Assembly: GCF_020171625.1 (NCBI RefSeq)
Contig: NZ_JAIUZY010000001.1
Span: 124,001-188,000 of the forward strand
Direction: 5' to 3'
Length of the DNA stretch: 64,000 nucleotides
Source of the DNA: Salipiger bermudensis
GTDB lineage: Bacteria > Pseudomonadota > Alphaproteobacteria > Rhodobacterales > Rhodobacteraceae
Position numbers and translations under genes: made by a program. The notes beneath the pieces were generated by a model, which had not been told where the DNA came from, searched no databases, and worked only from the letters and a program-made list of their open reading frames with translations. The number at the start of each line of letters is the position of its first letter. The stretch's first letter is position 1. Below, in pieces: positions 1 to 64,000 of this stretch.

Positions 1-1256
1 CCCCGCTCGCAGGCCGCCTTGACGGCCAGAAGCAGCAGCACGTTGAGCTGGCAGGTGAACGCCTTGGTCGAGGCGACGCCGATCTCGACGCCGGCATGGA
101 TCGGCAGCGCGAGGTCGCTCTCGCGGGCGATCGAGCTGGTCTCGACATTGACCACCGAGACGATGCTGTCGGCCTTGTCGCGGCAGTAGCGCAGCGCGGC
201 GAGGGTGTCGGCGGTCTCGCCGGACTGGCTGACGAACAGCGCCACGGTGCCCGGCAGAACCGGCGGCTCGCGGTAGCGGAACTCCGAGGCCACATCGACC
301 TCGACAGGCAGGCGCGCGAGCTTTTCGAACCAGTATTTCGCCGTCAGGCAGGCGTAGTAGGCGGTGCCGCAGGCCACCAGCACCAGCCGCTCGACCTTGG
401 AGAAATCCAGCGCCGCCTCGGGGATATCGATGCGGTCGCCGTCGAGATAGGCGCCCAGAGCGTCGGCCAGCACGGTGGGCTGCTCGGCGATCTCCTTGGC
501 CATGAAGTGCTTGTAGCCGGCCTTGTCGACGCGCGCGGCATCCATGCGGATCTTGCGCGCCTCGCGGGTCACGCGGCGGTTTTCCATGTCGAAGATCTCG
601 GCGCCCTTGCGGGTGATCACCGCCCAGTCGCCTTCCTCGAGATAGGTCAGCGTGTCGGTCATCGGGGCCAGCGCGATGGCGTCGGAGCCGATGAACATCT
701 CGTTGTCGCCGTAGCCGATGGCCAGCGGCGAGCCCTTGCGGGCGGCGATCATCAGGTCTTCTTCGCCGTCGAACAGGAAGGCCAGCGCAAAGGCCCCCTC
801 GAGCTGCGCGATGGTCGCCTGCGCCGCCTCGACCGGGCGGCTGCCGGCATCGAGATACATCTGCGTCAGCATCGCCACGGTTTCGGTGTCGGTGTCGGTT
901 TCGGGCTGGTAGCCGGCCTTGGCGAGGATGGCGCGCAGCTCGCGGAAGTTCTCGATGATGCCGTTATGGACCACCGCCACCGGCCCCGCCTTGTGCGGGT
1001 GGGCGTTCTTCTCGGTCGGGCTGCCATGGGTGGCCCAGCGGGTGTGCCCGATGCCGGCCTTGCCGGGCAGCGGTTCGTGCACCAGCCGGTCGCTGAGATT
1101 GACCAGCTTGCCCACGGCGCGGCGACGGTCGAGCTTGCCCTCGTTGACCGTGGCGATGCCGGCGCTGTCATAGCCGCGGTATTCGAGCCGACGCAGCGCC
1201 TCGACGAGGATCGGCGAGGCCTCGTGACTGCCCAGCACTCCGACGATTCCACACAT
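1..1256 (-). CDS. glmS: glutamine--fructose-6-phosphate aminotransferase, C-terminus outside window
   Basis: GlmS makes glucosamine-6-phosphate from fructose-6-phosphate and glutamine, the first committed step to UDP-GlcNAc for peptidoglycan and LPS. About 418 codons are visible. The protein starts MCGIVGV, so Cys2 becomes the N-terminal nucleophile of the class II glutamine amidotransferase domain (about residues 1-220). HTRWATHG follows in that domain. The first sugar isomerase (SIS) domain begins near residue 295 and contains VACGTAYYA and SQSGETADT. The reading frame leaves the window before the second SIS domain is complete. The start lies 5 bp after the glmU stop, so the two form a glmU-glmS operon. 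Confidence 0.95.
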   Translation of the reverse strand, partial: MCGIVGVLGSHEASPILVEALRRLEYRGYDSAGIATVNEGKLDRRRAVGKLVNLSDRLVHEPLPGKAGIGHTRWATHGSPTEKNAHPHKAGPVAVVHNGIIENFRELRAILAKAGYQPETDTDTETVAMLTQMYLDAGSRPVEAAQATIAQLEGAFALAFLFDGEEDLMIAARKGSPLAIGYGDNEMFIGSDAIALAPMTDTLTYLEEGDWAVITRKGAEIFDMENRRVTREARKIRMDAARVDKAGYKHFMAKEIAEQPTVLADALGAYLDGDRIDIPEAALDFSKVERLVLVACGTAYYACLTAKYWFEKLARLPVEVDVASEFRYREPPVLPGTVALFVSQSGETADTLAALRYCRDKADSIVSVVNVETSSIARESDLALPIHAGVEIGVASTKAFTCQLNVLLLLAVKAACER

Positions 1257-1261
1257 GCCCG

Positions 1262-2611
1262 TTATCCCTTGTTCTGTTGGTTTTTCTTGGCCTTCAGCAT
1301 GTCGAAGAGCCGGGTTGCGAAGCCCGGCTTCTCGACCTGCTTGGCCCGCCCGAGCGCGAGTGCGCCCGGCGCCACGTCGTCGGTGATCACCGAGCCCGAC
1401 CCGGTCATCGCGCCGTCGCCGATGGTGACCGGGGCGACCAGCATGGTGTCGGAGCCGATGAAGGCGTTGCGCCCGATGGTGGTGCGGTGCTTGAACACGC
1501 CGTCATAGTTGCAGGTGATGGTCCCCGCGCCGATATTGCTGCCCTCGCCGATATCGGCATCGCCGAGATAGGTCAGGTGATTGGCCTTGGCGCCCTCGCC
1601 GAGATAGGCGTTCTTGATCTCGACGAAATTGCCCACATGGGTGTGCTCGGCCAGCTCTGCGCCGGGGCGCAGACGGGCGAAGGGGCCGACGACGGCGCCG
1701 CGGCTGACGTGGCAGCCCTCGAGATGGCTGAAGGCGCGGATGCGGGCGCCGCTCTCGATGGTGACGCCGGGGCCGAAGATCACGTTGGGCTCGATCTCGG
1801 CATCGCGGCCGATCACCGTGTCCCACGCGAACCAGCAAGTGTCGGGGGCCTGCAGGGTGACGCCGTCTTCCATCAGTCGGGCGCGGATCGCCTGCTGGAA
1901 CGACGCCTCTGCGCCGGCCAGCTCGGCGCGGGAGTTCACCCCCAGCGTCTCGGCCTCGGCGCAGTGCACAACGCCCGCCGAAAGCCCGCGGGCGCGGGCG
2001 ATCTCGACGATGTCGGGCAGGTAGTATTCGCCCGCCGCGTTGTCGTTCTTCACCTCGGAGAGCAGGCTTTGCAGGGTTGCCGCGTCGGCGGCGACAACGC
2101 CCGAGTTACAAAGGGTTATGGCGCGCTCTTCATCCGTTGCGTCCTTGAACTCGACGATGCGGAGCAGCGCGTCGCCCTCGGTCACGAGGCGCCCGTAGCG
2201 GCCCGGATCGGCGGCCTCGAAGCCCAGGACCACCACGTCGTGCTCGGCGCGGGCGCGGGCCATGTCCTCGAGCGTTTCCTGGCTGATGAAGGGCGTGTCG
2301 CCGTAGAGCACGATGGCATCGCCGTCGAAGCCGTCGAGCTCCGGGCCCGCCTGCCGCACCGCGTGCGCGGTGCCGAGCTGTTCGGACTGGATCACCACCC
2401 GCGCCTCGGGGTCGAACTCCTGCGCCGAGGCGGCCACCTGCTCGGCCTCGTGACCGGCCACGACGATGCTGCGCGCGGGCGCGAGACTTTGTCCGGCGCG
2501 CATGGCGTGCCACAGCATCGGCGCGTGGGCGATGCGGTGCAGCACCTTGGGCAGGTCGGATTCCATGCGGGTGCCCTTGCCCGCGGCAAGGATGATCAGG
2601 GCGATGCTCAT
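1262..2611 (-). CDS. glmU: bifunctional UDP-GlcNAc pyrophosphorylase / GlcN-1-P acetyltransferase
   Basis: GlmU acetylates glucosamine-1-phosphate and then uridylates it to UDP-GlcNAc. It has 449 residues, the normal family length. The N-terminal nucleotidyltransferase carries LAAGKGTRM at residues 8-16, and the C-terminal half has the hexapeptide-repeat left-handed beta helix ending near GSGSVITDDV. The frame stays open about 25 codons upstream. ATG 2611 is chosen because it starts MSIALIILAAG, the usual GlmU N-terminus. Its operon partner glmS lies 5 bp downstream. The gene diverges from the phosphatase at 2723. Confidence 0.95.
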   Translation of the reverse strand: MSIALIILAAGKGTRMESDLPKVLHRIAHAPMLWHAMRAGQSLAPARSIVVAGHEAEQVAASAQEFDPEARVVIQSEQLGTAHAVRQAGPELDGFDGDAIVLYGDTPFISQETLEDMARARAEHDVVVLGFEAADPGRYGRLVTEGDALLRIVEFKDATDEERAITLCNSGVVAADAATLQSLLSEVKNDNAAGEYYLPDIVEIARARGLSAGVVHCAEAETLGVNSRAELAGAEASFQQAIRARLMEDGVTLQAPDTCWFAWDTVIGRDAEIEPNVIFGPGVTIESGARIRAFSHLEGCHVSRGAVVGPFARLRPGAELAEHTHVGNFVEIKNAYLGEGAKANHLTYLGDADIGEGSNIGAGTITCNYDGVFKHRTTIGRNAFIGSDTMLVAPVTIGDGAMTGSGSVITDDVAPGALALGRAKQVEKPGFATRLFDMLKAKKNQQNKG

Positions 2612-2722
2612 GCCGGTTTCCCGTTTGTGTTCTGTCGTTGCCCGTTCTATCGGCTCAGGGGGCAGGAGCAAGATCGCATCCATCACGTTGAATGTCGTGA
2701 TGTGTCAGCCGGAGGATTTCCC

Positions 2723-3385
2723 ATGCGCTCGGTCATCTTCGATCTCGACGGCACGCTGGCCGACACCAGCGGCGACCTGATCGCCGCCGCCAACTGGTGC
2801 TTTTCCGAGATGGGCTCGGAAGCGCGGCTCGATCCGATGCGCGATGCGGCGACCTCCTTCCGGGGCGCGCGGGCGATGCTGAAGCTCGGGCTCGAGCGGG
2901 CAGATGCCTTTGACGCGGAGACGGTCGAGCTCTGGTATCCGCGGCTGCTCACCGCCTATGGCGATGCCATCGACGTGCATACGCGGCTCTATCCCGGCGC
3001 CATCGAGGCGGTCGAGGCGCTGCGCCGCGACGGCTGGCGCGTGGGGATCTGCACCAACAAGCCCGAGGGGCTGGCCGAGACGCTGCTGCAAAAGCTGGGC
3101 GTGCGCGACATCTTCGGTGCGCTGATCGGCGCCGACACGCTGCCGGTGCGCAAGCCGGACCCGCTGCCCTATACCGAGGTTGTGGCGCGGCTGGGCGGCG
3201 CCGTGGGGCGAAGCTGTCTCGTCGGCGACACCGACACCGATCGCCAGACCGCGGCGGCGGCAAAGGTGCCCTGCATCCTCGTGACCTTCGGACCCGATGG
3301 CGAGGCGGTGCGCGATCTCGCCCCGGAAGGTGTCATCGGCCATTTCGAAGAGCTGCAGGGCGAGGTGGCCCGGCTCGTTTCCTGA
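2723..3385 (+). CDS. gph: HAD-superfamily phosphoglycolate phosphatase
   Basis: A 220-residue HAD-IA hydrolase, probably the phosphoglycolate phosphatase that clears 2-phosphoglycolate. Motif I is FDLDGTLADTSGD at the N-terminus, motif II is in GICTNKPEG, motif III is KPDP and motif IV is VGDTDTD. The start ATG follows a GGAGG ribosome site at 2711-2715. The gene diverges from glmU with about 110 bp between them. The substrate is assigned by family resemblance; another small phosphate ester is possible. Confidence 0.8.
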   Translation: MRSVIFDLDGTLADTSGDLIAAANWCFSEMGSEARLDPMRDAATSFRGARAMLKLGLERADAFDAETVELWYPRLLTAYGDAIDVHTRLYPGAIEAVEALRRDGWRVGICTNKPEGLAETLLQKLGVRDIFGALIGADTLPVRKPDPLPYTEVVARLGGAVGRSCLVGDTDTDRQTAAAAKVPCILVTFGPDGEAVRDLAPEGVIGHFEELQGEVARLVS

Positions 3386-3400
3386 CCTCGTCCGCGCGGA

Positions 3401-3469
3401 GAAAATCTTTCCTGCGAAAGATTTTCCGGGCCCGAGCGGGGGACGAAGATTTTTCGAACGAAAAATCTT
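3401..3469. repeat. two AT-rich perfect hairpins downstream of gph
   Basis: Two stem-loops lie between gph and the next gene. The first (3401-3426) has an 11-bp perfect stem with a CTGC loop. The second (3446-3469) has a 10-bp perfect stem with a GAAC loop. The arms of the two are related (AAAATCTTT versus AAGATTTTT). They are strikingly AT-rich for this genome. Neither has a clean T tract, so they may be a mobile-type intergenic repeat or 3'-end processing structures rather than a simple terminator. Confidence 0.55.
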
Positions 3470-3518
3470 GAAGGCCGGGGTAATTGACGTGACCGCTGGC
3501 GGGGCGCAGAAACGGCGC

Positions 3519-4712
3519 ATGACAGAGCGCTTTACCGGAAGTTTCACCCAGCAGGAGCCGATCCCCGAGGCGGGCATCGAGGCCGCACTCGCGGTGTTGC
3601 GCCATGGCCGACTGCATCGCTACAACACCGCGCCCGACGAGCTGTCGGAGACCGCGCTGCTCGAGCAGGAGGTCGCCGCCCTGACCGGCGCGCGCTTCGC
3701 GCTCGCCGTCGCCTCCGGTGGCTATGCGCTCGGCTGTGCCCTGCGCGCGGTGGGCGTGCAGCCGGGCGACACGGTCCTGACCAACGCCTTCACCCTTGCG
3801 CCGGTCCCCGGAGCCATCGCGTCGGTCGGCGCGACGCCGGTCTTCGTCGGCGTCACCGAGGATCTGGTGATCGATCTCGACGACCTGGCCGCCAAGATCG
3901 GACAGGCCCGCGTCCTGATGCTCAGCCACATGCGCGGGCACCTGTGCGACATGGACCGGCTGATGGCGATCTGCGATGCCGCCGGCGTCACGGTGATCGA
4001 GGATTGTGCCCACACCATGGGCGCGGCGTGGAACGGCGTGCCGTCTGGACGGCACGGCGCGGTGGGCTGCTATTCGACCCAGACCTACAAGCACGTCAAC
4101 TCCGGCGAGGGCGGCTTTCTCGTCACCGATGACGAAGAGATCGCCGCGCGCGCAGTGATCCTGTCGGGCTCCTACATGTTCTACGAGCGCCACCTCGCGG
4201 CCCCGGGCCCGGAGGTGTTCGAGCGGATCAAGTACCACACCCCCAACGTCTCGGGCCGCATGGACAACCTGCGCGCCGCCATCCTGCGCCCGCAGCTGCG
4301 CGATCTGGAGACGCAGGTCACACGCTGGAACGACCGGTACCGCGCCGTCGAGGAGGGGCTGCGCGGCGTGCCGGGCCTGACGCTGATCGACCGCCCCGCG
4401 CCCGAGCGCTATGTCGGCTCCTCGATCCAGATGCTGCTGCTCGACTGGGCGGCGGAGGCAGTGCAGGAGGTGCTGCGCCGCTGCGCCGCACGCGGGGTCG
4501 AGCTCAAGTGGTTCGGCGGCGCCGAGCCGGTGGCCTTCACCTCGCGCTACGACAGCTGGCGCTATGCCGAGAGCGTGCCTCTGCCGCGCACCGACCGGGT
4601 GCTGGCCGGGCTTCTGGACATGCGCCTGCCGCTGACCTTCAGCCTTGCCGATTGCGCCCAGATCGCCCGCATCATCCGCGCCGAGGTCTCGGCGGTGCAT
4701 CAGCAGGGCTGA
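3519..4712 (+). CDS. DegT/DnrJ/EryC1-family PLP aminotransferase-fold protein
   Basis: A 397-residue fold-type I PLP protein of the DegT/DnrJ/EryC1 group, usually sugar aminotransferases. The region VIEDCAHTMGA holds the cofactor-binding Asp and His. The Schiff-base lysine is probably the Lys in TQTYKHVNSGEGG, where family members have an SxxKxxxxGEGG pattern. No sugar biosynthesis genes are nearby, so the substrate is unknown. ATG 3519 is the chosen start; GTG 3489 in the same frame is an alternative. The gene stands alone, 80 bp before the XdhC-type gene. Confidence 0.75.
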   Translation: MTERFTGSFTQQEPIPEAGIEAALAVLRHGRLHRYNTAPDELSETALLEQEVAALTGARFALAVASGGYALGCALRAVGVQPGDTVLTNAFTLAPVPGAIASVGATPVFVGVTEDLVIDLDDLAAKIGQARVLMLSHMRGHLCDMDRLMAICDAAGVTVIEDCAHTMGAAWNGVPSGRHGAVGCYSTQTYKHVNSGEGGFLVTDDEEIAARAVILSGSYMFYERHLAAPGPEVFERIKYHTPNVSGRMDNLRAAILRPQLRDLETQVTRWNDRYRAVEEGLRGVPGLTLIDRPAPERYVGSSIQMLLLDWAAEAVQEVLRRCAARGVELKWFGGAEPVAFTSRYDSWRYAESVPLPRTDRVLAGLLDMRLPLTFSLADCAQIARIIRAEVSAVHQQG

Positions 4713-4792
4713 GCACGGCATCCCAGCTTTGGCAGGGGGCGGGCCCGCACCGCCCCTGCCGGATACGACAAACCACACCGGGGGAGACATAC

Positions 4793-5766
<974 letters not shown>

Positions 5767-5770
<4 letters not shown>

Positions 5771-6756
5771 GGTTCGGCCCCGTCCCGGTGGCCGAGGCGG
5801 CGGGCCAGGTGCTGGCCCATTCCGAGGCGCTGCCCTCGGGCCGGCTGCGCAAGGGCACGGTGCTCAGCCCCGACAACCTCGCGGCGCTGTCGGCAGCGGG
5901 CCTGACCGAGGTGGTGGTCGCCCGCCTCGAGCCCGGCGACGTCGCCGAGGACGCGGCCGCGGCGCGGCTGGCCCGCGCCATGCTGCCCGAGCCCGACGCC
6001 TCGGGCCTGCGCATCGGCAAGGCCGCCACCGGGCGGGTCAACCTGCACGCCACCCGGATCGGCCTCGTGGAGGTCGATGCCGCCCGCATCGACGCCATCA
6101 ACGCGGTGCACCCGATGATCACCGTGGCCACCGTGCGCCCCTGGCAGAGCCTGCCCGAGCGCGGCATGGCGGCGACGATCAAGATCATCTCCTACGCGGT
6201 GCCCGGCGCAGCACTCGAGGCGGCCTGTGCCGCGGCTCCCGGCGCGCTGACCCTGCGCCCGGTGACGCGCAAAAGCGCTCAGCTCATCGAGACGGTGATC
6301 GGCGAGGGGCCGGCGCAGAAGGGCCGCCGTGCCGTCGCCGGCCGGCTGCAGCGCATGGGCGTGCCGATGCTGCCCGGGGCCGTGGTGCCGCACGACATCG
6401 CGCCGCTCGCCGCCGCCATCGCCGAGAGCACGGCGGAGGTCATCCTGATCCTCACCGGCTCGGCCACCTCCGATCTGCACGACACCGCCCCCGAGGCGTT
6501 GCGGGCGGCAGGTGGCGAGGTCACCCATTTCGGGATGCCGGTCGATCCCGGCAACCTGCTGTTCTTCGGCAAGCTCGGGGAACGCCCGGTGATCGGCCTG
6601 CCGGGCTGCGCGCGCTCTCCGGCGCTCAACGGCGCCGACTGGGTGCTCGAGCGGATGCTCTGCGGCATCGAGGTCAGCGCCCGCGAGATCAGCGCCATGG
6701 GCGTCGGCGGCCTGCTGAAGGAGCCACCGTCGCGCCCGCGCCCGCGCGACGCCTGA
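5767..6756 (+). CDS. molybdopterin-binding domain protein
   Basis: A 329-residue protein starting with GTG inside the upstream stop. The start MRFGPVPVAEAAGQVLAHS, the stretch VVVARLEPGDV and the end MGVGGLLKE match the N-terminal module of alphaproteobacterial proteins that fuse a MoeA-like molybdopterin-binding region to a MobA/MocA nucleotidyltransferase. Here the frame ends cleanly after the first module and no nucleotidyltransferase gene follows. It probably works with the XdhC-type protein in cofactor supply. The single-module architecture is seen directly; the fused comparison is from family knowledge. Confidence 0.75.
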
Positions 6757-6790
6757 GCGCGCTTCACAAGCCTCACCGCGCAGCGCCCGC

Positions 6791-6857
6791 ATCTTCTTCT
6801 GGCCGAAAATATCCCGGGGGAGTCCGCGCCCGCGCGGACGGGGGCAGCGCCCCCTGA
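6791..6857 (+). repeat. dispersed intergenic repeat, family 1, copy 1
   Basis: The unit runs from a CTTCT-rich edge through GAAAATATCCCGGGGGAGT to the hairpin GGGGGCAGCGCCCCC. It is the forward orientation of a short repeat found about nine times in the window, always between genes. It lies between the 3' end of the molybdopterin-binding gene and the infC terminator. Confidence 0.6.
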
Positions 6858-6904
6858 CAGCTCCGGCCCGCCCACGGCGCGACGGGCATGGCGCGCTCCG
6901 GGCA

Positions 6905-6933
6905 AAGAAAAACCCGCCGGAATGCGGCGGGTT
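6905..6933 (-). terminator. intrinsic terminator of infC
   Basis: On the minus strand a 9-bp perfect stem (6911-6919 with 6925-6933) and 5-nt loop is followed by a TTTTTCTTT tract. It lies about 25 bp past the infC stop. Confidence 0.85.
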
Positions 6934-6957
6934 GCTCTTGTCGCTCTGTCGGGCGCC

Positions 6958-7503
6958 TTACTTGGCGACCGGGCCGATCATCATGATCATCTGGCGGCCT
7001 TCCATCTTCGGCATGTTCTCGACCTTGCCGACTTCCTTGACGTCTTCGGCCACCCGCTCGAGCAGCTCCCGACCAAGGTTCTGGTGCGCCATCTCGCGGC
7101 CGCGGAAGCGCAGGGTGATCTTCACCTTGTCGCCGTTCTCGAGGAACTTCAGCACATTGCGCATCTTGACGTCGTAGTCGTGGGTGTCGGTCCCGGGACG
7201 GAACTTCACCTCTTTGACTTCGATGATCTTCTGCTTCTTGCGAGCTTCGGATTCGCGCTTCTGCTGTTCGTATTTGAACTTGCCGAAGTCCATGATCTTG
7301 CAGACCGGCGGATTGGCATTGGGCGAGATCTCGACGAGATCAAGCCCGGCCTGCTCGGCCAGCTCCATCGCACGCCGGGGGGGCTGGACGCCCAGGTTCT
7401 CGCCTTCGGCGCCGATCAGACGGATTTCAGGGGCCCGGATACGGTCGTTGACGCGGGGGCCGGTGTCGCGCGTTGGGGGCGCGTTGTGAGGTCTGCGAGC
7501 TAT
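6958..7503 (-). CDS. infC: translation initiation factor IF-3 (apparent AUA start)
   Basis: IF-3 binds the 30S subunit and enforces start-codon selection. The product is 181 residues with the usual N domain ([15 protein letters not shown]), helical linker ([16 protein letters not shown]) and C domain ([12 protein letters not shown]). The conserved N-terminus ARRPHNAPP is preceded by ATA at 7503-7501, with an AAAAGGA ribosome site (7518-7512) 8 nt upstream. No ATG, GTG or TTG lies in frame between that site and the ATA. A longer frame opens at 7671, but that codon lies upstream of the apparent promoter. Rare start codons in infC are known to allow IF-3 autoregulation (AUU in E. coli). Confidence 0.88.
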
Positions 7504-7540
7504 GGTTTCGGTCCTTTTACCGTGAACACTTTGGTGGGGC

Positions 7541-7569
7541 AAAATAGTCCTGCGCCACCAGTGTTTCAA
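7541..7569 (-). promoter_or_regulatory. predicted sigma-70 promoter of infC
   Basis: On the minus strand there is a TTGAAA -35 box (7569-7564), a 17-bp spacer and a TATTTT -10 box (7546-7541). The predicted transcript starts near 7534, about 30 nt before the ATA codon. This excludes the far-upstream start at 7671. Confidence 0.65.
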
Positions 7570-7878
7570 GCGCTTTATCCGGCCCTTTGCAGCAATCCAG
7601 CGACCGACCGTCCGCGCGCGGGACGGGGGCGGGTCGAGCGGCACCGCGACGCGGTATGTTTGCGATAACACCGTGGTGCGCGATTCCGATCGGGGAGCGC
7701 CTCGTGGGAGCCGATCTTCCTCTAACGTGTTGCCAGATGGGCGAGATCGGCCCGAGGTTGCCGTGCGCGGGCCAGAATGTCAGAAAAAGACGGGCCAGGG
7801 CCAAAAACCTGCAACCACGCAATTGCATGAATCGGGGGGCTCAGCTAACTTTGGTGGCCAGTTTTCGGTTTCTCAAGC
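7570..7878. other. intergenic region upstream of infC and of the membrane protein gene
   Basis: Beyond the infC promoter nothing convincing is seen. Open frames here are short, overlap on both strands and lack ribosome sites. The promoter of the gene at 7879 is probably in this stretch but was not identified. Confidence 0.5.
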
Positions 7879-8511
7879 ATGGGGGTCACGTCGGTGGACA
7901 GTGGTCGTCTCTCTCAGATCCTTGTGTCCCTCGGGGCGGTTTGGATGGCTGCCATCCTGTTCGGCTGGCTCACCGGCTTCGAAGATCTCTCCCGTGTCGC
8001 CTCGCATCGCGCCGGCACCGTGCCAAGCACCGCCCTTGCCATCGCGCTTCTGTTCGTCGCCGCGATGGAGTTCGATGACCAAGACAGGTGCTCGGCGCTG
8101 ATCCGCCACAAGCTTACTTCGATCGCGCTAGCCATCGCTGCTGCCAATCTGCTGCTGTCGCTCGCGGGCCGGGCCGATATCGATCACAGCCTGTTCGACG
8201 CGATCATCCGGCCTGCGGATCGCATGTCGCCGGGCACCGCGCTTGGCATCATCGTCGCCTGTGCCACGATCTGGCTGGCAGGGGCGCCGGAAACACGCCG
8301 TCTGAGCGCGGCGGTCGCCATCGTCGCTCTTTCGGCCCTGACGGCGATCGTCCTCGGCAACGCCTTCGTGCCCGGGGCGGTCTTCGGGAAGGCGCTGCTG
8401 TCGGGAATGTCGCTCTACACCGCGCTGGCCTTGGGGCTGTTCTTCCTGGCACATCTGCTGAAGCTCGACGCCTGTGATTTCGGAACGCCGAGCCTCCCGG
8501 ATTACGACTGA
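7879..8511 (+). CDS. multi-pass membrane protein of unknown function
   Basis: A 210-residue hydrophobic protein with about six predicted membrane segments, for example near residues 11-31, 45-62, 78-95, 113-131, 138-157 and 172-190. The stretch RMSPGTALGIIVACATIWL resembles the membrane sensor modules found at the N-terminus of some histidine kinases and diguanylate cyclases. Here it stands alone with no signalling domain attached. The start is uncertain because no strong ribosome site precedes ATG 7879. It is convergent with the ferredoxin reductase gene. Confidence 0.55.
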   Translation: MGVTSVDSGRLSQILVSLGAVWMAAILFGWLTGFEDLSRVASHRAGTVPSTALAIALLFVAAMEFDDQDRCSALIRHKLTSIALAIAAANLLLSLAGRADIDHSLFDAIIRPADRMSPGTALGIIVACATIWLAGAPETRRLSAAVAIVALSALTAIVLGNAFVPGAVFGKALLSGMSLYTALALGLFFLAHLLKLDACDFGTPSLPDYD

Positions 8512-8583
8512 TCCCACACGCTTTGGCCTGACCCGGATCCGCTGTCGCGGCGGCGTGAGTCGCCTCCTCCTGGTTGCGCCGAC

Positions 8584-8613
8584 AAAAAAGGCCCCCGCCG
8601 AACGGCAGGGGCC
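8584..8613 (-). terminator. intrinsic terminator of fpr
   Basis: On the minus strand a 10-bp stem (8590-8599 with 8604-8613, one G-U pair) and 4-nt loop is followed by six T. It lies about 30 bp past the fpr stop. Confidence 0.85.
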
Positions 8614-8644
8614 CTGAAGCGTTTGAGGCGGGTCCGACCAGAGG

Positions 8645-9511
8645 TCAGTCGAGGAACGCCTTCTCGACCACGTAATGCTTGGGGTCGGAGTTCGCGCCTT
8701 CCTCGAGCCCGTATCCCTCGAGCATCTCCTTGAGCTCGAGGTTGAAGGCAAGGTTGCCGCAGATCATCGCGCGGTCGGTCTCGGGGGTCAGGGGCGCGAC
8801 GCCGAGATCGGCAAAGGCCTCGCCCGAGCGCATCAGGTCGGTGATGCGGCCCATCTTGGGGCTCTCTTCGCGGGTGGTGGTCGGGTAGTACTTGATCTTC
8901 TTCCAGAAGCCTTCGCCGATCACCTCGTTGAGCAGCTCGTCGGTCTTCAGGCTCTCGATCAGGTCGGCGCCGTACTTGAGTTCGCCCGCCTCGCGGCAGG
9001 TGTGGGTGATGATGACCTCGTCGTAATCCGCATAGGTCTGCGGCTCGCGCAGCAGCGAGGCGAAGGGCGCAAAGCCGGTGCCGGTGGCAAAGAACCACAG
9101 GCGCTTGCCGGGCAGCAGCGCGTCATGCACCAGCGTGCCCACGGGTTTGGGTCGCAGGATGATCTCGTCGCCGGGCTGGATGTGCTGCAGCTTCGAGGTC
9201 AGCGGGCCGTCCTGCACCTTGATCGAGTAAAACTCGAGCTCTTCGTCCCACGAGGGCGAGGCGATCGAGTAGGCGCGCAGCAGCGGTTTCTGCTTGCCGG
9301 TCTCGGGGTGCGGATCGCCCATCAGGCCGATCATCACGAACTCGCCCGAGCGGAAGCGCAGGCTCGCCGGGCGGGTCACCCGGAACGAGAACAGGCGGTC
9401 CGTCCAGTGCTTGACCTCGGTCACGGTCTGGGCGTCGGGCAGCACCATCTTCTTCGGCGCGTCGGCGGCTTTGGTCGCGTTGGTGTCGGTCACGGGGCTC
9501 ATCTCGGTCAT
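8645..9511 (-). CDS. fpr: ferredoxin/flavodoxin--NADP(+) reductase
   Basis: FAD enzyme moving electrons between NADPH and ferredoxin or flavodoxin, about 288 residues. FAD-binding RAYSIASPSW and the NADP-domain stretch FFATGTGFAPFASLLRE are visible, and the protein ends YVVEKAFLD as in the subclass I bacterial family. Candidate starts are GTG 9520, ATG 9511 and ATG 9502; none has a strong ribosome site. It follows the sulfur assimilation operon on the same strand and could supply electrons to sulfite reductase; that link is inferred. Confidence 0.9.
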   Translation of the reverse strand: MTEMSPVTDTNATKAADAPKKMVLPDAQTVTEVKHWTDRLFSFRVTRPASLRFRSGEFVMIGLMGDPHPETGKQKPLLRAYSIASPSWDEELEFYSIKVQDGPLTSKLQHIQPGDEIILRPKPVGTLVHDALLPGKRLWFFATGTGFAPFASLLREPQTYADYDEVIITHTCREAGELKYGADLIESLKTDELLNEVIGEGFWKKIKYYPTTTREESPKMGRITDLMRSGEAFADLGVAPLTPETDRAMICGNLAFNLELKEMLEGYGLEEGANSDPKHYVVEKAFLD

Positions 9512-9618
9512 GGTGTTCACATCGAGGGGCGTTGCTTCTGCGCGGGGCAGAAATTGTTTGTAGGCAAACGAACCTCGAGTCCCTTTTTAGAGCGTTGTCG
9601 TATGGATTGAAAGATGAC

Positions 9619-10002
9619 TCAACCGCGCAGGCGGCTTTGGTAGTCGTGTTGCTGCCAATTCGAGCGGAACAGCCACTCGGCCTCGGGCTGGCGCGCGGCG
9701 AGCTCGTCCGAGATCTCGACCTCGTCGAAGCCGGCGCGGCGCGCCATGGCGTACTGGTCCGAGATCACGTGGCCCTTGGCGCGCAGGCGGCCCCGGTAGC
9801 CGCGCAGGCGAAGCAGGCGGGCCAGCGTGAAGCCGCGCCCGTCCGCGAAGCTCGGGAAGTCGACGCGGATCATCTGCGTGTCCGCGTCGAACGCGAGCGC
9901 CGCGGGATCGGTGTCGGAGGGCAAGTCGAGCGCGGTCTCGGTTTCGAAGCCGGCGCTCCAGTCGTCGGGCGCAAAGCCCGCGTCGGTGACGATGATGCTC
10001 AT
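9619..10002 (-). CDS. DUF934 protein of the sulfate assimilation operon
   Basis: A 127-residue protein matching DUF934, a small family found next to cysH and cysI in alpha- and other proteobacteria. Its biochemical role is not known to me. The conserved middle RGFTLARLLRLRGYRG and the end WLFRSNWQQHDYQSR are visible. Its start overlaps the cysH stop (ATGA), so the two are translationally coupled. Continued linkage suggests a role in APS or sulfite reduction. Confidence 0.8.
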   Translation of the reverse strand: MSIIVTDAGFAPDDWSAGFETETALDLPSDTDPAALAFDADTQMIRVDFPSFADGRGFTLARLLRLRGYRGRLRAKGHVISDQYAMARRAGFDEVEISDELAARQPEAEWLFRSNWQQHDYQSRLRG

Positions 10003-10790
10003 GTGCTCGGTCCTTGTCTCACCATGCGGCCATTGGCGAAATGAATGCCGCATTCCACTTTTTCCTCGCCGCGCCAGCGTCCCGAGCGCGGGTCCTCGCC
10101 CTCGGCCACCGGGGAGGTGCAGGGGGCGCAGCCGATCGACGGGTAGCCCTTGGCCACCAGCGGGTGCCGGGGCAGGCGGTTCTCGTCCATGTAGGCGCGC
10201 ACGTCCTCGGGCGCCCAGTGCGCCAGCGGGTTCACCTTGATGCGCCCGGTCGCGTCCTCGAGCTCGAAGAACTCGAGCGTCTGCCGCGTGGCCGACTGGA
10301 AGCGCTTGCGGCCGGTGATCCAGCCGTCGAACCCGGCCAGCGCCTGTTCCAGCGGCACGGTCTTTCGAAGCGCGCAGCAGGCATCGGTGCTCTGGTTGCG
10401 CAGGTCGTCGTTCGGGTCGCGCTCTGCCAGCAGGGCCTCGTCGGTGCGGATCACCCGCACGTCCTCGAGATGCAGCCGCTCGGCCACGTCCTGCTGGTAG
10501 ACCAGCGTCTCGGCAAAGAGCAGCCGCGTGTCGATGAACAGCACCGGCGTCTTGCGGTCGATCATCGCCACGAGGTGCAGCAGGGCGATCGACTCGGCCC
10601 CGAAAGACGACACCATCGCGATGTCGCCGGCCTCGGGGTCGCGCAGCGCCCCCTCGAGCACCGACACCGCGCCGTGATGGCGGTAGCGCGCGTTCAGTGC
10701 GGCAACGCGCTGGCGCAGGTCCGCCAGCGCATCGGCGCTCGGCGCGGGGGCGCCGGCGGCCTGCGCGTCGGGGAGAGACTGAAAGCTCAT
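9999..10790 (-). CDS. cysH: phosphoadenylyl/adenylyl-sulfate reductase
   Basis: Reduces activated sulfate to sulfite in assimilation. The protein has 263 residues. Cys138-Cys139 (DACCALRK) and Cys221/Cys224 (SIGCAPCTSP) are the four ligands of the [4Fe-4S] cluster that marks the APS reductase type rather than the E. coli PAPS type. The catalytic cysteine is in ECGIH (Cys247). It starts 4 bp after the cysI stop and overlaps the DUF934 gene. Confidence 0.92.
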   Translation of the reverse strand: MSFQSLPDAQAAGAPAPSADALADLRQRVAALNARYRHHGAVSVLEGALRDPEAGDIAMVSSFGAESIALLHLVAMIDRKTPVLFIDTRLLFAETLVYQQDVAERLHLEDVRVIRTDEALLAERDPNDDLRNQSTDACCALRKTVPLEQALAGFDGWITGRKRFQSATRQTLEFFELEDATGRIKVNPLAHWAPEDVRAYMDENRLPRHPLVAKGYPSIGCAPCTSPVAEGEDPRSGRWRGEEKVECGIHFANGRMVRQGPST

Positions 10791-10794
10791 CCGA

Positions 10795-12468
10795 TCACGC
10801 GGCCCGGGACCGCTTGCCGCTGTCCTCGCCGTAGAGCGCCAGCTTGAATGGCGCCATGCCGAGACGGCGATAGGCCTGCAAGAAGCTCTCCTCGGGGCCC
10901 TCCCGATGCTCCATGTAGGCCCCGACGATGCGCTCGATCGCGGGCACCACCTCTTCGGCCGGGAAGCCCGGGCCGGTGCGTTCGCCAAGGCTCGCGGTCT
11001 CGGTGGCGTCGCCGCCGAGGGTGATCTGGTAGTTCTCGACACCGGCCCGGTCGAGGCCGAGGATGCCGATATGGCCCACGTGGTGGTGACCGCAGGCGTT
11101 GATGCAGCCCGAGATCTTGATCTTCAGCTCGCCGATCTCGTTTTCGATCTTCAGCTCGTCGAAGCGGGTGGCGATCTCCTGCGCGATCGGGATCGAGCGG
11201 GCGGTGGCCAGCGCGCAGTAGTCCATACCGGGGCAGGCAATGATGTCCGAGATTAGGCCGATATTGGCGGTCGCCAGACCGTGCGCCTTCAGGATCTTGT
11301 GGATCTGCGGAAGGTCCGACTTGTGCACATGCGGCAGCACCACGTTCTGCTCGTGGGTGATGCGCAGCTCGTCATGGCCGAAGCGGCGGGCGAGATCGGC
11401 CATCACGCGCATCTGCTCGGCGGTGGCATCGCCCGGCGTCTCACCATGTGCCTTGAGGCTGATCTGCGCGATGGCATAGCCGCCGGCCTTGTGCGCGGTG
11501 AGGTTGCTGTCGGCCCAGGCGCGGAACACCGGGTCCTCGGCATAGGCGGCGTCATAGGCGTCGGTCGGCGCGTTGCGGAAGGCCGGCGGGGCGAACTGCG
11601 CCTTGATCTCGTCGAAGATCGCCAGATCGGCCCCGTCGAACGCCTGCTTGGTCTCTTCGAAGCGGGTCTCGACCAGTGAGCGGATCTCGTCGATGCCGTG
11701 CTCGTGCACGGTGATCTTGATGCGCGCCTTGTACTTGTTGTCGCGCCGTCCGAGCAAGTTCCAGACCGAGACCACGGCCTCGACATACGGCAGCAGGTCT
11801 TGCTGCGGGACGAAGGGCGACAGCTCCTTGCCGATCATCGGGGTGCGGCCCAGCCCGCCGCCAACGAGCACGCGGTAGCCGATCTCACCGTCGCGCTCGA
11901 CGACCTGGATGCCGATGTCATGCGCCTTGATCACCGCGCGGTCGTTCTCGGCCCCGGTGACGGCGATCTTGAACTTGCGCGGCAGGAACTGGAATTCCGG
12001 ATGATCGGTCGACCACTGGCGCAGCAGCTCGGCCACCGGGCGCGGATCGGCGACCTCGTCGGCAGCGGCGCCGGCGAAGTGGTCTGCGGTCACGTTGCGG
12101 ATGGTGTTGCCGCTGGTCTGGATGGCGTGCATCCCGACCTCGGCCAGCGCATCGAGCATGTCGGGCACGTCGCGCAGCTCGGGCCAGTTGTACTGGATGT
12201 TCTGCCGGGTGGTGAAATGGCCATAGCCCTTGTCCCATTTCTCGGCCAGCAGCGCGAGCTGATCCATCTGCGCGCTGTTGAGGGTGCCGTAGGGAATGGC
12301 CACGCGCAGCATGTAGGCGTGCAGCTGCAGGTAGAGGCCGTTCATCAGGCGCAGCGGCTTGAACTCGTCCTCGGTCAGGGCCCCGGAGATGCGGCGCTCC
12401 ACCTGTTGACGGAACTGGCGGTTGCGCTCTGCAACGAAGGCTGTGTCGAACTCTGTGTAGCGGTACAT
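10795..12468 (-). CDS. cysI: nitrite/sulfite reductase, hemoprotein (sulfite reductase)
   Basis: A 557-residue siroheme and [4Fe-4S] enzyme reducing sulfite to sulfide. The substrate TTRQNIQ segment is in the N-terminal half. The cluster ligands are in CPGMDYC and SGCINACGHHH in the C-terminal half. No flavoprotein CysJ gene is adjacent, so reduced ferredoxin is a likely donor. Position between cobA/DUF2849 and cysH supports sulfite rather than nitrite as substrate. Confidence 0.9.
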   Translation of the reverse strand: MYRYTEFDTAFVAERNRQFRQQVERRISGALTEDEFKPLRLMNGLYLQLHAYMLRVAIPYGTLNSAQMDQLALLAEKWDKGYGHFTTRQNIQYNWPELRDVPDMLDALAEVGMHAIQTSGNTIRNVTADHFAGAAADEVADPRPVAELLRQWSTDHPEFQFLPRKFKIAVTGAENDRAVIKAHDIGIQVVERDGEIGYRVLVGGGLGRTPMIGKELSPFVPQQDLLPYVEAVVSVWNLLGRRDNKYKARIKITVHEHGIDEIRSLVETRFEETKQAFDGADLAIFDEIKAQFAPPAFRNAPTDAYDAAYAEDPVFRAWADSNLTAHKAGGYAIAQISLKAHGETPGDATAEQMRVMADLARRFGHDELRITHEQNVVLPHVHKSDLPQIHKILKAHGLATANIGLISDIIACPGMDYCALATARSIPIAQEIATRFDELKIENEIGELKIKISGCINACGHHHVGHIGILGLDRAGVENYQITLGGDATETASLGERTGPGFPAEEVVPAIERIVGAYMEHREGPEESFLQAYRRLGMAPFKLALYGEDSGKRSRAA

Positions 12469-12536
12469 CTGTCAGTCTCTCCCGCAGGGATGCGTATCGG
12501 GCCCTGCACTTGTCTCAGAGAAGGCGCGGCGCGGCC

Positions 12537-12836
12537 TCAGCCGGCGGCCTGCTTGCCGTGATGGTAGTTGGAGGGGCCGGTGGCGCGGAATTCCTCGCGG
12601 AAATGCGTCGGCTGCGGGCCGTCCTCGGTGGGGGCCATGTCGGCGAGGTAGACGCCGACCGCCTCGGAGGCGCGGGCCTGCGCGTCGAGCAGGCGGATCT
12701 GCGCGATGGCCTCGTCGGTGATGATCTCGGCCTCGTCGAGGCGCCGCACCCAGCGGTCATCGGCGGCGAGGTAGATCACGTCGCCCTCGAGCAGGGCGTT
12801 GGCGGTGACGACTTTCGGGGTAAAGGCCTTGGGCAT
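12537..12836 (-). CDS. DUF2849 protein of the sulfate assimilation operon
   Basis: A 99-residue small protein starting MPKAFTPKVVTANALLEGDVIYL, matching DUF2849, a family found with cysI in Rhodobacteraceae and rhizobia. Its function is unknown to me. Its ATG overlaps the cobA stop by one base (TGATG), so it is co-translated with siroheme synthesis. It precedes cysI by 68 bp. A role in siroheme handling or sulfite reductase assembly is only a guess from position. Confidence 0.8.
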   Translation of the reverse strand: MPKAFTPKVVTANALLEGDVIYLAADDRWVRRLDEAEIITDEAIAQIRLLDAQARASEAVGVYLADMAPTEDGPQPTHFREEFRATGPSNYHHGKQAAG

Positions 12837-13609
12837 CAGGACACCTCCTGTCTTGCAAATGCGATGGCGCGCGCGGCGCGGGGGGCGAGCCCCAGAAGAA
12901 GAACAGCGGGGCCGTCGAGATCGGCGGCCTCGAGATCGGCGGGCAGGCTGGCCAGCGTCGAGGCCAGCTGGCGCTCGTTCGGGCGCGAGGCGTTCGCCAC
13001 CACGGTGATGGGGGTGGCGGGATCGCCGCCATGCATCATCAGCCGGCCCTGCAGGAAGCGCGCGGCGCGCTTGCCCATGTAGATCGCGGCGACGGCACCG
13101 GGGCGCGCCAGCGTGCGCCAGTCCTGCTCGGCGAAGCCCTTGACGTCGTGCCCGGTCAGCAGCCGCAGGTCGGAATTGCGCCCGCGCCGCGTCAGCGAGA
13201 CGCCGAGGCTCGCGGCGGCGGCGGTCGAGGCGGTGAGGCCCGGCGTGACATGGTAGGGGATGCCGGCGGCGTCGAGCGCCTCGGTCTCCTCGTCAAGCCG
13301 GCCGAACACGCCGGGATCGCCGGCCTTGAGGCGCACCGTGCGGGCGCCGCCCGAGGCATGGGCGATGATCAGCGCGGTGATGTCGTCCTGCTTCATCGAG
13401 GGGCCGAAGCCGGTTTTGCCCACGGGCACGAGCGTGGCGCCCTCCGAGGCCAGCGACAGGATCGCCTCCGGCACAAGCTGGTCGTGCAGGATGACCTCGG
13501 CGGTCTGGATCTCGCGCAGGGCACGCACCGTCAGAAGCTCCGGGTCGCCGGGGCCGGCGCCGACGAAGGCCACGTGCCCGCTGGGCAGGGTCTGGGTGGG
13601 ATGTGCCAT
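12836..13609 (-). CDS. cobA: uroporphyrinogen-III C-methyltransferase
   Basis: SAM-dependent methylation of uroporphyrinogen III to precorrin-2, the branch point to siroheme and cobalamin. It has 257 residues. Family motifs include VGAGPGDPELLTVRA near the N-terminus, RLKAGDPGVFGR, and VTPGLTAS. It lacks the CysG oxidase/ferrochelatase part, so those steps are encoded elsewhere. As first gene of the cobA-DUF2849-cysI-cysH-DUF934 operon, it probably serves siroheme for sulfite reductase. Confidence 0.92.
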   Translation of the reverse strand: MAHPTQTLPSGHVAFVGAGPGDPELLTVRALREIQTAEVILHDQLVPEAILSLASEGATLVPVGKTGFGPSMKQDDITALIIAHASGGARTVRLKAGDPGVFGRLDEETEALDAAGIPYHVTPGLTASTAAAASLGVSLTRRGRNSDLRLLTGHDVKGFAEQDWRTLARPGAVAAIYMGKRAARFLQGRLMMHGGDPATPITVVANASRPNERQLASTLASLPADLEAADLDGPAVLLLGLAPRAARAIAFARQEVS

Positions 13610-13691
13610 CTGGATCCGTCCGCTGTGTGAGTTTCGCTTGCGAGAATATAGAACAATCTCCCCCTTTATCGCTAGATGGGGGCGGTTTTAA

Positions 13692-13704
13692 AGAACTTTG
13701 TTCT
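13692..13704. promoter_or_regulatory. palindromic candidate operator between cobA and the AsnC-type gene
   Basis: A perfect palindrome AGAAC-TTT-GTTCT lies in the 150-bp divergent intergenic region. A second AGAAC half-site is at 13650-13654. This fits an operator for the adjacent AsnC/Lrp regulator, but binding is inferred from position only. Confidence 0.4.
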
Positions 13705-13761
13705 CCGCTGGCGGCGTGATATGAAACAGCGTCTACGGATGGACGGGAAAGAGGAAAACCC

Positions 13762-14217
13762 ATGCAGCTCGACGGCACCGACCGGAAAATCCTTCGCGAA
13801 CTGCAGCTCGATGCGGGCCGTTCGCTCGACGAGATCGCCCGCGCGGTGGGATCGTCCAAGACCCCGGTGTGGAACCGGATTCGCAAGATGCGCGAGGGCG
13901 GGGTGATCGGCCCGCAGGTGGTGATCGCCGATGCCGACAAGCTGGGCTTCGAGGCCTGTTTCTTCGTGTTGGTGCGCACCTCCGAGCACGATGCTGACTG
14001 GCAGGGGCGCTTCCTGCACGCGGTGCGTTCGCGCCCCGAGGTGATGGAGGCGCACCGGCTTGCGGGGGATATCGACTACATCCTCAAGGTACGGGTGCAG
14101 AATGCCCGGGCCTATGACGTGTTCTATCAGGCGCTGATCTCGGAAGTGAAGGTGCACAACGTGACCGCACTGCTGTCGATGGAGGAGATCAAGAACACCA
14201 CGGCGCTGCCGGTGTGA
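13762..14217 (+). CDS. Lrp/AsnC-family transcriptional regulator
   Basis: A 151-residue regulator. The N-terminal helix-turn-helix (residues 1-55, DRKILRELQLDAGRSLDEIA) is followed by an AsnC/RAM ligand-binding domain with EVMEAHRLAGDIDYILKV. It is divergent from the sulfate assimilation operon with 152 bp between starts. That makes it the likely regulator of cobA-cysIH, since enteric CysB is generally absent from this group. The effector is unknown. Confidence 0.85.
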   Translation: MQLDGTDRKILRELQLDAGRSLDEIARAVGSSKTPVWNRIRKMREGGVIGPQVVIADADKLGFEACFFVLVRTSEHDADWQGRFLHAVRSRPEVMEAHRLAGDIDYILKVRVQNARAYDVFYQALISEVKVHNVTALLSMEEIKNTTALPV

Positions 14218-14286
14218 GGTTTGGCGACAGGGCGCCCGTTTCGATTGCATCATGGGAGGAAGACGCGCAGCGTTGGGCCGCGGATT

Positions 14287-14426
14287 GGCGATCCTTGCGT
14301 GGAATCCCTCGATTTATCACGGCCACATCCGAAGGACCTCGAAGCTGAGCGCCTGGGGCCGCCAGATCGCCGGTCCGGGGGGGGCGGCCCGGCGATGCGC
14401 GGCGGCCTGCGGCCTTGATTCCGCGC
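14287..14426 (+). repeat. dispersed intergenic repeat, family 2, copy 1
   Basis: A 140-bp noncoding stretch running from GGCGATCCTTGCGTGGAATC to TTGATTCCGCGC. It matches, with divergence and indels, an inverse copy at 50112-50274. Shared blocks include CCGAAGGACCTCGAAGCT and GATGCGCGGCGGCC. It fills most of the 262-bp gap between the AsnC-type gene and the P450 gene. Confidence 0.7.
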
Positions 14427-14479
14427 GGGCAGGCGGCTCAAGCGATCCGGAAACACAAGAACAGCGCGAGGCACCACCC

Positions 14480-15652
14480 TCACCGCGTCACAACCAGCCG
14501 CTCCAGCCCGTGGAACGGGTAGAGGTCCGCGTAGCGCGGTGGCTCCGCCAGCCGCAGCCCCGGGCAGCGTGCGAACAGGATCGGCAGCGCCACCTGCAAC
14601 TCCAGCCGCGCCAGCGGCGCGCCGACGCAGAAATGCGGACCGCCCCCGAAAGCGTGATGCGCAGGCGCCTCGCGCCTAGGGTCGAAGCGGTGCGGATCGG
14701 CGTAGACCCCGGGATCGCGCCCGGCGGCCCCGAGCAGGAGTGCCACCTGTTCGCCACGCCGGAAGCGATGGCCGAAGACCTCCACGTCCTCGTAGGCGTA
14801 GCGCATGAACAAATGCAGCGGCGGGTCGTGGCGCATGATCTCTTCGCTGACAGGCCCCGCGTCGGCCTCCGTGATCGGCGTGCCGGTCTCGAGCAGCGTC
14901 TTGATGCCGTTGCCCATGGTATGCACCGTCGCCTCGTGCCCTGCATTGAGCAGCAGGATGCAGGTGGTGATCAGCTCTTCGGTCGAGAGCTTCTCGCCTT
15001 CCTCCTCGGCGGCAATGAGCTGCGACAGCAGGTCGTCGCGCGGATCGCTGCGCCGGGCGTCTATGTACTCCGTGAGGAAGGCCGAAAACTCCAAGGCCGC
15101 CCGCGAGGCCGCGTCCTCGATCTCGTGCGTGCGCCGTGCCTGATACATCGCGACCATGGCGTTCGACCAGTCGAGCAGCTGCGGCGCCAGGCTGTCGGGC
15201 ACGCCGAGAAGCCGCGCGATCACGATCACCGGGATGGGCTGGCAGAAGGCGGGCAGCAGATCGAGCGCGCCCTCGGGGAAGGCATCGATCTGCTCATGCG
15301 CCAGCGTCGCGATCTCGGGGCCGAGAGAGGCAATGCGCCGCGAGGTGAAGGCCCGCAGCACCAGACCGCGCAGCCGGGTGTGACGCGGCGCCTCGAGCTC
15401 GAGCATCGAGTGGTTCTCGACCGCGTAGAAGGGCACGAGGTGGTCGGGCACGGGCCGGGCCATCTCGGAGGGCACCTCGCGCCCGAAGCGGCGGTCGCGC
15501 AACAGCGTATGCACGGCGCGATGCGAGGCGGCACAGACCATGCCGTAGTCTTCCCACCATGCCAGATCGCCCGCTGTGCGCAGGCGGTCGTAGAACGGGT
15601 AGGGGTCTTGCACGAAGGCGTGTTCGGTCGGGGCGTGGGAGAAGTGCTGCAT
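14480..15652 (-). CDS. cytochrome P450
   Basis: A 390-residue soluble bacterial P450 monooxygenase. The heme-thiolate ligand is Cys342 in FGGGPHFCVGAPLARLE. The I-helix motif is LLNAGHEATVH, and the K-helix region contains SEEIMRHDPP. ATG 15652 starts MQHFSHAPTEHAF. The frame is open much further upstream, but that part overlaps dctB. It is divergent from dctB with only 60 bp between starts. No dedicated ferredoxin or reductase lies beside it, and the substrate is unknown. Confidence 0.92.
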   Translation of the reverse strand: MQHFSHAPTEHAFVQDPYPFYDRLRTAGDLAWWEDYGMVCAASHRAVHTLLRDRRFGREVPSEMARPVPDHLVPFYAVENHSMLELEAPRHTRLRGLVLRAFTSRRIASLGPEIATLAHEQIDAFPEGALDLLPAFCQPIPVIVIARLLGVPDSLAPQLLDWSNAMVAMYQARRTHEIEDAASRAALEFSAFLTEYIDARRSDPRDDLLSQLIAAEEEGEKLSTEELITTCILLLNAGHEATVHTMGNGIKTLLETGTPITEADAGPVSEEIMRHDPPLHLFMRYAYEDVEVFGHRFRRGEQVALLLGAAGRDPGVYADPHRFDPRREAPAHHAFGGGPHFCVGAPLARLELQVALPILFARCPGLRLAEPPRYADLYPFHGLERLVVTR

Positions 15653-15712
15653 GGGCGCGACCCTGCCTCTGCGCGGCTTCCCTGACAAGACGGTGCTTGC
15701 TATGTCACGACG

Positions 15713-17464
15713 ATGACGCGGACCCTGTATCACAGTCGCGGCGCGCTGCTGGCGCTCGCCCTCATCACCACCGCCGCGCTGACGGGGGCGGTCTGGCACT
15801 ATGGGTATGTGCAGGCGCTGGGCCCGCTCGCCGCGCGCGGGCAGAGCGATCTCGAGCTGGCCTCCGAGCGTCTCGTCACCCAGCTGCAGCGCTTTCGCGA
15901 GTTCGCCGTGCTGAGCGCCGATCACCCTGCGCTGAGCGCGCTGCACCATTTCGGCTCGCGCCGCGCCGCCGAGGCGACGCTGCTGCGCGGAGCCGATCGC
16001 TCCGGTGCGGCGCTGGCGGCCTACGTCGACACCACGGGCCGGGTCCTTGCGGCCTCCGAGGCGGGCCTGCCCGATTGGGTCCTGAGAGGAGAGCCCTTTG
16101 CCCGCGCGCTCGACGGGGCGCTGGGCATCGCGCATGGCGCGGGGCCGGAGGGCATCGACCGGGCCTTCTATTTCGCCGCCCCGAGCTTCGGGATCGACGG
16201 ACGGGTGCGCGGGGCGCTGATCGTGGTGGTCGATATCGCGCGGCTGGAGCAGGACTGGCGCGGCTCGCTGCCGGCGGTGTTCTTCACCGACAGCGGCGGA
16301 GAGATCTTCGCCACCAACCGCTCCGAGCTTCTGGGCTGGCGACGCACCGGCCCGACCGAGGTGGTGACCGCCGACGGCAAACGACGCGAGGTCACGGTGC
16401 GCGAGCCGGGCGGGCATATCGTCTGGCAGCAGCGCTTCTCGCCCTACGTGCCCGCCCACGCGCTTCGGCTCGAGAGTGCGCTGCCGGTGATCGACATGAC
16501 CGGCGTGCTGCTGATGGACACCGCCCCGGCCACGCGTCTTGCCGGGCTGCAGGCGGCTGTTGTGGCCTCGGTGGTGCTGTTCTTCGGCGCGCTGCTGTGG
16601 CTGGCGCTGGAGCGTCGTCGCGCGCTGGCCGAGGCCAATCTCGTGCTCGAGGAACGGGTCTCGGCCCGCACCCGGGCTCTGCAGCAATCCAACGTCGCCC
16701 TGCGCCGCGAGATCGCCGAGCGCCAGGACGCGGAGGCCGCCCTCAAGCGCGCTCAGGCCGAGCTGGTGCAGGCCTCGAAGCTGAGCGCGCTGGGCAAGAT
16801 GAGCGCCGGCATCAGCCACGAGCTGAACCAGCCGCTGATGGCGATCCGCTCCTTCGCCGAGAACGGCACGGCCTTTCTCGAACGCGGCAAGCAGGAGCGC
16901 GCGGCGGAGAACCTCGGGCGGATCTCGGACATGGCCAACCGCATGGGGCGGATCATCAAGAACCTGCGCGCCTTCGCCAAGGCCGAGCCCGAGCCCGCTC
17001 GCCGGGTCGGACTGGCGGCGGTGGTGGAAAGCGCGCTCGAGGTGCTGGCGCCGCGCATCCGCGAGACGGGCACCCGCATCGACTGGCAGCGCCCCGAGAC
17101 CACCACAGTGGTGATGGCGGGCGAGGTGCGGCTGGGGCAGGTGGTGATCAACCTGCTCTCGAACGCGATGGACGCCATGGCCGATAGCGACCCCCGCGCC
17201 ATCACCATCCGCGTGACCCGCGACGCCGCCGCCGGGCAGGTCTTGCTCAGCGTGCGCGACACCGGCCCCGGCATCGCCGATCCGTCACGCATCTTCGATC
17301 CGTTTTACTCCACCAAGGAGGTGGGCGCCGAAGAGGGGATGGGCCTCGGGCTTTCGATCTCCTATGGCATCGTGGAAGGCTTTGGCGGACGCCTGCGCGG
17401 CGAGAACGTGCCGGGCGGGGCCTGTTTTACCGTTGAGTTGCTGCAGGCGAAGGAGATGGCATGA
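15713..17464 (+). CDS. dctB: DctB-type sensor histidine kinase for C4-dicarboxylates
   Basis: A 583-residue membrane kinase. One transmembrane segment is at about 9-29 and a second at about 279-299, enclosing a periplasmic sensor domain of about 250 residues. A coiled coil (about 305-350) precedes the HisKA domain with His369 in AGISHELNQPLMAIRS. The ATPase domain has NLLSNAMDA, DTGPGIAD and GMGLGLSIS. Its stop overlaps the dctD start (ATGA). Position directly before dctD and dctPQM points to C4-dicarboxylate sensing. Confidence 0.88.
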   Translation: MTRTLYHSRGALLALALITTAALTGAVWHYGYVQALGPLAARGQSDLELASERLVTQLQRFREFAVLSADHPALSALHHFGSRRAAEATLLRGADRSGAALAAYVDTTGRVLAASEAGLPDWVLRGEPFARALDGALGIAHGAGPEGIDRAFYFAAPSFGIDGRVRGALIVVVDIARLEQDWRGSLPAVFFTDSGGEIFATNRSELLGWRRTGPTEVVTADGKRREVTVREPGGHIVWQQRFSPYVPAHALRLESALPVIDMTGVLLMDTAPATRLAGLQAAVVASVVLFFGALLWLALERRRALAEANLVLEERVSARTRALQQSNVALRREIAERQDAEAALKRAQAELVQASKLSALGKMSAGISHELNQPLMAIRSFAENGTAFLERGKQERAAENLGRISDMANRMGRIIKNLRAFAKAEPEPARRVGLAAVVESALEVLAPRIRETGTRIDWQRPETTTVVMAGEVRLGQVVINLLSNAMDAMADSDPRAITIRVTRDAAAGQVLLSVRDTGPGIADPSRIFDPFYSTKEVGAEEGMGLGLSISYGIVEGFGGRLRGENVPGGACFTVELLQAKEMA

Positions 17465-18687
17465 GCGTGCGCAGAGTGCTTCTGGTCGATGACGACGCGG
17501 CGGTGCGCGAGGCGCTGGGCCAGACCTTGGAGCTGGCCGAGTTCGACGCGGTCACGGCGGGGTCGTTCGTCGAGGCCAAGGACCGCATCGGGCCGCAGTT
17601 CGAGGGCGTGATCGTCTCGGATATCCGGATGCCGGGGCGGGACGGGTTCCACCTGCTCGATTATGCCCACGAACAGGACGCCGAGCTTCCGGTGATCCTG
17701 CTTACCGGCGAGGGCGACATTCCGATGGCGGTGCGCGCCATGTCGGCGGGGGCCTTCGACTTTCTCGAGAAGCCTTGCGCGCCCAAGGACCTGATCTCGG
17801 TCATCGAGCGCGCGCTGCGCACCCGCGGGCTGGTGCTCGAGAACCGGCGCCTCAAGGCCCAACTCGAGACCGGCGACCCGGCGGCGCGGATGATCTTCGG
17901 CATTTCGCCGCAATCCGAGACCCTGCGCGCGCAGGCCCGCGCCGCCGCCCGCGCCGGCACCGACGTGTTGATCCGTGGGGCGCGCGGGTCGGGCATCTCG
18001 AAGGTGGCCGAGGTGGTGCACCTGTGCTCGCCCCGCGCCAAGGGACCGTTCGAGAAGCGCTCGGCCGCCGGGCTCGGACGCGAGGGGCTGGAGGCGGTCT
18101 GGCAGGGCTGCGCCGGCGGCACGCTGTTTCTCGACGAGATCGCCCAGCTGCCGCTCGACACCCAGCTGGCGCTGCAGGACCGGCTCGAGGCCGGTGGCGC
18201 GCGGCTGATCGCAGGCACCGTCGAGGATCTGGGGCAGGCGGCCGAGGCCGGGCGCTTCTCGGCCGAGCTCTATTATCGGCTCGAGGTGATGCAACTGCGC
18301 ATCCCCGCGCTGGCTGAGCGGCCCGAGGACATTCCCGTGCTGTTCCGCCACTACGTGGCGCAGGCGGCGGAGCAGTCCGGCATGACCCCGCCCGAGATTG
18401 GCGAAGAGGTCATCGCCGGGCTGATCGCACGCGACTGGCCGGGCAATGCGCGGGCGCTGATGTCGGCGGCGATGCGCTTCGTGCTGGGGCTGGGCGATGA
18501 GGATGCCGCGGGCGAGGGGCTGGGGCTGACCGAGCGTCTGGCGCAGGTCGAGCGCTCGCTGCTGGCCGATGCGCTCAAGCGCACCAGCGGGCAGGCCAGC
18601 GCGGCGGCGGAGATGCTCAAGCTGCCGCGCAAGACCTTCTACGACAAGCTGGCCAAGTACGGGCTTAAGCCGGAAGAGTTCCGTTAA
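17461..18687 (+). CDS. dctD: DctD-type response regulator with degenerate AAA+ domain
   Basis: A 408-residue NtrC-class regulator. The receiver domain has D10-D12, phospho-acceptor Asp54 (SDIRMPG) and Lys104. The AAA+ domain keeps Walker B (GGTLFLDE, 219-226) and the sensor segment RPEDIPVLFRHY. The Walker A position reads GARGSGIS (173-180) without its lysine, and the sigma-54-contacting GAFTGA loop is missing. A Fis-type helix-turn-helix ends the protein (about 374-407). It probably controls dctPQM without classical sigma-54 activation. Rhodobacter capsulatus NtrC is a known relative that lacks GAFTGA and works with sigma-70. Confidence 0.85.
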   Translation: MSVRRVLLVDDDAAVREALGQTLELAEFDAVTAGSFVEAKDRIGPQFEGVIVSDIRMPGRDGFHLLDYAHEQDAELPVILLTGEGDIPMAVRAMSAGAFDFLEKPCAPKDLISVIERALRTRGLVLENRRLKAQLETGDPAARMIFGISPQSETLRAQARAAARAGTDVLIRGARGSGISKVAEVVHLCSPRAKGPFEKRSAAGLGREGLEAVWQGCAGGTLFLDEIAQLPLDTQLALQDRLEAGGARLIAGTVEDLGQAAEAGRFSAELYYRLEVMQLRIPALAERPEDIPVLFRHYVAQAAEQSGMTPPEIGEEVIAGLIARDWPGNARALMSAAMRFVLGLGDEDAAGEGLGLTERLAQVERSLLADALKRTSGQASAAAEMLKLPRKTFYDKLAKYGLKPEEFR

Positions 18688-18754
18688 AGCCCGACCCTTG
18701 GCGACGCTCTGAGCGCCGTGGCGAATCGGACTCGGTTTCGCTGCGAATCATATC

Positions 18755-18772
18755 TGTGCGGATTTCCGCACA
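18755..18772. promoter_or_regulatory. DctD-type upstream operator 1
   Basis: Perfect palindrome with 8-bp arms, TGTGCGGA-TT-TCCGCACA, about 240 bp before dctP. It matches the style of DctD activator sites described upstream of rhizobial dctA. The 306-bp gap 18688-18993 contains this and the next site. No GG-N10-GC sigma-54 promoter was found in it. Confidence 0.65.
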
Positions 18773-18788
18773 AGTTGCGCCGGCCAGC

Positions 18789-18804
18789 GTGCGGAATTTC
18801 GCAC
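18789..18804. promoter_or_regulatory. DctD-type upstream operator 2
   Basis: A near-perfect palindrome GTGCGGAATTTCGCAC, centred 33 bp (about three helical turns) from operator 1. The same half-site GTGCGGA and the spacing suggest cooperative binding by the upstream-encoded DctD-like regulator. Confidence 0.6.
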
Positions 18805-18993
18805 ATGCTTGGCCGCTTCATTCCGACGAAGAAAGCACGCAACCGCTTAACCGGCTCTAAGAGAAAGAAAATATCGCGAATCTCCATGAGAGCGCACAAT
18901 TCCTTGATGCGTCTGGTGCATGGCGGTCTTGTGCCTAGCGAAGGGCCGGCAGGGGAGCGGGCTCTCGCTCATCATCATCTCGGGAGGATACCG

Positions 18994-20004
18994 ATGAAGA
19001 AGTTTCTGATGACCGCCGTGGCCGCAGCGGCCCTGACCACGGGCGCGACCGGCGCGATGGCGGCCTGCGACGATGGCGAGATCGTCATCAAGTTCAGCCA
19101 CGTCACCAACACCGACAAGCACCCCAAGGGCATCGCCGCCTCGCTGCTGCAAGAGCGCGTCAACGAGGAAATGAACGGCAAGGCCTGCATGGAGGTCTAC
19201 CCGAACTCCACGCTCTACAACGACGATCAGGTGCTCGAGGCGATGCTGAACGGCGACGTCCAGATGGCCGCGCCCTCGCTGTCGAAGTTCGAGCAGTTCA
19301 CCAAGGTCTTCCGCATCTTCGATCTGCCCTTCATGTTCGTGAACATGGAATCGGTCGACGCGTTCCAGAACTCGGAAACCGGCCAGGAAATGAAGGAATC
19401 GATGGTCCGCCGCGGCCTGCTCGGCCTTGGTTTCTGGCACAACGGCATGAAGCAGATGTCGGCCAACAAGCCGCTGCTGATGCCCGAGGATGCCGCCGGC
19501 CTGAAGTTCCGCGTTCAGCCCTCCGAAGTGCTCAAGGCGCAGTTCGAGGCGCTTGATGCCAGCCCGCAGCCGATGGCCTTCTCGGAAGTCTACGGCGCGC
19601 TGCAGACCGGCGTGGTCGACGGACAGGAGAACACCTGGTCGAACATCTACGGCCAGAAGTTCTTCGAAGTGCAGGACGGCTCCACCGAGACCAACCACGG
19701 CGTGCTCGACTACATGGTCGTGACCTCCGCCGACTGGTGGGACAGCCTCGACGACGACGTCCGCAGCCAGCTCGAGACCATCGTCAACGAAGTGACCGAG
19801 ACCCGCAACGCGGCGATCGCCGAGGTCGACGCCGAGAACCGTCAGGCGGTTCTGGATGCCGGCGGCGAGATCCGTGAGCTGACCGCAGAGCAGCGCGAAG
19901 CCTGGGTCAACGCGATGAAGCCGGTCTGGGAGCAGTTCACCGACGATGTCGGTCAGCAGAACATCGACGCCGCGCAGGCGTTCAACGCCGAAGTCGAGGG
20001 CTGA
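18994..20004 (+). CDS. dctP: TRAP transporter C4-dicarboxylate-binding protein
   Basis: Periplasmic solute-binding subunit of the tripartite DctPQM transporter, 336 residues. A Sec signal peptide (MKKFLMTAVAAAALTTG... cut after AMA, near residue 22) precedes the mature start. DctP features include VIKFSHV, FMFVNMESVDAF and the carboxylate-binding region GLKFRVQPSEV. A GGGAGG ribosome site precedes ATG 18994. It follows dctB-dctD on the same strand and is separated from dctQ by two hairpins, allowing more DctP than DctQM. Confidence 0.93.
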   Translation: MKKFLMTAVAAAALTTGATGAMAACDDGEIVIKFSHVTNTDKHPKGIAASLLQERVNEEMNGKACMEVYPNSTLYNDDQVLEAMLNGDVQMAAPSLSKFEQFTKVFRIFDLPFMFVNMESVDAFQNSETGQEMKESMVRRGLLGLGFWHNGMKQMSANKPLLMPEDAAGLKFRVQPSEVLKAQFEALDASPQPMAFSEVYGALQTGVVDGQENTWSNIYGQKFFEVQDGSTETNHGVLDYMVVTSADWWDSLDDDVRSQLETIVNEVTETRNAAIAEVDAENRQAVLDAGGEIRELTAEQREAWVNAMKPVWEQFTDDVGQQNIDAAQAFNAEVEG

Positions 20005-20020
20005 CGCCCGCCACGACACC

Positions 20021-20050
20021 CTCCCGGCCCTTGGAGACAGGGGCCGGGAG
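20021..20050 (+). promoter_or_regulatory. intercistronic hairpin after dctP
   Basis: A perfect 10-bp stem (CTCCCGGCCC with GGGCCGGGAG) and 10-nt loop lie 17 bp after the dctP stop. There is no T tract. It probably protects the dctP mRNA 3' end. Confidence 0.6.
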
Positions 20051-20056
20051 CGGTTC

Positions 20057-20082
20057 AGGGGACGCTGGGTCGTCCCCTTTTT
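20057..20082 (+). terminator. intrinsic terminator/attenuator between dctP and dctQ
   Basis: An 8-bp perfect stem (20057-20064 with 20071-20078) and 6-nt loop is followed by five T. It lies inside the dctPQM operon, so partial read-through would give excess binding protein. Confidence 0.8.
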
Positions 20083-20148
20083 CATACCATCGTGAACAAC
20101 GGACAGATGGCGCCGGGGCCGGGGCCCGGACGCGGAATGGGGGACGGC

Positions 20149-20838
20149 ATGTCCAGTCATTATCAAGGCCAGAGCGCGTTTGGCCGCTTCGTCAACGAGT
20201 TCGAGGAAACTGCCATCGCGGTCATTCTCGGCCTCATGACGCTCATCACCTTCGTCAACGTCGTGCTGCGTTACGGCTTCAACACCGGCCTGATCTGGGG
20301 CCTCGAGGCGGTGACCATCCTTTTCGCCTGGCTGGTGCTGTTCGGCATCAGCTACGCGGTCAAGGTCACCGCGCATCTCGGTGTCGATGCGGTCGTCAAC
20401 CTGGTCTCGCCTGCTGCCCGCCGGGTGCTGGCACTGATCGCCGCGGCGATCTGCATCGTCTACGCGGCCCTGTTGCTCAAGGGCGCGTGGGACTACTGGG
20501 CCAACTTCGCCAACCTGCCGCAGACCACGGGCCGCTTCTTTCCCACTGGCTTCGAGGAGATGAGCCGCACCTCCTACCGCTCGTGGTACGAGGTCGTCGA
20601 CATCCCGATGCCGGACTGGCTGCGCTTCATCGAGCCGTGGATCAACTACGGCGACGCCTATGAAAAGCTGCCCCGCTTCATCCCCTACGCGATCCTGCCC
20701 TTTGGCGCCGCGCTTTTGCTGTTCCGCTTCATCCAGGCCGGCGTGCGGATCTGGCGCGGAGACCAGCAGAGCCTGATCGTCAGCCACGAGGCCGAAGACG
20801 CGGTCGATGACGTGGCCCACATGAACCGCGAGGACTGA
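20149..20838 (+). CDS. dctQ: TRAP transporter small permease DctQ
   Basis: The small membrane subunit of the TRAP transporter, 229 residues with four predicted membrane segments (about 20-40, 55-75, 95-117 and 180-200). ATG 20149 follows a GGGGGA ribosome site. Upstream in-frame GTG 20092 and ATG 20137 would add 19 or 4 residues, the longer form giving a low-complexity Gly/Pro/Met stretch. An insertion between segments 3 and 4 (about 120-175) is typical of the longer DctQ forms. Confidence 0.88.
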   Translation: MSSHYQGQSAFGRFVNEFEETAIAVILGLMTLITFVNVVLRYGFNTGLIWGLEAVTILFAWLVLFGISYAVKVTAHLGVDAVVNLVSPAARRVLALIAAAICIVYAALLLKGAWDYWANFANLPQTTGRFFPTGFEEMSRTSYRSWYEVVDIPMPDWLRFIEPWINYGDAYEKLPRFIPYAILPFGAALLLFRFIQAGVRIWRGDQQSLIVSHEAEDAVDDVAHMNRED

Positions 20839-20842
20839 TCTG

Positions 20843-22219
20843 ATGGACGTTCTTCTTCTCTTCGTTTCCGTCATCGGCCTGATGCTGATCGGCGTGCCGA
20901 TCGCGGTGTCGCTCGGCCTGTCGTCGATCGTCTTCCTGCTGGTGCTGTCGGACACCTCCCTGGCCTCGGTGGCGCAGAGCTTCTTCCAAGCCATGGCCGG
21001 GCACTACACCCTCCTGGCGATCCCGTTCTTCATCCTCGCCTCGAGCTTCATGTCGACCGGCGGCGTGGCACGGCGGATCATCCGCTTCTCGATCGCGCTG
21101 GTGGGCCACATGCATGGCGGCCTCGCCATCGCGGGCGTGTTTGCCTGTATGCTCTTCGCCGCGCTCTCGGGCAGCTCGCCCGCGACCGTGGTGGCGATCG
21201 GCTCCATCGTGATCGCGGGGATGCGGCAGGTGGGCTACACCAAGGACTTCGCCGCGGGCGTCATCGCCAACGCGGGCACGCTGGGCATCCTGATTCCGCC
21301 GTCGATCGTGATGGTGGTCTATGCCTCGGCGACCGACGTCTCGGTCGGCCGGATGTTCCTCGCCGGCGTGATCCCGGGCCTGATGGCCGGCACCATGCTG
21401 ATGATCACCATCTATGCCATCGCGCGGATCAAGAACCTGCCCAAGGGCGAGTGGCTGGGCTGGGGCGAGGTGCTGACCTCCGGACGCGACGCGCTCTGGG
21501 GCCTGTTCCTGATCGTCATCATCCTGGGTGGCATCTATGGCGGCATCTTCACGCCGACCGAGGCGGCGGCGGTGGCGGCGGTCTACGCCTTCTTCATCGC
21601 CAACTTCGTCTACCGCGACATGGGTCCGCTGGCGACCCGGGAGGGCGAGCGCAACCTGACGCTGCTGCGCAAGCCCATCGCGCTGGTGACGGCGTTCTTC
21701 CACCGCGACACCCGCGACACGCTGTTCGATGCCGGCAAGCTGACGATCACGCTGATGTTCATCATCGCCAACGCGCTGATCCTCAAGCACGTGCTGACCG
21801 ATGAGCAGATCCCGCAGCAGATCGCCGCGGCGATGCTCGACGCGGGCCTCGGGCCGGTGATGTTCCTGGTGATCGTCAACGTGATCCTGCTGATCGGCGG
21901 CCAGTTCATGGAGCCCTCGGGCCTGCTGGTGATCGTCGCGCCGCTGGTGTTCCCGATCGCCATCGAGCTCGGCATCGACCCGATCCACCTCGGCATCATC
22001 ATGGTGGTCAACATGGAGATCGGCATGATCACCCCTCCGGTCGGCCTGAACCTCTTCGTGACCTCGGGCGTGGCCGGAATGCCGATGATGAGCGTGGTGC
22101 GCGCGGCGCTGCCGTTCCTCGCGGTGCTCTTCGTGTTCCTCATCATGGTGACCTATATCCCGATCCTGTCGACATGGTTGCCAACGACCTTCATGGGGCC
22201 GGAGATCATCACCCGCTGA
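20843..22219 (+). CDS. dctM: TRAP transporter large permease DctM
   Basis: The 458-residue transport subunit of the DctPQM system, driven by an ion gradient. It is hydrophobic throughout, with about 12 membrane segments. Family motifs include SGSSPATVVAIG, AGTLGILIPPSIVMVVYA and the C-terminal ITPPVGLNLFV. It starts 4 bp after dctQ and closes the operon, followed by a strong terminator. Confidence 0.93.
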   Translation: MDVLLLFVSVIGLMLIGVPIAVSLGLSSIVFLLVLSDTSLASVAQSFFQAMAGHYTLLAIPFFILASSFMSTGGVARRIIRFSIALVGHMHGGLAIAGVFACMLFAALSGSSPATVVAIGSIVIAGMRQVGYTKDFAAGVIANAGTLGILIPPSIVMVVYASATDVSVGRMFLAGVIPGLMAGTMLMITIYAIARIKNLPKGEWLGWGEVLTSGRDALWGLFLIVIILGGIYGGIFTPTEAAAVAAVYAFFIANFVYRDMGPLATREGERNLTLLRKPIALVTAFFHRDTRDTLFDAGKLTITLMFIIANALILKHVLTDEQIPQQIAAAMLDAGLGPVMFLVIVNVILLIGGQFMEPSGLLVIVAPLVFPIAIELGIDPIHLGIIMVVNMEIGMITPPVGLNLFVTSGVAGMPMMSVVRAALPFLAVLFVFLIMVTYIPILSTWLPTTFMGPEIITR

Positions 22220-22244
22220 TCCGGACCGACGATCGCAAAACCAG

Positions 22245-22276
22245 AAAACGGCGCCCTTGCTCGGGGCGCCGTTTTT
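22245..22276 (+). terminator. intrinsic terminator of dctPQM
   Basis: A 12-bp stem (AAAACGGCGCCC, 22245-22256, with 22264-22275) and 7-nt loop is followed by T. It is 25 bp past the dctM stop. Confidence 0.85.
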
Positions 22277-22342
22277 CGTGGCAGGCCGCGGGATCGCCTC
22301 CGTCGGGAGTATTTTCCAACAAGAAGAAGCAGGGGGCAGCGC
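22265..22342 (-). repeat. tandem intergenic unit A, containing a family 1 repeat
   Basis: A 78-bp unit starting with the right arm of the dctM terminator (GGCGCCGTTTTT). It continues through CGCCTCCGTCGGGAGTATTT to AGGGGGCAGCGC. It is nearly the same as unit B at 22399-22475. The inner part is a reverse-oriented copy of dispersed family 1. Confidence 0.7.
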
Positions 22343-22398
22343 ACTCGTCCGGCGTGCGGCGGCGTGACGAGCATGGGGCGAATTGTGCTCCTGCCCAA

Positions 22399-22475
22399 GG
22401 CGCCGTTTTGCGTGGCAAGGGCGGGATCGCCTCCGGCGGGAGTATTTTCCAACGTGAAGAAGCAGGGGGCAGCGC
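22399..22475 (-). repeat. tandem intergenic unit B, containing a family 1 repeat
   Basis: A 77-bp near-copy of unit A, separated by 56 bp. It contains the right terminator arm without its left partner, so it looks like a duplicate of the dctM 3' region. It fills the gap before the convergent tpiA gene. Confidence 0.7.
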
Positions 22476-22526
22476 GCCGCACCCCTGCTTCTCTACGTGT
22501 CTAGATACTCGAAATCTGAGGGCGTC

Positions 22527-23276
22527 TCAGCCCGCGGCGGCGTTGAGCGCCTCGATGATCGGCACGAAATCCGCGGCTTTCAGCGAGGCGCCGCCGACCA
22601 GCGCGCCGTCGACATTGGAGACCGCGAAGATCTCTTCGGCGTTCGAGCCCTTGACCGAGCCGCCGTAAAGCAGCCGCACCGAGCGGCCCACGCCCGCGCC
22701 GAAGCGTTTCTCGAGCCGGGCGCGCATGAAGTCGTGCACCTCGCCGATCTGGTCGGTGGTGGGCACCTTGCCGGTGCCGATGGCCCAGATCGGCTCATAG
22801 GCGACGACGAGGTTGTGGCCGGTGGCACCGTCGGGCACCGACGTGGCGAGCTGGCCGCCGATGATGTCGAGCGTGTTCGACGCCTCGCGCTCCGCGAGGC
22901 TCTCGCCGACGCAAAGCACCACCGTCAGCCCGGCCTCCCACGCGGCCTTGCACTTGGCGCGCACGTGCTCGTTGTGTTCGTCGTGATCGGTGCGGCGCTC
23001 GGAGTGGCCGAGGATCACGTAGGATGCACCGGCGTCCTTCAGCATTCCGGCCGAGACGTCGCCGGTGTGGGCGCCCGACTCGCTGGCGTGGCAATCCTGT
23101 CCGCCGATGGCGATGTCCCCGGAAGCCGCGTCGGCGGCGGCGGCGACCAGTGTCGCCGGCGGGCAGATCAGCACCTCGGAGACGCCCTTGGCCGCCTCTG
23201 CCATGCCCTCGAGTTCCGAAAGCGACGCTTTCAGACCGTTCATCTTCCAGTTGCCGGCGGCGAGTTTCGTGCGCAT
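22527..23276 (-). CDS. tpiA: triose-phosphate isomerase
   Basis: Interconverts dihydroxyacetone phosphate and glyceraldehyde-3-phosphate. The protein has 249 residues and is complete. It shows AAGNWKMN (catalytic Lys), VILGHSERR (catalytic His), [14 protein letters not shown] (catalytic Glu and loop 6 start) and [11 protein letters not shown] (phosphate loop). It is convergent with dctPQM and stands alone on its strand. Confidence 0.97.
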
Positions 23277-23397
23277 GGTCTCTCCCTCATTCGATTTGCG
23301 CCCATCATCGGGGGCAGGGCGGCGGCGTCAAGGGCGCCGCCCGGAGAGACATGACGCAGGGGCCTGATTTTGCAAGGGTTCGGCCAGCCCCGAGGAG

Positions 23398-23778
23398 TCA
23401 GTTGGCCTGACGATCGGCCTCGAGCTCGTCGAGATCCTTGAACTTGATCGATTCGCCGCAGCCGCAGGCATCGGCGACGTTGGGGTTGTTGAAGTGGAAC
23501 CCGGCCTCGAGCAGCGAGACCTGGTAGTCGATCTCGGTTCCGAAGAGGAACATCTGCGCCATCGGCGCGATCATCACGCGCGCGCCGTCCTGTTCGACGA
23601 CCTCGTCGTTGCCGTCGGCGGTGTCGACGAACTCCATGGTGTATTCCATGCCGGCGCAGCCGCCCTTCTTGACACCGATGCGGAGCCCGGCGCGCCCGTC
23701 ACGCTCCATCAGCTTGCGCACCTGCGTCACCGCGGCGGGGGTCATGGTGACAGCCTGTTTGCCTGGAATGCCGAACAT
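23398..23778 (-). CDS. A-type iron-sulfur cluster carrier/insertion protein
   Basis: A 126-residue IscA/SufA/ErpA-family protein that delivers Fe-S clusters to apoproteins. The three ligand cysteines are Cys41 (GGCAGMEY) and Cys105/Cys107 (ACGCGES). The start MFGIPGKQAVTMTPAAV follows an AGGAGA ribosome site. Naming it ErpA, IscA or SufA is not possible from sequence alone because no suf or isc genes are adjacent. A DUF59 (SufT-like) gene is 2.5 kb upstream on the same strand. Confidence 0.88.
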   Translation of the reverse strand: MFGIPGKQAVTMTPAAVTQVRKLMERDGRAGLRIGVKKGGCAGMEYTMEFVDTADGNDEVVEQDGARVMIAPMAQMFLFGTEIDYQVSLLEAGFHFNNPNVADACGCGESIKFKDLDELEADRQAN

Positions 23779-23866
23779 TTTGCGTCTCCTTATCCGTCTG
23801 CCAAGGTAATATGCCTGTTGCCCCGTCACAAGGGGGCGCCGGGCCGACCTGCCTGTGCGCGAGCGC

Positions 23867-24430
23867 TCAGGTCACGGACTTGGCGGGGCGAAGCGGGCGC
23901 GCCGGATTGCCCGCCACCGTGACGCCCGGAGGAACATCGCGGGTCACCACGGCACCGGCCCCGATGACCGCGTCGTCGCCGATGGTGACGCCGGGCATGA
24001 GGAGCGCCGCACCGCCGATCCAGACATTTGCGCCGATGGTGATGGGGCGGCCGAACTCGAGTCCCGCGTCGCGGGTGGCGCCGTCGCGCGGGTGGTCGGC
24101 GGTGAGGATCTGAACGTAGGGGCCGATCTGGGTCTTGGCGCCGATTCGGATCGGGCAGACGTCGAGGCACACGCAGCCGTAATTGAAGAACACGCCCTCG
24201 CCGAGATGAATGTTGTCGCCGTAATCGACATAGAACGGCGCCCGGATCGCCACCGCCTCGGGGCAGGTGCCCAGAAGTTGCCGCAGAAGGGCCGGGCGTT
24301 CGGCATCGCCATAGATCGTCGCGTTGTACTCCGACATCAGCCGTTGCGCCCGCTTGCGGGCGGCGACGAGGTCGGCATCGCCGGGATCGTAGAGCTCGCC
24401 GGCCATCATCTTTTGCTTTTCGCTCGTCAC
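23867..24430 (-). CDS. sugar O-acetyltransferase (maltose acetyltransferase-like)
   Basis: A 187-residue left-handed beta-helix acetyltransferase of the Maa/LacA group using acetyl-CoA. It has the N-terminal Maa motif (MMAGELYDPGDADLVAARKRAQRL region) and hexapeptide repeats ending IGAGAVVTRDVPPGV. The catalytic His is probably that in ILTADHPRD. GTG 24430 is preferred because GGAGG lies 5 nt upstream; ATG codons lie seven and eight codons later. The physiological acceptor is unknown. Confidence 0.82.
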   Translation of the reverse strand: MTSEKQKMMAGELYDPGDADLVAARKRAQRLMSEYNATIYGDAERPALLRQLLGTCPEAVAIRAPFYVDYGDNIHLGEGVFFNYGCVCLDVCPIRIGAKTQIGPYVQILTADHPRDGATRDAGLEFGRPITIGANVWIGGAALLMPGVTIGDDAVIGAGAVVTRDVPPGVTVAGNPARPLRPAKSVT

Positions 24431-24493
24431 GCCCGCCTCCGCTGCTGTCAGATCGAGCCTGTCAAAGGGCGCTGACGGGCGCAAGGGCGTCCG

Positions 24494-26164
24494 TCAGGCG
24501 GCCTCGGCGGGCGTGGCTTGGGGGAAGATCGCCTTTGCGTCTGCGTCGAGCTTGCGCGCCTCCTTGAGCAGGGCCTCGCGGACCTCGCAGGCCATCGTCC
24601 ACGCAAGGTTGGGGTCGGGCGTCGGCACGAGGAACAGCACCTCCTGCCCGAACACGTCGTGGCCCTTGACGTAGACGCCGCGGTCCTCGTCGCGTTCGTC
24701 GGGGATCTCCATGGCGTCTAGGATCTCCTCGTACTTCTTCCGCAGCACCTCGATATCGGCGGTGTGCGACAGCCGCAGGACCACCTGCTCGATGAGGAAA
24801 TGCTCTTTCATGGTCCAGTTCTCGAACGGCTCGGAGACGAAATCCACCACCGGAACCACAAGCCGCGCGCCGGTCCAGACGCGCAGCTGAACGAAGGTGA
24901 AATGGATGCGTTCGACGGTGCAGAAGCGGTCCTGATAGATCACCTTGTCGCCGATGCGGGCCGACTGGTTGAGCGCGATCTGCAGCGACGCCATGATGTT
25001 GGTGAGCACGTTGCGCCCGGCATAGGCGAGGATGATGGTGGCCGTGCCGGCCCCGGCCAGAAGCGACACGCCGAGCGAGCGCATGACGCTGGCCTCGTTG
25101 ATCGTGATGCCGGCGCCGACCAGCACCACGATGACGATCACCGCGCGCCGCGCCGCCGAGATCCGCGTGGCGACGTTGCGGCGCTGCTCCATACCGTCGC
25201 CCATCGCGGCGAGTTCCTCGTCGTCGAAATTCACCAGCCGCGACAGGATCACGTCGGCGACGTTAACGATAAGCCAGAGCGTGGCGACCACGAAGCCGAG
25301 GATGATCAGCGGCGACAGCACGGTGTCGATGCGGCCCGAGAACACGAAGACCTTGCTGGTCAGCACCGACATGGTCAGCGTCACGACCGCAAGCGTCAGC
25401 GGCCCGCGCGTCGCCACCAGCATCGAGGTCGGCGCATCGCGGTGGGTCCGGCCAAGGCCCTTCGACAGCGCCTGGTTGAACAGGAAGCCGACCAGCGTGG
25501 TGAGGGCAAGCACCAGTGGAAACGCCCCGACCTCGTACCAGCGCAGACCCCAGAAGGCCTTTTGCCGCAGCGGCTCGGGCAGCATGAGTTCGAATTCGGT
25601 CGGCCCGTAGGCTTCGGCCAGGGCCGGCAGCGACATCACGGTCTGCCGCGACACCAGCCAGACCGGCTCGCCGATCGCGGGCTTGATTCGATTGATGCGG
25701 ATCGGAATCGGACGGTCGCCAAGCTTGACGTACCACAGCAGCAGCGAACGGCGCGGCTCACCCGCCATCGGCGCATCGCTGGTGCGCGAGTCGACCGCAT
25801 CGGGCCGGTCGCGCAGGTCGTACCAGTCGATGATGATGCGGCGATCGAGCAGGGTGGAGAACTGCTTGGCGCGTTCCGGGCCGACCTCGGCCTGTTCGTC
25901 GGGTGGGATGGCAGAGAGGTCGAGCATATGCGCCGCCTCGCCCCATTCCTCGGCATCGGCGCGGAACAGGAAGCTCTCGAGGCTCGAGCGCGGCGTGGTG
26001 CGGTCGATGTTTCCGGGTGGGGTGCCGAGGCCGGGATTGACCTCGGTCACACGGTACCAGGAATCGAGGCCGCTCTTCTCCTGCGCGCGCGCCTCGGGTG
26101 GCGCCACCAACAGCACGCTCAGGGCGCAGAAGACGGGAAGAAGGGCACGGACAAGCTGCAGCAT
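24494..26164 (-). CDS. MscS-family mechanosensitive channel with periplasmic domain
   Basis: A 556-residue membrane protein. A signal peptide (about 1-28) precedes a periplasmic region of about 170 residues, then about five membrane segments. The MscS core follows: pore helix LLAGAGTATIILAYAGRN, beta domain with NIMASLQIALNQSARIGDKV, and a cytoplasmic alpha/beta domain. It is probably an osmotic or ion-sensitive channel. ATG 26164 is used; TTG 26173 is in frame. It is downstream of a terminator and so is transcribed separately from the DUF59 gene. Confidence 0.85.
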   Translation of the reverse strand: MLQLVRALLPVFCALSVLLVAPPEARAQEKSGLDSWYRVTEVNPGLGTPPGNIDRTTPRSSLESFLFRADAEEWGEAAHMLDLSAIPPDEQAEVGPERAKQFSTLLDRRIIIDWYDLRDRPDAVDSRTSDAPMAGEPRRSLLLWYVKLGDRPIPIRINRIKPAIGEPVWLVSRQTVMSLPALAEAYGPTEFELMLPEPLRQKAFWGLRWYEVGAFPLVLALTTLVGFLFNQALSKGLGRTHRDAPTSMLVATRGPLTLAVVTLTMSVLTSKVFVFSGRIDTVLSPLIILGFVVATLWLIVNVADVILSRLVNFDDEELAAMGDGMEQRRNVATRISAARRAVIVIVVLVGAGITINEASVMRSLGVSLLAGAGTATIILAYAGRNVLTNIMASLQIALNQSARIGDKVIYQDRFCTVERIHFTFVQLRVWTGARLVVPVVDFVSEPFENWTMKEHFLIEQVVLRLSHTADIEVLRKKYEEILDAMEIPDERDEDRGVYVKGHDVFGQEVLFLVPTPDPNLAWTMACEVREALLKEARKLDADAKAIFPQATPAEAA

Positions 26165-26210
26165 CGCGGTCAAACGGCGAATGCAGCCGGTTCGTTCCCG
26201 TTGGGGTAAA

Positions 26211-26240
26211 ATAAAACCGCCGGCCTCGTGTGGCCGGCGG
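26211..26240 (-). terminator. intrinsic terminator of the DUF59 gene
   Basis: On the minus strand a 9-bp perfect stem (26217-26225 with 26232-26240) and 6-nt loop is followed by TTTTAT. It is 6 bp past the stop of the DUF59 gene. Confidence 0.8.
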
Positions 26241-26245
26241 GTCTG

Positions 26246-26602
26246 TCACATGAAGCCAAGTTCGAGGCGGGCTTCGTCGCTCATCATGTCCATGCCCCAG
26301 GGCGGGTCGAACACCATCTCGACATCGACCTCTTTCACGCCGGGCACGGCGCTGATCGCATCCTGCACCCAGCCCGGCATCTCGCCGGCGACCGGGCAGC
26401 CCGGCGCGGTCAGGGTCATGATGACCTTCACGGCGTTCTCGGCGTCGATCTCGATCGTGTAGATCAGGCCGAGATCGTAGATGTTGACCGGAATCTCCGG
26501 GTCATAGACCGAACGGCACGCCTCGACACATGCCTCGTGAAGCGGGTGCTCGGTCGAGGAGGGCGCGATCAGCGGGGCGCCTTCGAGCGGTGCATCGTCC
26601 AT
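26246..26602 (-). CDS. DUF59/MIP18-family Fe-S assembly protein (SufT-like)
   Basis: A 118-residue protein of the DUF59 family, whose members (SufT, PaaD, MIP18) help Fe-S cluster assembly. It contains DPEIPVNIYDLGLIY and LTAPGCPVAGEMPGWV with the conserved cysteine, and VFDPPWGMDMMSDEARLELG at the C-terminus. The family member closest in context is SufT, but no suf operon is in the window. It has its own terminator. Confidence 0.85.
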   Translation of the reverse strand: MDDAPLEGAPLIAPSSTEHPLHEACVEACRSVYDPEIPVNIYDLGLIYTIEIDAENAVKVIMTLTAPGCPVAGEMPGWVQDAISAVPGVKEVDVEMVFDPPWGMDMMSDEARLELGFM

Positions 26603-26697
26603 GGCCTGTCCTTTGTCTGCTTTTCTGAGAGATTATATAGGAAATCGGACCGGGAGGGTAAAGGCCGCAACCGAAGGCTTGCGCTGTGCGAGGGCGC

Positions 26698-27696
26698 TCA
26701 GAGCGCGTGCGTGGCAATCCAGTGGCGGACGGTCTCGAGCCGGCCCCGCGCCACCGGCACGACACTGTCGTCGGCGAGGCGGAGCACCGGTTTGCCGCCG
26801 TCGCGGCCAAGCTCGCGCACCGAATGCCGCGGCACCCACCACGAGCGGTGCGGCTGGATGCCATCCTCGTCGCGCGTCTGGGCCACGATATCCGACAGGC
26901 GCGCGCGCTGGCTCAAGGTGCCGTGACGCAGATGCACATGCACGTGATGCTCGCGCGCCTCGATGACCGAGACCTCGCCGAGCGAAATCCGCCGCGCCCC
27001 GACATGGATCTTGCGGTGATTGGGATCGGGGGCGGTGTTGTGGTCCGGGGCGGAAGCCGGGGCAGGGGAGTCGGACGTGGCCTCGGCGCCGTGTTCGCCC
27101 TGCGGTGCCTGTCTCTCTGCGGTGACCTGGTCCGCCGCAGGCGCGGCCTCATGGTGCGATGTCGCCTTCGGCCCGATCGCCGAAGGGGCCACCCGTGGCA
27201 GCACGAATCGCAGGAAGAAGGTCTCGAAGATCATCGCCGTCGCGGCAAGGTACCAGACCCGCTCTGTCAGCAACGGGCGCAGCCCGTCGCCTGCGGCCCA
27301 TGTCAGGCAGGTTTCCATCGCCATAAGCGTCGGGGCGAAGGCCAGCAGGCTGACCAGAGGCCAGTAGATGGCCGGCTTCTGGCGCCCGCTGAGATAGCGC
27401 AGCGCTCCCAGCCCGAGCAGGATCGCCATGTGCACGCAGATGTAGAGAACGAAGGCCGCGACCCATGCGGAAACATAGAGCAGCAGCGGAACCGACGACA
27501 TGAGATGGCTCGGATCTGCGACCAGAAGAAACGCCAGCACGAATCCGAGATAGGTGCGCATCAGGCGATGCTCGAACAGCGCCAGATACTCACGGATGCT
27601 GAGGTTGATCGGCTCAAGCGTCGTGGCGCGAATATTCAGTTGGGTTCGCAGAAAATCAGGCAAATCAGACAATCCGGCACAGAACGCGTCGCTCAC
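26698..27696 (-). CDS. membrane-bound LytTR-family transcriptional regulator
   Basis: A 332-residue protein. Four predicted membrane segments lie at about 48-65, 70-92, 110-127 and 145-165. A Pro/Ala-rich linker (about 175-225) follows, then a LytTR DNA-binding domain with EAREHHVHVHLRHG and HRSWWVPRHSV. It is likely a membrane-anchored one-component regulator; signal and targets are unknown. The start is GTG 27696. Confidence 0.8.
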   Translation of the reverse strand: MSDAFCAGLSDLPDFLRTQLNIRATTLEPINLSIREYLALFEHRLMRTYLGFVLAFLLVADPSHLMSSVPLLLYVSAWVAAFVLYICVHMAILLGLGALRYLSGRQKPAIYWPLVSLLAFAPTLMAMETCLTWAAGDGLRPLLTERVWYLAATAMIFETFFLRFVLPRVAPSAIGPKATSHHEAAPAADQVTAERQAPQGEHGAEATSDSPAPASAPDHNTAPDPNHRKIHVGARRISLGEVSVIEAREHHVHVHLRHGTLSQRARLSDIVAQTRDEDGIQPHRSWWVPRHSVRELGRDGGKPVLRLADDSVVPVARGRLETVRHWIATHAL

Positions 27697-28045
27697 GGAT
27701 GCATGGGATTGTCAGGAGAATCAAGGCATTCGCTTGGCGGCGTTGTGTCACGGAAGCAGCGCATGGCGCCTTTTGTCCGCATCTAGGCGACCGTTCAGAG
27801 CAGCTCGGAGCCCAGCTTTCCCCAAAGCAGCGGCTCTGCGACGCGGACACACCGCCGCGCCGGTCGAAAGCAGGGCAGTCTGCGCTGCCTTTCCCGCGGC
27901 GAAGCCGCCGGCCCCGCGTCGGGATCGTCGCGGCAACGGCTTGAAAAACCAACAATAACTGACGATCTCCGGGGTTCGCGCAGGGCCAGGACAACGGCCC
28001 CCGGGACTTTTCTGAGAAAATGCACATTTCCGCTTCCGAAACCGC
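27697..28045. other. noncoding region before the tRNA-Asp genes
   Basis: About 350 bp without a credible gene. Short frames on both strands lack ribosome sites and codon structure like the neighbours. The only recognised signals are the LytTR gene start at the left and the tRNA promoter at the right. Confidence 0.5.
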
Positions 28046-28074
28046 TTGACGGCATCCGGACCTCCGCCTAGAAG
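28046..28074 (+). promoter_or_regulatory. sigma-70 promoter of the tRNA-Asp genes
   Basis: TTGACG -35 box (28046-28051), 17-bp spacer and TAGAAG -10 box (28069-28074). It is about 40 bp upstream of the first tRNA. Confidence 0.75.
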
Positions 28075-28114
28075 GGCCTCCACGTTCGGGGAGGCACTCC
28101 TCGGAGGGCAGTGA

Positions 28115-28191
28115 GCGGTTGTAGCTCAGATGGTTAGAGTACCGGCCTGTCACGCCGGGGGTCGCGGGTTCGAGCCCCGTCAACCGCGCCA
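28115..28191 (+). tRNA. tRNA-Asp (GTC), copy 1
   Basis: Full cloverleaf: acceptor GCGGTTG pairs with CAACCGC, the anticodon stem CCGGC/GCCGG holds GTC at 28149-28151, and the T loop is GTTCGAG. The CCA end is encoded. It differs from copy 2 only at tRNA position 16 (A here). Confidence 0.97.
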
Positions 28192-28224
28192 CCACTGCCC
28201 CCAAGATGCCGCCCCGCGGAAAGC

Positions 28225-28301
28225 GCGGTTGTAGCTCAGTTGGTTAGAGTACCGGCCTGTCACGCCGGGGGTCGCGGGTTCGAGCCCCGTCAACCGCGCC
28301 A
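28225..28301 (+). tRNA. tRNA-Asp (GTC), copy 2
   Basis: Tandem near-identical copy with anticodon GTC at 28259-28261 and encoded CCA. The only change is T at position 16 in the D loop. It is probably co-transcribed with copy 1 from the promoter at 28046. Confidence 0.97.
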
Positions 28302-28366
28302 CTTTCCCCACCCACGATGGACGAGAAAAAATCACCCCCACCGGGGGCCCCCAGACCTCGCGCCTG

Positions 28367-30669
<2,303 letters not shown>

Positions 30670-30733
30670 GCCACGCCCCGTCGCCCCCTCGACAGCCCGG
30701 CGCGCCACGCAGGCCGTCCGCGCCGGCGCCCCG

Positions 30734-30801
30734 ATCTTCTCTGGTTCAAAAATACCTCGGGGGAGTCGCAGCTCTGCTGCGGCGGGGGCAGCGCCCCCTG
30801 C
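30734..30801 (+). repeat. dispersed intergenic repeat, family 1, copy between proB and proA
   Basis: Forward copy: ATCTTCTCTGGTTCAAAAAT, ACCTCGGGGGAGT, a GCAGCTCTGCTGC hairpin, then GGGGGCAGCGCCCCC. The 275-bp gap holds nothing else recognisable except the proA leader. Confidence 0.65.
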
Positions 30802-30944
30802 GCCCGCGCCACACCGTGCCGCATCCGGGGCCCCGCAGGGACCCCCGCCCACATCGCCTCACCGCCCCAACTTCCCCTAGGCCCCGCCCGCGCAAGCCGC
30901 TATAGGGAGGCTCTCTGAAACCGGAACCCGAAGGGTGAACAGCG

Positions 30945-32210
30945 ATGAACGACATGAGCGACATTCCCGCCGTCATGACCGAAATCGGCCGTCGTGCGAA
31001 AGCGGCCGCAGCCGAGCTCGCCTTCACCCCGCCAGCCCGCAAGACCGCGGCGCTCGAAGCCGCCGCCGATGCGGTCTGGGCCAATCGCGCGCAGATCATC
31101 GAGGCGAACGGGCAGGATCTGCAATTCGGCCGTGACAAGGGGCTGACCGAGGCGATGATGGACCGGCTGCTGCTCGACGAGACCCGCATCAAGGGCATCG
31201 TCGACGGCCTGCGCGCCATTGCCGGGCAGGACGATCCGGTCGGCAAGGTCATCGCCCAGTGGGAGCAGCCCACCGGGCTGCAGATCGAGCGCGTGCGCAC
31301 GCCGCTCGGCGTGGTGGGGGTGATCTACGAATCGCGCCCCAACGTCACCGCCGATGCCGGGGCGCTGTGCCTGAAATCGGGCAACGCGGTGATCCTGCGC
31401 GGCGGCTCCGAGAGCTTCCACTCCTCGCGCGCCATCCATGCCTGCCTCGTCGAGGGCCTCCTCAAGGCCGGCCTGCCGGAGGATGCGATCCAGCTCGTCC
31501 CGACCCGGGACCGGGGCGCGGTGACCGAGCTTCTGCAGATGACCGACTATGTCGACGTGATCGTGCCGCGCGGCGGCAAGGGGCTCGTGGGTCTCGTTCA
31601 GCGCGAGGCGCGGGTGCCGGTCTTTGCCCATCTCGAGGGCATCGTGCACATCTACATCGACGCCTCCGCCGACCCGGTGAAGGCGCTCGAGGTGGTTCTG
31701 AACGCCAAGACCCGGCGCACCGGCATCTGCGGCGCCGCCGAGTGTCTGCTGATCCATCGCGATGCGGTCGACACTATCGGGCAGGGCGTGATCCGCGCCC
31801 TGATCGAGGCCGGGGTCGAGGTGAGGGCCGACGCAGAGCTTCAGGCCATCGAGGGCACCTCGGCGGCCACCGAGGAAGACTGGGGCCGCGAGTATCTCGA
31901 CAGCATCATCGCCGCGAAGGTGGTCGAGGACGAGGACGCCGCCATCGCCCATATCCGCGATTTCGGCTCGCACCACACCGACGCCATCCTCGCCGAGGAG
32001 CCCGCGGCGATCGAGCGCTTCACCGAGCGCGTTGACAGCGCCATCGTCATGGTCAACGCCTCGACTCAGTTCGCCGATGGCGGCGAGTTCGGCATGGGCG
32101 CAGAGATCGGCATCGCCACCGGCAAGATGCACGCCCGTGGCCCGGTGGGCGCCGAGCAGCTGACGTCGTTCAAATACGTGGTCCGGGCCGACGGCGCGCT
32201 GCGCGCCTGA
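30945..32210 (+). CDS. proA: glutamate-5-semialdehyde dehydrogenase (gamma-glutamyl phosphate reductase)
   Basis: Second step of proline synthesis, NADPH reduction of gamma-glutamyl phosphate. The product has 421 residues, the family length. It shows [20 protein letters not shown], the ILRGGSE segment and the catalytic cysteine in [13 protein letters not shown]. The N-terminus [15 protein letters not shown] starts at ATG 30945. Together with proB it completes glutamate to glutamate semialdehyde. Confidence 0.95.
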
Positions 32211-32239
32211 CCGTCTTGCCCTTGGTGAGGGGGCGGTGC

Positions 32240-32842
32240 TCAGGCGATGGCCAACGACACCGCCGCCTCGCCGGTCGTGACCTCGAGCTTGCGCCCGTGA
32301 TCGGGCGCAAGCGTCCCGAGCAGCGCGAACTGCACCCGCGCGGGCGCCAGATCCCCGGGCATCGCACCGCCCGAGAGCATGGCCCAGATCTCGGGCTCGA
32401 TCTGCAGCCGGCGGCCGGTTCCGGTGACACGCCAGCCGTCCCCCTCTTCGGCCACGGTGACCTTGCCGCCAAGCGGCAGGGCGCTCTCGCAGCACAGGAC
32501 GGCAAGCATGGCGAGCTGCATGTCGCGTCGTTCGGCATCGCCCGACGGCTGCCAGTCGATGCTCAGCCGGCTTCCGGCGCAGTACCCGGCGAGCAGCTTG
32601 CGCGCCTCGGCGCCGCCGATCTGCTGATCCGACGAAGCCGTGCCGAACGCCATGCGAAACAGGTTGAGGCGGGCGGTGGCAGAGCTGCAGCTTTGCGAGA
32701 TCAGCGCCATCTCGTCGGCACCGGGCTGACCGGCCAGCGCGATCAGCTCGAGCCCGTTCGAGATCGCCCCGACCGGGCTCACCAGATCGTGACAGATGCG
32801 GGACCCTACCAGTCCGGCGATCCGCGCGCTATCGTTGGTCAT
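32240..32842 (-). CDS. chpT: ChpT-type histidine phosphotransferase
   Basis: A 200-residue HPt protein that passes phosphate from CckA to CtrA, controlling motility and gene-transfer-agent expression in Rhodobacteraceae. The acceptor is His18 in SRICHDLVSPVGAISNGLE. The C-terminal half is a degenerate kinase-like domain. ATG 32842 is chosen because it gives the conserved short N-terminus. It faces the DUF3553 gene with 40 bp between starts and is convergent with proA. Confidence 0.85.
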   Translation of the reverse strand: MTNDSARIAGLVGSRICHDLVSPVGAISNGLELIALAGQPGADEMALISQSCSSATARLNLFRMAFGTASSDQQIGGAEARKLLAGYCAGSRLSIDWQPSGDAERRDMQLAMLAVLCCESALPLGGKVTVAEEGDGWRVTGTGRRLQIEPEIWAMLSGGAMPGDLAPARVQFALLGTLAPDHGRKLEVTTGEAAVSLAIA

Positions 32843-32882
32843 ATCTGGCTCCTCACAGCATGACAGGGTGGACATAGGCAAC

Positions 32883-33065
32883 ATGGACGAACTCAACGCA
32901 TTACTCGAGCCCGGGATGCTGGTCTCTCACCCCGAGCAGCCCGACTGGGGCGTTGGACAGGTGCAGTCCAATATCGGCGGCCGCATCACGGTGAATTTCC
33001 GGGAAGAGGGCAAGGTGGTGATCGATGGCAGCCGCGTCACCCTGCTGCCGGTCTTCGGTGACTGA
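32883..33065 (+). CDS. DUF3553 small protein
   Basis: A 60-residue protein, MDELNALLEPGMLVSHPEQP at the start and GRITVNFREEGKVVI in the middle, matching DUF3553. The family resembles small beta-barrel CarD/UvrD C-terminal-like nucleic-acid-associated domains, but no function is established to my knowledge. It is divergent from chpT, a neighbourhood typical of Rhodobacteraceae. Confidence 0.8.
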   Translation: MDELNALLEPGMLVSHPEQPDWGVGQVQSNIGGRITVNFREEGKVVIDGSRVTLLPVFGD

Positions 33066-33201
33066 CGAGGCCATTCTCTTTAGGACAGGGCATCTTAACG
33101 AGAGGTTAAGGCCAACGCGCCGACCTTGGCGAGGGGGAAAGCTGTTTTCCTTTGCGGTCCCCCGGATTATGAACGGGCCGAGGTTGCAAAGAGGGGCGCC
33201 G

Positions 33202-33960
33202 ATGGCTCTGGACGACGCTGATTTCTCCGTGCGGCTGGCCAGCGACGCGGCCGATCTGCACGCCGCGCAGCGCCTGCGCTACGAGGTCTTCGTGGCCGAG
33301 CTTGGCGGCGGCGGGGCGATGGTCGACCACGCGCTGCGGCTCGAGCGCGACCGCTTCGACCCGTTCTTCGACCATCTGATCCTGACCGATGCGCGCCGCG
33401 ACGGCGCGGTCGTGGGCGTCTACCGGCTGCTGCGCGACGATCAGGCCGAGGCGGCGGGGCAGTTCTATTCCGAAGGCGAATACAATCTGGCACCGCTGCG
33501 CGCCTCGGGGCGGCGGCTGCTCGAGCTCGGGCGGTCCTGCCTGCATCCCGACTACCGCGGCGGCACCGCGATGATGCACCTGTGGAACGCGTTGGCCGAC
33601 TACGTGCGGGCGCATGACATCGAGATCCTGTTCGGCACCGCCTCGTTCCACGGCACCGACGTGGCGGCGCTGGCGCAGCCGCTGTCGCTGCTGCATCACC
33701 GCCATCTTGCGCCCGAGGCGCTGCGGGTGCGCTCGAAACGGTTCCAGAGCATGGATCTGATCCCCGAGGCGGCCATCGACCGCCGCGCCGCCATGCGCGA
33801 CGTGCCGGCGCTGATCAAGGGCTACCTGCGTCTGGGCGGAGTGGTCGGCGAGGGGGCCTTTGTCGATCATGATTTCAACACCACCGATATCTGCCTCGTG
33901 ATGGACACCGCGCGGCTCAACGAGAAGGCCGCCGGGATCTACACGCGGGGCCGCGGATGA
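33202..33960 (+). CDS. olsB: ornithine lipid synthase OlsB (GNAT-fold N-acyltransferase)
   Basis: Transfers a 3-hydroxyacyl group from ACP to ornithine to form lyso-ornithine lipid. The product is 252 residues. The GNAT-like fold shows RLRYEVFVAELGGGG, GVYRLLRDDQA and LELGRSCLHPDYRGG. ATG 33202 is chosen; ATG 33169 would add 11 residues. The stop overlaps the olsA start (ATGA), and the olsB-olsA order is the classical operon for phosphate-free membrane lipids. Confidence 0.88.
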   Translation: MALDDADFSVRLASDAADLHAAQRLRYEVFVAELGGGGAMVDHALRLERDRFDPFFDHLILTDARRDGAVVGVYRLLRDDQAEAAGQFYSEGEYNLAPLRASGRRLLELGRSCLHPDYRGGTAMMHLWNALADYVRAHDIEILFGTASFHGTDVAALAQPLSLLHHRHLAPEALRVRSKRFQSMDLIPEAAIDRRAAMRDVPALIKGYLRLGGVVGEGAFVDHDFNTTDICLVMDTARLNEKAAGIYTRGRG

Positions 33961-34799
33961 CCGGCCCGAGCGGCCCTGCAGGCCCGACCTGGCGCGGCGA
34001 CGCGCCGGAGGCGGCGCGGCTCTCTGCCGGTGGCTGGGCGCGGGTGGCGCTGCGCGGCCCGGCACTGGCGCTGGTTCTGTTGCTGGGCGTGCTGGTGAAG
34101 CTGCCGCTGCGCCTGATCGAGCGCCCGCTCTGCGGCCAGCGCCGCCCGGTGACGCCGTGGATCACGCAAGGGGTCTCGCGGCTGGCGCTCGCGATCCTCA
34201 GGATCCGGCTCGAGGTGCATGGCCCGCGTCTGCGCGGCGCCGGGGCGCTGGTGGCCAACCACGCAAGCTGGCTCGACATCTTTGCGCTCAATGCCCGGCG
34301 CAACGTCTATTTCGTCTCCAAGGCCGAGGTCGCGGGCTGGCCCGGGATCGGCTTTCTCGCGCGGCTGGCCGGGACGGTGTTCATCACCCGCGACCCGCGC
34401 GCCGCCGCCGAGCAGAAGCAGCTGTTCGAAGAGCGGCTGCTGCACGGTCACAGGCTGCTGTTCTTCCCGGAAGGCACCTCGACCGACGGCCAGCGGGTGC
34501 TGCCGTTCAAGCCGACGCTGTTTGCCGCCTTCTTCGCCGATCCGCTGCGCCACCGGCTCGCCCTGCAGGCGGTCACGGTGATCTGGCACGCGCCGCCGGG
34601 CGAGGATCCGCGGTTCTATTGCTGGTGGGGCGACATGGGCTTCGGGCCGCATCTGCTCAGGGTGCTGGGCGCGCCGCGGAAGGGCCGGGTGGAGCTGATC
34701 TATCACCCGCCGGTGCGGGTCGACGATCACCCCAACCGCAAGACGCTGGCGGCCCATCTCGAGGCGCAGGTGCGCTGCGCCCATCCTGCAGGGCGCTAA
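33957..34799 (+). CDS. olsA: lyso-ornithine lipid O-acyltransferase
   Basis: Adds the second acyl chain to lyso-ornithine lipid, giving ornithine lipid. It is 280 residues and belongs to the PlsC acyltransferases: HX4D motif in VANHASWLD and FFPEGTSTDG. One N-terminal membrane segment is seen (about 33-50). It is translationally coupled to olsB. Some OlsA proteins also acylate lysophosphatidic acid. Confidence 0.88.
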   Translation: MTGPSGPAGPTWRGDAPEAARLSAGGWARVALRGPALALVLLLGVLVKLPLRLIERPLCGQRRPVTPWITQGVSRLALAILRIRLEVHGPRLRGAGALVANHASWLDIFALNARRNVYFVSKAEVAGWPGIGFLARLAGTVFITRDPRAAAEQKQLFEERLLHGHRLLFFPEGTSTDGQRVLPFKPTLFAAFFADPLRHRLALQAVTVIWHAPPGEDPRFYCWWGDMGFGPHLLRVLGAPRKGRVELIYHPPVRVDDHPNRKTLAAHLEAQVRCAHPAGR

Positions 34800-34931
34800 A
34801 GCGTCGGCTTCATGTCAGAGGGATTGCGCCGCGGACTGCGTCCGCTTCGCCGGGCGGCGCGCCGCTGGCGCGGCGCGCGGCCTGTGGCTTGGGGGAGCGA
34901 GTGCGACGCGGCGCGCCGCCGCGTGGCGCGC

Positions 34932-35558
34932 TCAGCCCATCGCAGCGATAAGGTCTGTCAGCGCGGCGGCGGGGTCGTCCTGCGACCAGATCTCCTCACC
35001 GATGCCGAAGAAATCGGTCAGCGGGGTGAGCGTGGCGACCAGCTCGGGGGTGAGCCCGCCTTCGGCCACCACCGGCACTTCGATCATCTGCGACCACCAC
35101 TCGAAAAGCTCGGGCTCGGCCAGCGTGCCGTCGCCCAGCGAGGCCCCGTCCACCGGGCCGAAGGAGACGTAGTCGGCGCCGTGCTCGCCGGCGGTCATGC
35201 CGTCATGGCGCGAGGCGCCGCAGAAGGCCCCCACGATGGCATCCGGGCCGAGCTCCTTGCGGGCGTGGCGCACCGAGCGCGCGCCGTCGGTCAGGTGCAC
35301 CCCGTCGAGCCCCAGCCGCTGGGCCAGCACCACGTGGGTGTCGATCACCAGCGCCACGTCATGGGCGTGGGCCACCTCGCGCACCGCGTCGGCGGCGCGC
35401 ATGATGCGGTCTTCGTCGCGGGTCGCAAGCGCCAGCCGGATGCAGGCGATCGGCGCGGCCCGCAGCACCGCGTCGAGCTGCGCCGGGAAGGCGGAGAGAT
35501 CGAACTCCGGCGGGGTGATCAGGTAGAGCTGGGGCAGATCGGTGTCGGTCTCGGCCAT
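34932..35558 (-). CDS. thiamine phosphate synthase family protein
   Basis: A 208-residue TIM-barrel protein of the ThiE/TenI family. It shows LYLITPPEFDL, the VALVIDTHVVLAQRLGLDGVHL segment and YVSFGPVDG. ThiE couples thiazole phosphate and hydroxymethylpyrimidine pyrophosphate, but the canonical residues are only partly retained and no thi genes are adjacent. A TenI-like or divergent role is possible, so no symbol is assigned. Confidence 0.7.
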   Translation of the reverse strand: MAETDTDLPQLYLITPPEFDLSAFPAQLDAVLRAAPIACIRLALATRDEDRIMRAADAVREVAHAHDVALVIDTHVVLAQRLGLDGVHLTDGARSVRHARKELGPDAIVGAFCGASRHDGMTAGEHGADYVSFGPVDGASLGDGTLAEPELFEWWSQMIEVPVVAEGGLTPELVATLTPLTDFFGIGEEIWSQDDPAAALTDLIAAMG

Positions 35559-35671
35559 GGGGTATTCTCCGGAAAGCTGCGGCGTCCATACACCGAGTGA
35601 CGGAGCGGTGCCAAGGGGTTGCCTTGGCGGTTGGGCCTAGAGAGGTGGGGGGGGCTTTTCCAAGGGGCGTC

Positions 35672-35758
35672 GTGAGGGGGGAGAAGTCGGATGCCTCCGG
35701 CGGGAGTATTTTTTTGACGAAGAGAAGAGGGGGACGGCGTGGCGAGGGCGGCTCGGTG
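35672..35758 (-). repeat. intergenic tandem unit 1 (family 1 repeat)
   Basis: An 87-bp unit with GCCTCCGGCGGGAGTATTT from 35693, then GACGAAGAGAA and GCGAGGGCGGCTCGGTG. It is repeated at 35782-35857. The 449-bp gap 35559-36007 between thiE-like and trmJ contains these two units and no gene. Confidence 0.65.
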
Positions 35759-35781
35759 CGGGGGCCGGCGTTGGGGAGGTG

Positions 35782-35857
35782 GTGAGGTCGGGTGCCTCCG
35801 GCGGGAGTATTTGGGACGAAGAGAAAGTTGCGGCGGTGTGGTGAGGGCGGCTCGGTG
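35782..35857 (-). repeat. intergenic tandem unit 2 (family 1 repeat)
   Basis: A 76-bp near-copy of unit 1, with GCCTCCGGCGGGAGTATTT from 35794, GACGAAGAGAA and GAGGGCGGCTCGGTG. The remainder up to trmJ shows no other recognised element. Confidence 0.65.
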
Positions 35858-36007
35858 GGGACCCGGCGGGGGTGGCGGTGGAGGTCTTTCGGGAATTGCG
35901 CGGGGTCGCCGCCTGTTTCACGGGGTCTCGAAGCGCGTGGCGGGCGATGCCGGCTTGTCCTTGTTTTGCAGGGCGCTTAGGGATGCGTCCGAGACAAAGG
36001 AGAGGCC

Positions 36008-36751
36008 ATGCCAAGCGATGTGAAACAGCCCGCCTTCGTGCTGGTGCGCCCGCAGATGGGCGAGAATATCGGCGCCGCCGCGCGGGCGATGTGGAATTTC
36101 GGGCTCGATCAGATGCGGCTGGTGAGCCCGCGCGACGGCTGGCCCAACCCGTCCTCGGTGGCGATGGCCTCCGGCGCGGGGCGGCTGCTCGACGACGCGG
36201 TGCTCAGCGACGAGGTGGCGGGCGCGGTGGGCGATTGCGATCTCGTCTTCGCCACCACCGCGCGCCAGCGCGGCATGACCAAGCCGGTCTACTCCCCCGA
36301 AGAGGCGATGCGCGCCGCCGCCGAGCGCATCGCGCAGGGCGGCCGCGTCGCGGTGATGTTCGGCCCCGAACGCGCCGGGCTCGAGAATGCCGACGTGGCG
36401 CAGGCCAATGCCATCATCTCGGTGCCGGTGAACCCCGAGTTCCCTTCGCTCAACCTCGCGCAATGCGTGCTGCTCTGCGGCTACGAATGGCGCCGGGCCA
36501 GCGCCGAGATCGAGGCGCGCCGCGACGAGATGGCGGGCGCGGCCTGGGCCAGCGGCATCGAGGTCGAGAAGCTCGCCGAGCATTACGAGCAGCGGCTCGA
36601 GGAGGCGGGCTTCTTCTTTCCCGATCACAAGGCGCCGGCGATGAAGCTCACGCTGCGCAATCTCTGGTCGCGGATGCCGCTGACCAGCGAGGACGTGCGC
36701 ACCCTGCACGGGATCCTGCGCCAGATGGTGCGCTGGAAGCAGCGCGGCTGA
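36008..36751 (+). CDS. trmJ: tRNA (cytidine/uridine-2'-O-)-methyltransferase TrmJ-type
   Basis: A 247-residue SPOUT RNA methyltransferase. It shows FVLVRPQMGENIGAAARAM, FATTARQRGM, VAVMFGPERAGLEN and PSLNLAQCVLLCGYEW, the three knot motifs of the TrmJ/TrmH group. TrmJ methylates position 32 in the tRNA anticodon loop. It has its own start and is followed 97 bp later by ctaA. Confidence 0.88.
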   Translation: MPSDVKQPAFVLVRPQMGENIGAAARAMWNFGLDQMRLVSPRDGWPNPSSVAMASGAGRLLDDAVLSDEVAGAVGDCDLVFATTARQRGMTKPVYSPEEAMRAAAERIAQGGRVAVMFGPERAGLENADVAQANAIISVPVNPEFPSLNLAQCVLLCGYEWRRASAEIEARRDEMAGAAWASGIEVEKLAEHYEQRLEEAGFFFPDHKAPAMKLTLRNLWSRMPLTSEDVRTLHGILRQMVRWKQRG

Positions 36752-36848
36752 CACCGCCGCCAGGAGCGCTGCGTCACAATGGCGCGCGACGGTTGAAGCA
36801 ATTCCGGGGCGGCCCTATCGTCCGCCCCACATCAACGAGAGGTGAGGC

Positions 36849-37994
36849 ATGGCCGGACAGCGAAAGCTCTTCGAGGAGGTCGGCGCGGAGACGCCGAAGG
36901 CGCAGCCCGCGGGCGGCATGATCGACAGGGGGCGCGGCGGCGCGCGCGGGGCCATCCGCCTCTGGCTGATGCTGCTGTTCGCGCTGGTCATGGCGATGAT
37001 CGTGGTCGGCGGTATGACCCGGCTCACTGACAGCGGGCTGTCGATCACCGAGTGGAAACCGGTCACCGGCGCCATGCCGCCGCTCGACGCCGCCCACTGG
37101 CAGGAAGAGTTCGAGCTCTACCAGCAGAGCCCGCAATACCGGCTGATGAACAACCAGATGACGCTCGACGAGTTCAAGAGCATCTATTGGTGGGAATGGG
37201 GCCACCGCCAGCTTGGCCGGGTGATCGGGCTGGTCTGGGCGCTCGGCTTCCTGGGCTTCCTCGTGACCCGGAAGATCCCCGCCGGCTGGACCGGGCGCCT
37301 TCTGCTGCTGGGTGCACTCGGCGGTCTGCAGGGCGCGATCGGCTGGTGGATGGTGGCCTCGGGCCTCGTGGGCGAGATGGTCTCGGTCGCCTCCTACCGG
37401 CTGGCGCTGCATCTGGGCCTCGCCTTCGTCATCCTCGGCTTCATCGCGTGGTACGCCTTCGCCCTGAAACGGCCCGAGCGTGACCTGATGCAGGCGCGGC
37501 GCGGGCGCGAGGCCAAGCTCTTCTCGATGGGCACGGGCCTGATGCATTTCGCCTTCCTGCAGATCCTGCTGGGCGCGCTGGTGGCGGGCATCGACGCCGG
37601 GCGCAGCTACACCGACTGGCCGCTGATGGCGGGCGGGTTTTTTCCGCCGCAGCCCTTCGACCTGCAGCCGGTCTGGCGCAACTTCTTCGAGGATCCGGGG
37701 CTGGTGCAGTTCATGCACCGGATGGCGGGCTACCTGCTCTTCGTCTTCGGCATCGTGACCTGGCTCAGGGCGCGCAAATCCGCCAACCGCGACACGCGCT
37801 TCCGCTTCAACGCGGTGATGGCGATGATGCTGGTGCAGGTGGTGCTGGGCATCGTCACGGTGCTCTACATGGCGCAGATGCACATCGCGATTACCCACCA
37901 GATCGGCGCCGTGGTGCTCTGGGTGCTGATCATCCGCGCCCGCTTCGGGGCGCAGTACCCGAAGGCGCAATCGATCCGGGGGACCGCCGCATGA
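36849..37994 (+). CDS. ctaA: heme A synthase
   Basis: Oxidises heme O to heme A for aa3-type cytochrome oxidase. It is a 381-residue membrane protein with eight predicted segments. MTRLTDSGLSITEWKP, EFKSIYWWEWGHRQLGR and FMHRMAGYLLF carry the conserved glutamate and histidine residues of the alphaproteobacterial family. Its stop overlaps the next start (ATGA). Confidence 0.93.
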   Translation: MAGQRKLFEEVGAETPKAQPAGGMIDRGRGGARGAIRLWLMLLFALVMAMIVVGGMTRLTDSGLSITEWKPVTGAMPPLDAAHWQEEFELYQQSPQYRLMNNQMTLDEFKSIYWWEWGHRQLGRVIGLVWALGFLGFLVTRKIPAGWTGRLLLLGALGGLQGAIGWWMVASGLVGEMVSVASYRLALHLGLAFVILGFIAWYAFALKRPERDLMQARRGREAKLFSMGTGLMHFAFLQILLGALVAGIDAGRSYTDWPLMAGGFFPPQPFDLQPVWRNFFEDPGLVQFMHRMAGYLLFVFGIVTWLRARKSANRDTRFRFNAVMAMMLVQVVLGIVTVLYMAQMHIAITHQIGAVVLWVLIIRARFGAQYPKAQSIRGTAA

Positions 37995-39466
37995 CCGCCT
38001 TCGAGACCTTGATGGCCTTCCAGCGCGAGACCGGGGCGCTGGCGCAGGTCGCCGGACGGCTGAATTGGGACCAGGAAACCATCATGCCGCCCGGCGCCGG
38101 TGAGCAGCGTTCGGACGAGATCGCCGCGATGGAATCGGTGCTTCATGCCCGGCGCACCGACCCGCGGGTCGGGGCGTGGCTCGAGAAGATCGATGCCGGA
38201 TCGCTGGACGAGGAGGGCAGGGCGCAGCTGCGCCACATCCGCCGCGCCTACGCGCGCAGCCTGCGGGTACCGGCCAAGCTGGCCTCGGATCTCGCGCGGC
38301 TGACCAGCCGGGCGCACCAGGTCTGGGCCGAGGCGCGGGCCGACGACAATTTCGCCGCCTTCGCGCCGGTGCTGCGCGACGTGGTGCGCCTCAAGCGCGA
38401 GGAGGGCGCCGCGCTGGCCGCGGGCGGCGATGTCTACGACGCGCTGCTCGAGGATTACGAACCCGGTGCGACGGCGGCGCAACTGACCGAGATGTTCGGC
38501 GCGCTGCGTCCGCGGCTCGTGGCGCTGCGGCAGGCGGTGCTCGACAAGCCGCAGCCCCGCGCGCTGCGCGGCCCGTTCGACGAGCAGGCGCAGATGACGC
38601 TGGCCCGGACCGTGGCCAAGACCTTTGGCTACGAGATGGCGCGCGGACGGCTCGACAAGTCGGTGCACCCGTTCAGCTCCGGCTCGGGCGACGACGTGCG
38701 CATCACCACGCGCACCAACGCGCTCGATCCGTTCAACTGCCTGTATTCGACGATCCACGAGGTCGGTCATGCCTGTTACGAGCAGAACGTGCGGAGGGCC
38801 TACCGCTTCACGCCGCTCGGGGCGGGCGTGTCGATGGGCGTGCACGAGAGCCAGAGCCGGATCTATGAGAACCAGCTAGGCCGTTCGCGCGCCTTCACCG
38901 GCTGGCTCTTCGAGCGCATGAGCGAGGCCTATGGCGATCTCGGGCTCGACGGGCCTGAGGCGTTCTACGCGGCGGTGAACCGGGTCCAGAACGGCTATAT
39001 CCGCACCGAGGCCGACGAGGTTCAGTACAACCTCCACGTCCTGCTGCGCTTCGATCTGGAGCGCGCGCTGATCGCCGGAGATCTCGAGGTCGACGACCTC
39101 GAGGCGGCGTGGAACGAGCGGTTCCTCGCGGATTTCGGCTACGAGGTCGACAAGCCGTCGGACGGCGTGCTGCAGGATGTGCACTGGTCGGCGGGGCTCT
39201 TCGGGTACTTCCCGACCTACTCGCTGGGCAACGTCTATGCCGGGTGCCTGCACGCCTCGCTGCGGCAGGCGGTGCCGGATCTCGACGCGCAGCTGGCGCA
39301 GGGCGATCTGCGCGCGGCGACCGGTTGGCTGGCCGAAAACGTGCAGCAGTACGGCGGCCTGTACGAACCGCGCGAGGTCATTACCCGCGCCTGCGGCGGG
39401 GCGCCGTCCGAGACCGCCTTGCTGGATTATCTCGAGGCGAAATTCGGGGCGATCTACGGCCTCTGA
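37991..39466 (+). CDS. carboxypeptidase M32 (Taq type)
   Basis: A 491-residue metallocarboxypeptidase. The zinc motif is HEVGHACYEQ, followed by HESQSRIYEN with the third ligand. RLNWDQETIMPPGA and IRTEADEVQYNLHVLLRFDLE are other family blocks. It removes C-terminal residues from peptides in the cytoplasm. It is translationally coupled to ctaA by a 4-bp overlap and is convergent with the LysR gene. Confidence 0.93.
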   Translation: MTAFETLMAFQRETGALAQVAGRLNWDQETIMPPGAGEQRSDEIAAMESVLHARRTDPRVGAWLEKIDAGSLDEEGRAQLRHIRRAYARSLRVPAKLASDLARLTSRAHQVWAEARADDNFAAFAPVLRDVVRLKREEGAALAAGGDVYDALLEDYEPGATAAQLTEMFGALRPRLVALRQAVLDKPQPRALRGPFDEQAQMTLARTVAKTFGYEMARGRLDKSVHPFSSGSGDDVRITTRTNALDPFNCLYSTIHEVGHACYEQNVRRAYRFTPLGAGVSMGVHESQSRIYENQLGRSRAFTGWLFERMSEAYGDLGLDGPEAFYAAVNRVQNGYIRTEADEVQYNLHVLLRFDLERALIAGDLEVDDLEAAWNERFLADFGYEVDKPSDGVLQDVHWSAGLFGYFPTYSLGNVYAGCLHASLRQAVPDLDAQLAQGDLRAATGWLAENVQQYGGLYEPREVITRACGGAPSETALLDYLEAKFGAIYGL

Positions 39467-39468
39467 AA

Positions 39469-39507
39469 CCCTGCCCGCCGCGCGGGTGTTCCGCGCGGCG
39501 GGCAGGG
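39469..39507. terminator. strong hairpin between convergent genes
   Basis: A perfect 17-bp stem (39469-39485 with 39491-39507) and 5-nt loop sits between the carboxypeptidase and LysR stops. There is no T tract, so it may block 3' exonucleases or act as a bidirectional pause. Confidence 0.6.
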
Positions 39508-39535
39508 CCTGTCTCGCACCGTCTTTGAGGGACGA

Positions 39536-40393
39536 TCAGGGCGCGACGGTCTCTGGCGTCGGCTCGGCGATGTCCTCGAAGCAGCGAATGATCCAGTCGA
39601 CCGCGCGGCGCAGCCCGGGATCTTGGCGGCGGCTCTCGTGGTAGAACAGCCAGCAATTTTCGGTCCGAACCGGCGTGTCGGAGAACAGCGGCACAAGATC
39701 GGGATCGCGCTGCGCGATCAGATCCGGGAGCGGGCCGGGCAACTCGGTGAGCCTCATCAGCCGGTAGAGCGCCATCAGGCTGTCGACCCGCAATTTCGGC
39801 TCGCGGCCGAACTGGTCCAGTCCGTACTGCATCAGCGGCTGGTCGTCATGGGCTTCCCCAAGGCCGGCCCAGTCCTCGCTCGCGGGGGCATCGGCGAAGC
39901 GGTAGAAGCGGAAGGCCAGGTCGCCGACCTTGCGGGCAATTATCCGCCCCTGCTCCGGGCGGTGGAGCTGCAGCACGAGGTCATGTTCGCCCAGCCCCTC
40001 GCGGAACATCCGGTCGGAGAAGTTCAGCCGCACGCCGTCGAGCATGTCGGCGTGCTTTGTCAGGCCGGGAAACAGCACCAGCGAGGACAGCGCGGGCAGG
40101 CTGCCGAGATTGATCGTCACCGGCTCGGAGTCGGTGTTCTCAGCTTGCGTGTTCAGCGCCGCCTGCAACTCGCCGTCGAAGCTCTGGGCAAGGCTGATGA
40201 GCGAGGCCACGGCCTTGGACGGGCGCCATCCGTCAGAGGTCTTGACGAAGGCCGGGGTGCCGAGGGTTTCGGAAAGACGGTCGATCCGGCGCGACACCGT
40301 CGCGGTGTTGGTGCCGAGGCTCTTGGCGGCCGCGGTCATCGTGCCGGTCCTCGAGAGCGCCACCAGAAAGCGCAGATCGTCCCAGTTGTTCAT
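39536..40393 (-). CDS. LysR-family transcriptional regulator
   Basis: A 285-residue LysR regulator. The N-terminal winged helix-turn-helix (MNNWDDLRFLVALSRTGTMT, residues 1-60) is followed by an effector domain of about 200 residues. The frame stays open upstream of ATG 40393, but this ATG matches the usual LysR start. Regulated genes are unknown; no divergent gene of clear relevance is present. Confidence 0.88.
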   Translation of the reverse strand: MNNWDDLRFLVALSRTGTMTAAAKSLGTNTATVSRRIDRLSETLGTPAFVKTSDGWRPSKAVASLISLAQSFDGELQAALNTQAENTDSEPVTINLGSLPALSSLVLFPGLTKHADMLDGVRLNFSDRMFREGLGEHDLVLQLHRPEQGRIIARKVGDLAFRFYRFADAPASEDWAGLGEAHDDQPLMQYGLDQFGREPKLRVDSLMALYRLMRLTELPGPLPDLIAQRDPDLVPLFSDTPVRTENCWLFYHESRRQDPGLRRAVDWIIRCFEDIAEPTPETVAP

Positions 40394-40623
40394 TGTCGTC
40401 TGCTCGGAACCCCACGGAAACAGATGCGCAGGTGACCGCACAAATCTGCGGCTGGAGACAGGCGTTCGGCGAAGGCGCCGCACTGTCGCAAGGGATACCT
40501 GATGATCTGTTAACTCATCTTTGAGGATTTCTAAGCGGCGAAATTATTTCCTGCAAGCGCGACTTTACATATCTGCAACGATGCTAAGAACCTGTTTTCG
40601 CGTCAGGGTTTATAGAATAGAGG
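40394..40623. other. intergenic region between the LysR gene and purL
   Basis: Contains the upstream region of the LysR gene and, at the right, the purL 3' hairpin. A stretch near 40500-40620 is relatively AT-rich. No gene or clear promoter was identified. Confidence 0.45.
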
Positions 40624-40653
40624 CGCCCGCCACTCCTGGTGGAGCGGCGGGCG
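40624..40653 (-). terminator. hairpin at the purL 3' end
   Basis: An interrupted stem (40624-40631 with 40646-40653, plus 4 inner pairs beyond one mismatch) with a TGGT loop. On the minus strand it is followed by an AT-rich but not T-only stretch, so termination is only moderately supported. Confidence 0.5.
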
Positions 40654-40695
40654 TTGTCTGGTCGATCCCGATGGCGGGCCGGGTTTCAGGGCAGA

Positions 40696-42855
<2,160 letters not shown>

Positions 42856-42887
42856 GCTCATACCCCTCTGGCAATCCTGCGCGCTCT

Positions 42888-43793
42888 TTAAGGCAAGGGT
42901 GACGCAGTGGGAAGGGGGCTGAGGGCCGCTCGGGGCCGGGTTGCAGAGAAAAGGTGGATGCGCGCGGGGATATGGCACCCCTCGGCGTCGTCATAGGCGG
43001 AAAAGGCGGTGCGCATGTCCTCGAGAAGCGCCGCGCGGTCGGCCTCGGTGCCGTCCTTGGCGCGCAGCTGGGCGGGGATCGGGCCGATATACTGCGTCAG
43101 CGCCGCCGCCTCGGCACTGCCGCCGGGGACCTCGAGGGTGGTGTCGATCGTTTGCGCCTGCGCGTCCTCGAACCCGGCCTCGGCCAGCAGGTCCAGAACA
43201 CGGCTCTGGTCGGCGAAGGCTGCGGGGCCGGGGGCGTGCGGATCGCCGGGCTCAGAGGGGCCGAGCCGCGCCTCCGCGGCGCGCTTGGCCAGGTCGAACC
43301 ACGGGTTCTCTGCGAGCGCGGCCCAAGCCACGAAGACGAGCCGCCCGCCGGGGCGCAGGTGGCGGTGGAGGTTCGATAAGCCCGCCCTGGGGTCGGCGAA
43401 GAACATCAGCCCCATCCGCGAGACGCATAGATCGAAGGGCGCGCCGTCATGCGCCCAGCTCTGGGCGTCCGCCACGCGGAATGCCGGCGCGGAAGGGCGG
43501 CCCTCGGCGCGGTCGCGGGCGACCGCGATGAGCGGGGCGGAGATGTCGAGCCCCAGAACGCAGCCCTCGTTGCCGACCCGCTCTGCGGCGGCGAGGGCGA
43601 CCGCCCCGGCACCGCAGCCGATGTCGAGCACCCGCGCGCGGGGGCGCGGATCTGCGGCGTCGAGAAGGATGTCCGTGAGACGCGTGTGCAGCGTGTCGAG
43701 TTCGCGGTGCAGCCGCACCCAGTGCCGACCGGGGCCGGTGCTCCAGAAGGCCTGCTGCGCGGCATTCGGCCCGTGGGTCATGCTGTCAGTCAT
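42888..43793 (-). CDS. class I SAM-dependent methyltransferase
   Basis: A 301-residue methyltransferase. The SAM-binding motif I is [16 protein letters not shown] (from about residue 55) and post-I is [32 protein letters not shown] and [12 protein letters not shown] are the motif II and III regions. The substrate is not recognised; it resembles small-molecule methyltransferases of the Ubi/Coq group in general form only. ATG 43793 follows GGGAG. Confidence 0.82.
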
Positions 43794-43843
43794 GGTTGCG
43801 CTCCCTTGCGATGAGCCTACCCAGGAATCCGGATGCGCGCGCC

Positions 43844-43872
43844 AAAAAAAAGGCCGAGCACAAAGCTCGGCC
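43844..43872 (-). terminator. intrinsic terminator of the LysR gene at 44032
   Basis: On the minus strand a perfect 8-bp stem (43852-43859 with 43865-43872) and 5-nt loop is followed by eight T. It lies about 160 bp past the LysR stop. Confidence 0.85.
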
Positions 43873-43896
43873 GAAGTCCAACAGGGAGGTATGAAG

Positions 43897-43998
43897 ATGA
43901 TGCGCACGAGGGCGCTTCAAGCTTCATCTGCCGAATATGTTATCAGTTCTGAGTCGATCAAGAGAGAAGAGGCCGCAGGGGCAGCATTCCCGCCATGA
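43897..43998 (+). CDS. candidate small ORF, 33 residues
   Basis: A short frame on the plus strand starting MMRTRALQASSAEYVISSES and ending AAFPP. It has a strong AGGGAGG ribosome site at 43883-43889, 7 nt from ATG 43897 (ATG 43891 and 43900 are alternatives). It is antisense to the LysR 3' untranslated region. There is no domain or neighbour evidence, so translation is uncertain. Confidence 0.3.
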   Translation: MMRTRALQASSAEYVISSESIKREEAAGAAFPP

Positions 43999-44031
43999 AT
44001 GTGGCGCATAGCTCACACTTATAGCGCGAGT

Positions 44032-44949
44032 TCAGTCCGCTCCCATAGCCCTAAGTTGCCGGCGGTGGGCAAAGATTTCTTCCTGAACGAAGTCGCGGAA
44101 GGCCGCGACGCGCTTCGAATGGCGCAACTCTTCCGGGTAGGCGAGGAACACCGGGACCTCGTTGCTCTCGACCTCTGGGAGGACGCGGACCACCGACGGG
44201 AAATCCTCGATGATGTAGTCGGGCAGGACCCCGATGCCGAGATTGGCGACCACGGCCTGCAGCACGCCGAAATAGTTGTTCACCGTGAGCGCGGTCTGGA
44301 TGTCGTAGGTCAGCAATTCCTGCACCAGCAGCTTGCCCGCGGCGACCTGCGAGGAGGCGGGGTTCTGGCAGATCAGCCGGTGCTGGGCCAGTTCATCCAG
44401 CGAGCCCGGCACACCGCGACCGGCGAGATACTCGGGCGAGGCATACATGCGCATCCGGATCGACATGAGCCGCTTGCGGATCAGGTCGGCCTGGCTCGGC
44501 TCCTTCATGCGGATGGCGACATCGGCCTCGCGCATGGGCAGGTCGAGCACGCGCTCCTCGAGCATGAGGTCGATCTTGAGATCGGGATACTTCTCGTACA
44601 GCTTGGTCAGGCGGGGGGCGAGCCAGAGCACCCCGAAGCCGTGGGTGGTGGTGACCTTCAGCTCACCGAACACCTCTTCTTCGCTGTCGCGAATGCGCGC
44701 GGTGGCGGCATCGATGCGCTTCACCATCGACGCGGTGGCGTCGAACAGCAATTCGCCCTGTTCGGTGAGAATCAGCCCGCGGGCATGACGGTGGAACAGG
44801 GTCGTGTTGAGCGACTCCTCGAGCGACCGGATCTGCCGCGACACCGCCGATTGCGACAGATGCAGCGCATCGCCCGCATGTGTCAGGCTGCCCGCATCCG
44901 CAACCGCGTGAAAGATTCTTAGCTTGTCCCAGTCCATTTCGGTACCCAT
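44032..44949 (-). CDS. LysR-family regulator divergent from indolepyruvate oxidoreductase
   Basis: A 305-residue LysR regulator: helix-turn-helix in MDWDKLRIFHAVADAGSLTH and LHLSQSAVSRQIRSLEE, then a substrate-binding-like effector domain. It begins at ATG 44949 or ATG 44937. It is divergent from the indolepyruvate oxidoreductase gene, so regulation of that gene by an aromatic or aryl-pyruvate signal is plausible but inferred. Confidence 0.88.
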   Translation of the reverse strand: MGTEMDWDKLRIFHAVADAGSLTHAGDALHLSQSAVSRQIRSLEESLNTTLFHRHARGLILTEQGELLFDATASMVKRIDAATARIRDSEEEVFGELKVTTTHGFGVLWLAPRLTKLYEKYPDLKIDLMLEERVLDLPMREADVAIRMKEPSQADLIRKRLMSIRMRMYASPEYLAGRGVPGSLDELAQHRLICQNPASSQVAAGKLLVQELLTYDIQTALTVNNYFGVLQAVVANLGIGVLPDYIIEDFPSVVRVLPEVESNEVPVFLAYPEELRHSKRVAAFRDFVQEEIFAHRRQLRAMGAD

Positions 44950-44986
44950 GCCTGCTCGCGGCGCCTGTATACGACAGATATCATAA

Positions 44987-44998
44987 ATAGGAACCTAT
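44987..44998. promoter_or_regulatory. candidate LysR box
   Basis: A perfect palindrome ATAGG-AA-CCTAT, 38 bp upstream of the LysR start and in the 152-bp divergent intergenic region. The position fits an autoregulatory LysR site. Confidence 0.4.
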
Positions 44999-45101
44999 CC
45001 TTTCAGGACAGGCTGAAAACACGGAAAAAAGGATATCCAGGTCAGTTATTTTGACCTATTATGAGACACAAATGCCACGGGATGAGCGACGGGAGGCGCG
45101 C

Positions 45102-48100
45102 ATGACGAAGCAAGACATCTCACTCAACGACCGATTTGACCTCGAGAAGAGCCCGGTGCTTCTGAACGGCACACAGGCGCTCGTGCGCCTGATGCTGATC
45201 CAGAAGGCGCGTGACGTCGCCGCCGGACTCAACACCGCAGGCTACGTCACCGGGTACCGCGGCTCGCCGCTCGGAGCGGTGGACCTGCAGATGCTGCGCG
45301 CCGGGAAATATCTCGCCGCGTCCGATGTGCGCTTTCAGGAGGGTCTGAACGAGGATCTCGCGGCCACCGCGCTCTGGGGCAGCCAGCAGGCCGAGCTGCG
45401 CGGCGAGGGCAAGTATGACGGCGTGTTCGGCCTCTGGTACGGCAAGGGGCCGGGGGTGGACCGGTCCGGCGACGTGATGCGCCACGCCAACATGGCGGGC
45501 ACCTCGCCGCATGGCGGCGTCATCATGGCGATGGGCGACGACCACACCGGCGAAAGCTCGACCGTGCTGCACCAGTCGGAATGGGCGATGGTCGATGCCT
45601 ACATGCCGGTGGTCTCGCCCGCGGGCGTGCAGGAGATCCTCGATTACGGTGTCTATGCCTATGCGCTGTCGCGCTTCGCCGGCGTCTGGGTCGGGCTGAA
45701 GACCATGAAGGACACGGTCGAGGCCACGGCGGTGGTCGATGGCCGCCCCGACCGCATGTCGCTGGTCACGCCCGAGTTCGAGATGCCGCCGGGTGGCCTC
45801 AACATCCGGCTCGGCGATACGCCGCACGAGCAGGAAAAGCGCATCATCGACTACAAGCGCTTCGCCGCCGAGGCGTTCTCGCACGCCAACCGGATGGACA
45901 AGCGCATGTGGGGCAAACCCGGCGCCAAGATCGGCTTCGTCGCGGCGGGCAAGAACTGGCTCGATCTCGTGCACGCGCTGTCGCTGCTGGGCATCGACGA
46001 GGCCGAGGCCGAGCGGCTGGGGATCACCACCTACAAGGTCGGCCAGACCTTCCCGCTCGACATGCTGGGCTTCCACGACTGGGCCGAGGGGCTCGACCTG
46101 ATCGTCGTGGTCGAGGAGAAGCGCAAGCTGATCGAGGTGCAGGTCAAGGAGGCGATCTTCGACGACCGCCGTGGCCGCCGGGTCTATGGCTGGCACAAGG
46201 GCGGCGGCGCCGGCTCGATGCACGGGCCGGAGCTGTTCCCGACGCAGGGCGCGCTCGATCCGATCATGATCGCCGAGCGCCTCGGCACCATCCTGATCGA
46301 GGAGGGCCGCGATACCGAGCGCCTGAAGGCCGCGCTGCAAACCCTTGCGAACGCGCGGAAATCCGACAATGCCGAGGATATCGCGGCGCGGCTGCCCTAT
46401 TACTGCGCCGGCTGCCCGCACAACACCTCCACCAAGGTGCCCGAGGGCAGCCGCGCCTATGCCGGCATCGGCTGTCACTACATGGTGCAGTGGATGGACC
46501 GCGAGACCACCGGTTTCACCCATATGGGGGGCGAAGGCGCCAACTGGATCGGCGAGGCGCCGTTCTCGAAGCGCCCGCACGTGTTCCAGAACCTCGGCGA
46601 CGGCACCTACAACCACTCCGGGGTGCAGGCGATCCGCGCGGCGCTCGCCGCCGGGACCAACATCACCTACAAGATCCTCTACAACGACGCCGTGGCGATG
46701 ACCGGCGGGCAGGCCAACGAGGGCGGCCTCACTGCCGACCGCATCGCCCGCGAGCTCGTCGCGATGGGGGTGCAGCACATCGCCGTCGTCTACGACGAGA
46801 AGGAAGACGTGAATTTCGACCTCTTCCCGCGCGGCATCGACACCCACGAGCGCGCCGAGATGGAGGCGGTGCAGAAACAGATGCGCGAGGTCGAGGGCGT
46901 GTCGGTCATCCTCTACATCCAGACCTGCGCCGCCGAGAAGCGCCGCCGCCGCAAGCGGGGCCTGTTCCCCGACCCCGACAAGCGCGTCTTCATCAACACT
47001 GACGTGTGCGAGGGCTGCGGCGATTGCGGCGTGCAGTCGAACTGCGTCGCCATCGTGCCGGAAGAGACCGAGCTTGGCCGCAAGCGCGCCATCGACCAGT
47101 CGAGCTGCAACAAGGATTTCTCCTGTCTCAAGGGCTTCTGCCCGTCCTTCGTGACCCTCGAGGGCGCAAAGGTCCGCAAGGGTGCGACGACCGAGCTGGA
47201 TCTGCCCGACATGCCCGAGCCGGCATTGCCGCGGATCGACGGCACCCACAACGTGGTGATCACCGGCGTCGGCGGCACCGGCGTGGTGACAATCGGCGCG
47301 GTGCTGGCGCAGGCGGCGCAGATCGCGGGCCTTGGCGCTGGGATGATGGAGATGGCGGGGCTGGCCCAGAAGGGCGGCGCGGTACATATCCACCTGCGGC
47401 TTGCCAACCGCCCCGAGGATATCTCGGCGGTACGCGTGGCGATCGGCGAGGCGCATGCGCTGATCGGCGGCGACCTGGTGGTGAGCGCCGGGGCCAAGAC
47501 GCTGGGGCTGACCGCCTCGGGGCGCACCGGCGCGGTGGTCAACAGCCACGAGATCGTCACCGGCGAGTTCACCCGCGACACCGAGTTCGCCCTGCCGAAC
47601 GACCGGCTGAAGCTCGCCATCGAGGCGCGGATGCAGGAACGTGCCAAGCTGTTCGATGCCACCGAGCTCGCCAAGGCGACGCTGGGCGACTCGATCTTCT
47701 CCAACATGATGATCCTCGGGGCGGCGTGGCAGCAGGGGCTGGTGCCGCTGCCGCATGACGCCATCGCCGAGGCGCTGCGCCTCAACGGCGCCGCGGTCGA
47801 GAAGAACCTGCGCGCCTTCGAGATCGGTCGCTGGGCGATGCTTCACCCGGAGGCGGCGGCCAAGCTGCTCAGCCCCACGGTGATCGATAAGCCCAAGACG
47901 CTGGGAGAGAAAATCGCCTTCCGCGAAGCGCATCTCACGGCCTACCAGAACGCGCGGCTCGCGAAGCGCTACCGCCGCATGGTCGACCGCACCGAGGACG
48001 CGCGCCTGCGCGAGGCCATCGCCAAGGGCTATCACAAGCTTCTGGCCTACAAGGACGAGTACGAGGTCGCGCGCCTGCATCTCGACACCGAGGCCAAGGC

Positions 48101-48524
48101 GCGGGCGCAGTTCGAGGGGGACTTCAAGATGCGCTTCCACCTCGCGCCGCCGCTGCTGTCGAAGACTGGCCCGGACGGGCGCCCGCAGAAGAAGGAGTTC
48201 GGCGAGGGGATGCTGCGCAACTTCCGCCTGCTGGCCAAGCTCAAGGGGCTGCGCGGCACGCCGTTCGATCCCTTCGGGCGCACCTCGGAGCGCAAGATGG
48301 AGCGGGCCTTGATCGCGCAGTACGAGCGCGACATGGACGAGGTTCTGCCCATGCTCACCCCCGAGACCCGGGATGCCATCGTGGCGCTGGCCGAGCTGCC
48401 GCTGAAGATCCGCGGCTTCGGCCCGGTCAAGGAGGCCAACGAGCGCGAGGCCGCCAAGCGCCGCGAAGAGCTGCTGGCGGTGATCCGCGACGGCGGCGGG
48501 GCGTTGGCACGGGCGGCGGAGTGA
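45102..48524 (+). CDS. indolepyruvate ferredoxin oxidoreductase, fused subunits
   Basis: A 1140-residue TPP and Fe-S enzyme that decarboxylates aryl-pyruvates from aromatic amino acids to acyl-CoA and reduces ferredoxin. The order is an N-terminal pyrimidine-binding domain (GYRGSPLGAVD), a TPP domain (GIGCHYMVQW, NLGDGTYNHSG), a ferredoxin-like cysteine cluster (CEGCGDCGVQSNC) and a C-terminal gamma domain (ITGVGGTGVVTIG). It is the fused IorA-IorB form. ATG 45102 follows GGGAGG. Confidence 0.92.
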   Translation: MTKQDISLNDRFDLEKSPVLLNGTQALVRLMLIQKARDVAAGLNTAGYVTGYRGSPLGAVDLQMLRAGKYLAASDVRFQEGLNEDLAATALWGSQQAELRGEGKYDGVFGLWYGKGPGVDRSGDVMRHANMAGTSPHGGVIMAMGDDHTGESSTVLHQSEWAMVDAYMPVVSPAGVQEILDYGVYAYALSRFAGVWVGLKTMKDTVEATAVVDGRPDRMSLVTPEFEMPPGGLNIRLGDTPHEQEKRIIDYKRFAAEAFSHANRMDKRMWGKPGAKIGFVAAGKNWLDLVHALSLLGIDEAEAERLGITTYKVGQTFPLDMLGFHDWAEGLDLIVVVEEKRKLIEVQVKEAIFDDRRGRRVYGWHKGGGAGSMHGPELFPTQGALDPIMIAERLGTILIEEGRDTERLKAALQTLANARKSDNAEDIAARLPYYCAGCPHNTSTKVPEGSRAYAGIGCHYMVQWMDRETTGFTHMGGEGANWIGEAPFSKRPHVFQNLGDGTYNHSGVQAIRAALAAGTNITYKILYNDAVAMTGGQANEGGLTADRIARELVAMGVQHIAVVYDEKEDVNFDLFPRGIDTHERAEMEAVQKQMREVEGVSVILYIQTCAAEKRRRRKRGLFPDPDKRVFINTDVCEGCGDCGVQSNCVAIVPEETELGRKRAIDQSSCNKDFSCLKGFCPSFVTLEGAKVRKGATTELDLPDMPEPALPRIDGTHNVVITGVGGTGVVTIGAVLAQAAQIAGLGAGMMEMAGLAQKGGAVHIHLRLANRPEDISAVRVAIGEAHALIGGDLVVSAGAKTLGLTASGRTGAVVNSHEIVTGEFTRDTEFALPNDRLKLAIEARMQERAKLFDATELAKATLGDSIFSNMMILGAAWQQGLVPLPHDAIAEALRLNGAAVEKNLRAFEIGRWAMLHPEAAAKLLSPTVIDKPKTLGEKIAFREAHLTAYQNARLAKRYRRMVDRTEDARLREAIAKGYHKLLAYKDEYEVARLHLDTEAKARAQFEGDFKMRFHLAPPLLSKTGPDGRPQKKEFGEGMLRNFRLLAKLKGLRGTPFDPFGRTSERKMERALIAQYERDMDEVLPMLTPETRDAIVALAELPLKIRGFGPVKEANEREAAKRREELLAVIRDGGGALARAAE

Positions 48525-48652
48525 TCCGCCGTCCCGGCACCCTTCGGCCCAAGCCTTCGGTCGCGATGGATTTCCGCGCCGAAGCGCCGTAAGAGCAGAC
48601 CATACCGCGCAACGAGTCGCGGGATTGGGCAGTGGCGGCAGGAGGCAGGCCG

Positions 48653-49465
48653 ATGGCGGTTGGCGTATTCGATTCCGGGCTTGGCGGGCTCACGGTACTG
48701 GACGCGGTGAGCAGGCGCTTGCCCGAGGTGCCCTTCGTCTACTTCGCCGACAGTGCCCACGCGCCCTACGGTGTGCGCGATGCCGACGATATCTACGACC
48801 TCACCACCGCCGCGGTGGAGCGTCTCTGGGAGGCGGGTTGCGATCTCGTCATCCTTGCCTGTAACACCGCCTCGGCCGCCGCGCTGCGCCGGATGCAGGA
48901 GAACTGGATCCCGCGCGACAAGCGGGTGCTGGGCGTCTTCGTGCCGCTGATCGAGGCGATGACCGAGCGCCAGTGGGGCGACAACTCGCCCCCGCGCGAG
49001 GTTGCGGTGCAGCACGTGGCGCTGTTTGCCACGCCCGCCACCGTGCGCAGCCGCGCGTTCCAGCGCGAGCTGGCGTTCCGCGCCATCGGTGTCGATGTCG
49101 AGGCGCAGGCCTGCGGCGGGCTCGTGGATGCCATCGAGGAAGGCGACATGATCCTCGCCGAGGCGCTGGTGCGCAGCCATGTCGACGCGCTGAAGCGCAA
49201 GATGCCCGCGCCGCAGGCGGCGATCCTCGGCTGCACGCATTACCCGCTGATGCAGGAGATCTTTCAGGAAGCGCTTGGCCCGGACGTCGCGGTTTATTCG
49301 CAGGCCAACCTCGTGGCCGAGTCGCTGGCCGACTACCTGCAGCGCCATCCCGGCATGTTCGGCACCGGCACCACCGGACGGTTTCTCACCACCGGCGATC
49401 CGCGCAAGGTCTCGGGCCACGCCACGCGCTTCCTGCGCCGCGAGATCACCTTCGAGGCGGCCTGA
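48653..49465 (+). CDS. murI: glutamate racemase
   Basis: Converts L- to D-glutamate for peptidoglycan, 270 residues. The two catalytic cysteines are Cys70 (LACNTAS) and Cys194 (LGCTHYPL). [13 protein letters not shown] and [11 protein letters not shown] are family blocks. ATG 48653 follows GGAGG; GTG 48632 in frame is less likely. It is alone in its transcription unit between the oxidoreductase and ccmE. Confidence 0.94.
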
Positions 49466-49606
49466 GCCGCCCAAGGCGTCCGCGTCCGCTCGCCGCAGTT
49501 TGATCTGTAACACTTACAGGTGCGCCGCCGAATGCGATATAGTCCGGGCTGACAGCGCGGGACGCGCTCGGCAAGCGGCCGCCGACCGGTCAGAACAGGA
49601 GACACC

Positions 49607-50056
49607 ATGTCGCTCAAATCGCTCAAGAAACAGCGCCGGATCCAGGTGGTTGCTCTGGCCGCGGTCGCTCTTGTCGTCTCGACCGTGCTGATCGGATACG
49701 CGATGCGCGACGGCATCAACTTCTTCCGCTCTCCCAGCCAGGTGATGCAGGAGCCGCCCGCGCCGAATGAGACCTTCCGTATCGGCGGGCTGGTCGAGGA
49801 CGGCTCGCTCATCCGGGGCGAGGGCCACGAGATCCGCTTCAGCGTCACCGATGGCGGCGCCTCGGTGCCGGTGGTGTTCGCCGGCGTGCTGCCCGACCTG
49901 TTTGCCGAGAACCAGGGCATGGTGGGCACCGGGCGCTACGTGGACGGGACGTTCGTGGCCTCCGAGATTCTCGCCAAGCACGACGAGACCTACATGCCGA
50001 AAGAGGTCATGGACGCGCTGAAAGAGCAGGGCGTCTATCAGGATCCCAACAGCTGA
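49607..50056 (+). CDS. ccmE: cytochrome c maturation heme chaperone CcmE
   Basis: Membrane-anchored periplasmic chaperone that covalently holds heme in System I cytochrome c maturation, 149 residues. It has one N-terminal membrane segment (about 13-31) and the OB-fold domain with FRIGGLVEDGSL. The heme-binding histidine is His125 in AKHDETYMP. Other ccm genes are elsewhere. Confidence 0.93.
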   Translation: MSLKSLKKQRRIQVVALAAVALVVSTVLIGYAMRDGINFFRSPSQVMQEPPAPNETFRIGGLVEDGSLIRGEGHEIRFSVTDGGASVPVVFAGVLPDLFAENQGMVGTGRYVDGTFVASEILAKHDETYMPKEVMDALKEQGVYQDPNS

Positions 50057-50111
50057 GAGGCTGGGGGCGCGACGGGATGGCTCGTCTTGAAACTACGCTC
50101 GAACGCGCATG

Positions 50112-50274
50112 GCGCGGAATCAAGGCCGAAGGCCGCCGCGCATCGTTCATGCTGAAAGCATGCCTTCGGCATGACCCGCCCCCCGGGCCGGCGATTTGGT
50201 TGAGGTCGGCGCTTAGCTTCGAGGTCCTTCGGACGTGGCAGATATAAATCGCGGGATTCCACGACAGGATCGCC
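50112..50274 (-). repeat. dispersed intergenic repeat, family 2, copy 2 (inverse)
   Basis: Inverse, diverged copy of 14287-14426, sharing GGCGATCC, CCGAAGGACCTCGAAGCT and TTGATTCCGCGC in the same order. It also contains extra small palindromes (CATGCCGAAGGCATG and CATGCTTTCAGCATG) absent from copy 1. A short related piece (CGGCGATGCGCGGCGG) recurs near 50417. The 469-bp gap 50057-50525 contains this, the grxD terminator and no gene. Confidence 0.7.
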
Positions 50275-50471
50275 ACCCCGCGGACCGGCGAAGCGCAGCG
50301 GCGTCTAAGTTCGGATGATCTTGCGATTTGGCAGGGCCTTTTGCGCGGCCTAGAGCTCCTTCGGAACTGTCGGGCCCTCTTCACGGGCTACACATGCGGC
50401 GCGCCACTCGGCGGCCCGGCGATGCGCGGCGGCGTCGATGGCCAAAACGCCGTAAGAGACCGCCCACCAAA

Positions 50472-50500
50472 AGAAAAAGGCGGGCCCGAGAGCCCGCCTT
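50472..50500 (-). terminator. intrinsic terminator of grxD
   Basis: On the minus strand a 9-bp perfect stem (50477-50485 with 50492-50500) and 6-nt loop is followed by a T-rich tract. Confidence 0.85.
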
Positions 50501-50525
50501 TCCAAGTCTTACCAAGTAGATCGGA

Positions 50526-50888
50526 TCACGCGTTGGCTTCGCGGATCTTCTCGGCGGCATCCTTGTTGTACTCGACACCGTTCTGCTCGAAGAGCTGGTC
50601 CAGCTCGCCCGAGAGGGTCATCTCGGTGATGATGTCGCAGCCGCCCACGAACTCGCCCTTGACGTAGAGCTGCGGGATGGTGGGCCAGTCGGAATAGTCC
50701 TTGATGCCCTGGCGGATCGCGTCGTCGGCCAGAACGTTCACGTCGTGAAAGTCTACGCCCATGTAATTCAGCACCCCGGCCACGCGGCTCGAGAAGCCGC
50801 ATTGCGGCATGGTCTTGGTGCCTTTCATGAACAGCACCACGGTGTTGGACTTCACCGTCTCGTCGATCGTCGTCTTCGCGTCGGTCAT
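50526..50888 (-). CDS. grxD: monothiol glutaredoxin (Grx4/GrxD)
   Basis: A 120-residue monothiol glutaredoxin with CGFS at residues 30-33. It binds a bridging [2Fe-2S] cluster with glutathione, and family members pair with BolA proteins in Fe-S trafficking. WPTIPQLYVKGEFVGGCDI is the glutathione-binding region. The bolA gene is 131 bp upstream on the same strand, supporting a Grx-BolA pair. Confidence 0.95.
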   Translation of the reverse strand: MTDAKTTIDETVKSNTVVLFMKGTKTMPQCGFSSRVAGVLNYMGVDFHDVNVLADDAIRQGIKDYSDWPTIPQLYVKGEFVGGCDIITEMTLSGELDQLFEQNGVEYNKDAAEKIREANA

Positions 50889-51019
50889 ATCTCTCTCCTG
50901 TCTGCGCGGTGCAGTGGCACCGGCTGGCCCCGCGCGCGGCAAGGCCGGTATCTCTCAGACCCCGGACCGGATCGTCGCGACGCGAGGCCGCAGACCCGGG
51001 CACGGGCGTCGGTGCGTGG

Positions 51020-51262
51020 TCAGTCCGGCGCCTTGGTGGTCAGCGCCAGCGCGTGCAACTCGCCATGCGCCCCGTCCATCTTGCCCTTCAAGGCGGCATA
51101 GACGGCGCGCTGCTGCTGGACGCGGTTCTTGCCGCGAAAGCTCTCGTCGATCACCTCGGCGGCGTAGTGGTTTCCGTCACCGGCGAGGTCGGTGATGGTG
51201 ATCTTGGCATCGGGAAACTCGGCTCGGATGAGCTGTTCGATTTCCGTCGCTTCAATGGCCAT
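51020..51262 (-). CDS. bolA: BolA-family protein
   Basis: An 80-residue BolA protein with GDGNHYAAEVID (the conserved His region) and the RVQQQRAVYAALKGKMDGAH helix. BolA proteins share a [2Fe-2S] cluster with monothiol glutaredoxins. ATG 51262 gives the natural short N-terminus. It precedes grxD on the same strand. Confidence 0.93.
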   Translation of the reverse strand: MAIEATEIEQLIRAEFPDAKITITDLAGDGNHYAAEVIDESFRGKNRVQQQRAVYAALKGKMDGAHGELHALALTTKAPD

Positions 51263-51353
51263 TGGGGCGTGTCTCCGCTGTCGTCCGTTCCCACAAGATG
51301 TAAGCCCCGTGCGGGTCGGGTGCAAGCAGCCGCTCGCCCGGGTGCGGGCAGGA

Positions 51354-52136
51354 TCAGGCGGCGAGGTCGATCCAGACCGGCACGTGATCCGACGGCTTGT
51401 CGCGGCCGCGGATGTCGCGGTCGATCTGGACGTCGGTCATCAGGTCGGCGGCCTGCGGGGTCAGCAGCAGGTGGTCGATGCGGATGCCGTTGTTCCGCTG
51501 CCACGCGCCGGCCTGGTAGTCCCAGAAGGAATAGTGGCCGGGGCCCTGGGTGCGGGCGCGGAAGGCCTCGGTGAAGCCGAGGTTGAGGATGCGGCGGAAC
51601 GCGGCGCGGGTCTCGGGCAGATAAAGCGCGTCCTCGGTCCAGGCCTCGGGCTTGGCGGCGTCCTCGGCCTGCGGGATGACATTGTAGTCGCCCGCCATCA
51701 CCGCCGGCATCTCGCTGGCCAGCAGGTCGCGGGCGCGGGCCTCGAGCCGGCTCATCCATGAAAGCTTGTAGTCGTATTTCGGCCCCGGGACCGGGTTGCC
51801 GTTGGGCAGGTAGAGTCCGCAGAGCCGCACCGCGTGGCTCTCGCCGACGACCGTGGCCTCGATCCAGCGCGCCTGCTCGTCCTCGTCATCGCCGGGCAGG
51901 CCGCGGGTGACATCCTCGAGCGGCAGCTTCGACAGGATGGCGACGCCGTTGAAGCTCTTCTGGCCGTGGGTCTCGACCTGCCAGCCGCGCTCTTCGAAGT
52001 GCTCGCGCGGGAAGGCCTCGTCGACCGACTTGATCTCCTGCAGGAGCGCGACGTCGGGCTGCGCCTCGTCGAGCCAGTCGGTGAGGGCGCCGATCCGCGC
52101 CTTGATGCCGTTGATGTTGAAGGTGGCGATCTTCAT
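51354..52136 (-). CDS. xth: exodeoxyribonuclease III
   Basis: AP endonuclease and 3' exonuclease in base-excision repair, 260 residues. The fold of the exonuclease-endonuclease-phosphatase family is complete: MKIATFNINGIKAR, LQEIKS (metal-binding Glu), MAGDYNVIP, and RIDHLLLT with SDHVPVWIDL at the C-terminus. It is divergent from the repeat-peptide gene with 318 bp between starts. Confidence 0.94.
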   Translation of the reverse strand: MKIATFNINGIKARIGALTDWLDEAQPDVALLQEIKSVDEAFPREHFEERGWQVETHGQKSFNGVAILSKLPLEDVTRGLPGDDEDEQARWIEATVVGESHAVRLCGLYLPNGNPVPGPKYDYKLSWMSRLEARARDLLASEMPAVMAGDYNVIPQAEDAAKPEAWTEDALYLPETRAAFRRILNLGFTEAFRARTQGPGHYSFWDYQAGAWQRNNGIRIDHLLLTPQAADLMTDVQIDRDIRGRDKPSDHVPVWIDLAA

Positions 52137-52263
52137 TTGGCCCTCCGGAATTTGAGCAAGCTATCGCCGAAGCGGCGCTCGGGAGCAAGGCCAAGGCGAT
52201 TTTCGCGCTACGATTCGCGGCCGATTCACCGGCAGAAACCGGGTTTCAACAAGGCGCAAAAAT

Positions 52264-52272
52264 TTATCCACA
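52264..52272 (+). promoter_or_regulatory. DnaA box, perfect 9-mer
   Basis: TTATCCACA, the strong DnaA-binding consensus, in an AT-rich stretch (about 52,240-52,400) that contrasts with the GC-rich genome. The inverse copy is at 52339-52347. The 318-bp gap between xth and the repeat gene holds these two boxes and no gene. Confidence 0.55.
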
Positions 52273-52338
52273 GAAATTATTGTTCTGTGAGCAACCTTGA
52301 ATTGTGTTTTTTTTGTGTCTTTTAGGTTTTGGTCTTCA

Positions 52339-52347
52339 TGTGGATAA
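52339..52347 (-). promoter_or_regulatory. DnaA box, perfect 9-mer, inverse orientation
   Basis: TGTGGATAA, the complement of TTATCCACA, 75 bp from the first box. A possible TATATT -10 element is at 52378-52383, just downstream. DnaA control of the downstream gene is possible; an origin is less likely because no origin-linked genes are near. Confidence 0.55.
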
Positions 52348-52454
52348 CTCTTGTATAACTCAACCTTAGCAAGAAACTATATTGCCAGAAACATGCATTG
52401 GAGGAAACCCTGAGCGTGCCAAAACGCAAACGCTACACCAGGAAGGGTTACCCA

Positions 52455-53222
52455 ATGTCTGCACAACTCAAGCATGAAATCATTGAAGAATTCGCCAACG
52501 ACTTCGGCGGCGACATGTTCGGTGGGGAAGGTGCCTCAATGTTCACCTCCTGCGCCGCTCCCGAGAGCTTTGGCAGCGCGCTGACCGGCGAAGCTGTGGA
52601 TATGTTCACCTCCTGCGCAGCCCCGGTGAGCGGCTCTGCAGCCACCGGTGAGGCGACCGGCCTCTACACCTCCTGCGCCGCACCGCTGACCGGCTCGGCC
52701 GCGACCGGCGAGGCCACCGGCCTCTACACCTCCTGCGCCGAGCCCAAGGCCTCCGAGGCGCTGACCGGCGACGCGGTGGAGATGTTCACCTCCTGTGCCG
52801 CGCCGACCACCGGCTCGACCGCAACCGGCGACGTCGTGGGCCTGTTCACCTCGTGTGCCACCCCGACCATCGGTTCGACCGCAACCGGCGAGGCCACCGG
52901 CCTGTTCACCTCGTGCGCCGAGCCGAAAGCGTCCGAGACCCTGACCGGCGACGCCGTCGAGATGGTCACCTCCTGCGCCGCGCCGACCACCAGCTCGACC
53001 GATGCCGGCGATGCGGTCGAGATGTTCACCTCGTGTGCGACCCCGACCACCAGCTCGGTGGATGCAGGCGACGTGACCGGCCTGTTCACCTCCTGCGCCG
53101 AGCCGAAGGCCACCGCGGCCCTGACCGGCGACGCGGTCGAGATGGTGACCTCCTGCGCGGCACCCCGCGACAGCCGTGCCGTCAACGGTGACGTGACCGG
53201 CTCCTTCACCTCCTGCGCATAA
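52455..53222 (+). CDS. TSCA-repeat protein, putative multi-core peptide precursor
   Basis: A 255-residue protein I do not recognise. A leader of 28 residues (MSAQLKHEIIEEFANDFGG, then DMFGGEGAS) is followed by twelve (M/L/S)(F/Y/V)TSCA motifs, eleven followed by a residue and Pro. The period is 20 residues (21 in the first unit). Linkers end in acidic TGDAVE or TGEATG. The protein stops exactly after the twelfth TSCA. Each motif has the only cysteine of its unit; there are no others in the protein. There is no signal peptide. ATG 52455 has AGGAAGG 8 nt upstream; GTG 52416 in frame would add 13 basic residues. It precedes an unknown protein and an EamA transporter. A modified-peptide precursor is an inference; a metal-binding or structural repeat protein is possible. 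Confidence 0.75.
   Translation: MSAQLKHEIIEEFANDFGGDMFGGEGASMFTSCAAPESFGSALTGEAVDMFTSCAAPVSGSAATGEATGLYTSCAAPLTGSAATGEATGLYTSCAEPKASEALTGDAVEMFTSCAAPTTGSTATGDVVGLFTSCATPTIGSTATGEATGLFTSCAEPKASETLTGDAVEMVTSCAAPTTSSTDAGDAVEMFTSCATPTTSSVDAGDVTGLFTSCAEPKATAALTGDAVEMVTSCAAPRDSRAVNGDVTGSFTSCA
52539..53219 (+). repeat. in-frame 60-bp minisatellite with 180-bp higher order
   Basis: Units start at 52539 (63 bp), then every 60 bp from 52602 to 53142, with a final 18-bp partial unit at 53202. Units 4-6 and 7-9 resemble each other as triplets, and units 10-12 continue the pattern, each triplet opening with TSCAEPKA and LTGDAVE. This implies past 180-bp duplications. Codon-level changes are mostly outside the TSCA motif. 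Confidence 0.85.
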
Positions 53223-53241
53223 GCCAGGGCAGCTATCGCTG

Positions 53242-53271
53242 CGGGCGTCTTATGGGGATGAGACGCCCGCG
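53242..53271 (+). promoter_or_regulatory. intercistronic hairpin after the TSCA-repeat gene
   Basis: A perfect 10-bp stem (GCGGGCGTCT with AGACGCCCGC) and 10-nt loop, 20 bp after the stop. No T tract follows. It likely stabilises the upstream mRNA or causes partial termination, giving excess repeat protein over the downstream proteins. Confidence 0.6.
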
Positions 53272-53307
53272 TGCGGCCGGAAACAGAACGACACAGGGAA
53301 CTCCGTC

Positions 53308-54366
53308 ATGACCAACGTTATCGCACTTCGCCCGAAGGCCCCCGTCGCATCGCAGGATGCCGGCGTCGCAGCGCTCGTGAAGAGCTTTGCCACCAGCCGG
53401 CGGCGAGAGGATGACGTGTTCTGGCTGAAGGAGAACGCCGAGCTTCTGAACATTCTGGAATGCACCGGGACCTACGTGCCCCGGGCCGCGCTCGCGCCGC
53501 TGCGCGGGTTCTACCATTCGGTGGAAGAGCGCATGGCCTTCTTCCCGCAATACTACCGCTTCCTGCTGTCGCTCACCCTCGATCTCGAGGATCTGGGCAT
53601 GGAGGGCGACACCGGGGCCAAGCTGACCGAGCGCGCCGCGCGCCAAGGCTTTGCCGATGCCGAACTGTCGGACCTGCAGCGCATGGAAGCCCGCCGCCTT
53701 CTGGCCCGCCGGGGGCAGGTGAGCGCCGACGACGAGGGGCTGGCCGACCGGCTCCGCGCCTTCTGCGCGCGCTCGCAGACCTTCGCGCTGCCCAACAAGA
53801 AGGCCGCCTACGAGCTGACCCATATCGTCTTCTATCTCAGCGAATATGGCCGTCGCGACCCCGGGCTCGAGGAGGAGGCGATCAACAGCCTCTACTTCGC
53901 CGGAAACCTCGCCTATCTTGACCAGAACTCCGACCTGCTGGCCGAGATCTGCATCGCGCTGCGCTATGCCGGCGAGGTGCCGCCGCCGCTCTGGACGATC
54001 TGGCTCGATCGCGAGACCCACCTCTTCACCGTCGAAAGCGGCGAGACGCTCTCGGTGGCCGACGATTACCACGACTTCCTAGTGTGCAACTGGCACGCCG
54101 CGGTGATTGGCGGCAAACCGTTCCACAAGCCGCTCGACGGCGGGCGGATGCGCTTTGAGCGGGCACAGCGCGTCGCGCCGCTGCGCGAGCTGTCCGAGGC
54201 GCTCTTTGCCGAAGGCTCTGCCCGCAGCACCGACTGGGCCGGAATGCGCGCGCGGATGGGGGCGCGGCTGTCGCCGCAGACCCTCGACGTGGTCGACCAG
54301 CTTGCCGATCATTCGCCGCGCTTCGACGCCTTCTTCGAGGGCTTCGCCCGGGCAGGCAACGCATGA
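53308..54366 (+). CDS. unrecognised 352-residue protein, partner of the TSCA-repeat protein
   Basis: No family is confidently recognised; uncharacterised DUF families with similar neighbours exist in Rhodobacteraceae to my unverified memory. The protein is soluble and mostly helical, with no signal peptide or membrane segment. Notable segments are VFWLKENAELLNILECTGTY (38-57), YELTHIVFYLSEYG (168-181) and DYHDFLVCNWHAAV (253-266). His172, His255, Cys260 and His263 are candidate functional residues. Its stop overlaps the transporter start (ATGA), so it is coupled to export. A maturation or carrier role for the repeat protein is inferred. Confidence 0.7.
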   Translation: MTNVIALRPKAPVASQDAGVAALVKSFATSRRREDDVFWLKENAELLNILECTGTYVPRAALAPLRGFYHSVEERMAFFPQYYRFLLSLTLDLEDLGMEGDTGAKLTERAARQGFADAELSDLQRMEARRLLARRGQVSADDEGLADRLRAFCARSQTFALPNKKAAYELTHIVFYLSEYGRRDPGLEEEAINSLYFAGNLAYLDQNSDLLAEICIALRYAGEVPPPLWTIWLDRETHLFTVESGETLSVADDYHDFLVCNWHAAVIGGKPFHKPLDGGRMRFERAQRVAPLRELSEALFAEGSARSTDWAGMRARMGARLSPQTLDVVDQLADHSPRFDAFFEGFARAGNA

Positions 54367-55247
54367 ACGGGACACGCACAGCCATCGTGGGCGCCGCCCT
54401 TGTCGCGCTCTATACCGGGGCCATCGCCGCGGCGGACGGCATCACCAAGCTCATCGCCGGCGGCTATGCCGCGCCGCAGCTCTTCGCGCTGTCGGCGGGG
54501 CTCGTGCTGCTGATGTCCCTCGGCGCCGCGCGCAAGAACGGCGAGACGCTGCGCACCAGCTGCCGCGGCGCGATGGCGCTGCGGGCGCTGCTCACCGTGG
54601 TCTCGGCGCTGAGCTTCTTTCAGGCCTTCCGCCTGCTGCCCTTCGCCGATGTCTTCCTGTTCATCGCGCTGGTGCCGCTGATTGCTGCCTTGATGTCGGG
54701 CCCGGCGCTCGGCGAGCCGGTGCGCCCGGCGGTCTGGATGGCGCTGCTGCTCGGGGCGGGCGGCCTGCTCTTCGTGATGCCGGCGGGCGAATTCGCGCTC
54801 GATCCGGGCCATCTCTGGGCGCTCTTCGCGGCCTTCACCGGCACCGGCTCGATGATCGCCGCGCGCTACATCGCCCGCATCGAGCGCGTGCCGGCGGCGC
54901 AGGTGTTCTGGCCCAACCTCGCGCTGATGCTGAGCATGGCCGTGGCGCTGCCCTTCGTCTGGCAACCGATGCCGCTGTCGGATCTCGGTTGGGTCGTGAC
55001 CTACGCGGTGTTTCTCTTCGCGGCGCGCTGGCTCTCGGTCGAGGCGCTGCGCCTGCTGCCCGCCTACGTGGCGACCCCGCTGATGAACCTGCAATTCGTC
55101 TGGATGGTGGTGATCGGCTGGTTCGGCTTCGGCGAGATCCCCGCGGTGGGCACCGTTCTGGGCGTCACGCTGGTGGTCGGCTCGGGCCTGTGGCTGCTCT
55201 TCGACGAGGCGGTCACGCAGGAGCGTCGCAGCTCGGCCAACGCCTGA
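54363..55247 (+). CDS. EamA-family (DMT superfamily) transporter
   Basis: A 294-residue permease with ten predicted membrane segments in two EamA halves of five. It resembles metabolite exporters of the RhaT/EamA type: LRALLTVVSALSFFQAFRLL with LPFADVFLFIALVPLI in half one, and VEALRLLPAYVATPLMNLQF in half two. It is translationally coupled to the 352-residue protein by a 4-bp overlap. EamA proteins usually move small molecules, not large peptides, so the cargo may be a small product or a cleaved fragment. Confidence 0.88.
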   Translation: MNGTRTAIVGAALVALYTGAIAAADGITKLIAGGYAAPQLFALSAGLVLLMSLGAARKNGETLRTSCRGAMALRALLTVVSALSFFQAFRLLPFADVFLFIALVPLIAALMSGPALGEPVRPAVWMALLLGAGGLLFVMPAGEFALDPGHLWALFAAFTGTGSMIAARYIARIERVPAAQVFWPNLALMLSMAVALPFVWQPMPLSDLGWVVTYAVFLFAARWLSVEALRLLPAYVATPLMNLQFVWMVVIGWFGFGEIPAVGTVLGVTLVVGSGLWLLFDEAVTQERRSSANA

Positions 55248-55265
55248 TCGATCCGGAAAGAAAAG

Positions 55266-55299
55266 ACCCGCCCCGCAGCGCCCGCCGCTGTGGGGCGGT
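55266..55299. terminator. bidirectional hairpin between convergent genes
   Basis: A 13-bp stem (55268-55280 with 55286-55298, one G-U pair) between the transporter and the DUF2237 gene. The minus strand is followed by TCTTTTCTTT, the plus strand by a weaker TCGCGTTT. Confidence 0.7.
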
Positions 55300-55330
55300 C
55301 GCGTTTCGGGGGCTTGGTCGGGCAGGGCGC

Positions 55331-55702
55331 TCAGGCGGCGTTGGCCTCCAGCACCTCGAGCGGCACGATCTCGAGCGCGCGCATGTGGGTCGCCTCGAGC
55401 GAGACCTTGGGCGCGCAGCCCTCGTCATGCGCCTGCAGGAACCGTGCGGCGCAGAGGCACCACGGGTCGCCGGGCTTGAGGCCGGGGAAGTGGAACTCGG
55501 GCCGGGGCGTCGACAGGTCGTTGCCGACGTAGGCGGAATAGGCGAGGAACTCGGCGGTCATCACCGCGCAGACCGTGTGGCTGCCGGCATCCTGCGCGCA
55601 GGTGTTGCAGTGGCCGTCGCGGAAAAAGCCGGTGACGGGCGCCATCGAGCAGGGCGAGAGCGGCCCGCCCAGAACGTTGATCGATCGGTCTTTCTGCATC
55701 AT
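55331..55702 (-). CDS. DUF2237 cysteine-rich protein
   Basis: A 123-residue protein of DUF2237. It begins NVLGGPLSPCS after a short start and has the conserved block GFFRDGHCNTCAQDAGSHTVCAVMT, followed by GDPWCLCAARFLQAHDEGCAP. It has seven cysteines in pairs typical of a metal site. The family is uncharacterised. ATG 55702 follows AAGGGAG. It is convergent with the repeat-peptide cassette. Confidence 0.8.
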   Translation of the reverse strand: MMQKDRSINVLGGPLSPCSMAPVTGFFRDGHCNTCAQDAGSHTVCAVMTAEFLAYSAYVGNDLSTPRPEFHFPGLKPGDPWCLCAARFLQAHDEGCAPKVSLEATHMRALEIVPLEVLEANAA

Positions 55703-55783
55703 CGCACGTCTCCCTTGCGGGCAGGGTGACAAAGCGGCGCCGGGCTGTCCAGCGTCGCGCGGTCACGGCGTCGTCAGGCTCCG

Positions 55784-56539
55784 TCAGCGGAACTTGTCGG
55801 CGAGCTTCTGCAAGGGGGACCGGTCGTCGCGCTCTGCCTCTGCCTCCGCCGGGCGGTCGGGGGGCGGTGCACCTGCATCTGCGGCGATGGCGCTCTTGCC
55901 CGGCGCGCCCTTTGCGGGGGCGGCATCGGGGGAGGCGGGCGCCTTGTCCTGCTTGCCGCCCGATGACCGCGGCGGGTTCACCCGCAGCGCCACGGCGTTC
56001 TGGAACTTTCCGGTCTCCCTGCGTGCCAGCTCGCCCGCGCCGTCGGAGATGCCGCGCAGCAGGTCATCGAGCCAGTCCTCGTCGGCCTTGTGGAAATCGT
56101 GCAGCACGTAGGCCGCGACCAGATCCTTGCGGCCGGGATGGCCGATGCCCAGCCGCACCCGGTGATAGGCCTCGCCGATATGGGCGTGGATCGAGCGCAG
56201 CCCGTTGTGGCCGGCATGGCCGCCGCCGGTCTTCACCCGGCACTTGCCGGGCGCGAGGTCGAGCTCGTCGTGGAAGACCGTCACGTCATCGGACTCGAGC
56301 TTGAAGAAGCGCATCGCCTCGCCAACCGCCTGACCGGAGAGGTTCATGAAGGTGCCGGGCTTGAGCAGCAGCACCTTGTCGCCGCCGAGCCGGCCCTCGC
56401 TCACCTCGCCCTGAAAGCGGGCGCGCCACGGACCGAAGCCGTGATCCTCTGCGATCCGGTCGAGCGCCATGAAGCCGATATTGTGCCGGTTTCTGGCGTA
56501 TTTGCCGCCGGGATTGCCCAGCCCCACGAAGATCTGCAC
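55784..56539 (-). CDS. pth: peptidyl-tRNA hydrolase
   Basis: Releases tRNA from peptidyl-tRNA, 251 residues. It has [18 protein letters not shown] (His19 and Asn9 catalytic), [10 protein letters not shown] and [13 protein letters not shown]-terminal tail of about 60 residues, rich in Ala, Pro and Lys, extends beyond the core. GTG 56539 is chosen because GGAGG lies 5 nt upstream; ATG 56551 lies before it. In many bacteria it is next to rplY, here 4 kb away. Confidence 0.93.
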
Positions 56540-56709
56540 GCGCACCTCCATCTGTTCCGCCTCTAGATAGGGCGGAGAGGGGGCGTTTCACAACCCGGAA
56601 GCCGGCCCGCCACGCCCTTGCGCTCATCGCCCGGGGCGCAGAATATGCGCCACCGCGTCGCGGCGAGCCAAGGGGCGTCGCGCGCGACCGACAGCAAGGA
56701 GTCCGGGAA

Positions 56710-58959
56710 ATGTCCGATCGCAACCGCCGCACACGGGTCACTTCAAGCCATTGGGGTGCGTTCGAGCTCGATGTGGAGGGCGATCGCATCGTCGCCGCGC
56801 GGCCCTTCGCGGCCGATCCCAATCCGCCCGAGATCCCGCAGGCGATTCCCGCTGCCGTGCATCACCGCAGCCGGGTGGCGCGGCCCTCGATCCGCAAGGG
56901 CTGGCTCGATGGGCGCAAGCGGGGCGGGCGCGGCTGCGAGCCTTTTGTCGAGCTGCCCTGGGACGAGGCGCTCGACATCGCCGCGGCCGAGATCGACCGG
57001 GTGCGCCATACGCATGGCAACGAGGCGATCTTCGGCGGCTCTTACGGCTGGTCCTCGGCGGGGCGGTTCCACCACGCCCAGAGCCAGGTGCACCGTTTCC
57101 TCAACAGCGTCGGCGGCTACGTCGCCTCGTTCGGAAGTTATTCGACGGGCTGCGCGCAGGCGATCATGCCGCATGTCTTCGGGCGTGATTTCATCTCGCA
57201 TCTCTACGACCATCAGGAGAACTGGCAGACGCTGGAGGCCGAGACCGAAACGCTTGTGATGTTCGGCGGCATCAACCCCAAGAACAGCCAGGTCAGTATG
57301 GGCGGCGTGACCGAACATGGCACCGCCGGCTGGATCGGGCGGTTCCTCGCCAAGGGCATGTACTGCGTCAACATCGGCCCGCAGCGCGGCGACGCCCCCG
57401 AGGGCTGCGAGTGGATGCCGGTGACGCCGGGCTCGGACACCGCCCTGATGCTGGCGCTGGCGCATGTGCTTGAAAGCGAGGGCCTCGCGGATCACGCGTT
57501 CCTCGCGCGCTGCACCACCGGCTACGACCGCTTCCGCCCCTATCTGCTGGGCGAAAGCGACGGGCAGGCCAAGACGCCCGAATGGGCGGCGCCGCTTTGC
57601 GGGGTGGCACCGGAGGCGATCCGCGCGCTTGCCCGTCGCATGGCCTCGACCCGCACGATGATCACCGTGGCGTGGTCGCTGCAGCGTGGCGAGCACGGCG
57701 AGCAACCCTATTGGATGTCGGCGGTGCTCGCGGCGATGCTGGGGCAGATCGGCCTGCCCGGCGGCGGCGTGGGCTACGGCTACGGCGCGATCGGCGGCGT
57801 CGGGCACAGCTTTCGGAGGATGCGGGGCATGACGCTGCCGCAGGGCGTCAATCCGGTGACCAAGGTGATCCCGGTGGCGCGCATCGCCGACATGCTGCGC
57901 AACCCCGGCCAGCCCTATGATTTCAACGGCCGGCGCGAACCCTATCCCGACATCCGCCTGATCTACTGGGCGGGCGGCAACCCGTTTCACCACCATCAGG
58001 ATCTCAACGCGTTCCACGAGGCGTGGCAGCAGCCCGAGACGATCCTGGTCAACGAGCCGTGGTGGACGCCCACCGCCAAGCGCGCCGACATCGTCTTCCC
58101 GGCGACCACACCTTACGAGCGCGAGGACATCGGTCGCTCGCCGCTCGACGACTATCTCTTTCACATGCCGGCGATGATCCCCCCGGTGGGCGAGGCGCGC
58201 GACGATTACGACATCTTCGCCGCGCTTGCCGAACGGATGGGAGCGGCGCAGGCCTATACCGAGGGCAGAACCAGCACCGAGTGGATCGAGGCGCTCTACG
58301 AGGGCTATCGCCAGGTGTCCGCCGAGGACGGCATCGAGGTGCCCGATCTCGACGGGTTGCGCGAGGTCAACTGGCTGAAGCTGCCGATACGCTACGAGGG
58401 GCCGACCCCGAGCTTCCTGCGCCGCTTCCGCGACGACCCAGAGGGCGCGCCGCTCGGCACGCCCTCTGGGCGGCTCGAGATCTTCTCCGAGACCATCGAC
58501 GGCTTCGGCTATGCCGATTGCCCCGGCCACCCGGTCTGGCTGCCGCCCTCCGAATGGCTGGGCGCGGCGCGGCAGGAGGCGCCGTTGCACCTTGTCTCGC
58601 CGCAGCCGGGCGACAAGCTGCACAGCCAGCTCGAGGCGGCGCTGGCGGACCGCCCGGGCGCGCGCCCCGAGACTCTGGTGATGCATCCCGACGATGCGGC
58701 GGCGCGCGGCATCGCAAGCGGCGATCTGGTGCGGGTGTTCAACACCCGCGGCGCGGTGCGGGCGCGGGCGCGGGTCAGCGACGAGATCCGCCCCGGCGTG
58801 GTGGCGCTGCCGACCGGCGCGTGGTTCGGCGACCCCGGTGAGAACCTCGATCCGCACGGCAACCCCAACGTGCTCACCGCCGATATCGGCACCTCGCGGC
58901 TGGGCCAAGGCTGCAGCGCGCATACCGCGCTGGTCGAGGTGTCGGGCCTCGACGCGTGA
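56710..58959 (+). CDS. molybdopterin oxidoreductase, BisC/TorA (DMSO reductase) family
   Basis: A 749-residue molybdo-bis-MGD enzyme of the biotin sulfoxide/TMAO/DMSO reductase type. The molybdenum ligand is probably Ser145 in FGSYSTGCAQAIMPHV. WSSAGRFHHAQSQVHRFLN and WSLQRGEHGEQPYWM are cofactor-contacting blocks. It has no twin-arginine signal and no N-terminal cysteine cluster, so it is cytoplasmic, like BisC. It may repair oxidised biotin or methionine sulfoxides. No electron-transfer partner is adjacent. Confidence 0.88.
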   Translation: MSDRNRRTRVTSSHWGAFELDVEGDRIVAARPFAADPNPPEIPQAIPAAVHHRSRVARPSIRKGWLDGRKRGGRGCEPFVELPWDEALDIAAAEIDRVRHTHGNEAIFGGSYGWSSAGRFHHAQSQVHRFLNSVGGYVASFGSYSTGCAQAIMPHVFGRDFISHLYDHQENWQTLEAETETLVMFGGINPKNSQVSMGGVTEHGTAGWIGRFLAKGMYCVNIGPQRGDAPEGCEWMPVTPGSDTALMLALAHVLESEGLADHAFLARCTTGYDRFRPYLLGESDGQAKTPEWAAPLCGVAPEAIRALARRMASTRTMITVAWSLQRGEHGEQPYWMSAVLAAMLGQIGLPGGGVGYGYGAIGGVGHSFRRMRGMTLPQGVNPVTKVIPVARIADMLRNPGQPYDFNGRREPYPDIRLIYWAGGNPFHHHQDLNAFHEAWQQPETILVNEPWWTPTAKRADIVFPATTPYEREDIGRSPLDDYLFHMPAMIPPVGEARDDYDIFAALAERMGAAQAYTEGRTSTEWIEALYEGYRQVSAEDGIEVPDLDGLREVNWLKLPIRYEGPTPSFLRRFRDDPEGAPLGTPSGRLEIFSETIDGFGYADCPGHPVWLPPSEWLGAARQEAPLHLVSPQPGDKLHSQLEAALADRPGARPETLVMHPDDAAARGIASGDLVRVFNTRGAVRARARVSDEIRPGVVALPTGAWFGDPGENLDPHGNPNVLTADIGTSRLGQGCSAHTALVEVSGLDA

Positions 58960-58977
58960 GGCGGGCGGGCGCCGGCC

Positions 58978-59550
58978 TCAGCCGCGCGCCCGGTCCGCGC
59001 GGAGCCAGCGAAACACCAGCATCAGGATGAGGGTGGTGGCGATCAGGCCAAAGAGATCGCCCACCGCATAGGCCACCAGAACGACCGCCGACCAGTTCGA
59101 CAGGATCACCCCCGAGAACACCAGCGACTGACCCACAGAATTGATTACCGAGGCCAGCATCCCGACCAGCAGCAGCCATTTCCAGTGCACCCGCAGGCGC
59201 TCCTTGGCGTAGAGGTTGAACCCGAAGGCGCGCATCAGCTCGAAGGCAACCGGCGCCGCGACCGCACCGATGAGGATCGAGATCAGGACCATCGGCTCGC
59301 TCGCAGACCCGATCCCGGCATCGGCAAAGATACATTCCGACAGGAAGGCGCCGACGCAGAGCGCCGGGATCGCCGCGCGACCCAGCAGCCACGTCGCGAG
59401 AACCCGGACGCCGTGCGGCAGGTAGAGCAGGCTGGCGAAGCTGGTGACCTCGGGCAGAAGCCGCGCCTGCACGGGCGTGATGATCATCGTCGTGAGGCCA
59501 TGGGCGAGGACATAGGCCACGACGGTCACACCGAAATATGGGATTTGCAT
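58978..59550 (-). CDS. multi-pass membrane protein of unknown function
   Basis: A 190-residue membrane protein with about five or six predicted segments. LPHGVRVLATWLLG resembles the signature of MASE1-type sensor membrane domains (PHGVR). No output domain is attached. ATG 59550 is preferred; GTG 59601 adds 17 residues. It is next to a small winged-helix regulator on the same strand (71 bp), which may be its partner. Function unknown. Confidence 0.65.
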   Translation of the reverse strand: MQIPYFGVTVVAYVLAHGLTTMIITPVQARLLPEVTSFASLLYLPHGVRVLATWLLGRAAIPALCVGAFLSECIFADAGIGSASEPMVLISILIGAVAAPVAFELMRAFGFNLYAKERLRVHWKWLLLVGMLASVINSVGQSLVFSGVILSNWSAVVLVAYAVGDLFGLIATTLILMLVFRWLRADRARG

Positions 59551-59621
59551 CAGGAACAGGTCTTTCTCATCCGGGGTCTCGCGGCGTCGACCGCGCGGCA
59601 CGACGGAGGGTCGGGTGCGGA

Positions 59622-59939
59622 TCAGCTCGGAGGCAGATCCTTGCCGACCAGATCGCTGCGCACAACATAATTCCGCCCCCGGCTCTGTCCGGTCTGCTCG
59701 AGCAGCCCATAGCCCAGCAGGGTGCGGATCGCGCGATAGAGCGTGGCCTGCGCCACCGGTTCCAGCAGAGAGTGCTTGCGGATCTGTTCGGTGCTGATCT
59801 CGTCGTCAACACAGGAGGTCAGGCTGTGCGCCGCCAGCAGCACATCGCGCTCGGTGCGGCTGAGGTCCTCGAGCCCGACATCGCGTTCGAGCTTTCGCAG
59901 CATCTCCCGCAGTTCGAAGATCGGCGTCAGTTTGTCCAT
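59622..59939 (-). CDS. small winged-helix (MarR-like) DNA-binding protein
   Basis: A 105-residue protein with a helix-turn-helix: LSRTERDVLLAAHSL, STEQIRKHSLLEPVAQATLY and RAIRTLLGYGLLEQTGQSRG (recognition helix then wing). It is a single-domain regulator of unknown signal. A 17-bp palindrome lies 66 bp upstream of its start. It is probably cotranscribed with the downstream membrane protein gene. Confidence 0.75.
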   Translation of the reverse strand: MDKLTPIFELREMLRKLERDVGLEDLSRTERDVLLAAHSLTSCVDDEISTEQIRKHSLLEPVAQATLYRAIRTLLGYGLLEQTGQSRGRNYVVRSDLVGKDLPPS

Positions 59940-60004
59940 GGTCCGGGTCCCGTGAAACGCACGGCGTGCTTGTAAACAAAAGGAAAGAGAACCTCCTCAA
60001 GACG

Positions 60005-60021
60005 TTTATCACAATGATAAA
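60005..60021. promoter_or_regulatory. 17-bp palindrome upstream of the winged-helix gene
   Basis: TTTATCA-CAA-TGATAAA, a perfect inverted repeat with 7-bp arms, 66 bp before the start of the winged-helix gene. It is a good candidate for the binding site of that regulator (autoregulation). Confidence 0.45.
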
Positions 60022-60109
60022 GCAATGGAAGCCCTCTGCGCGGCGTGGTACTATCATCGAGACGACGTTCCGTGAGTGGTGCCGCCGTCTTGTATTTATA
60101 TCAGTGTAG

Positions 60110-60146
60110 CCTCGGTGACCCCCGGTCATCGAGGCGTTTTCTTTTT
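60110..60146 (+). terminator. orphan intrinsic terminator, possible small RNA 3' end
   Basis: An 11-bp stem (60110-60120 with 60124-60134, one G-U pair) and CCC loop is followed by TTTTCTTTTT (60137-60146). No coding gene precedes it on the plus strand for over 1 kb. It may end an unannotated small RNA. An ACCTCCTCAA stretch at 59991-60000, resembling an anti-Shine-Dalgarno motif, would lie within such an RNA. Confidence 0.6.
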
Positions 60147-60426
60147 ACGCCTATTGCGTGTGCCGGCGCGTGGGCGCTTTGGACGTCGCGTGACGCAGGG
60201 CAGCCCCGCCCAAACCGCGCCACGCGGTTCCGTCATTGACGGCGGCGGTGGGGACGATCCGCCTGCCTCCCGCCGGTCGCGACACGCAGAAGATGAGTGC
60301 CAAACGCCGCGGCCCCATCCCTTGCCCAGCTCTCTGAAGACAACGTCGCCGGACGAGGGCGCGATCAGCCGCCGCGCGAGCCCGAATCAGGGGCCCTTTG
60401 TCGCGCACCCGAGCTGGCGTCGCGGA
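60147..60426. other. noncoding region between the orphan terminator and rplY
   Basis: About 280 bp with no recognisable gene. A small perfect inverted repeat (AACCGCG-CCA-CGCGGTT) lies near 60212-60228. Frames here lack ribosome sites. Confidence 0.45.
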
Positions 60427-60461
60427 AACCAAAACGGCCCCGCCGCGAGGCAGGGCCGTTT
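60427..60461 (-). terminator. intrinsic terminator of rplY
   Basis: On the minus strand a 13-bp stem (60432-60444 with 60449-60461, one G-U pair) and 4-nt loop is followed by TTTTGGTTT. It lies about 30 bp past the rplY stop. Confidence 0.8.
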
Positions 60462-60487
60462 CGTGATCTGTCGAAGCTGCGGAGGCG

Positions 60488-61108
60488 TTATTCCTCTGCG
60501 GCCTCCTCTTCGCCTTCATCGCCGTCTTCGGCGCGCAGGCCGCGCGGTGCCGAGATGTTGGCGATCACGAAGTCGCGGTCGATGGTCGGCTTTGCGCCTT
60601 CCGGCAGCGTCACGTCCGAGATATGGATGACGTCGCCGATCTGCTTGTCCGCGAGGTCCACGGTGATGTGGTCCGGGATGTCGCCGGCGAGCACTTCGAG
60701 CTCGACTTCCTGACGCACGACGGTCAGCACGCCACCCTTCTTCAGGCCCGGCGCGGTTTCTTCATTGATGAAGTCCACGTGGATGAAGAGGTTGATCCGG
60801 CTGGTGCGGCGCAGGCGCATCAGGTCGAAATGGGTCGGAAGGTCCTTCACGACATCGCGCTGCACGTCGCGGCAGATCACGCGCACGTCGTCATGCCCGT
60901 CGACCTTCAGGTTGAAGAGGGTCGACTTGAAGCGGCCTGCCTTCAGGCGCTTGAGCAGTTCGTTGAAGGGCACCTGGATCGCCAGCGGCTCTGCGTCGCC
61001 ACCGAAAACAATCCCCGGAACCATGCCGTCGCGACGGACCTGACGAGCGGCGCCCTTGCCTGTCCCCGTACGTTCCAGAGCCACGAGATCAGGAATCTCA
61101 CCAGCCAT
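60488..61108 (-). CDS. rplY: 50S ribosomal protein L25 (general stress CTC form)
   Basis: A 206-residue L25/CTC-family protein that binds 5S rRNA. The N-terminal L25 domain ([29 protein letters not shown]) is followed by the CTC C-terminal domain ([22 protein letters not shown]). The tail is acidic ([12 protein letters not shown]). In related genomes it is usually next to pth, here at 55784. Confidence 0.95.
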
Positions 61109-61372
61109 GTTGATATCTCCATAAATAAGGGCAGGGTGCCTCCAAGGCTGTCACCCCGCGTAAGAGCCGCTCCGATAGACCGGATCGCCCCCTTTCTCAA
61201 GTCTCTTTTTGCCCGCGGCCGCGCTTAGCGCGGGGTCAGGGCGATCTCGCCCCGCCTCGAGCACGGCCATGCCGGCGTTTCCCCGGCGTGCTGTCGAGGG
61301 GCTGAGCCCGCGCCAGCCTCTGGATCCCTCGGCGCCTTTGCTGAAACGCGCCTTAACGGCACCGACCTGCCT
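61109..61372. other. upstream region of rplY
   Basis: Contains the rplY promoter and leader, which were not resolved. No gene is seen. The 479-bp gap 61109-61587 also contains the repeat at 61373-61492. Confidence 0.45.
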
Positions 61373-61492
61373 GCCTCCGGCGGGAGTATTTTTGACGAAG
61401 AGAAGCCGGGGGCGCGGCGCTCCTGGCTTCTTTGGTTCAAAAATACCTCGGGGGTGAATTGGCCGAAAGCCAAGAGGGGGCAGCGCCCCCTC
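61373..61492. repeat. two opposed family 1 repeats
   Basis: A reverse copy (GCCTCCGGCGGGAGTATTT from 61373, GACGAAGAGAAG) is directly followed by a forward copy (CTTCTTTGGTTCAAAAATAC, CTCGGGGGTGAATTGG, then GGGGGCAGCGCCCCC). The pair forms a large imperfect inverted repeat. Confidence 0.65.
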
Positions 61493-61587
61493 TTTTCCAT
61501 TAAAGGCGCACTTTTGGTGCGACAGGGGGCAGCGCCTCCTCCCGCATTCCATCTTGCTGTAGCGTCAGCCGGGCAGGGACTTCGCCC

Positions 61588-62754
61588 TCACGCCTGCCAG
61601 TCGCCCGAGAACCCTTTCGGGATCAGCAGGATGTCGCGGTCGACCTCATTGATGTCGGTGCGCCCGCAGAGCCCCATCGAGCTGTCGAGCTCTTTGTGGA
61701 TCACGCGCAGCGCTTCGGAGACACCTTTCTCTCCCATCGCGCCCAGCCCGTAGACATAGGCGCGGCCGATCCAACAGCCCTTGGCGCCCATGGCCACGGC
61801 CTTGAGCACGTCCTGGCCCGAGCGGACGCCGCTGTCGAGATGCACCTCGATCTTGTCGCCCACCGCGTCCAGGATCGGCGCCAGCGCCCGGATCGAGCTC
61901 AGTGCGCCATCGAGCTGGCGGCCGCCGTGGTTGCTCACGACGATGGCATCGGCGCCGACATTGCAGGCCTCGAGCGCGTCGCGCGGGTCGATGATCCCCT
62001 TGATGATGAGCGGGCCCTCCCACATCTTGCGGAACTCGCGGATGCGGTCCCAGTTCAGCGCCTGATCGAAGCTCTGGGCGGTCCAGGTCGCCAGGCTCGA
62101 GGGGTCCTCGACGCCCTTGGCGTGGCCGACGATATTGCCGAAGAAGCGCCGCTTGGTCTGCAGCATCTCCAGCCCCCAGGGCACCTTGGTCATCATGTTG
62201 GCCACGGATTTCGGCGTCAGCTTGGGTGGGGCGGAGAGGCCGTTCTTGATGTCCTTGTGGCGCTGGCCCAGCAGCTGCAGGTCGACGGTGATCACCGCCG
62301 CCGAGCAGTTCGCCGCCTTGGCGCGGTCGAACAGGCGCTGCATGAAATCGTCGTCCTTGAGTGTGTAGACCTGCATCCAGAACGGCGCCGAGGTGTTCTC
62401 GGCCACGTCCTCGATCGAGCAGATCGACATGGTCGAGAGGCAATAGGGCACGCCGAATTTCTCGGCGGCGCGGGCGGCGTGGATCTCGCCATCGGCGTGC
62501 TGCATCCCGGTCAGACCCACCGGCGCCAGCGCCACCGGCATCGCCGCATCCTGTCCGATGAGCGTCGTCGCGGTGGAGCGGCCCGTCATGTCGATGGCGA
62601 CGCGCTGGCGCAGGTAGATGTCGTCGAAATCCGAGCTGTTCTCGCGGAAGGTCTGCTCGCTCCAGCTGCCGGATTCGCAATAGTCGTAGAACATCTTGGG
62701 GACGCGGCGGCGGTAGATCCGCTTGAGGTCCTCGATTTCGGTGATGTGGGGCAT
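61588..62754 (-). CDS. lldD: FMN-dependent alpha-hydroxy-acid dehydrogenase (L-lactate dehydrogenase-like)
   Basis: A 388-residue FMN TIM-barrel enzyme oxidising L-lactate or a similar 2-hydroxy acid. FDDIYLRQRVAIDMTGR, LAPVGLTGMQHADGE, the catalytic-histidine block SNHGGRQLDG and LDSGVRSGQDVLKA are visible. ATG 62754 is used. It diverges from the ZIP transporter gene. Lactate is the most common substrate, but other hydroxy acids are possible. Confidence 0.88.
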   Translation of the reverse strand: MPHITEIEDLKRIYRRRVPKMFYDYCESGSWSEQTFRENSSDFDDIYLRQRVAIDMTGRSTATTLIGQDAAMPVALAPVGLTGMQHADGEIHAARAAEKFGVPYCLSTMSICSIEDVAENTSAPFWMQVYTLKDDDFMQRLFDRAKAANCSAAVITVDLQLLGQRHKDIKNGLSAPPKLTPKSVANMMTKVPWGLEMLQTKRRFFGNIVGHAKGVEDPSSLATWTAQSFDQALNWDRIREFRKMWEGPLIIKGIIDPRDALEACNVGADAIVVSNHGGRQLDGALSSIRALAPILDAVGDKIEVHLDSGVRSGQDVLKAVAMGAKGCWIGRAYVYGLGAMGEKGVSEALRVIHKELDSSMGLCGRTDINEVDRDILLIPKGFSGDWQA

Positions 62755-62896
62755 GGACGGGTCCTTCAGCGCGATGCGGTCAGGTTTGATTACCAATTCG
62801 CGACAGTTTGCGCAATCTACCGATCTGGACATTTCCCCGCCCGGTCGGGTTAGTGGCGGCCGGGGAGGTCGGTGAGTGCAGTCAGGGGACGATGCG

Positions 62897-63664
62897 ATGA
62901 TCCTATGGGGCCTTCTGGCCAGTCTCGGAGCCGGTCTGATGACCGGGGTGGGGGCGCTGCCTGTGCTGTTCGGGCGCGAGATATCGCGCCGGACCAATGA
63001 CATGATGCTGGGCTTCGCGGCGGGGGTGATGATCTCGGCCTCGTTCTTTTCGCTGATCCTGCCGGGCATCGACCAGGGCGAGGTGATCTTCGGCTCGACC
63101 GTGACGGCGGCGCTGATGGCGGCTGCGGGCATCGCGCTCGGGGCAGCCACGGTCGCGGGGATCAACCGCTGGGTGCCGCACGAGCATTTCGTCTCCGGCC
63201 CCGAAGGCGCCGATCCCGGCGCGCTGTCGAAGCTGTGGCTGTTCATTCTCGCGATCACCATCCACAATTTCCCCGAGGGCATGGCGGTGGGCGTGGGCTT
63301 CGGCGGCGGGGACGTGACCAACGGCATGTCGCTGGCCACCGGCATCGGGCTGCAGAACGCGCCGGAGGGCCTCGCGGTGGCTTTGGCCCTGCGGGGGCAG
63401 GGCTATGGTCGGCTGCGCAGCGTGTGGTACGCCACGCTGACCGGGCTGGTCGAGCCGATCGGCGGTCTCATCGGCGTGGCGGCGGTGTCGGTCTCTGTCT
63501 ACGTGCTGCCGGTCGGGCTGACCTTCGCCGCGGGTGCCATGCTCTTCATCATCAGCCACGAGATCATTCCCGAAACCCACCGCCACGGGCACCAGAACCG
63601 CGCCACCACCGGGCTTCTGGTCGGGCTGATCCTGATGATGTTCCTCGACGTGACGCTGGGCTGA
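62897..63664 (+). CDS. ZIP-family divalent metal transporter
   Basis: A 255-residue transporter with about eight predicted membrane segments. The metal-path motifs are [12 protein letters not shown] (segment IV) and [11 protein letters not shown] (segment V). A short charged loop ([13 protein letters not shown]) lies between segments III and IV. It likely imports zinc or a similar metal. ATG 62897 is preferred to GTG 62876. Confidence 0.88.
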
Positions 63665-63765
63665 GGCGACGATCGTCCTGCGCGGGCGCTGGGGCGCGCG
63701 CGCGCGCCGTTTCCTTTTCACCGGCGCTCTGCTATAGCCGGGCCTCGCAACAAAGGAGGCACGAC

Positions 63766-64000
63766 ATGGCCCACAAGGTGTTCATCGACGGCGAAGCCGG
63801 TACCACGGGATTGCAGATCCGCGAGCGTCTCGAGGCGCGCGCCGATATTGCCCTGGTCCAGGTCGCCCATGAGCGCCGAAAGGACCGTGACGCGCGCTCC
63901 GAGGCCCTGGCCGAAGCCGACGTGGCGATCCTGTGCCTGCCCGACGATGCCGCGCGCGAGACCGTCGAACTGGCGGCGCCGCACGGCACCCGCATCATCG
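63766..64000 (+). CDS. argC: N-acetyl-gamma-glutamyl-phosphate reductase, C-terminus outside window
   Basis: Third step of arginine synthesis. 78 codons are visible from [20 protein letters not shown], including the NADP-binding GEAGTTG and [12 protein letters not shown] segments of the type 2 ArgC. AAAGGAGG precedes ATG 63766. The rest lies outside the window. Confidence 0.92.

Follow-up and report, generated by a model that had tools for sequence, protein, structure and literature searches.

The DNA analyzed here (hereafter the window) is a stretch of 64,000 nucleotides from Salipiger bermudensis, in which a gene for a candidate multi-core precursor lies on the forward strand (52455..53222, ATG at 52455 to TAA at 53222). 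The encoded protein of 255 aa comprises a leader of approximately 28 residues (52455..52538, forward; MSAQLKHEIIEEFANDFGGDMFGGEGAS) followed by 12 units of the type GxxxxMFTSCAxP..., with twelve core pentapeptides, (F/Y/V)TSCA (52542..53219, forward). The TSCA tetrapeptides start at nts 52545, 52608, 52668, 52728, 52788, 52848, 52908, 52968, 53028, 53088, 53148, and 53208 of the forward strand, corresponding to residues 31, 52, 72 ... 252, and the residue before TSCA is F in eight units, Y in two, and V in two. All 12 Cys residues fall inside TSCA, and the final TSCA forms the C-terminal end. This anatomy was confirmed as described in the first-pass annotation, except that the reported 20-residue period contains one interval of 21, which precedes the ten intervals of 20. 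Among 20,000 residue shuffles of this protein, the maximum was three TSCA, compared with the 12 actually present. An alternative in-frame TTG at 52398 would lengthen the ORF; the ATG at 52455 is favored as the start because M[ST]AQLKH, the common leader start of same-genus relatives, begins there. Searches of the precursor against Pfam and NCBIfam returned sub-cut-off matches only (best, IQUB 0.0026 and 0.4, respectively).

Downstream on the same strand lies a gene (53308..54366) for a DUF6902 protein of 352 aa, the putative core-modifying enzyme. Its match to PF21843 (1.7e-159, residues 1-349) is well above the curated cut-off (530.9 bits vs 27), and it also matches PF21836 (DUF6895; 3.7e-21). 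Its stop codon is overlapped by a gene for an EamA-family transporter (54363..55247, forward; PF00892, 1.5e-13). On the other side of the precursor gene, xthA, encoding exodeoxyribonuclease III (51354..52136, reverse), is a fixed divergent neighbor that is not thought to be part of the system. A phage or defense origin was rejected, as neither the precursor nor DUF6902 matched PHROGs and none of the three genes matched PADLOC (E 0.01).

Distribution of the precursor-DUF6902 unit

DUF6902 was detected in 108 of 394 Rhodobacteraceae genomes, a sample with nearly one genome per genus. Of 20 genomes from the genus of the window, its own included, 18 have a match. The remaining two (G003 and G007) do have xthA, suggesting a possible loss of the unit. 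The nearest named record is the DUF6902 protein of Salipiger bermudensis HTCC2601, with 96% identity. We gathered 198 loci (100 from the family search, the best 80 of 378 named records, 17 from the same genus, and the window), which hold 158 distinct DUF6902 proteins when distinctness is judged on the last 250 residues. A position-matrix scan identified a repeat ORF of two or more units in 151 of the 158 loci, mostly less than 150 nt upstream of DUF6902, and four further repeat ORFs were read by eye (L136, L139, L148, and L152), giving 155 in total. At the remaining three loci no repeat ORF was found; these are L135, L153, whose DUF6902 diverges most, and L227, truncated at the end of its contig.

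The co-occurrence was also observed at the genome level. A repeat profile (A3) of two units, comprising 34 positions and 46 rows, was run against the family genomes with a cut-off of E 0.001. It matched 99 of the 394 genomes, all of them among the 108 with DUF6902, and none of the 286 genomes without DUF6902. The matches arise partly by construction, because many loci in A3 come from these genomes; the absences are unaffected. The nine DUF6902 genomes missed by the profile are the four read by eye, G082 (L153), G330 (L135), G433, and G181 and G363, in which DUF6902 is present in fragments only. We considered a plasmid-borne system, which was ruled out for DUF6902 since a tblastn search with the DUF6902 protein of the window found no match among 72,556 plasmid records; its DUF6895 relatives do occur on plasmids. 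A locus from a record titled Enemella evansiae, which is an actinobacterium, carries the precursor-DUF6902 unit (L232), and the name of this record looks wrong.

Of 141 loci with sufficient sequence, 140 have xthA upstream in divergent orientation. A tblastn match to the EamA protein of the window follows DUF6902 in 119 of 157 loci, within 600 nt and on the same strand (not found in 38). With xthA fixed and EamA recurrent, this is a two- or three-gene unit with a single location next to xthA. When neighbors within 4-6 kb were clustered and annotated in part, xthA and EamA recurred; the others looked housekeeping-like by eye, and no dedicated protease stood out among them.

Upstream and intergenic elements

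Two exact 9-mers resembling DnaA boxes lie between xthA and the precursor gene, 75 nt apart: TTATCCACA at 52264..52272 (forward) and TTATCCACA at 52339..52347 (reverse). A pair with this orientation and spacing is unique in this genome. Within 350 nt 5' of the precursor, the exact 9-mer occurs on either strand in 92 of 142 loci, most often close to -185 and -110, and in 109 of 142 when one mismatch is allowed; it was found in none of 142 control stretches inside DUF6902, and base shuffles averaged 0.25 of 142. This 9-mer is one of the DnaA boxes used for locating Rhodobacteraceae origins, as given in PMC6699656. The idea that the boxes belong to xthA was rejected, as the 500 nt preceding this gene lacked the 9-mer, even with one mismatch, in 22 DUF6902-free genomes (21 usable, with L294 mispositioned at a contig edge). 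An oriC at this site was rejected as well: over the 64 kb covered, GC skew is mostly positive and falls to approximately zero near 50 kb, with no origin-type switch. A sigma-70 consensus scan of 52137-53330 found no promoter. The distribution of the boxes suggests DnaA control of the precursor promoter.

A perfect 10-bp stem-loop (53241..53270, forward; z -2.3) separates the precursor gene from DUF6902 and is a possible expression-ratio element. Stems of at least 8 bp were present in 33 of 145 precursor-DUF6902 gaps vs 2 of 145 control stretches, which makes them a minority feature. Elsewhere in the window, a 99-bp tandem repeat is present in two copies (35686-35881).

Uniform cores within precursors and divergent cores between them

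Core statistics were calculated from 1083 units of the 151 precursors found by the position-matrix scan, each with at least two units. At unit positions 8-11, the four residues after F, identity is 0.99, 0.99, 0.97, and 0.97 within a precursor and 0.41, 0.81, 0.37, and 0.45 between precursors. Positions 2-6 ahead of the core show identities of 0.49-0.64 within and 0.31-0.41 between precursors, and G1, F7, and P13 are fairly constant (0.98, 0.90, and 0.84 within; 0.97, 0.85, and 0.74 between). The earlier claim of a motif fixed against variable linkers thus stands inside each precursor (97-99%) but not between precursors (37-45%, with one position at 81%). A single core pentamer is used throughout in 106 of the 151 precursors, while the other 45 contain more than one. 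Examples of mixed precursors are L109 and L224, with FSSGS at the ends and FSTSC inside; L204 and L216 also mix core types (further pairs are FTSGS with FTTSA, and FCSWS with FSSLS).

Altogether, 45 distinct majority cores were observed, the most frequent being FSSGS (27), FTSGS (21), FTSWS (20), and FTSGA (14). TSCA is the majority tetrapeptide in only five of 151 precursors (FTSCA in four and ATSCA in one), and the majority core is Cys-free in 127. Position 9 is the most constant core position (S 90%, T 8%, C 2%), with N in one precursor (FTNWC) and A in another (YIAGL). Position 8 accepts T, S, V, I, P, C, M, A, and others, position 10 accepts G, W, S, A, C, T, and L, with Gly in more than half of the precursors, and position 11 accepts S, A, L, C, and M. 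No core residue is therefore invariant, and TSCA or Cys as an essential core was ruled out. The first-pass annotation had read TSCA as a fixed core whose Ser, Thr, or Cys is modified, had proposed to examine whether it is fixed in homologues, and had named its non-conservation as evidence against that reading; taken literally, this is what the relatives show.

Synonymous sites indicate how this uniformity is maintained. Across the 12 units of the window precursor, all differences in the TSCA codons are synonymous (pS 0.41), giving a pN/pS of 0 at positions 8-11, and the corresponding value over the set, calculated without L159 and L171, is 0.11 (pS 0.51). The six positions preceding Phe change freely in the window precursor (pN 0.31, pS 0.51), and the Phe position itself is variable (pN 0.27). 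Low pN/pS together with high pS means that core uniformity is kept by selection at the peptide level, not just by fresh copying; recent duplication as its sole cause was ruled out, since the units differ at synonymous sites of the core. In a DUF6902 tree built with FastTree (151 rows), the 43 tetrapeptide states require at least 69 changes, compared with a mean of 112 for shuffled labels. By this measure, the core tetrapeptide is inherited yet frequently switched.

The architecture around the cores is more flexible. The number of units per precursor ranges from 2 to 20, counts being lower bounds at contig ends or N runs (e.g., L098, L131, L159, and L171). Most core intervals (859 of 943) are 20 or 21 residues, but spacings of 8, 13, and 17 recur, and 12 precursors have some cores less than 15 residues apart (8 or 13). 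The protein ends exactly with a core in 103 of 151 precursors. In Citreicella sp. C3M06 (L158), TSCA is kept with a period of 13, the flank is altered, and so is F in many units. The conserved feature is uniformity inside each precursor, and this argues more strongly for a defined product than a fixed TSCA would.

DUF6902 and its DUF6895 relatives

The AlphaFold2 (AF2) model of the DUF6902 protein is confident (pLDDT 93, pTM 0.91) and all helical except for two short strands. Foldseek with this model returned nothing at E 0.001 or better. With VIA-align, the top rows were alpha/alpha-toroid enzymes and thioester domains at Z 8.4-11.1, a range that is no proof of a toroid, as values below about 13 for helical folds may reflect a mere common arrangement. 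A sequence search of the PDB gave no match to the window protein, and the best profile match had E 0.39 with unrelated names. An hhalign comparison of the DUF6902 alignment (A1) against the DUF6895 alignment (A4) gave a probability of 96.9 and E 1.4e-10. Residues E39, Y166, H170, G179, D211, E215, and H274 are invariant in the eleven DUF6895 proteins of A4, and five of them pair with residues also invariant in DUF6902 (A4/A1: H170-H172, G179-G181, D211-D209, E215-E213, and H274-H255). Judged by homology and these shared invariant residues, DUF6902 belongs to the DUF6895 superfamily. K41, E42, N43, R84, R125, and N163 are also invariant in DUF6902 but do not belong to the invariant set of the DUF6895 alignment. 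When enzyme positions were scanned for covariation with the core, the signals were weak and confounded by phylogeny.

The title of one paper (Shi et al., ACS Catal 2026; cited in PMC13352647) describes a DUF6895 protein as a lasso-peptide epimerase. Beyond Rhodobacteraceae, DUF6895 is rare, being above the cut-off in two such genomes of the class sample (n = 385) and three of the phylum sample (n = 398). We viewed 13 DUF6895 loci away from xthA, namely L261-L266, L268, and six plasmid records (L269-L274). A small precursor-like ORF lies upstream, directly or one gene off, in 11 of these 13, as read by eye and with no control; the two loci with the weakest DUF6895 matches have a doubtful small ORF (L265, 9.0e-10) or none (L264, 6.2e-11). 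Motifs in these ORFs include GPWYAYH, GPWFVL, WTFxSxNYVY, and CDFCLxC, the last in both L268 and the Cupriavidus record L271. The small ORF of L263 has two copies of GPW[YF][IV][YL]K, that of L261 has two of WTF[VI]SxNYVYKGS, and a Streptomyces ORF of this kind contains ...LIGPWYAYHTLEQEQVEQ. A further DUF6895 locus, next to xthA (L267), encodes four MTSVA cores. One plasmid-type DUF6895 relative had no match among 50,697 phages. These loci support a general pairing of the DUF6895/DUF6902 superfamily with short precursors.

A proposed pathway and its alternatives

The window has a gene-encoded precursor with an apparent leader and a core that bears the signature of selection, and beside it, by linkage, what appears to be a dedicated enzyme gene, both of which are criteria for ribosomally synthesized and modified peptides (RiPPs). 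From the observed anatomy, co-occurrence, selection pattern, and homology, we infer that DUF6902 acts on the cores. The multi-core precursor proposed in the first-pass annotation is backed by the co-occurrence with DUF6902, the homogenized cores, and the variable linkers. The reading we prefer, whose chances we regard as even, is a multi-core RiPP-like system in which DUF6902 modifies each repeated core, likeliest by L-to-D epimerization, so that one short, lineage-specific peptide is produced in many copies. Each core, usually of the form F-x-[S/T/C]-x-x, would be presented to DUF6902 by the leader, by the recurrent flank G-[DE]-x-[VT]-x-[MLA], or by both, and the enzyme would modify a residue in every copy. 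The linkers would then be removed, perhaps by house-keeping proteases, and the modified cores would survive because D-residues resist; the released peptide might be exported by the EamA protein where this is present, and might serve in signaling or kin recognition. Points that weigh against this reading are that no dedicated protease stood out among the partly annotated neighbors, that 38 of 157 loci gave no EamA match just downstream, that three DUF6902 loci have no repeat ORF, that 45 precursors mix core pentamers, that covariation of enzyme and core was weak, that AF2 draws the precursor as a beta-solenoid, and that the well-described epimerase MslH has a different fold.

Epimerization is considered the likeliest reaction because DUF6902 is homologous to DUF6895, with its reported epimerase, and because no single side-chain chemistry would suit so broad a core alphabet. 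With no side chain common to all cores, a backbone reaction is favored over azole, thioether, or dehydration chemistry, and position 10, which is Gly in over half of the precursors, would not be the general modification site. The conserved His, Asp, and Glu of DUF6902 could, by analogy, support acid/base chemistry like that of MslH. The mass-shift test by mass spectrometry proposed in the first-pass annotation would be blind to such a reaction.

The same multi-core precursor could instead be served by a DUF6902 that performs cleavage, cyclization, or a mass-changing modification at position 9, where almost every precursor has S, T, or C. We hold this to be less probable than the preferred reading but quite possible. 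The toroid enzymes and thioester domains at the top of the VIA-align rows would fit it, with the caveat on Z values given above, as would the six DUF6902 invariants outside the DUF6895 invariant set; however, the N of FTNWC and the A of YIAGL imply that hydroxyl or thiol chemistry at this position cannot be universal. An unmodified multi-copy signal peptide, with DUF6902 as a dedicated binding or processing protein, is improbable in our view. Many identical, lineage-specific copies do resemble fungal Kex2-processed repeat proteins, mating factors included, according to PMC7329392, but the invariant His, Asp, and Glu of DUF6902 are common to a family with a reported epimerase.

Selection for identical residues at fixed positions would also be expected if the precursor were a structural repeat protein, such as a beta-solenoid with residues stacked in ladders and DUF6902 as its chaperone or partner, and AF2 indeed draws two strands per unit (mean pLDDT 67.5, approximately 80 in the C-terminal half; pTM 0.66). 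This explanation is unlikely. Although the window precursor itself is regular, the rung-length regularity of a solenoid is not seen across relatives, whose cores are spaced by 8, 13, 17, 20, or 21 residues and lie less than 15 apart in the 12 precursors mentioned; L158 holds TSCA at a 13-residue period, two-unit precursors exist, and DUF6895 relatives accompany small ORFs of one or two units. Furthermore, AF2 is documented in PMC11795689 to give confident false beta-solenoids for repeats, and Foldseek of the precursor model (best E 2.2) found no convincing solved relative. The one Cys per unit of the window precursor would suit a Cys-rich metal- or redox-storage protein, the former having been named as an alternative in the first-pass annotation; with Cys-free majority cores in most homologous precursors, this role is largely refuted and very improbable.

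A broader version of the preferred modified-core reading is speculative and rather unlikely as a whole. It would make the unit a family-wide, vertically inherited pheromone-like system, in which a short D-amino-acid peptide serves as a lineage mark, the promoter with paired DnaA boxes ties its production to the cell cycle, and DUF6895/DUF6902 form a new all-alpha class of epimerases.

Relation to known systems

Multi-core graspetides and cyanobactins carry several cores per precursor and depend on ATP-grasp or PatA/PatG enzymes. Unlike in these systems, neither ATP-grasp nor PatA/PatG was noticed among the recurrent neighbors, as far as these were annotated. Repeated cores on one precursor are shared with the fungal Kex2-processed repeat proteins and dikaritins, whose cores are diverse among species and 22% of which have a nearby DUF enzyme gene (PMC7329392). 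The fungal system differs in being eukaryotic, with a signal peptide, Kex2 sites, and DUF3328, whereas the present one is bacterial and has DUF6902. The lasso-peptide epimerase MslH is described as having a calcineurin-like fold with two His/Asp pairs and Ca(II) (PMC10406935). His/Asp acid/base epimerization is the chemistry proposed for DUF6902 as well, but its AF2 model is all-alpha and lacks the MslH-type fold. In literature on lasso epimerases, RiPPs of Rhodobacteraceae or roseobacters, and multi-core precursors, the titles and abstracts of the matches listed contained nothing on this system. In the literature searched, DUF6902 or DUF6895 is mentioned in one paper, and six core strings had no occurrence. 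The system looks like a pathway for ribosomal peptides that has not been described before.

If this is true, roughly one in four of the sampled Rhodobacteraceae genera would have this class of ribosomal peptides (108 of 394 genomes), encoded at a constant location next to xthA and not in a mobile cluster. The barely known DUF6895/DUF6902 superfamily would gain candidate natural substrates in an adjacent gene, and the 45 majority cores could serve directly as a specificity panel. That the cores are uniform within a genome but change between genera raises the question of what recognizes the peptide.

The closest comparison is with the DUF6895 loci, which share a homologous enzyme, the invariant His, Asp, and Glu, and a small precursor-like ORF 5' of it in most loci viewed. 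The core-like stretches in their ORFs number one or two and are unrelated in sequence, and several of these loci have an extra partner gene, whereas loci of the window type combine up to 20 short cores with one 350-aa enzyme. A second, unlike DUF6895 unit was observed in a same-genus genome (G015; L268 6860-8595, reverse strand), consisting of a CDFCLxC... ORF, a partner gene, and DUF6895, and the same order is found in Cupriavidus (L271 3087-4885). On plasmids of Kitasatospora (L272 3707-5687) and Streptomyces (L273 2953-5723), a small ORF ending with LLLSPxxP..K is followed by a gene of 231-248 aa with no Pfam match and then by one or two DUF6895 genes.
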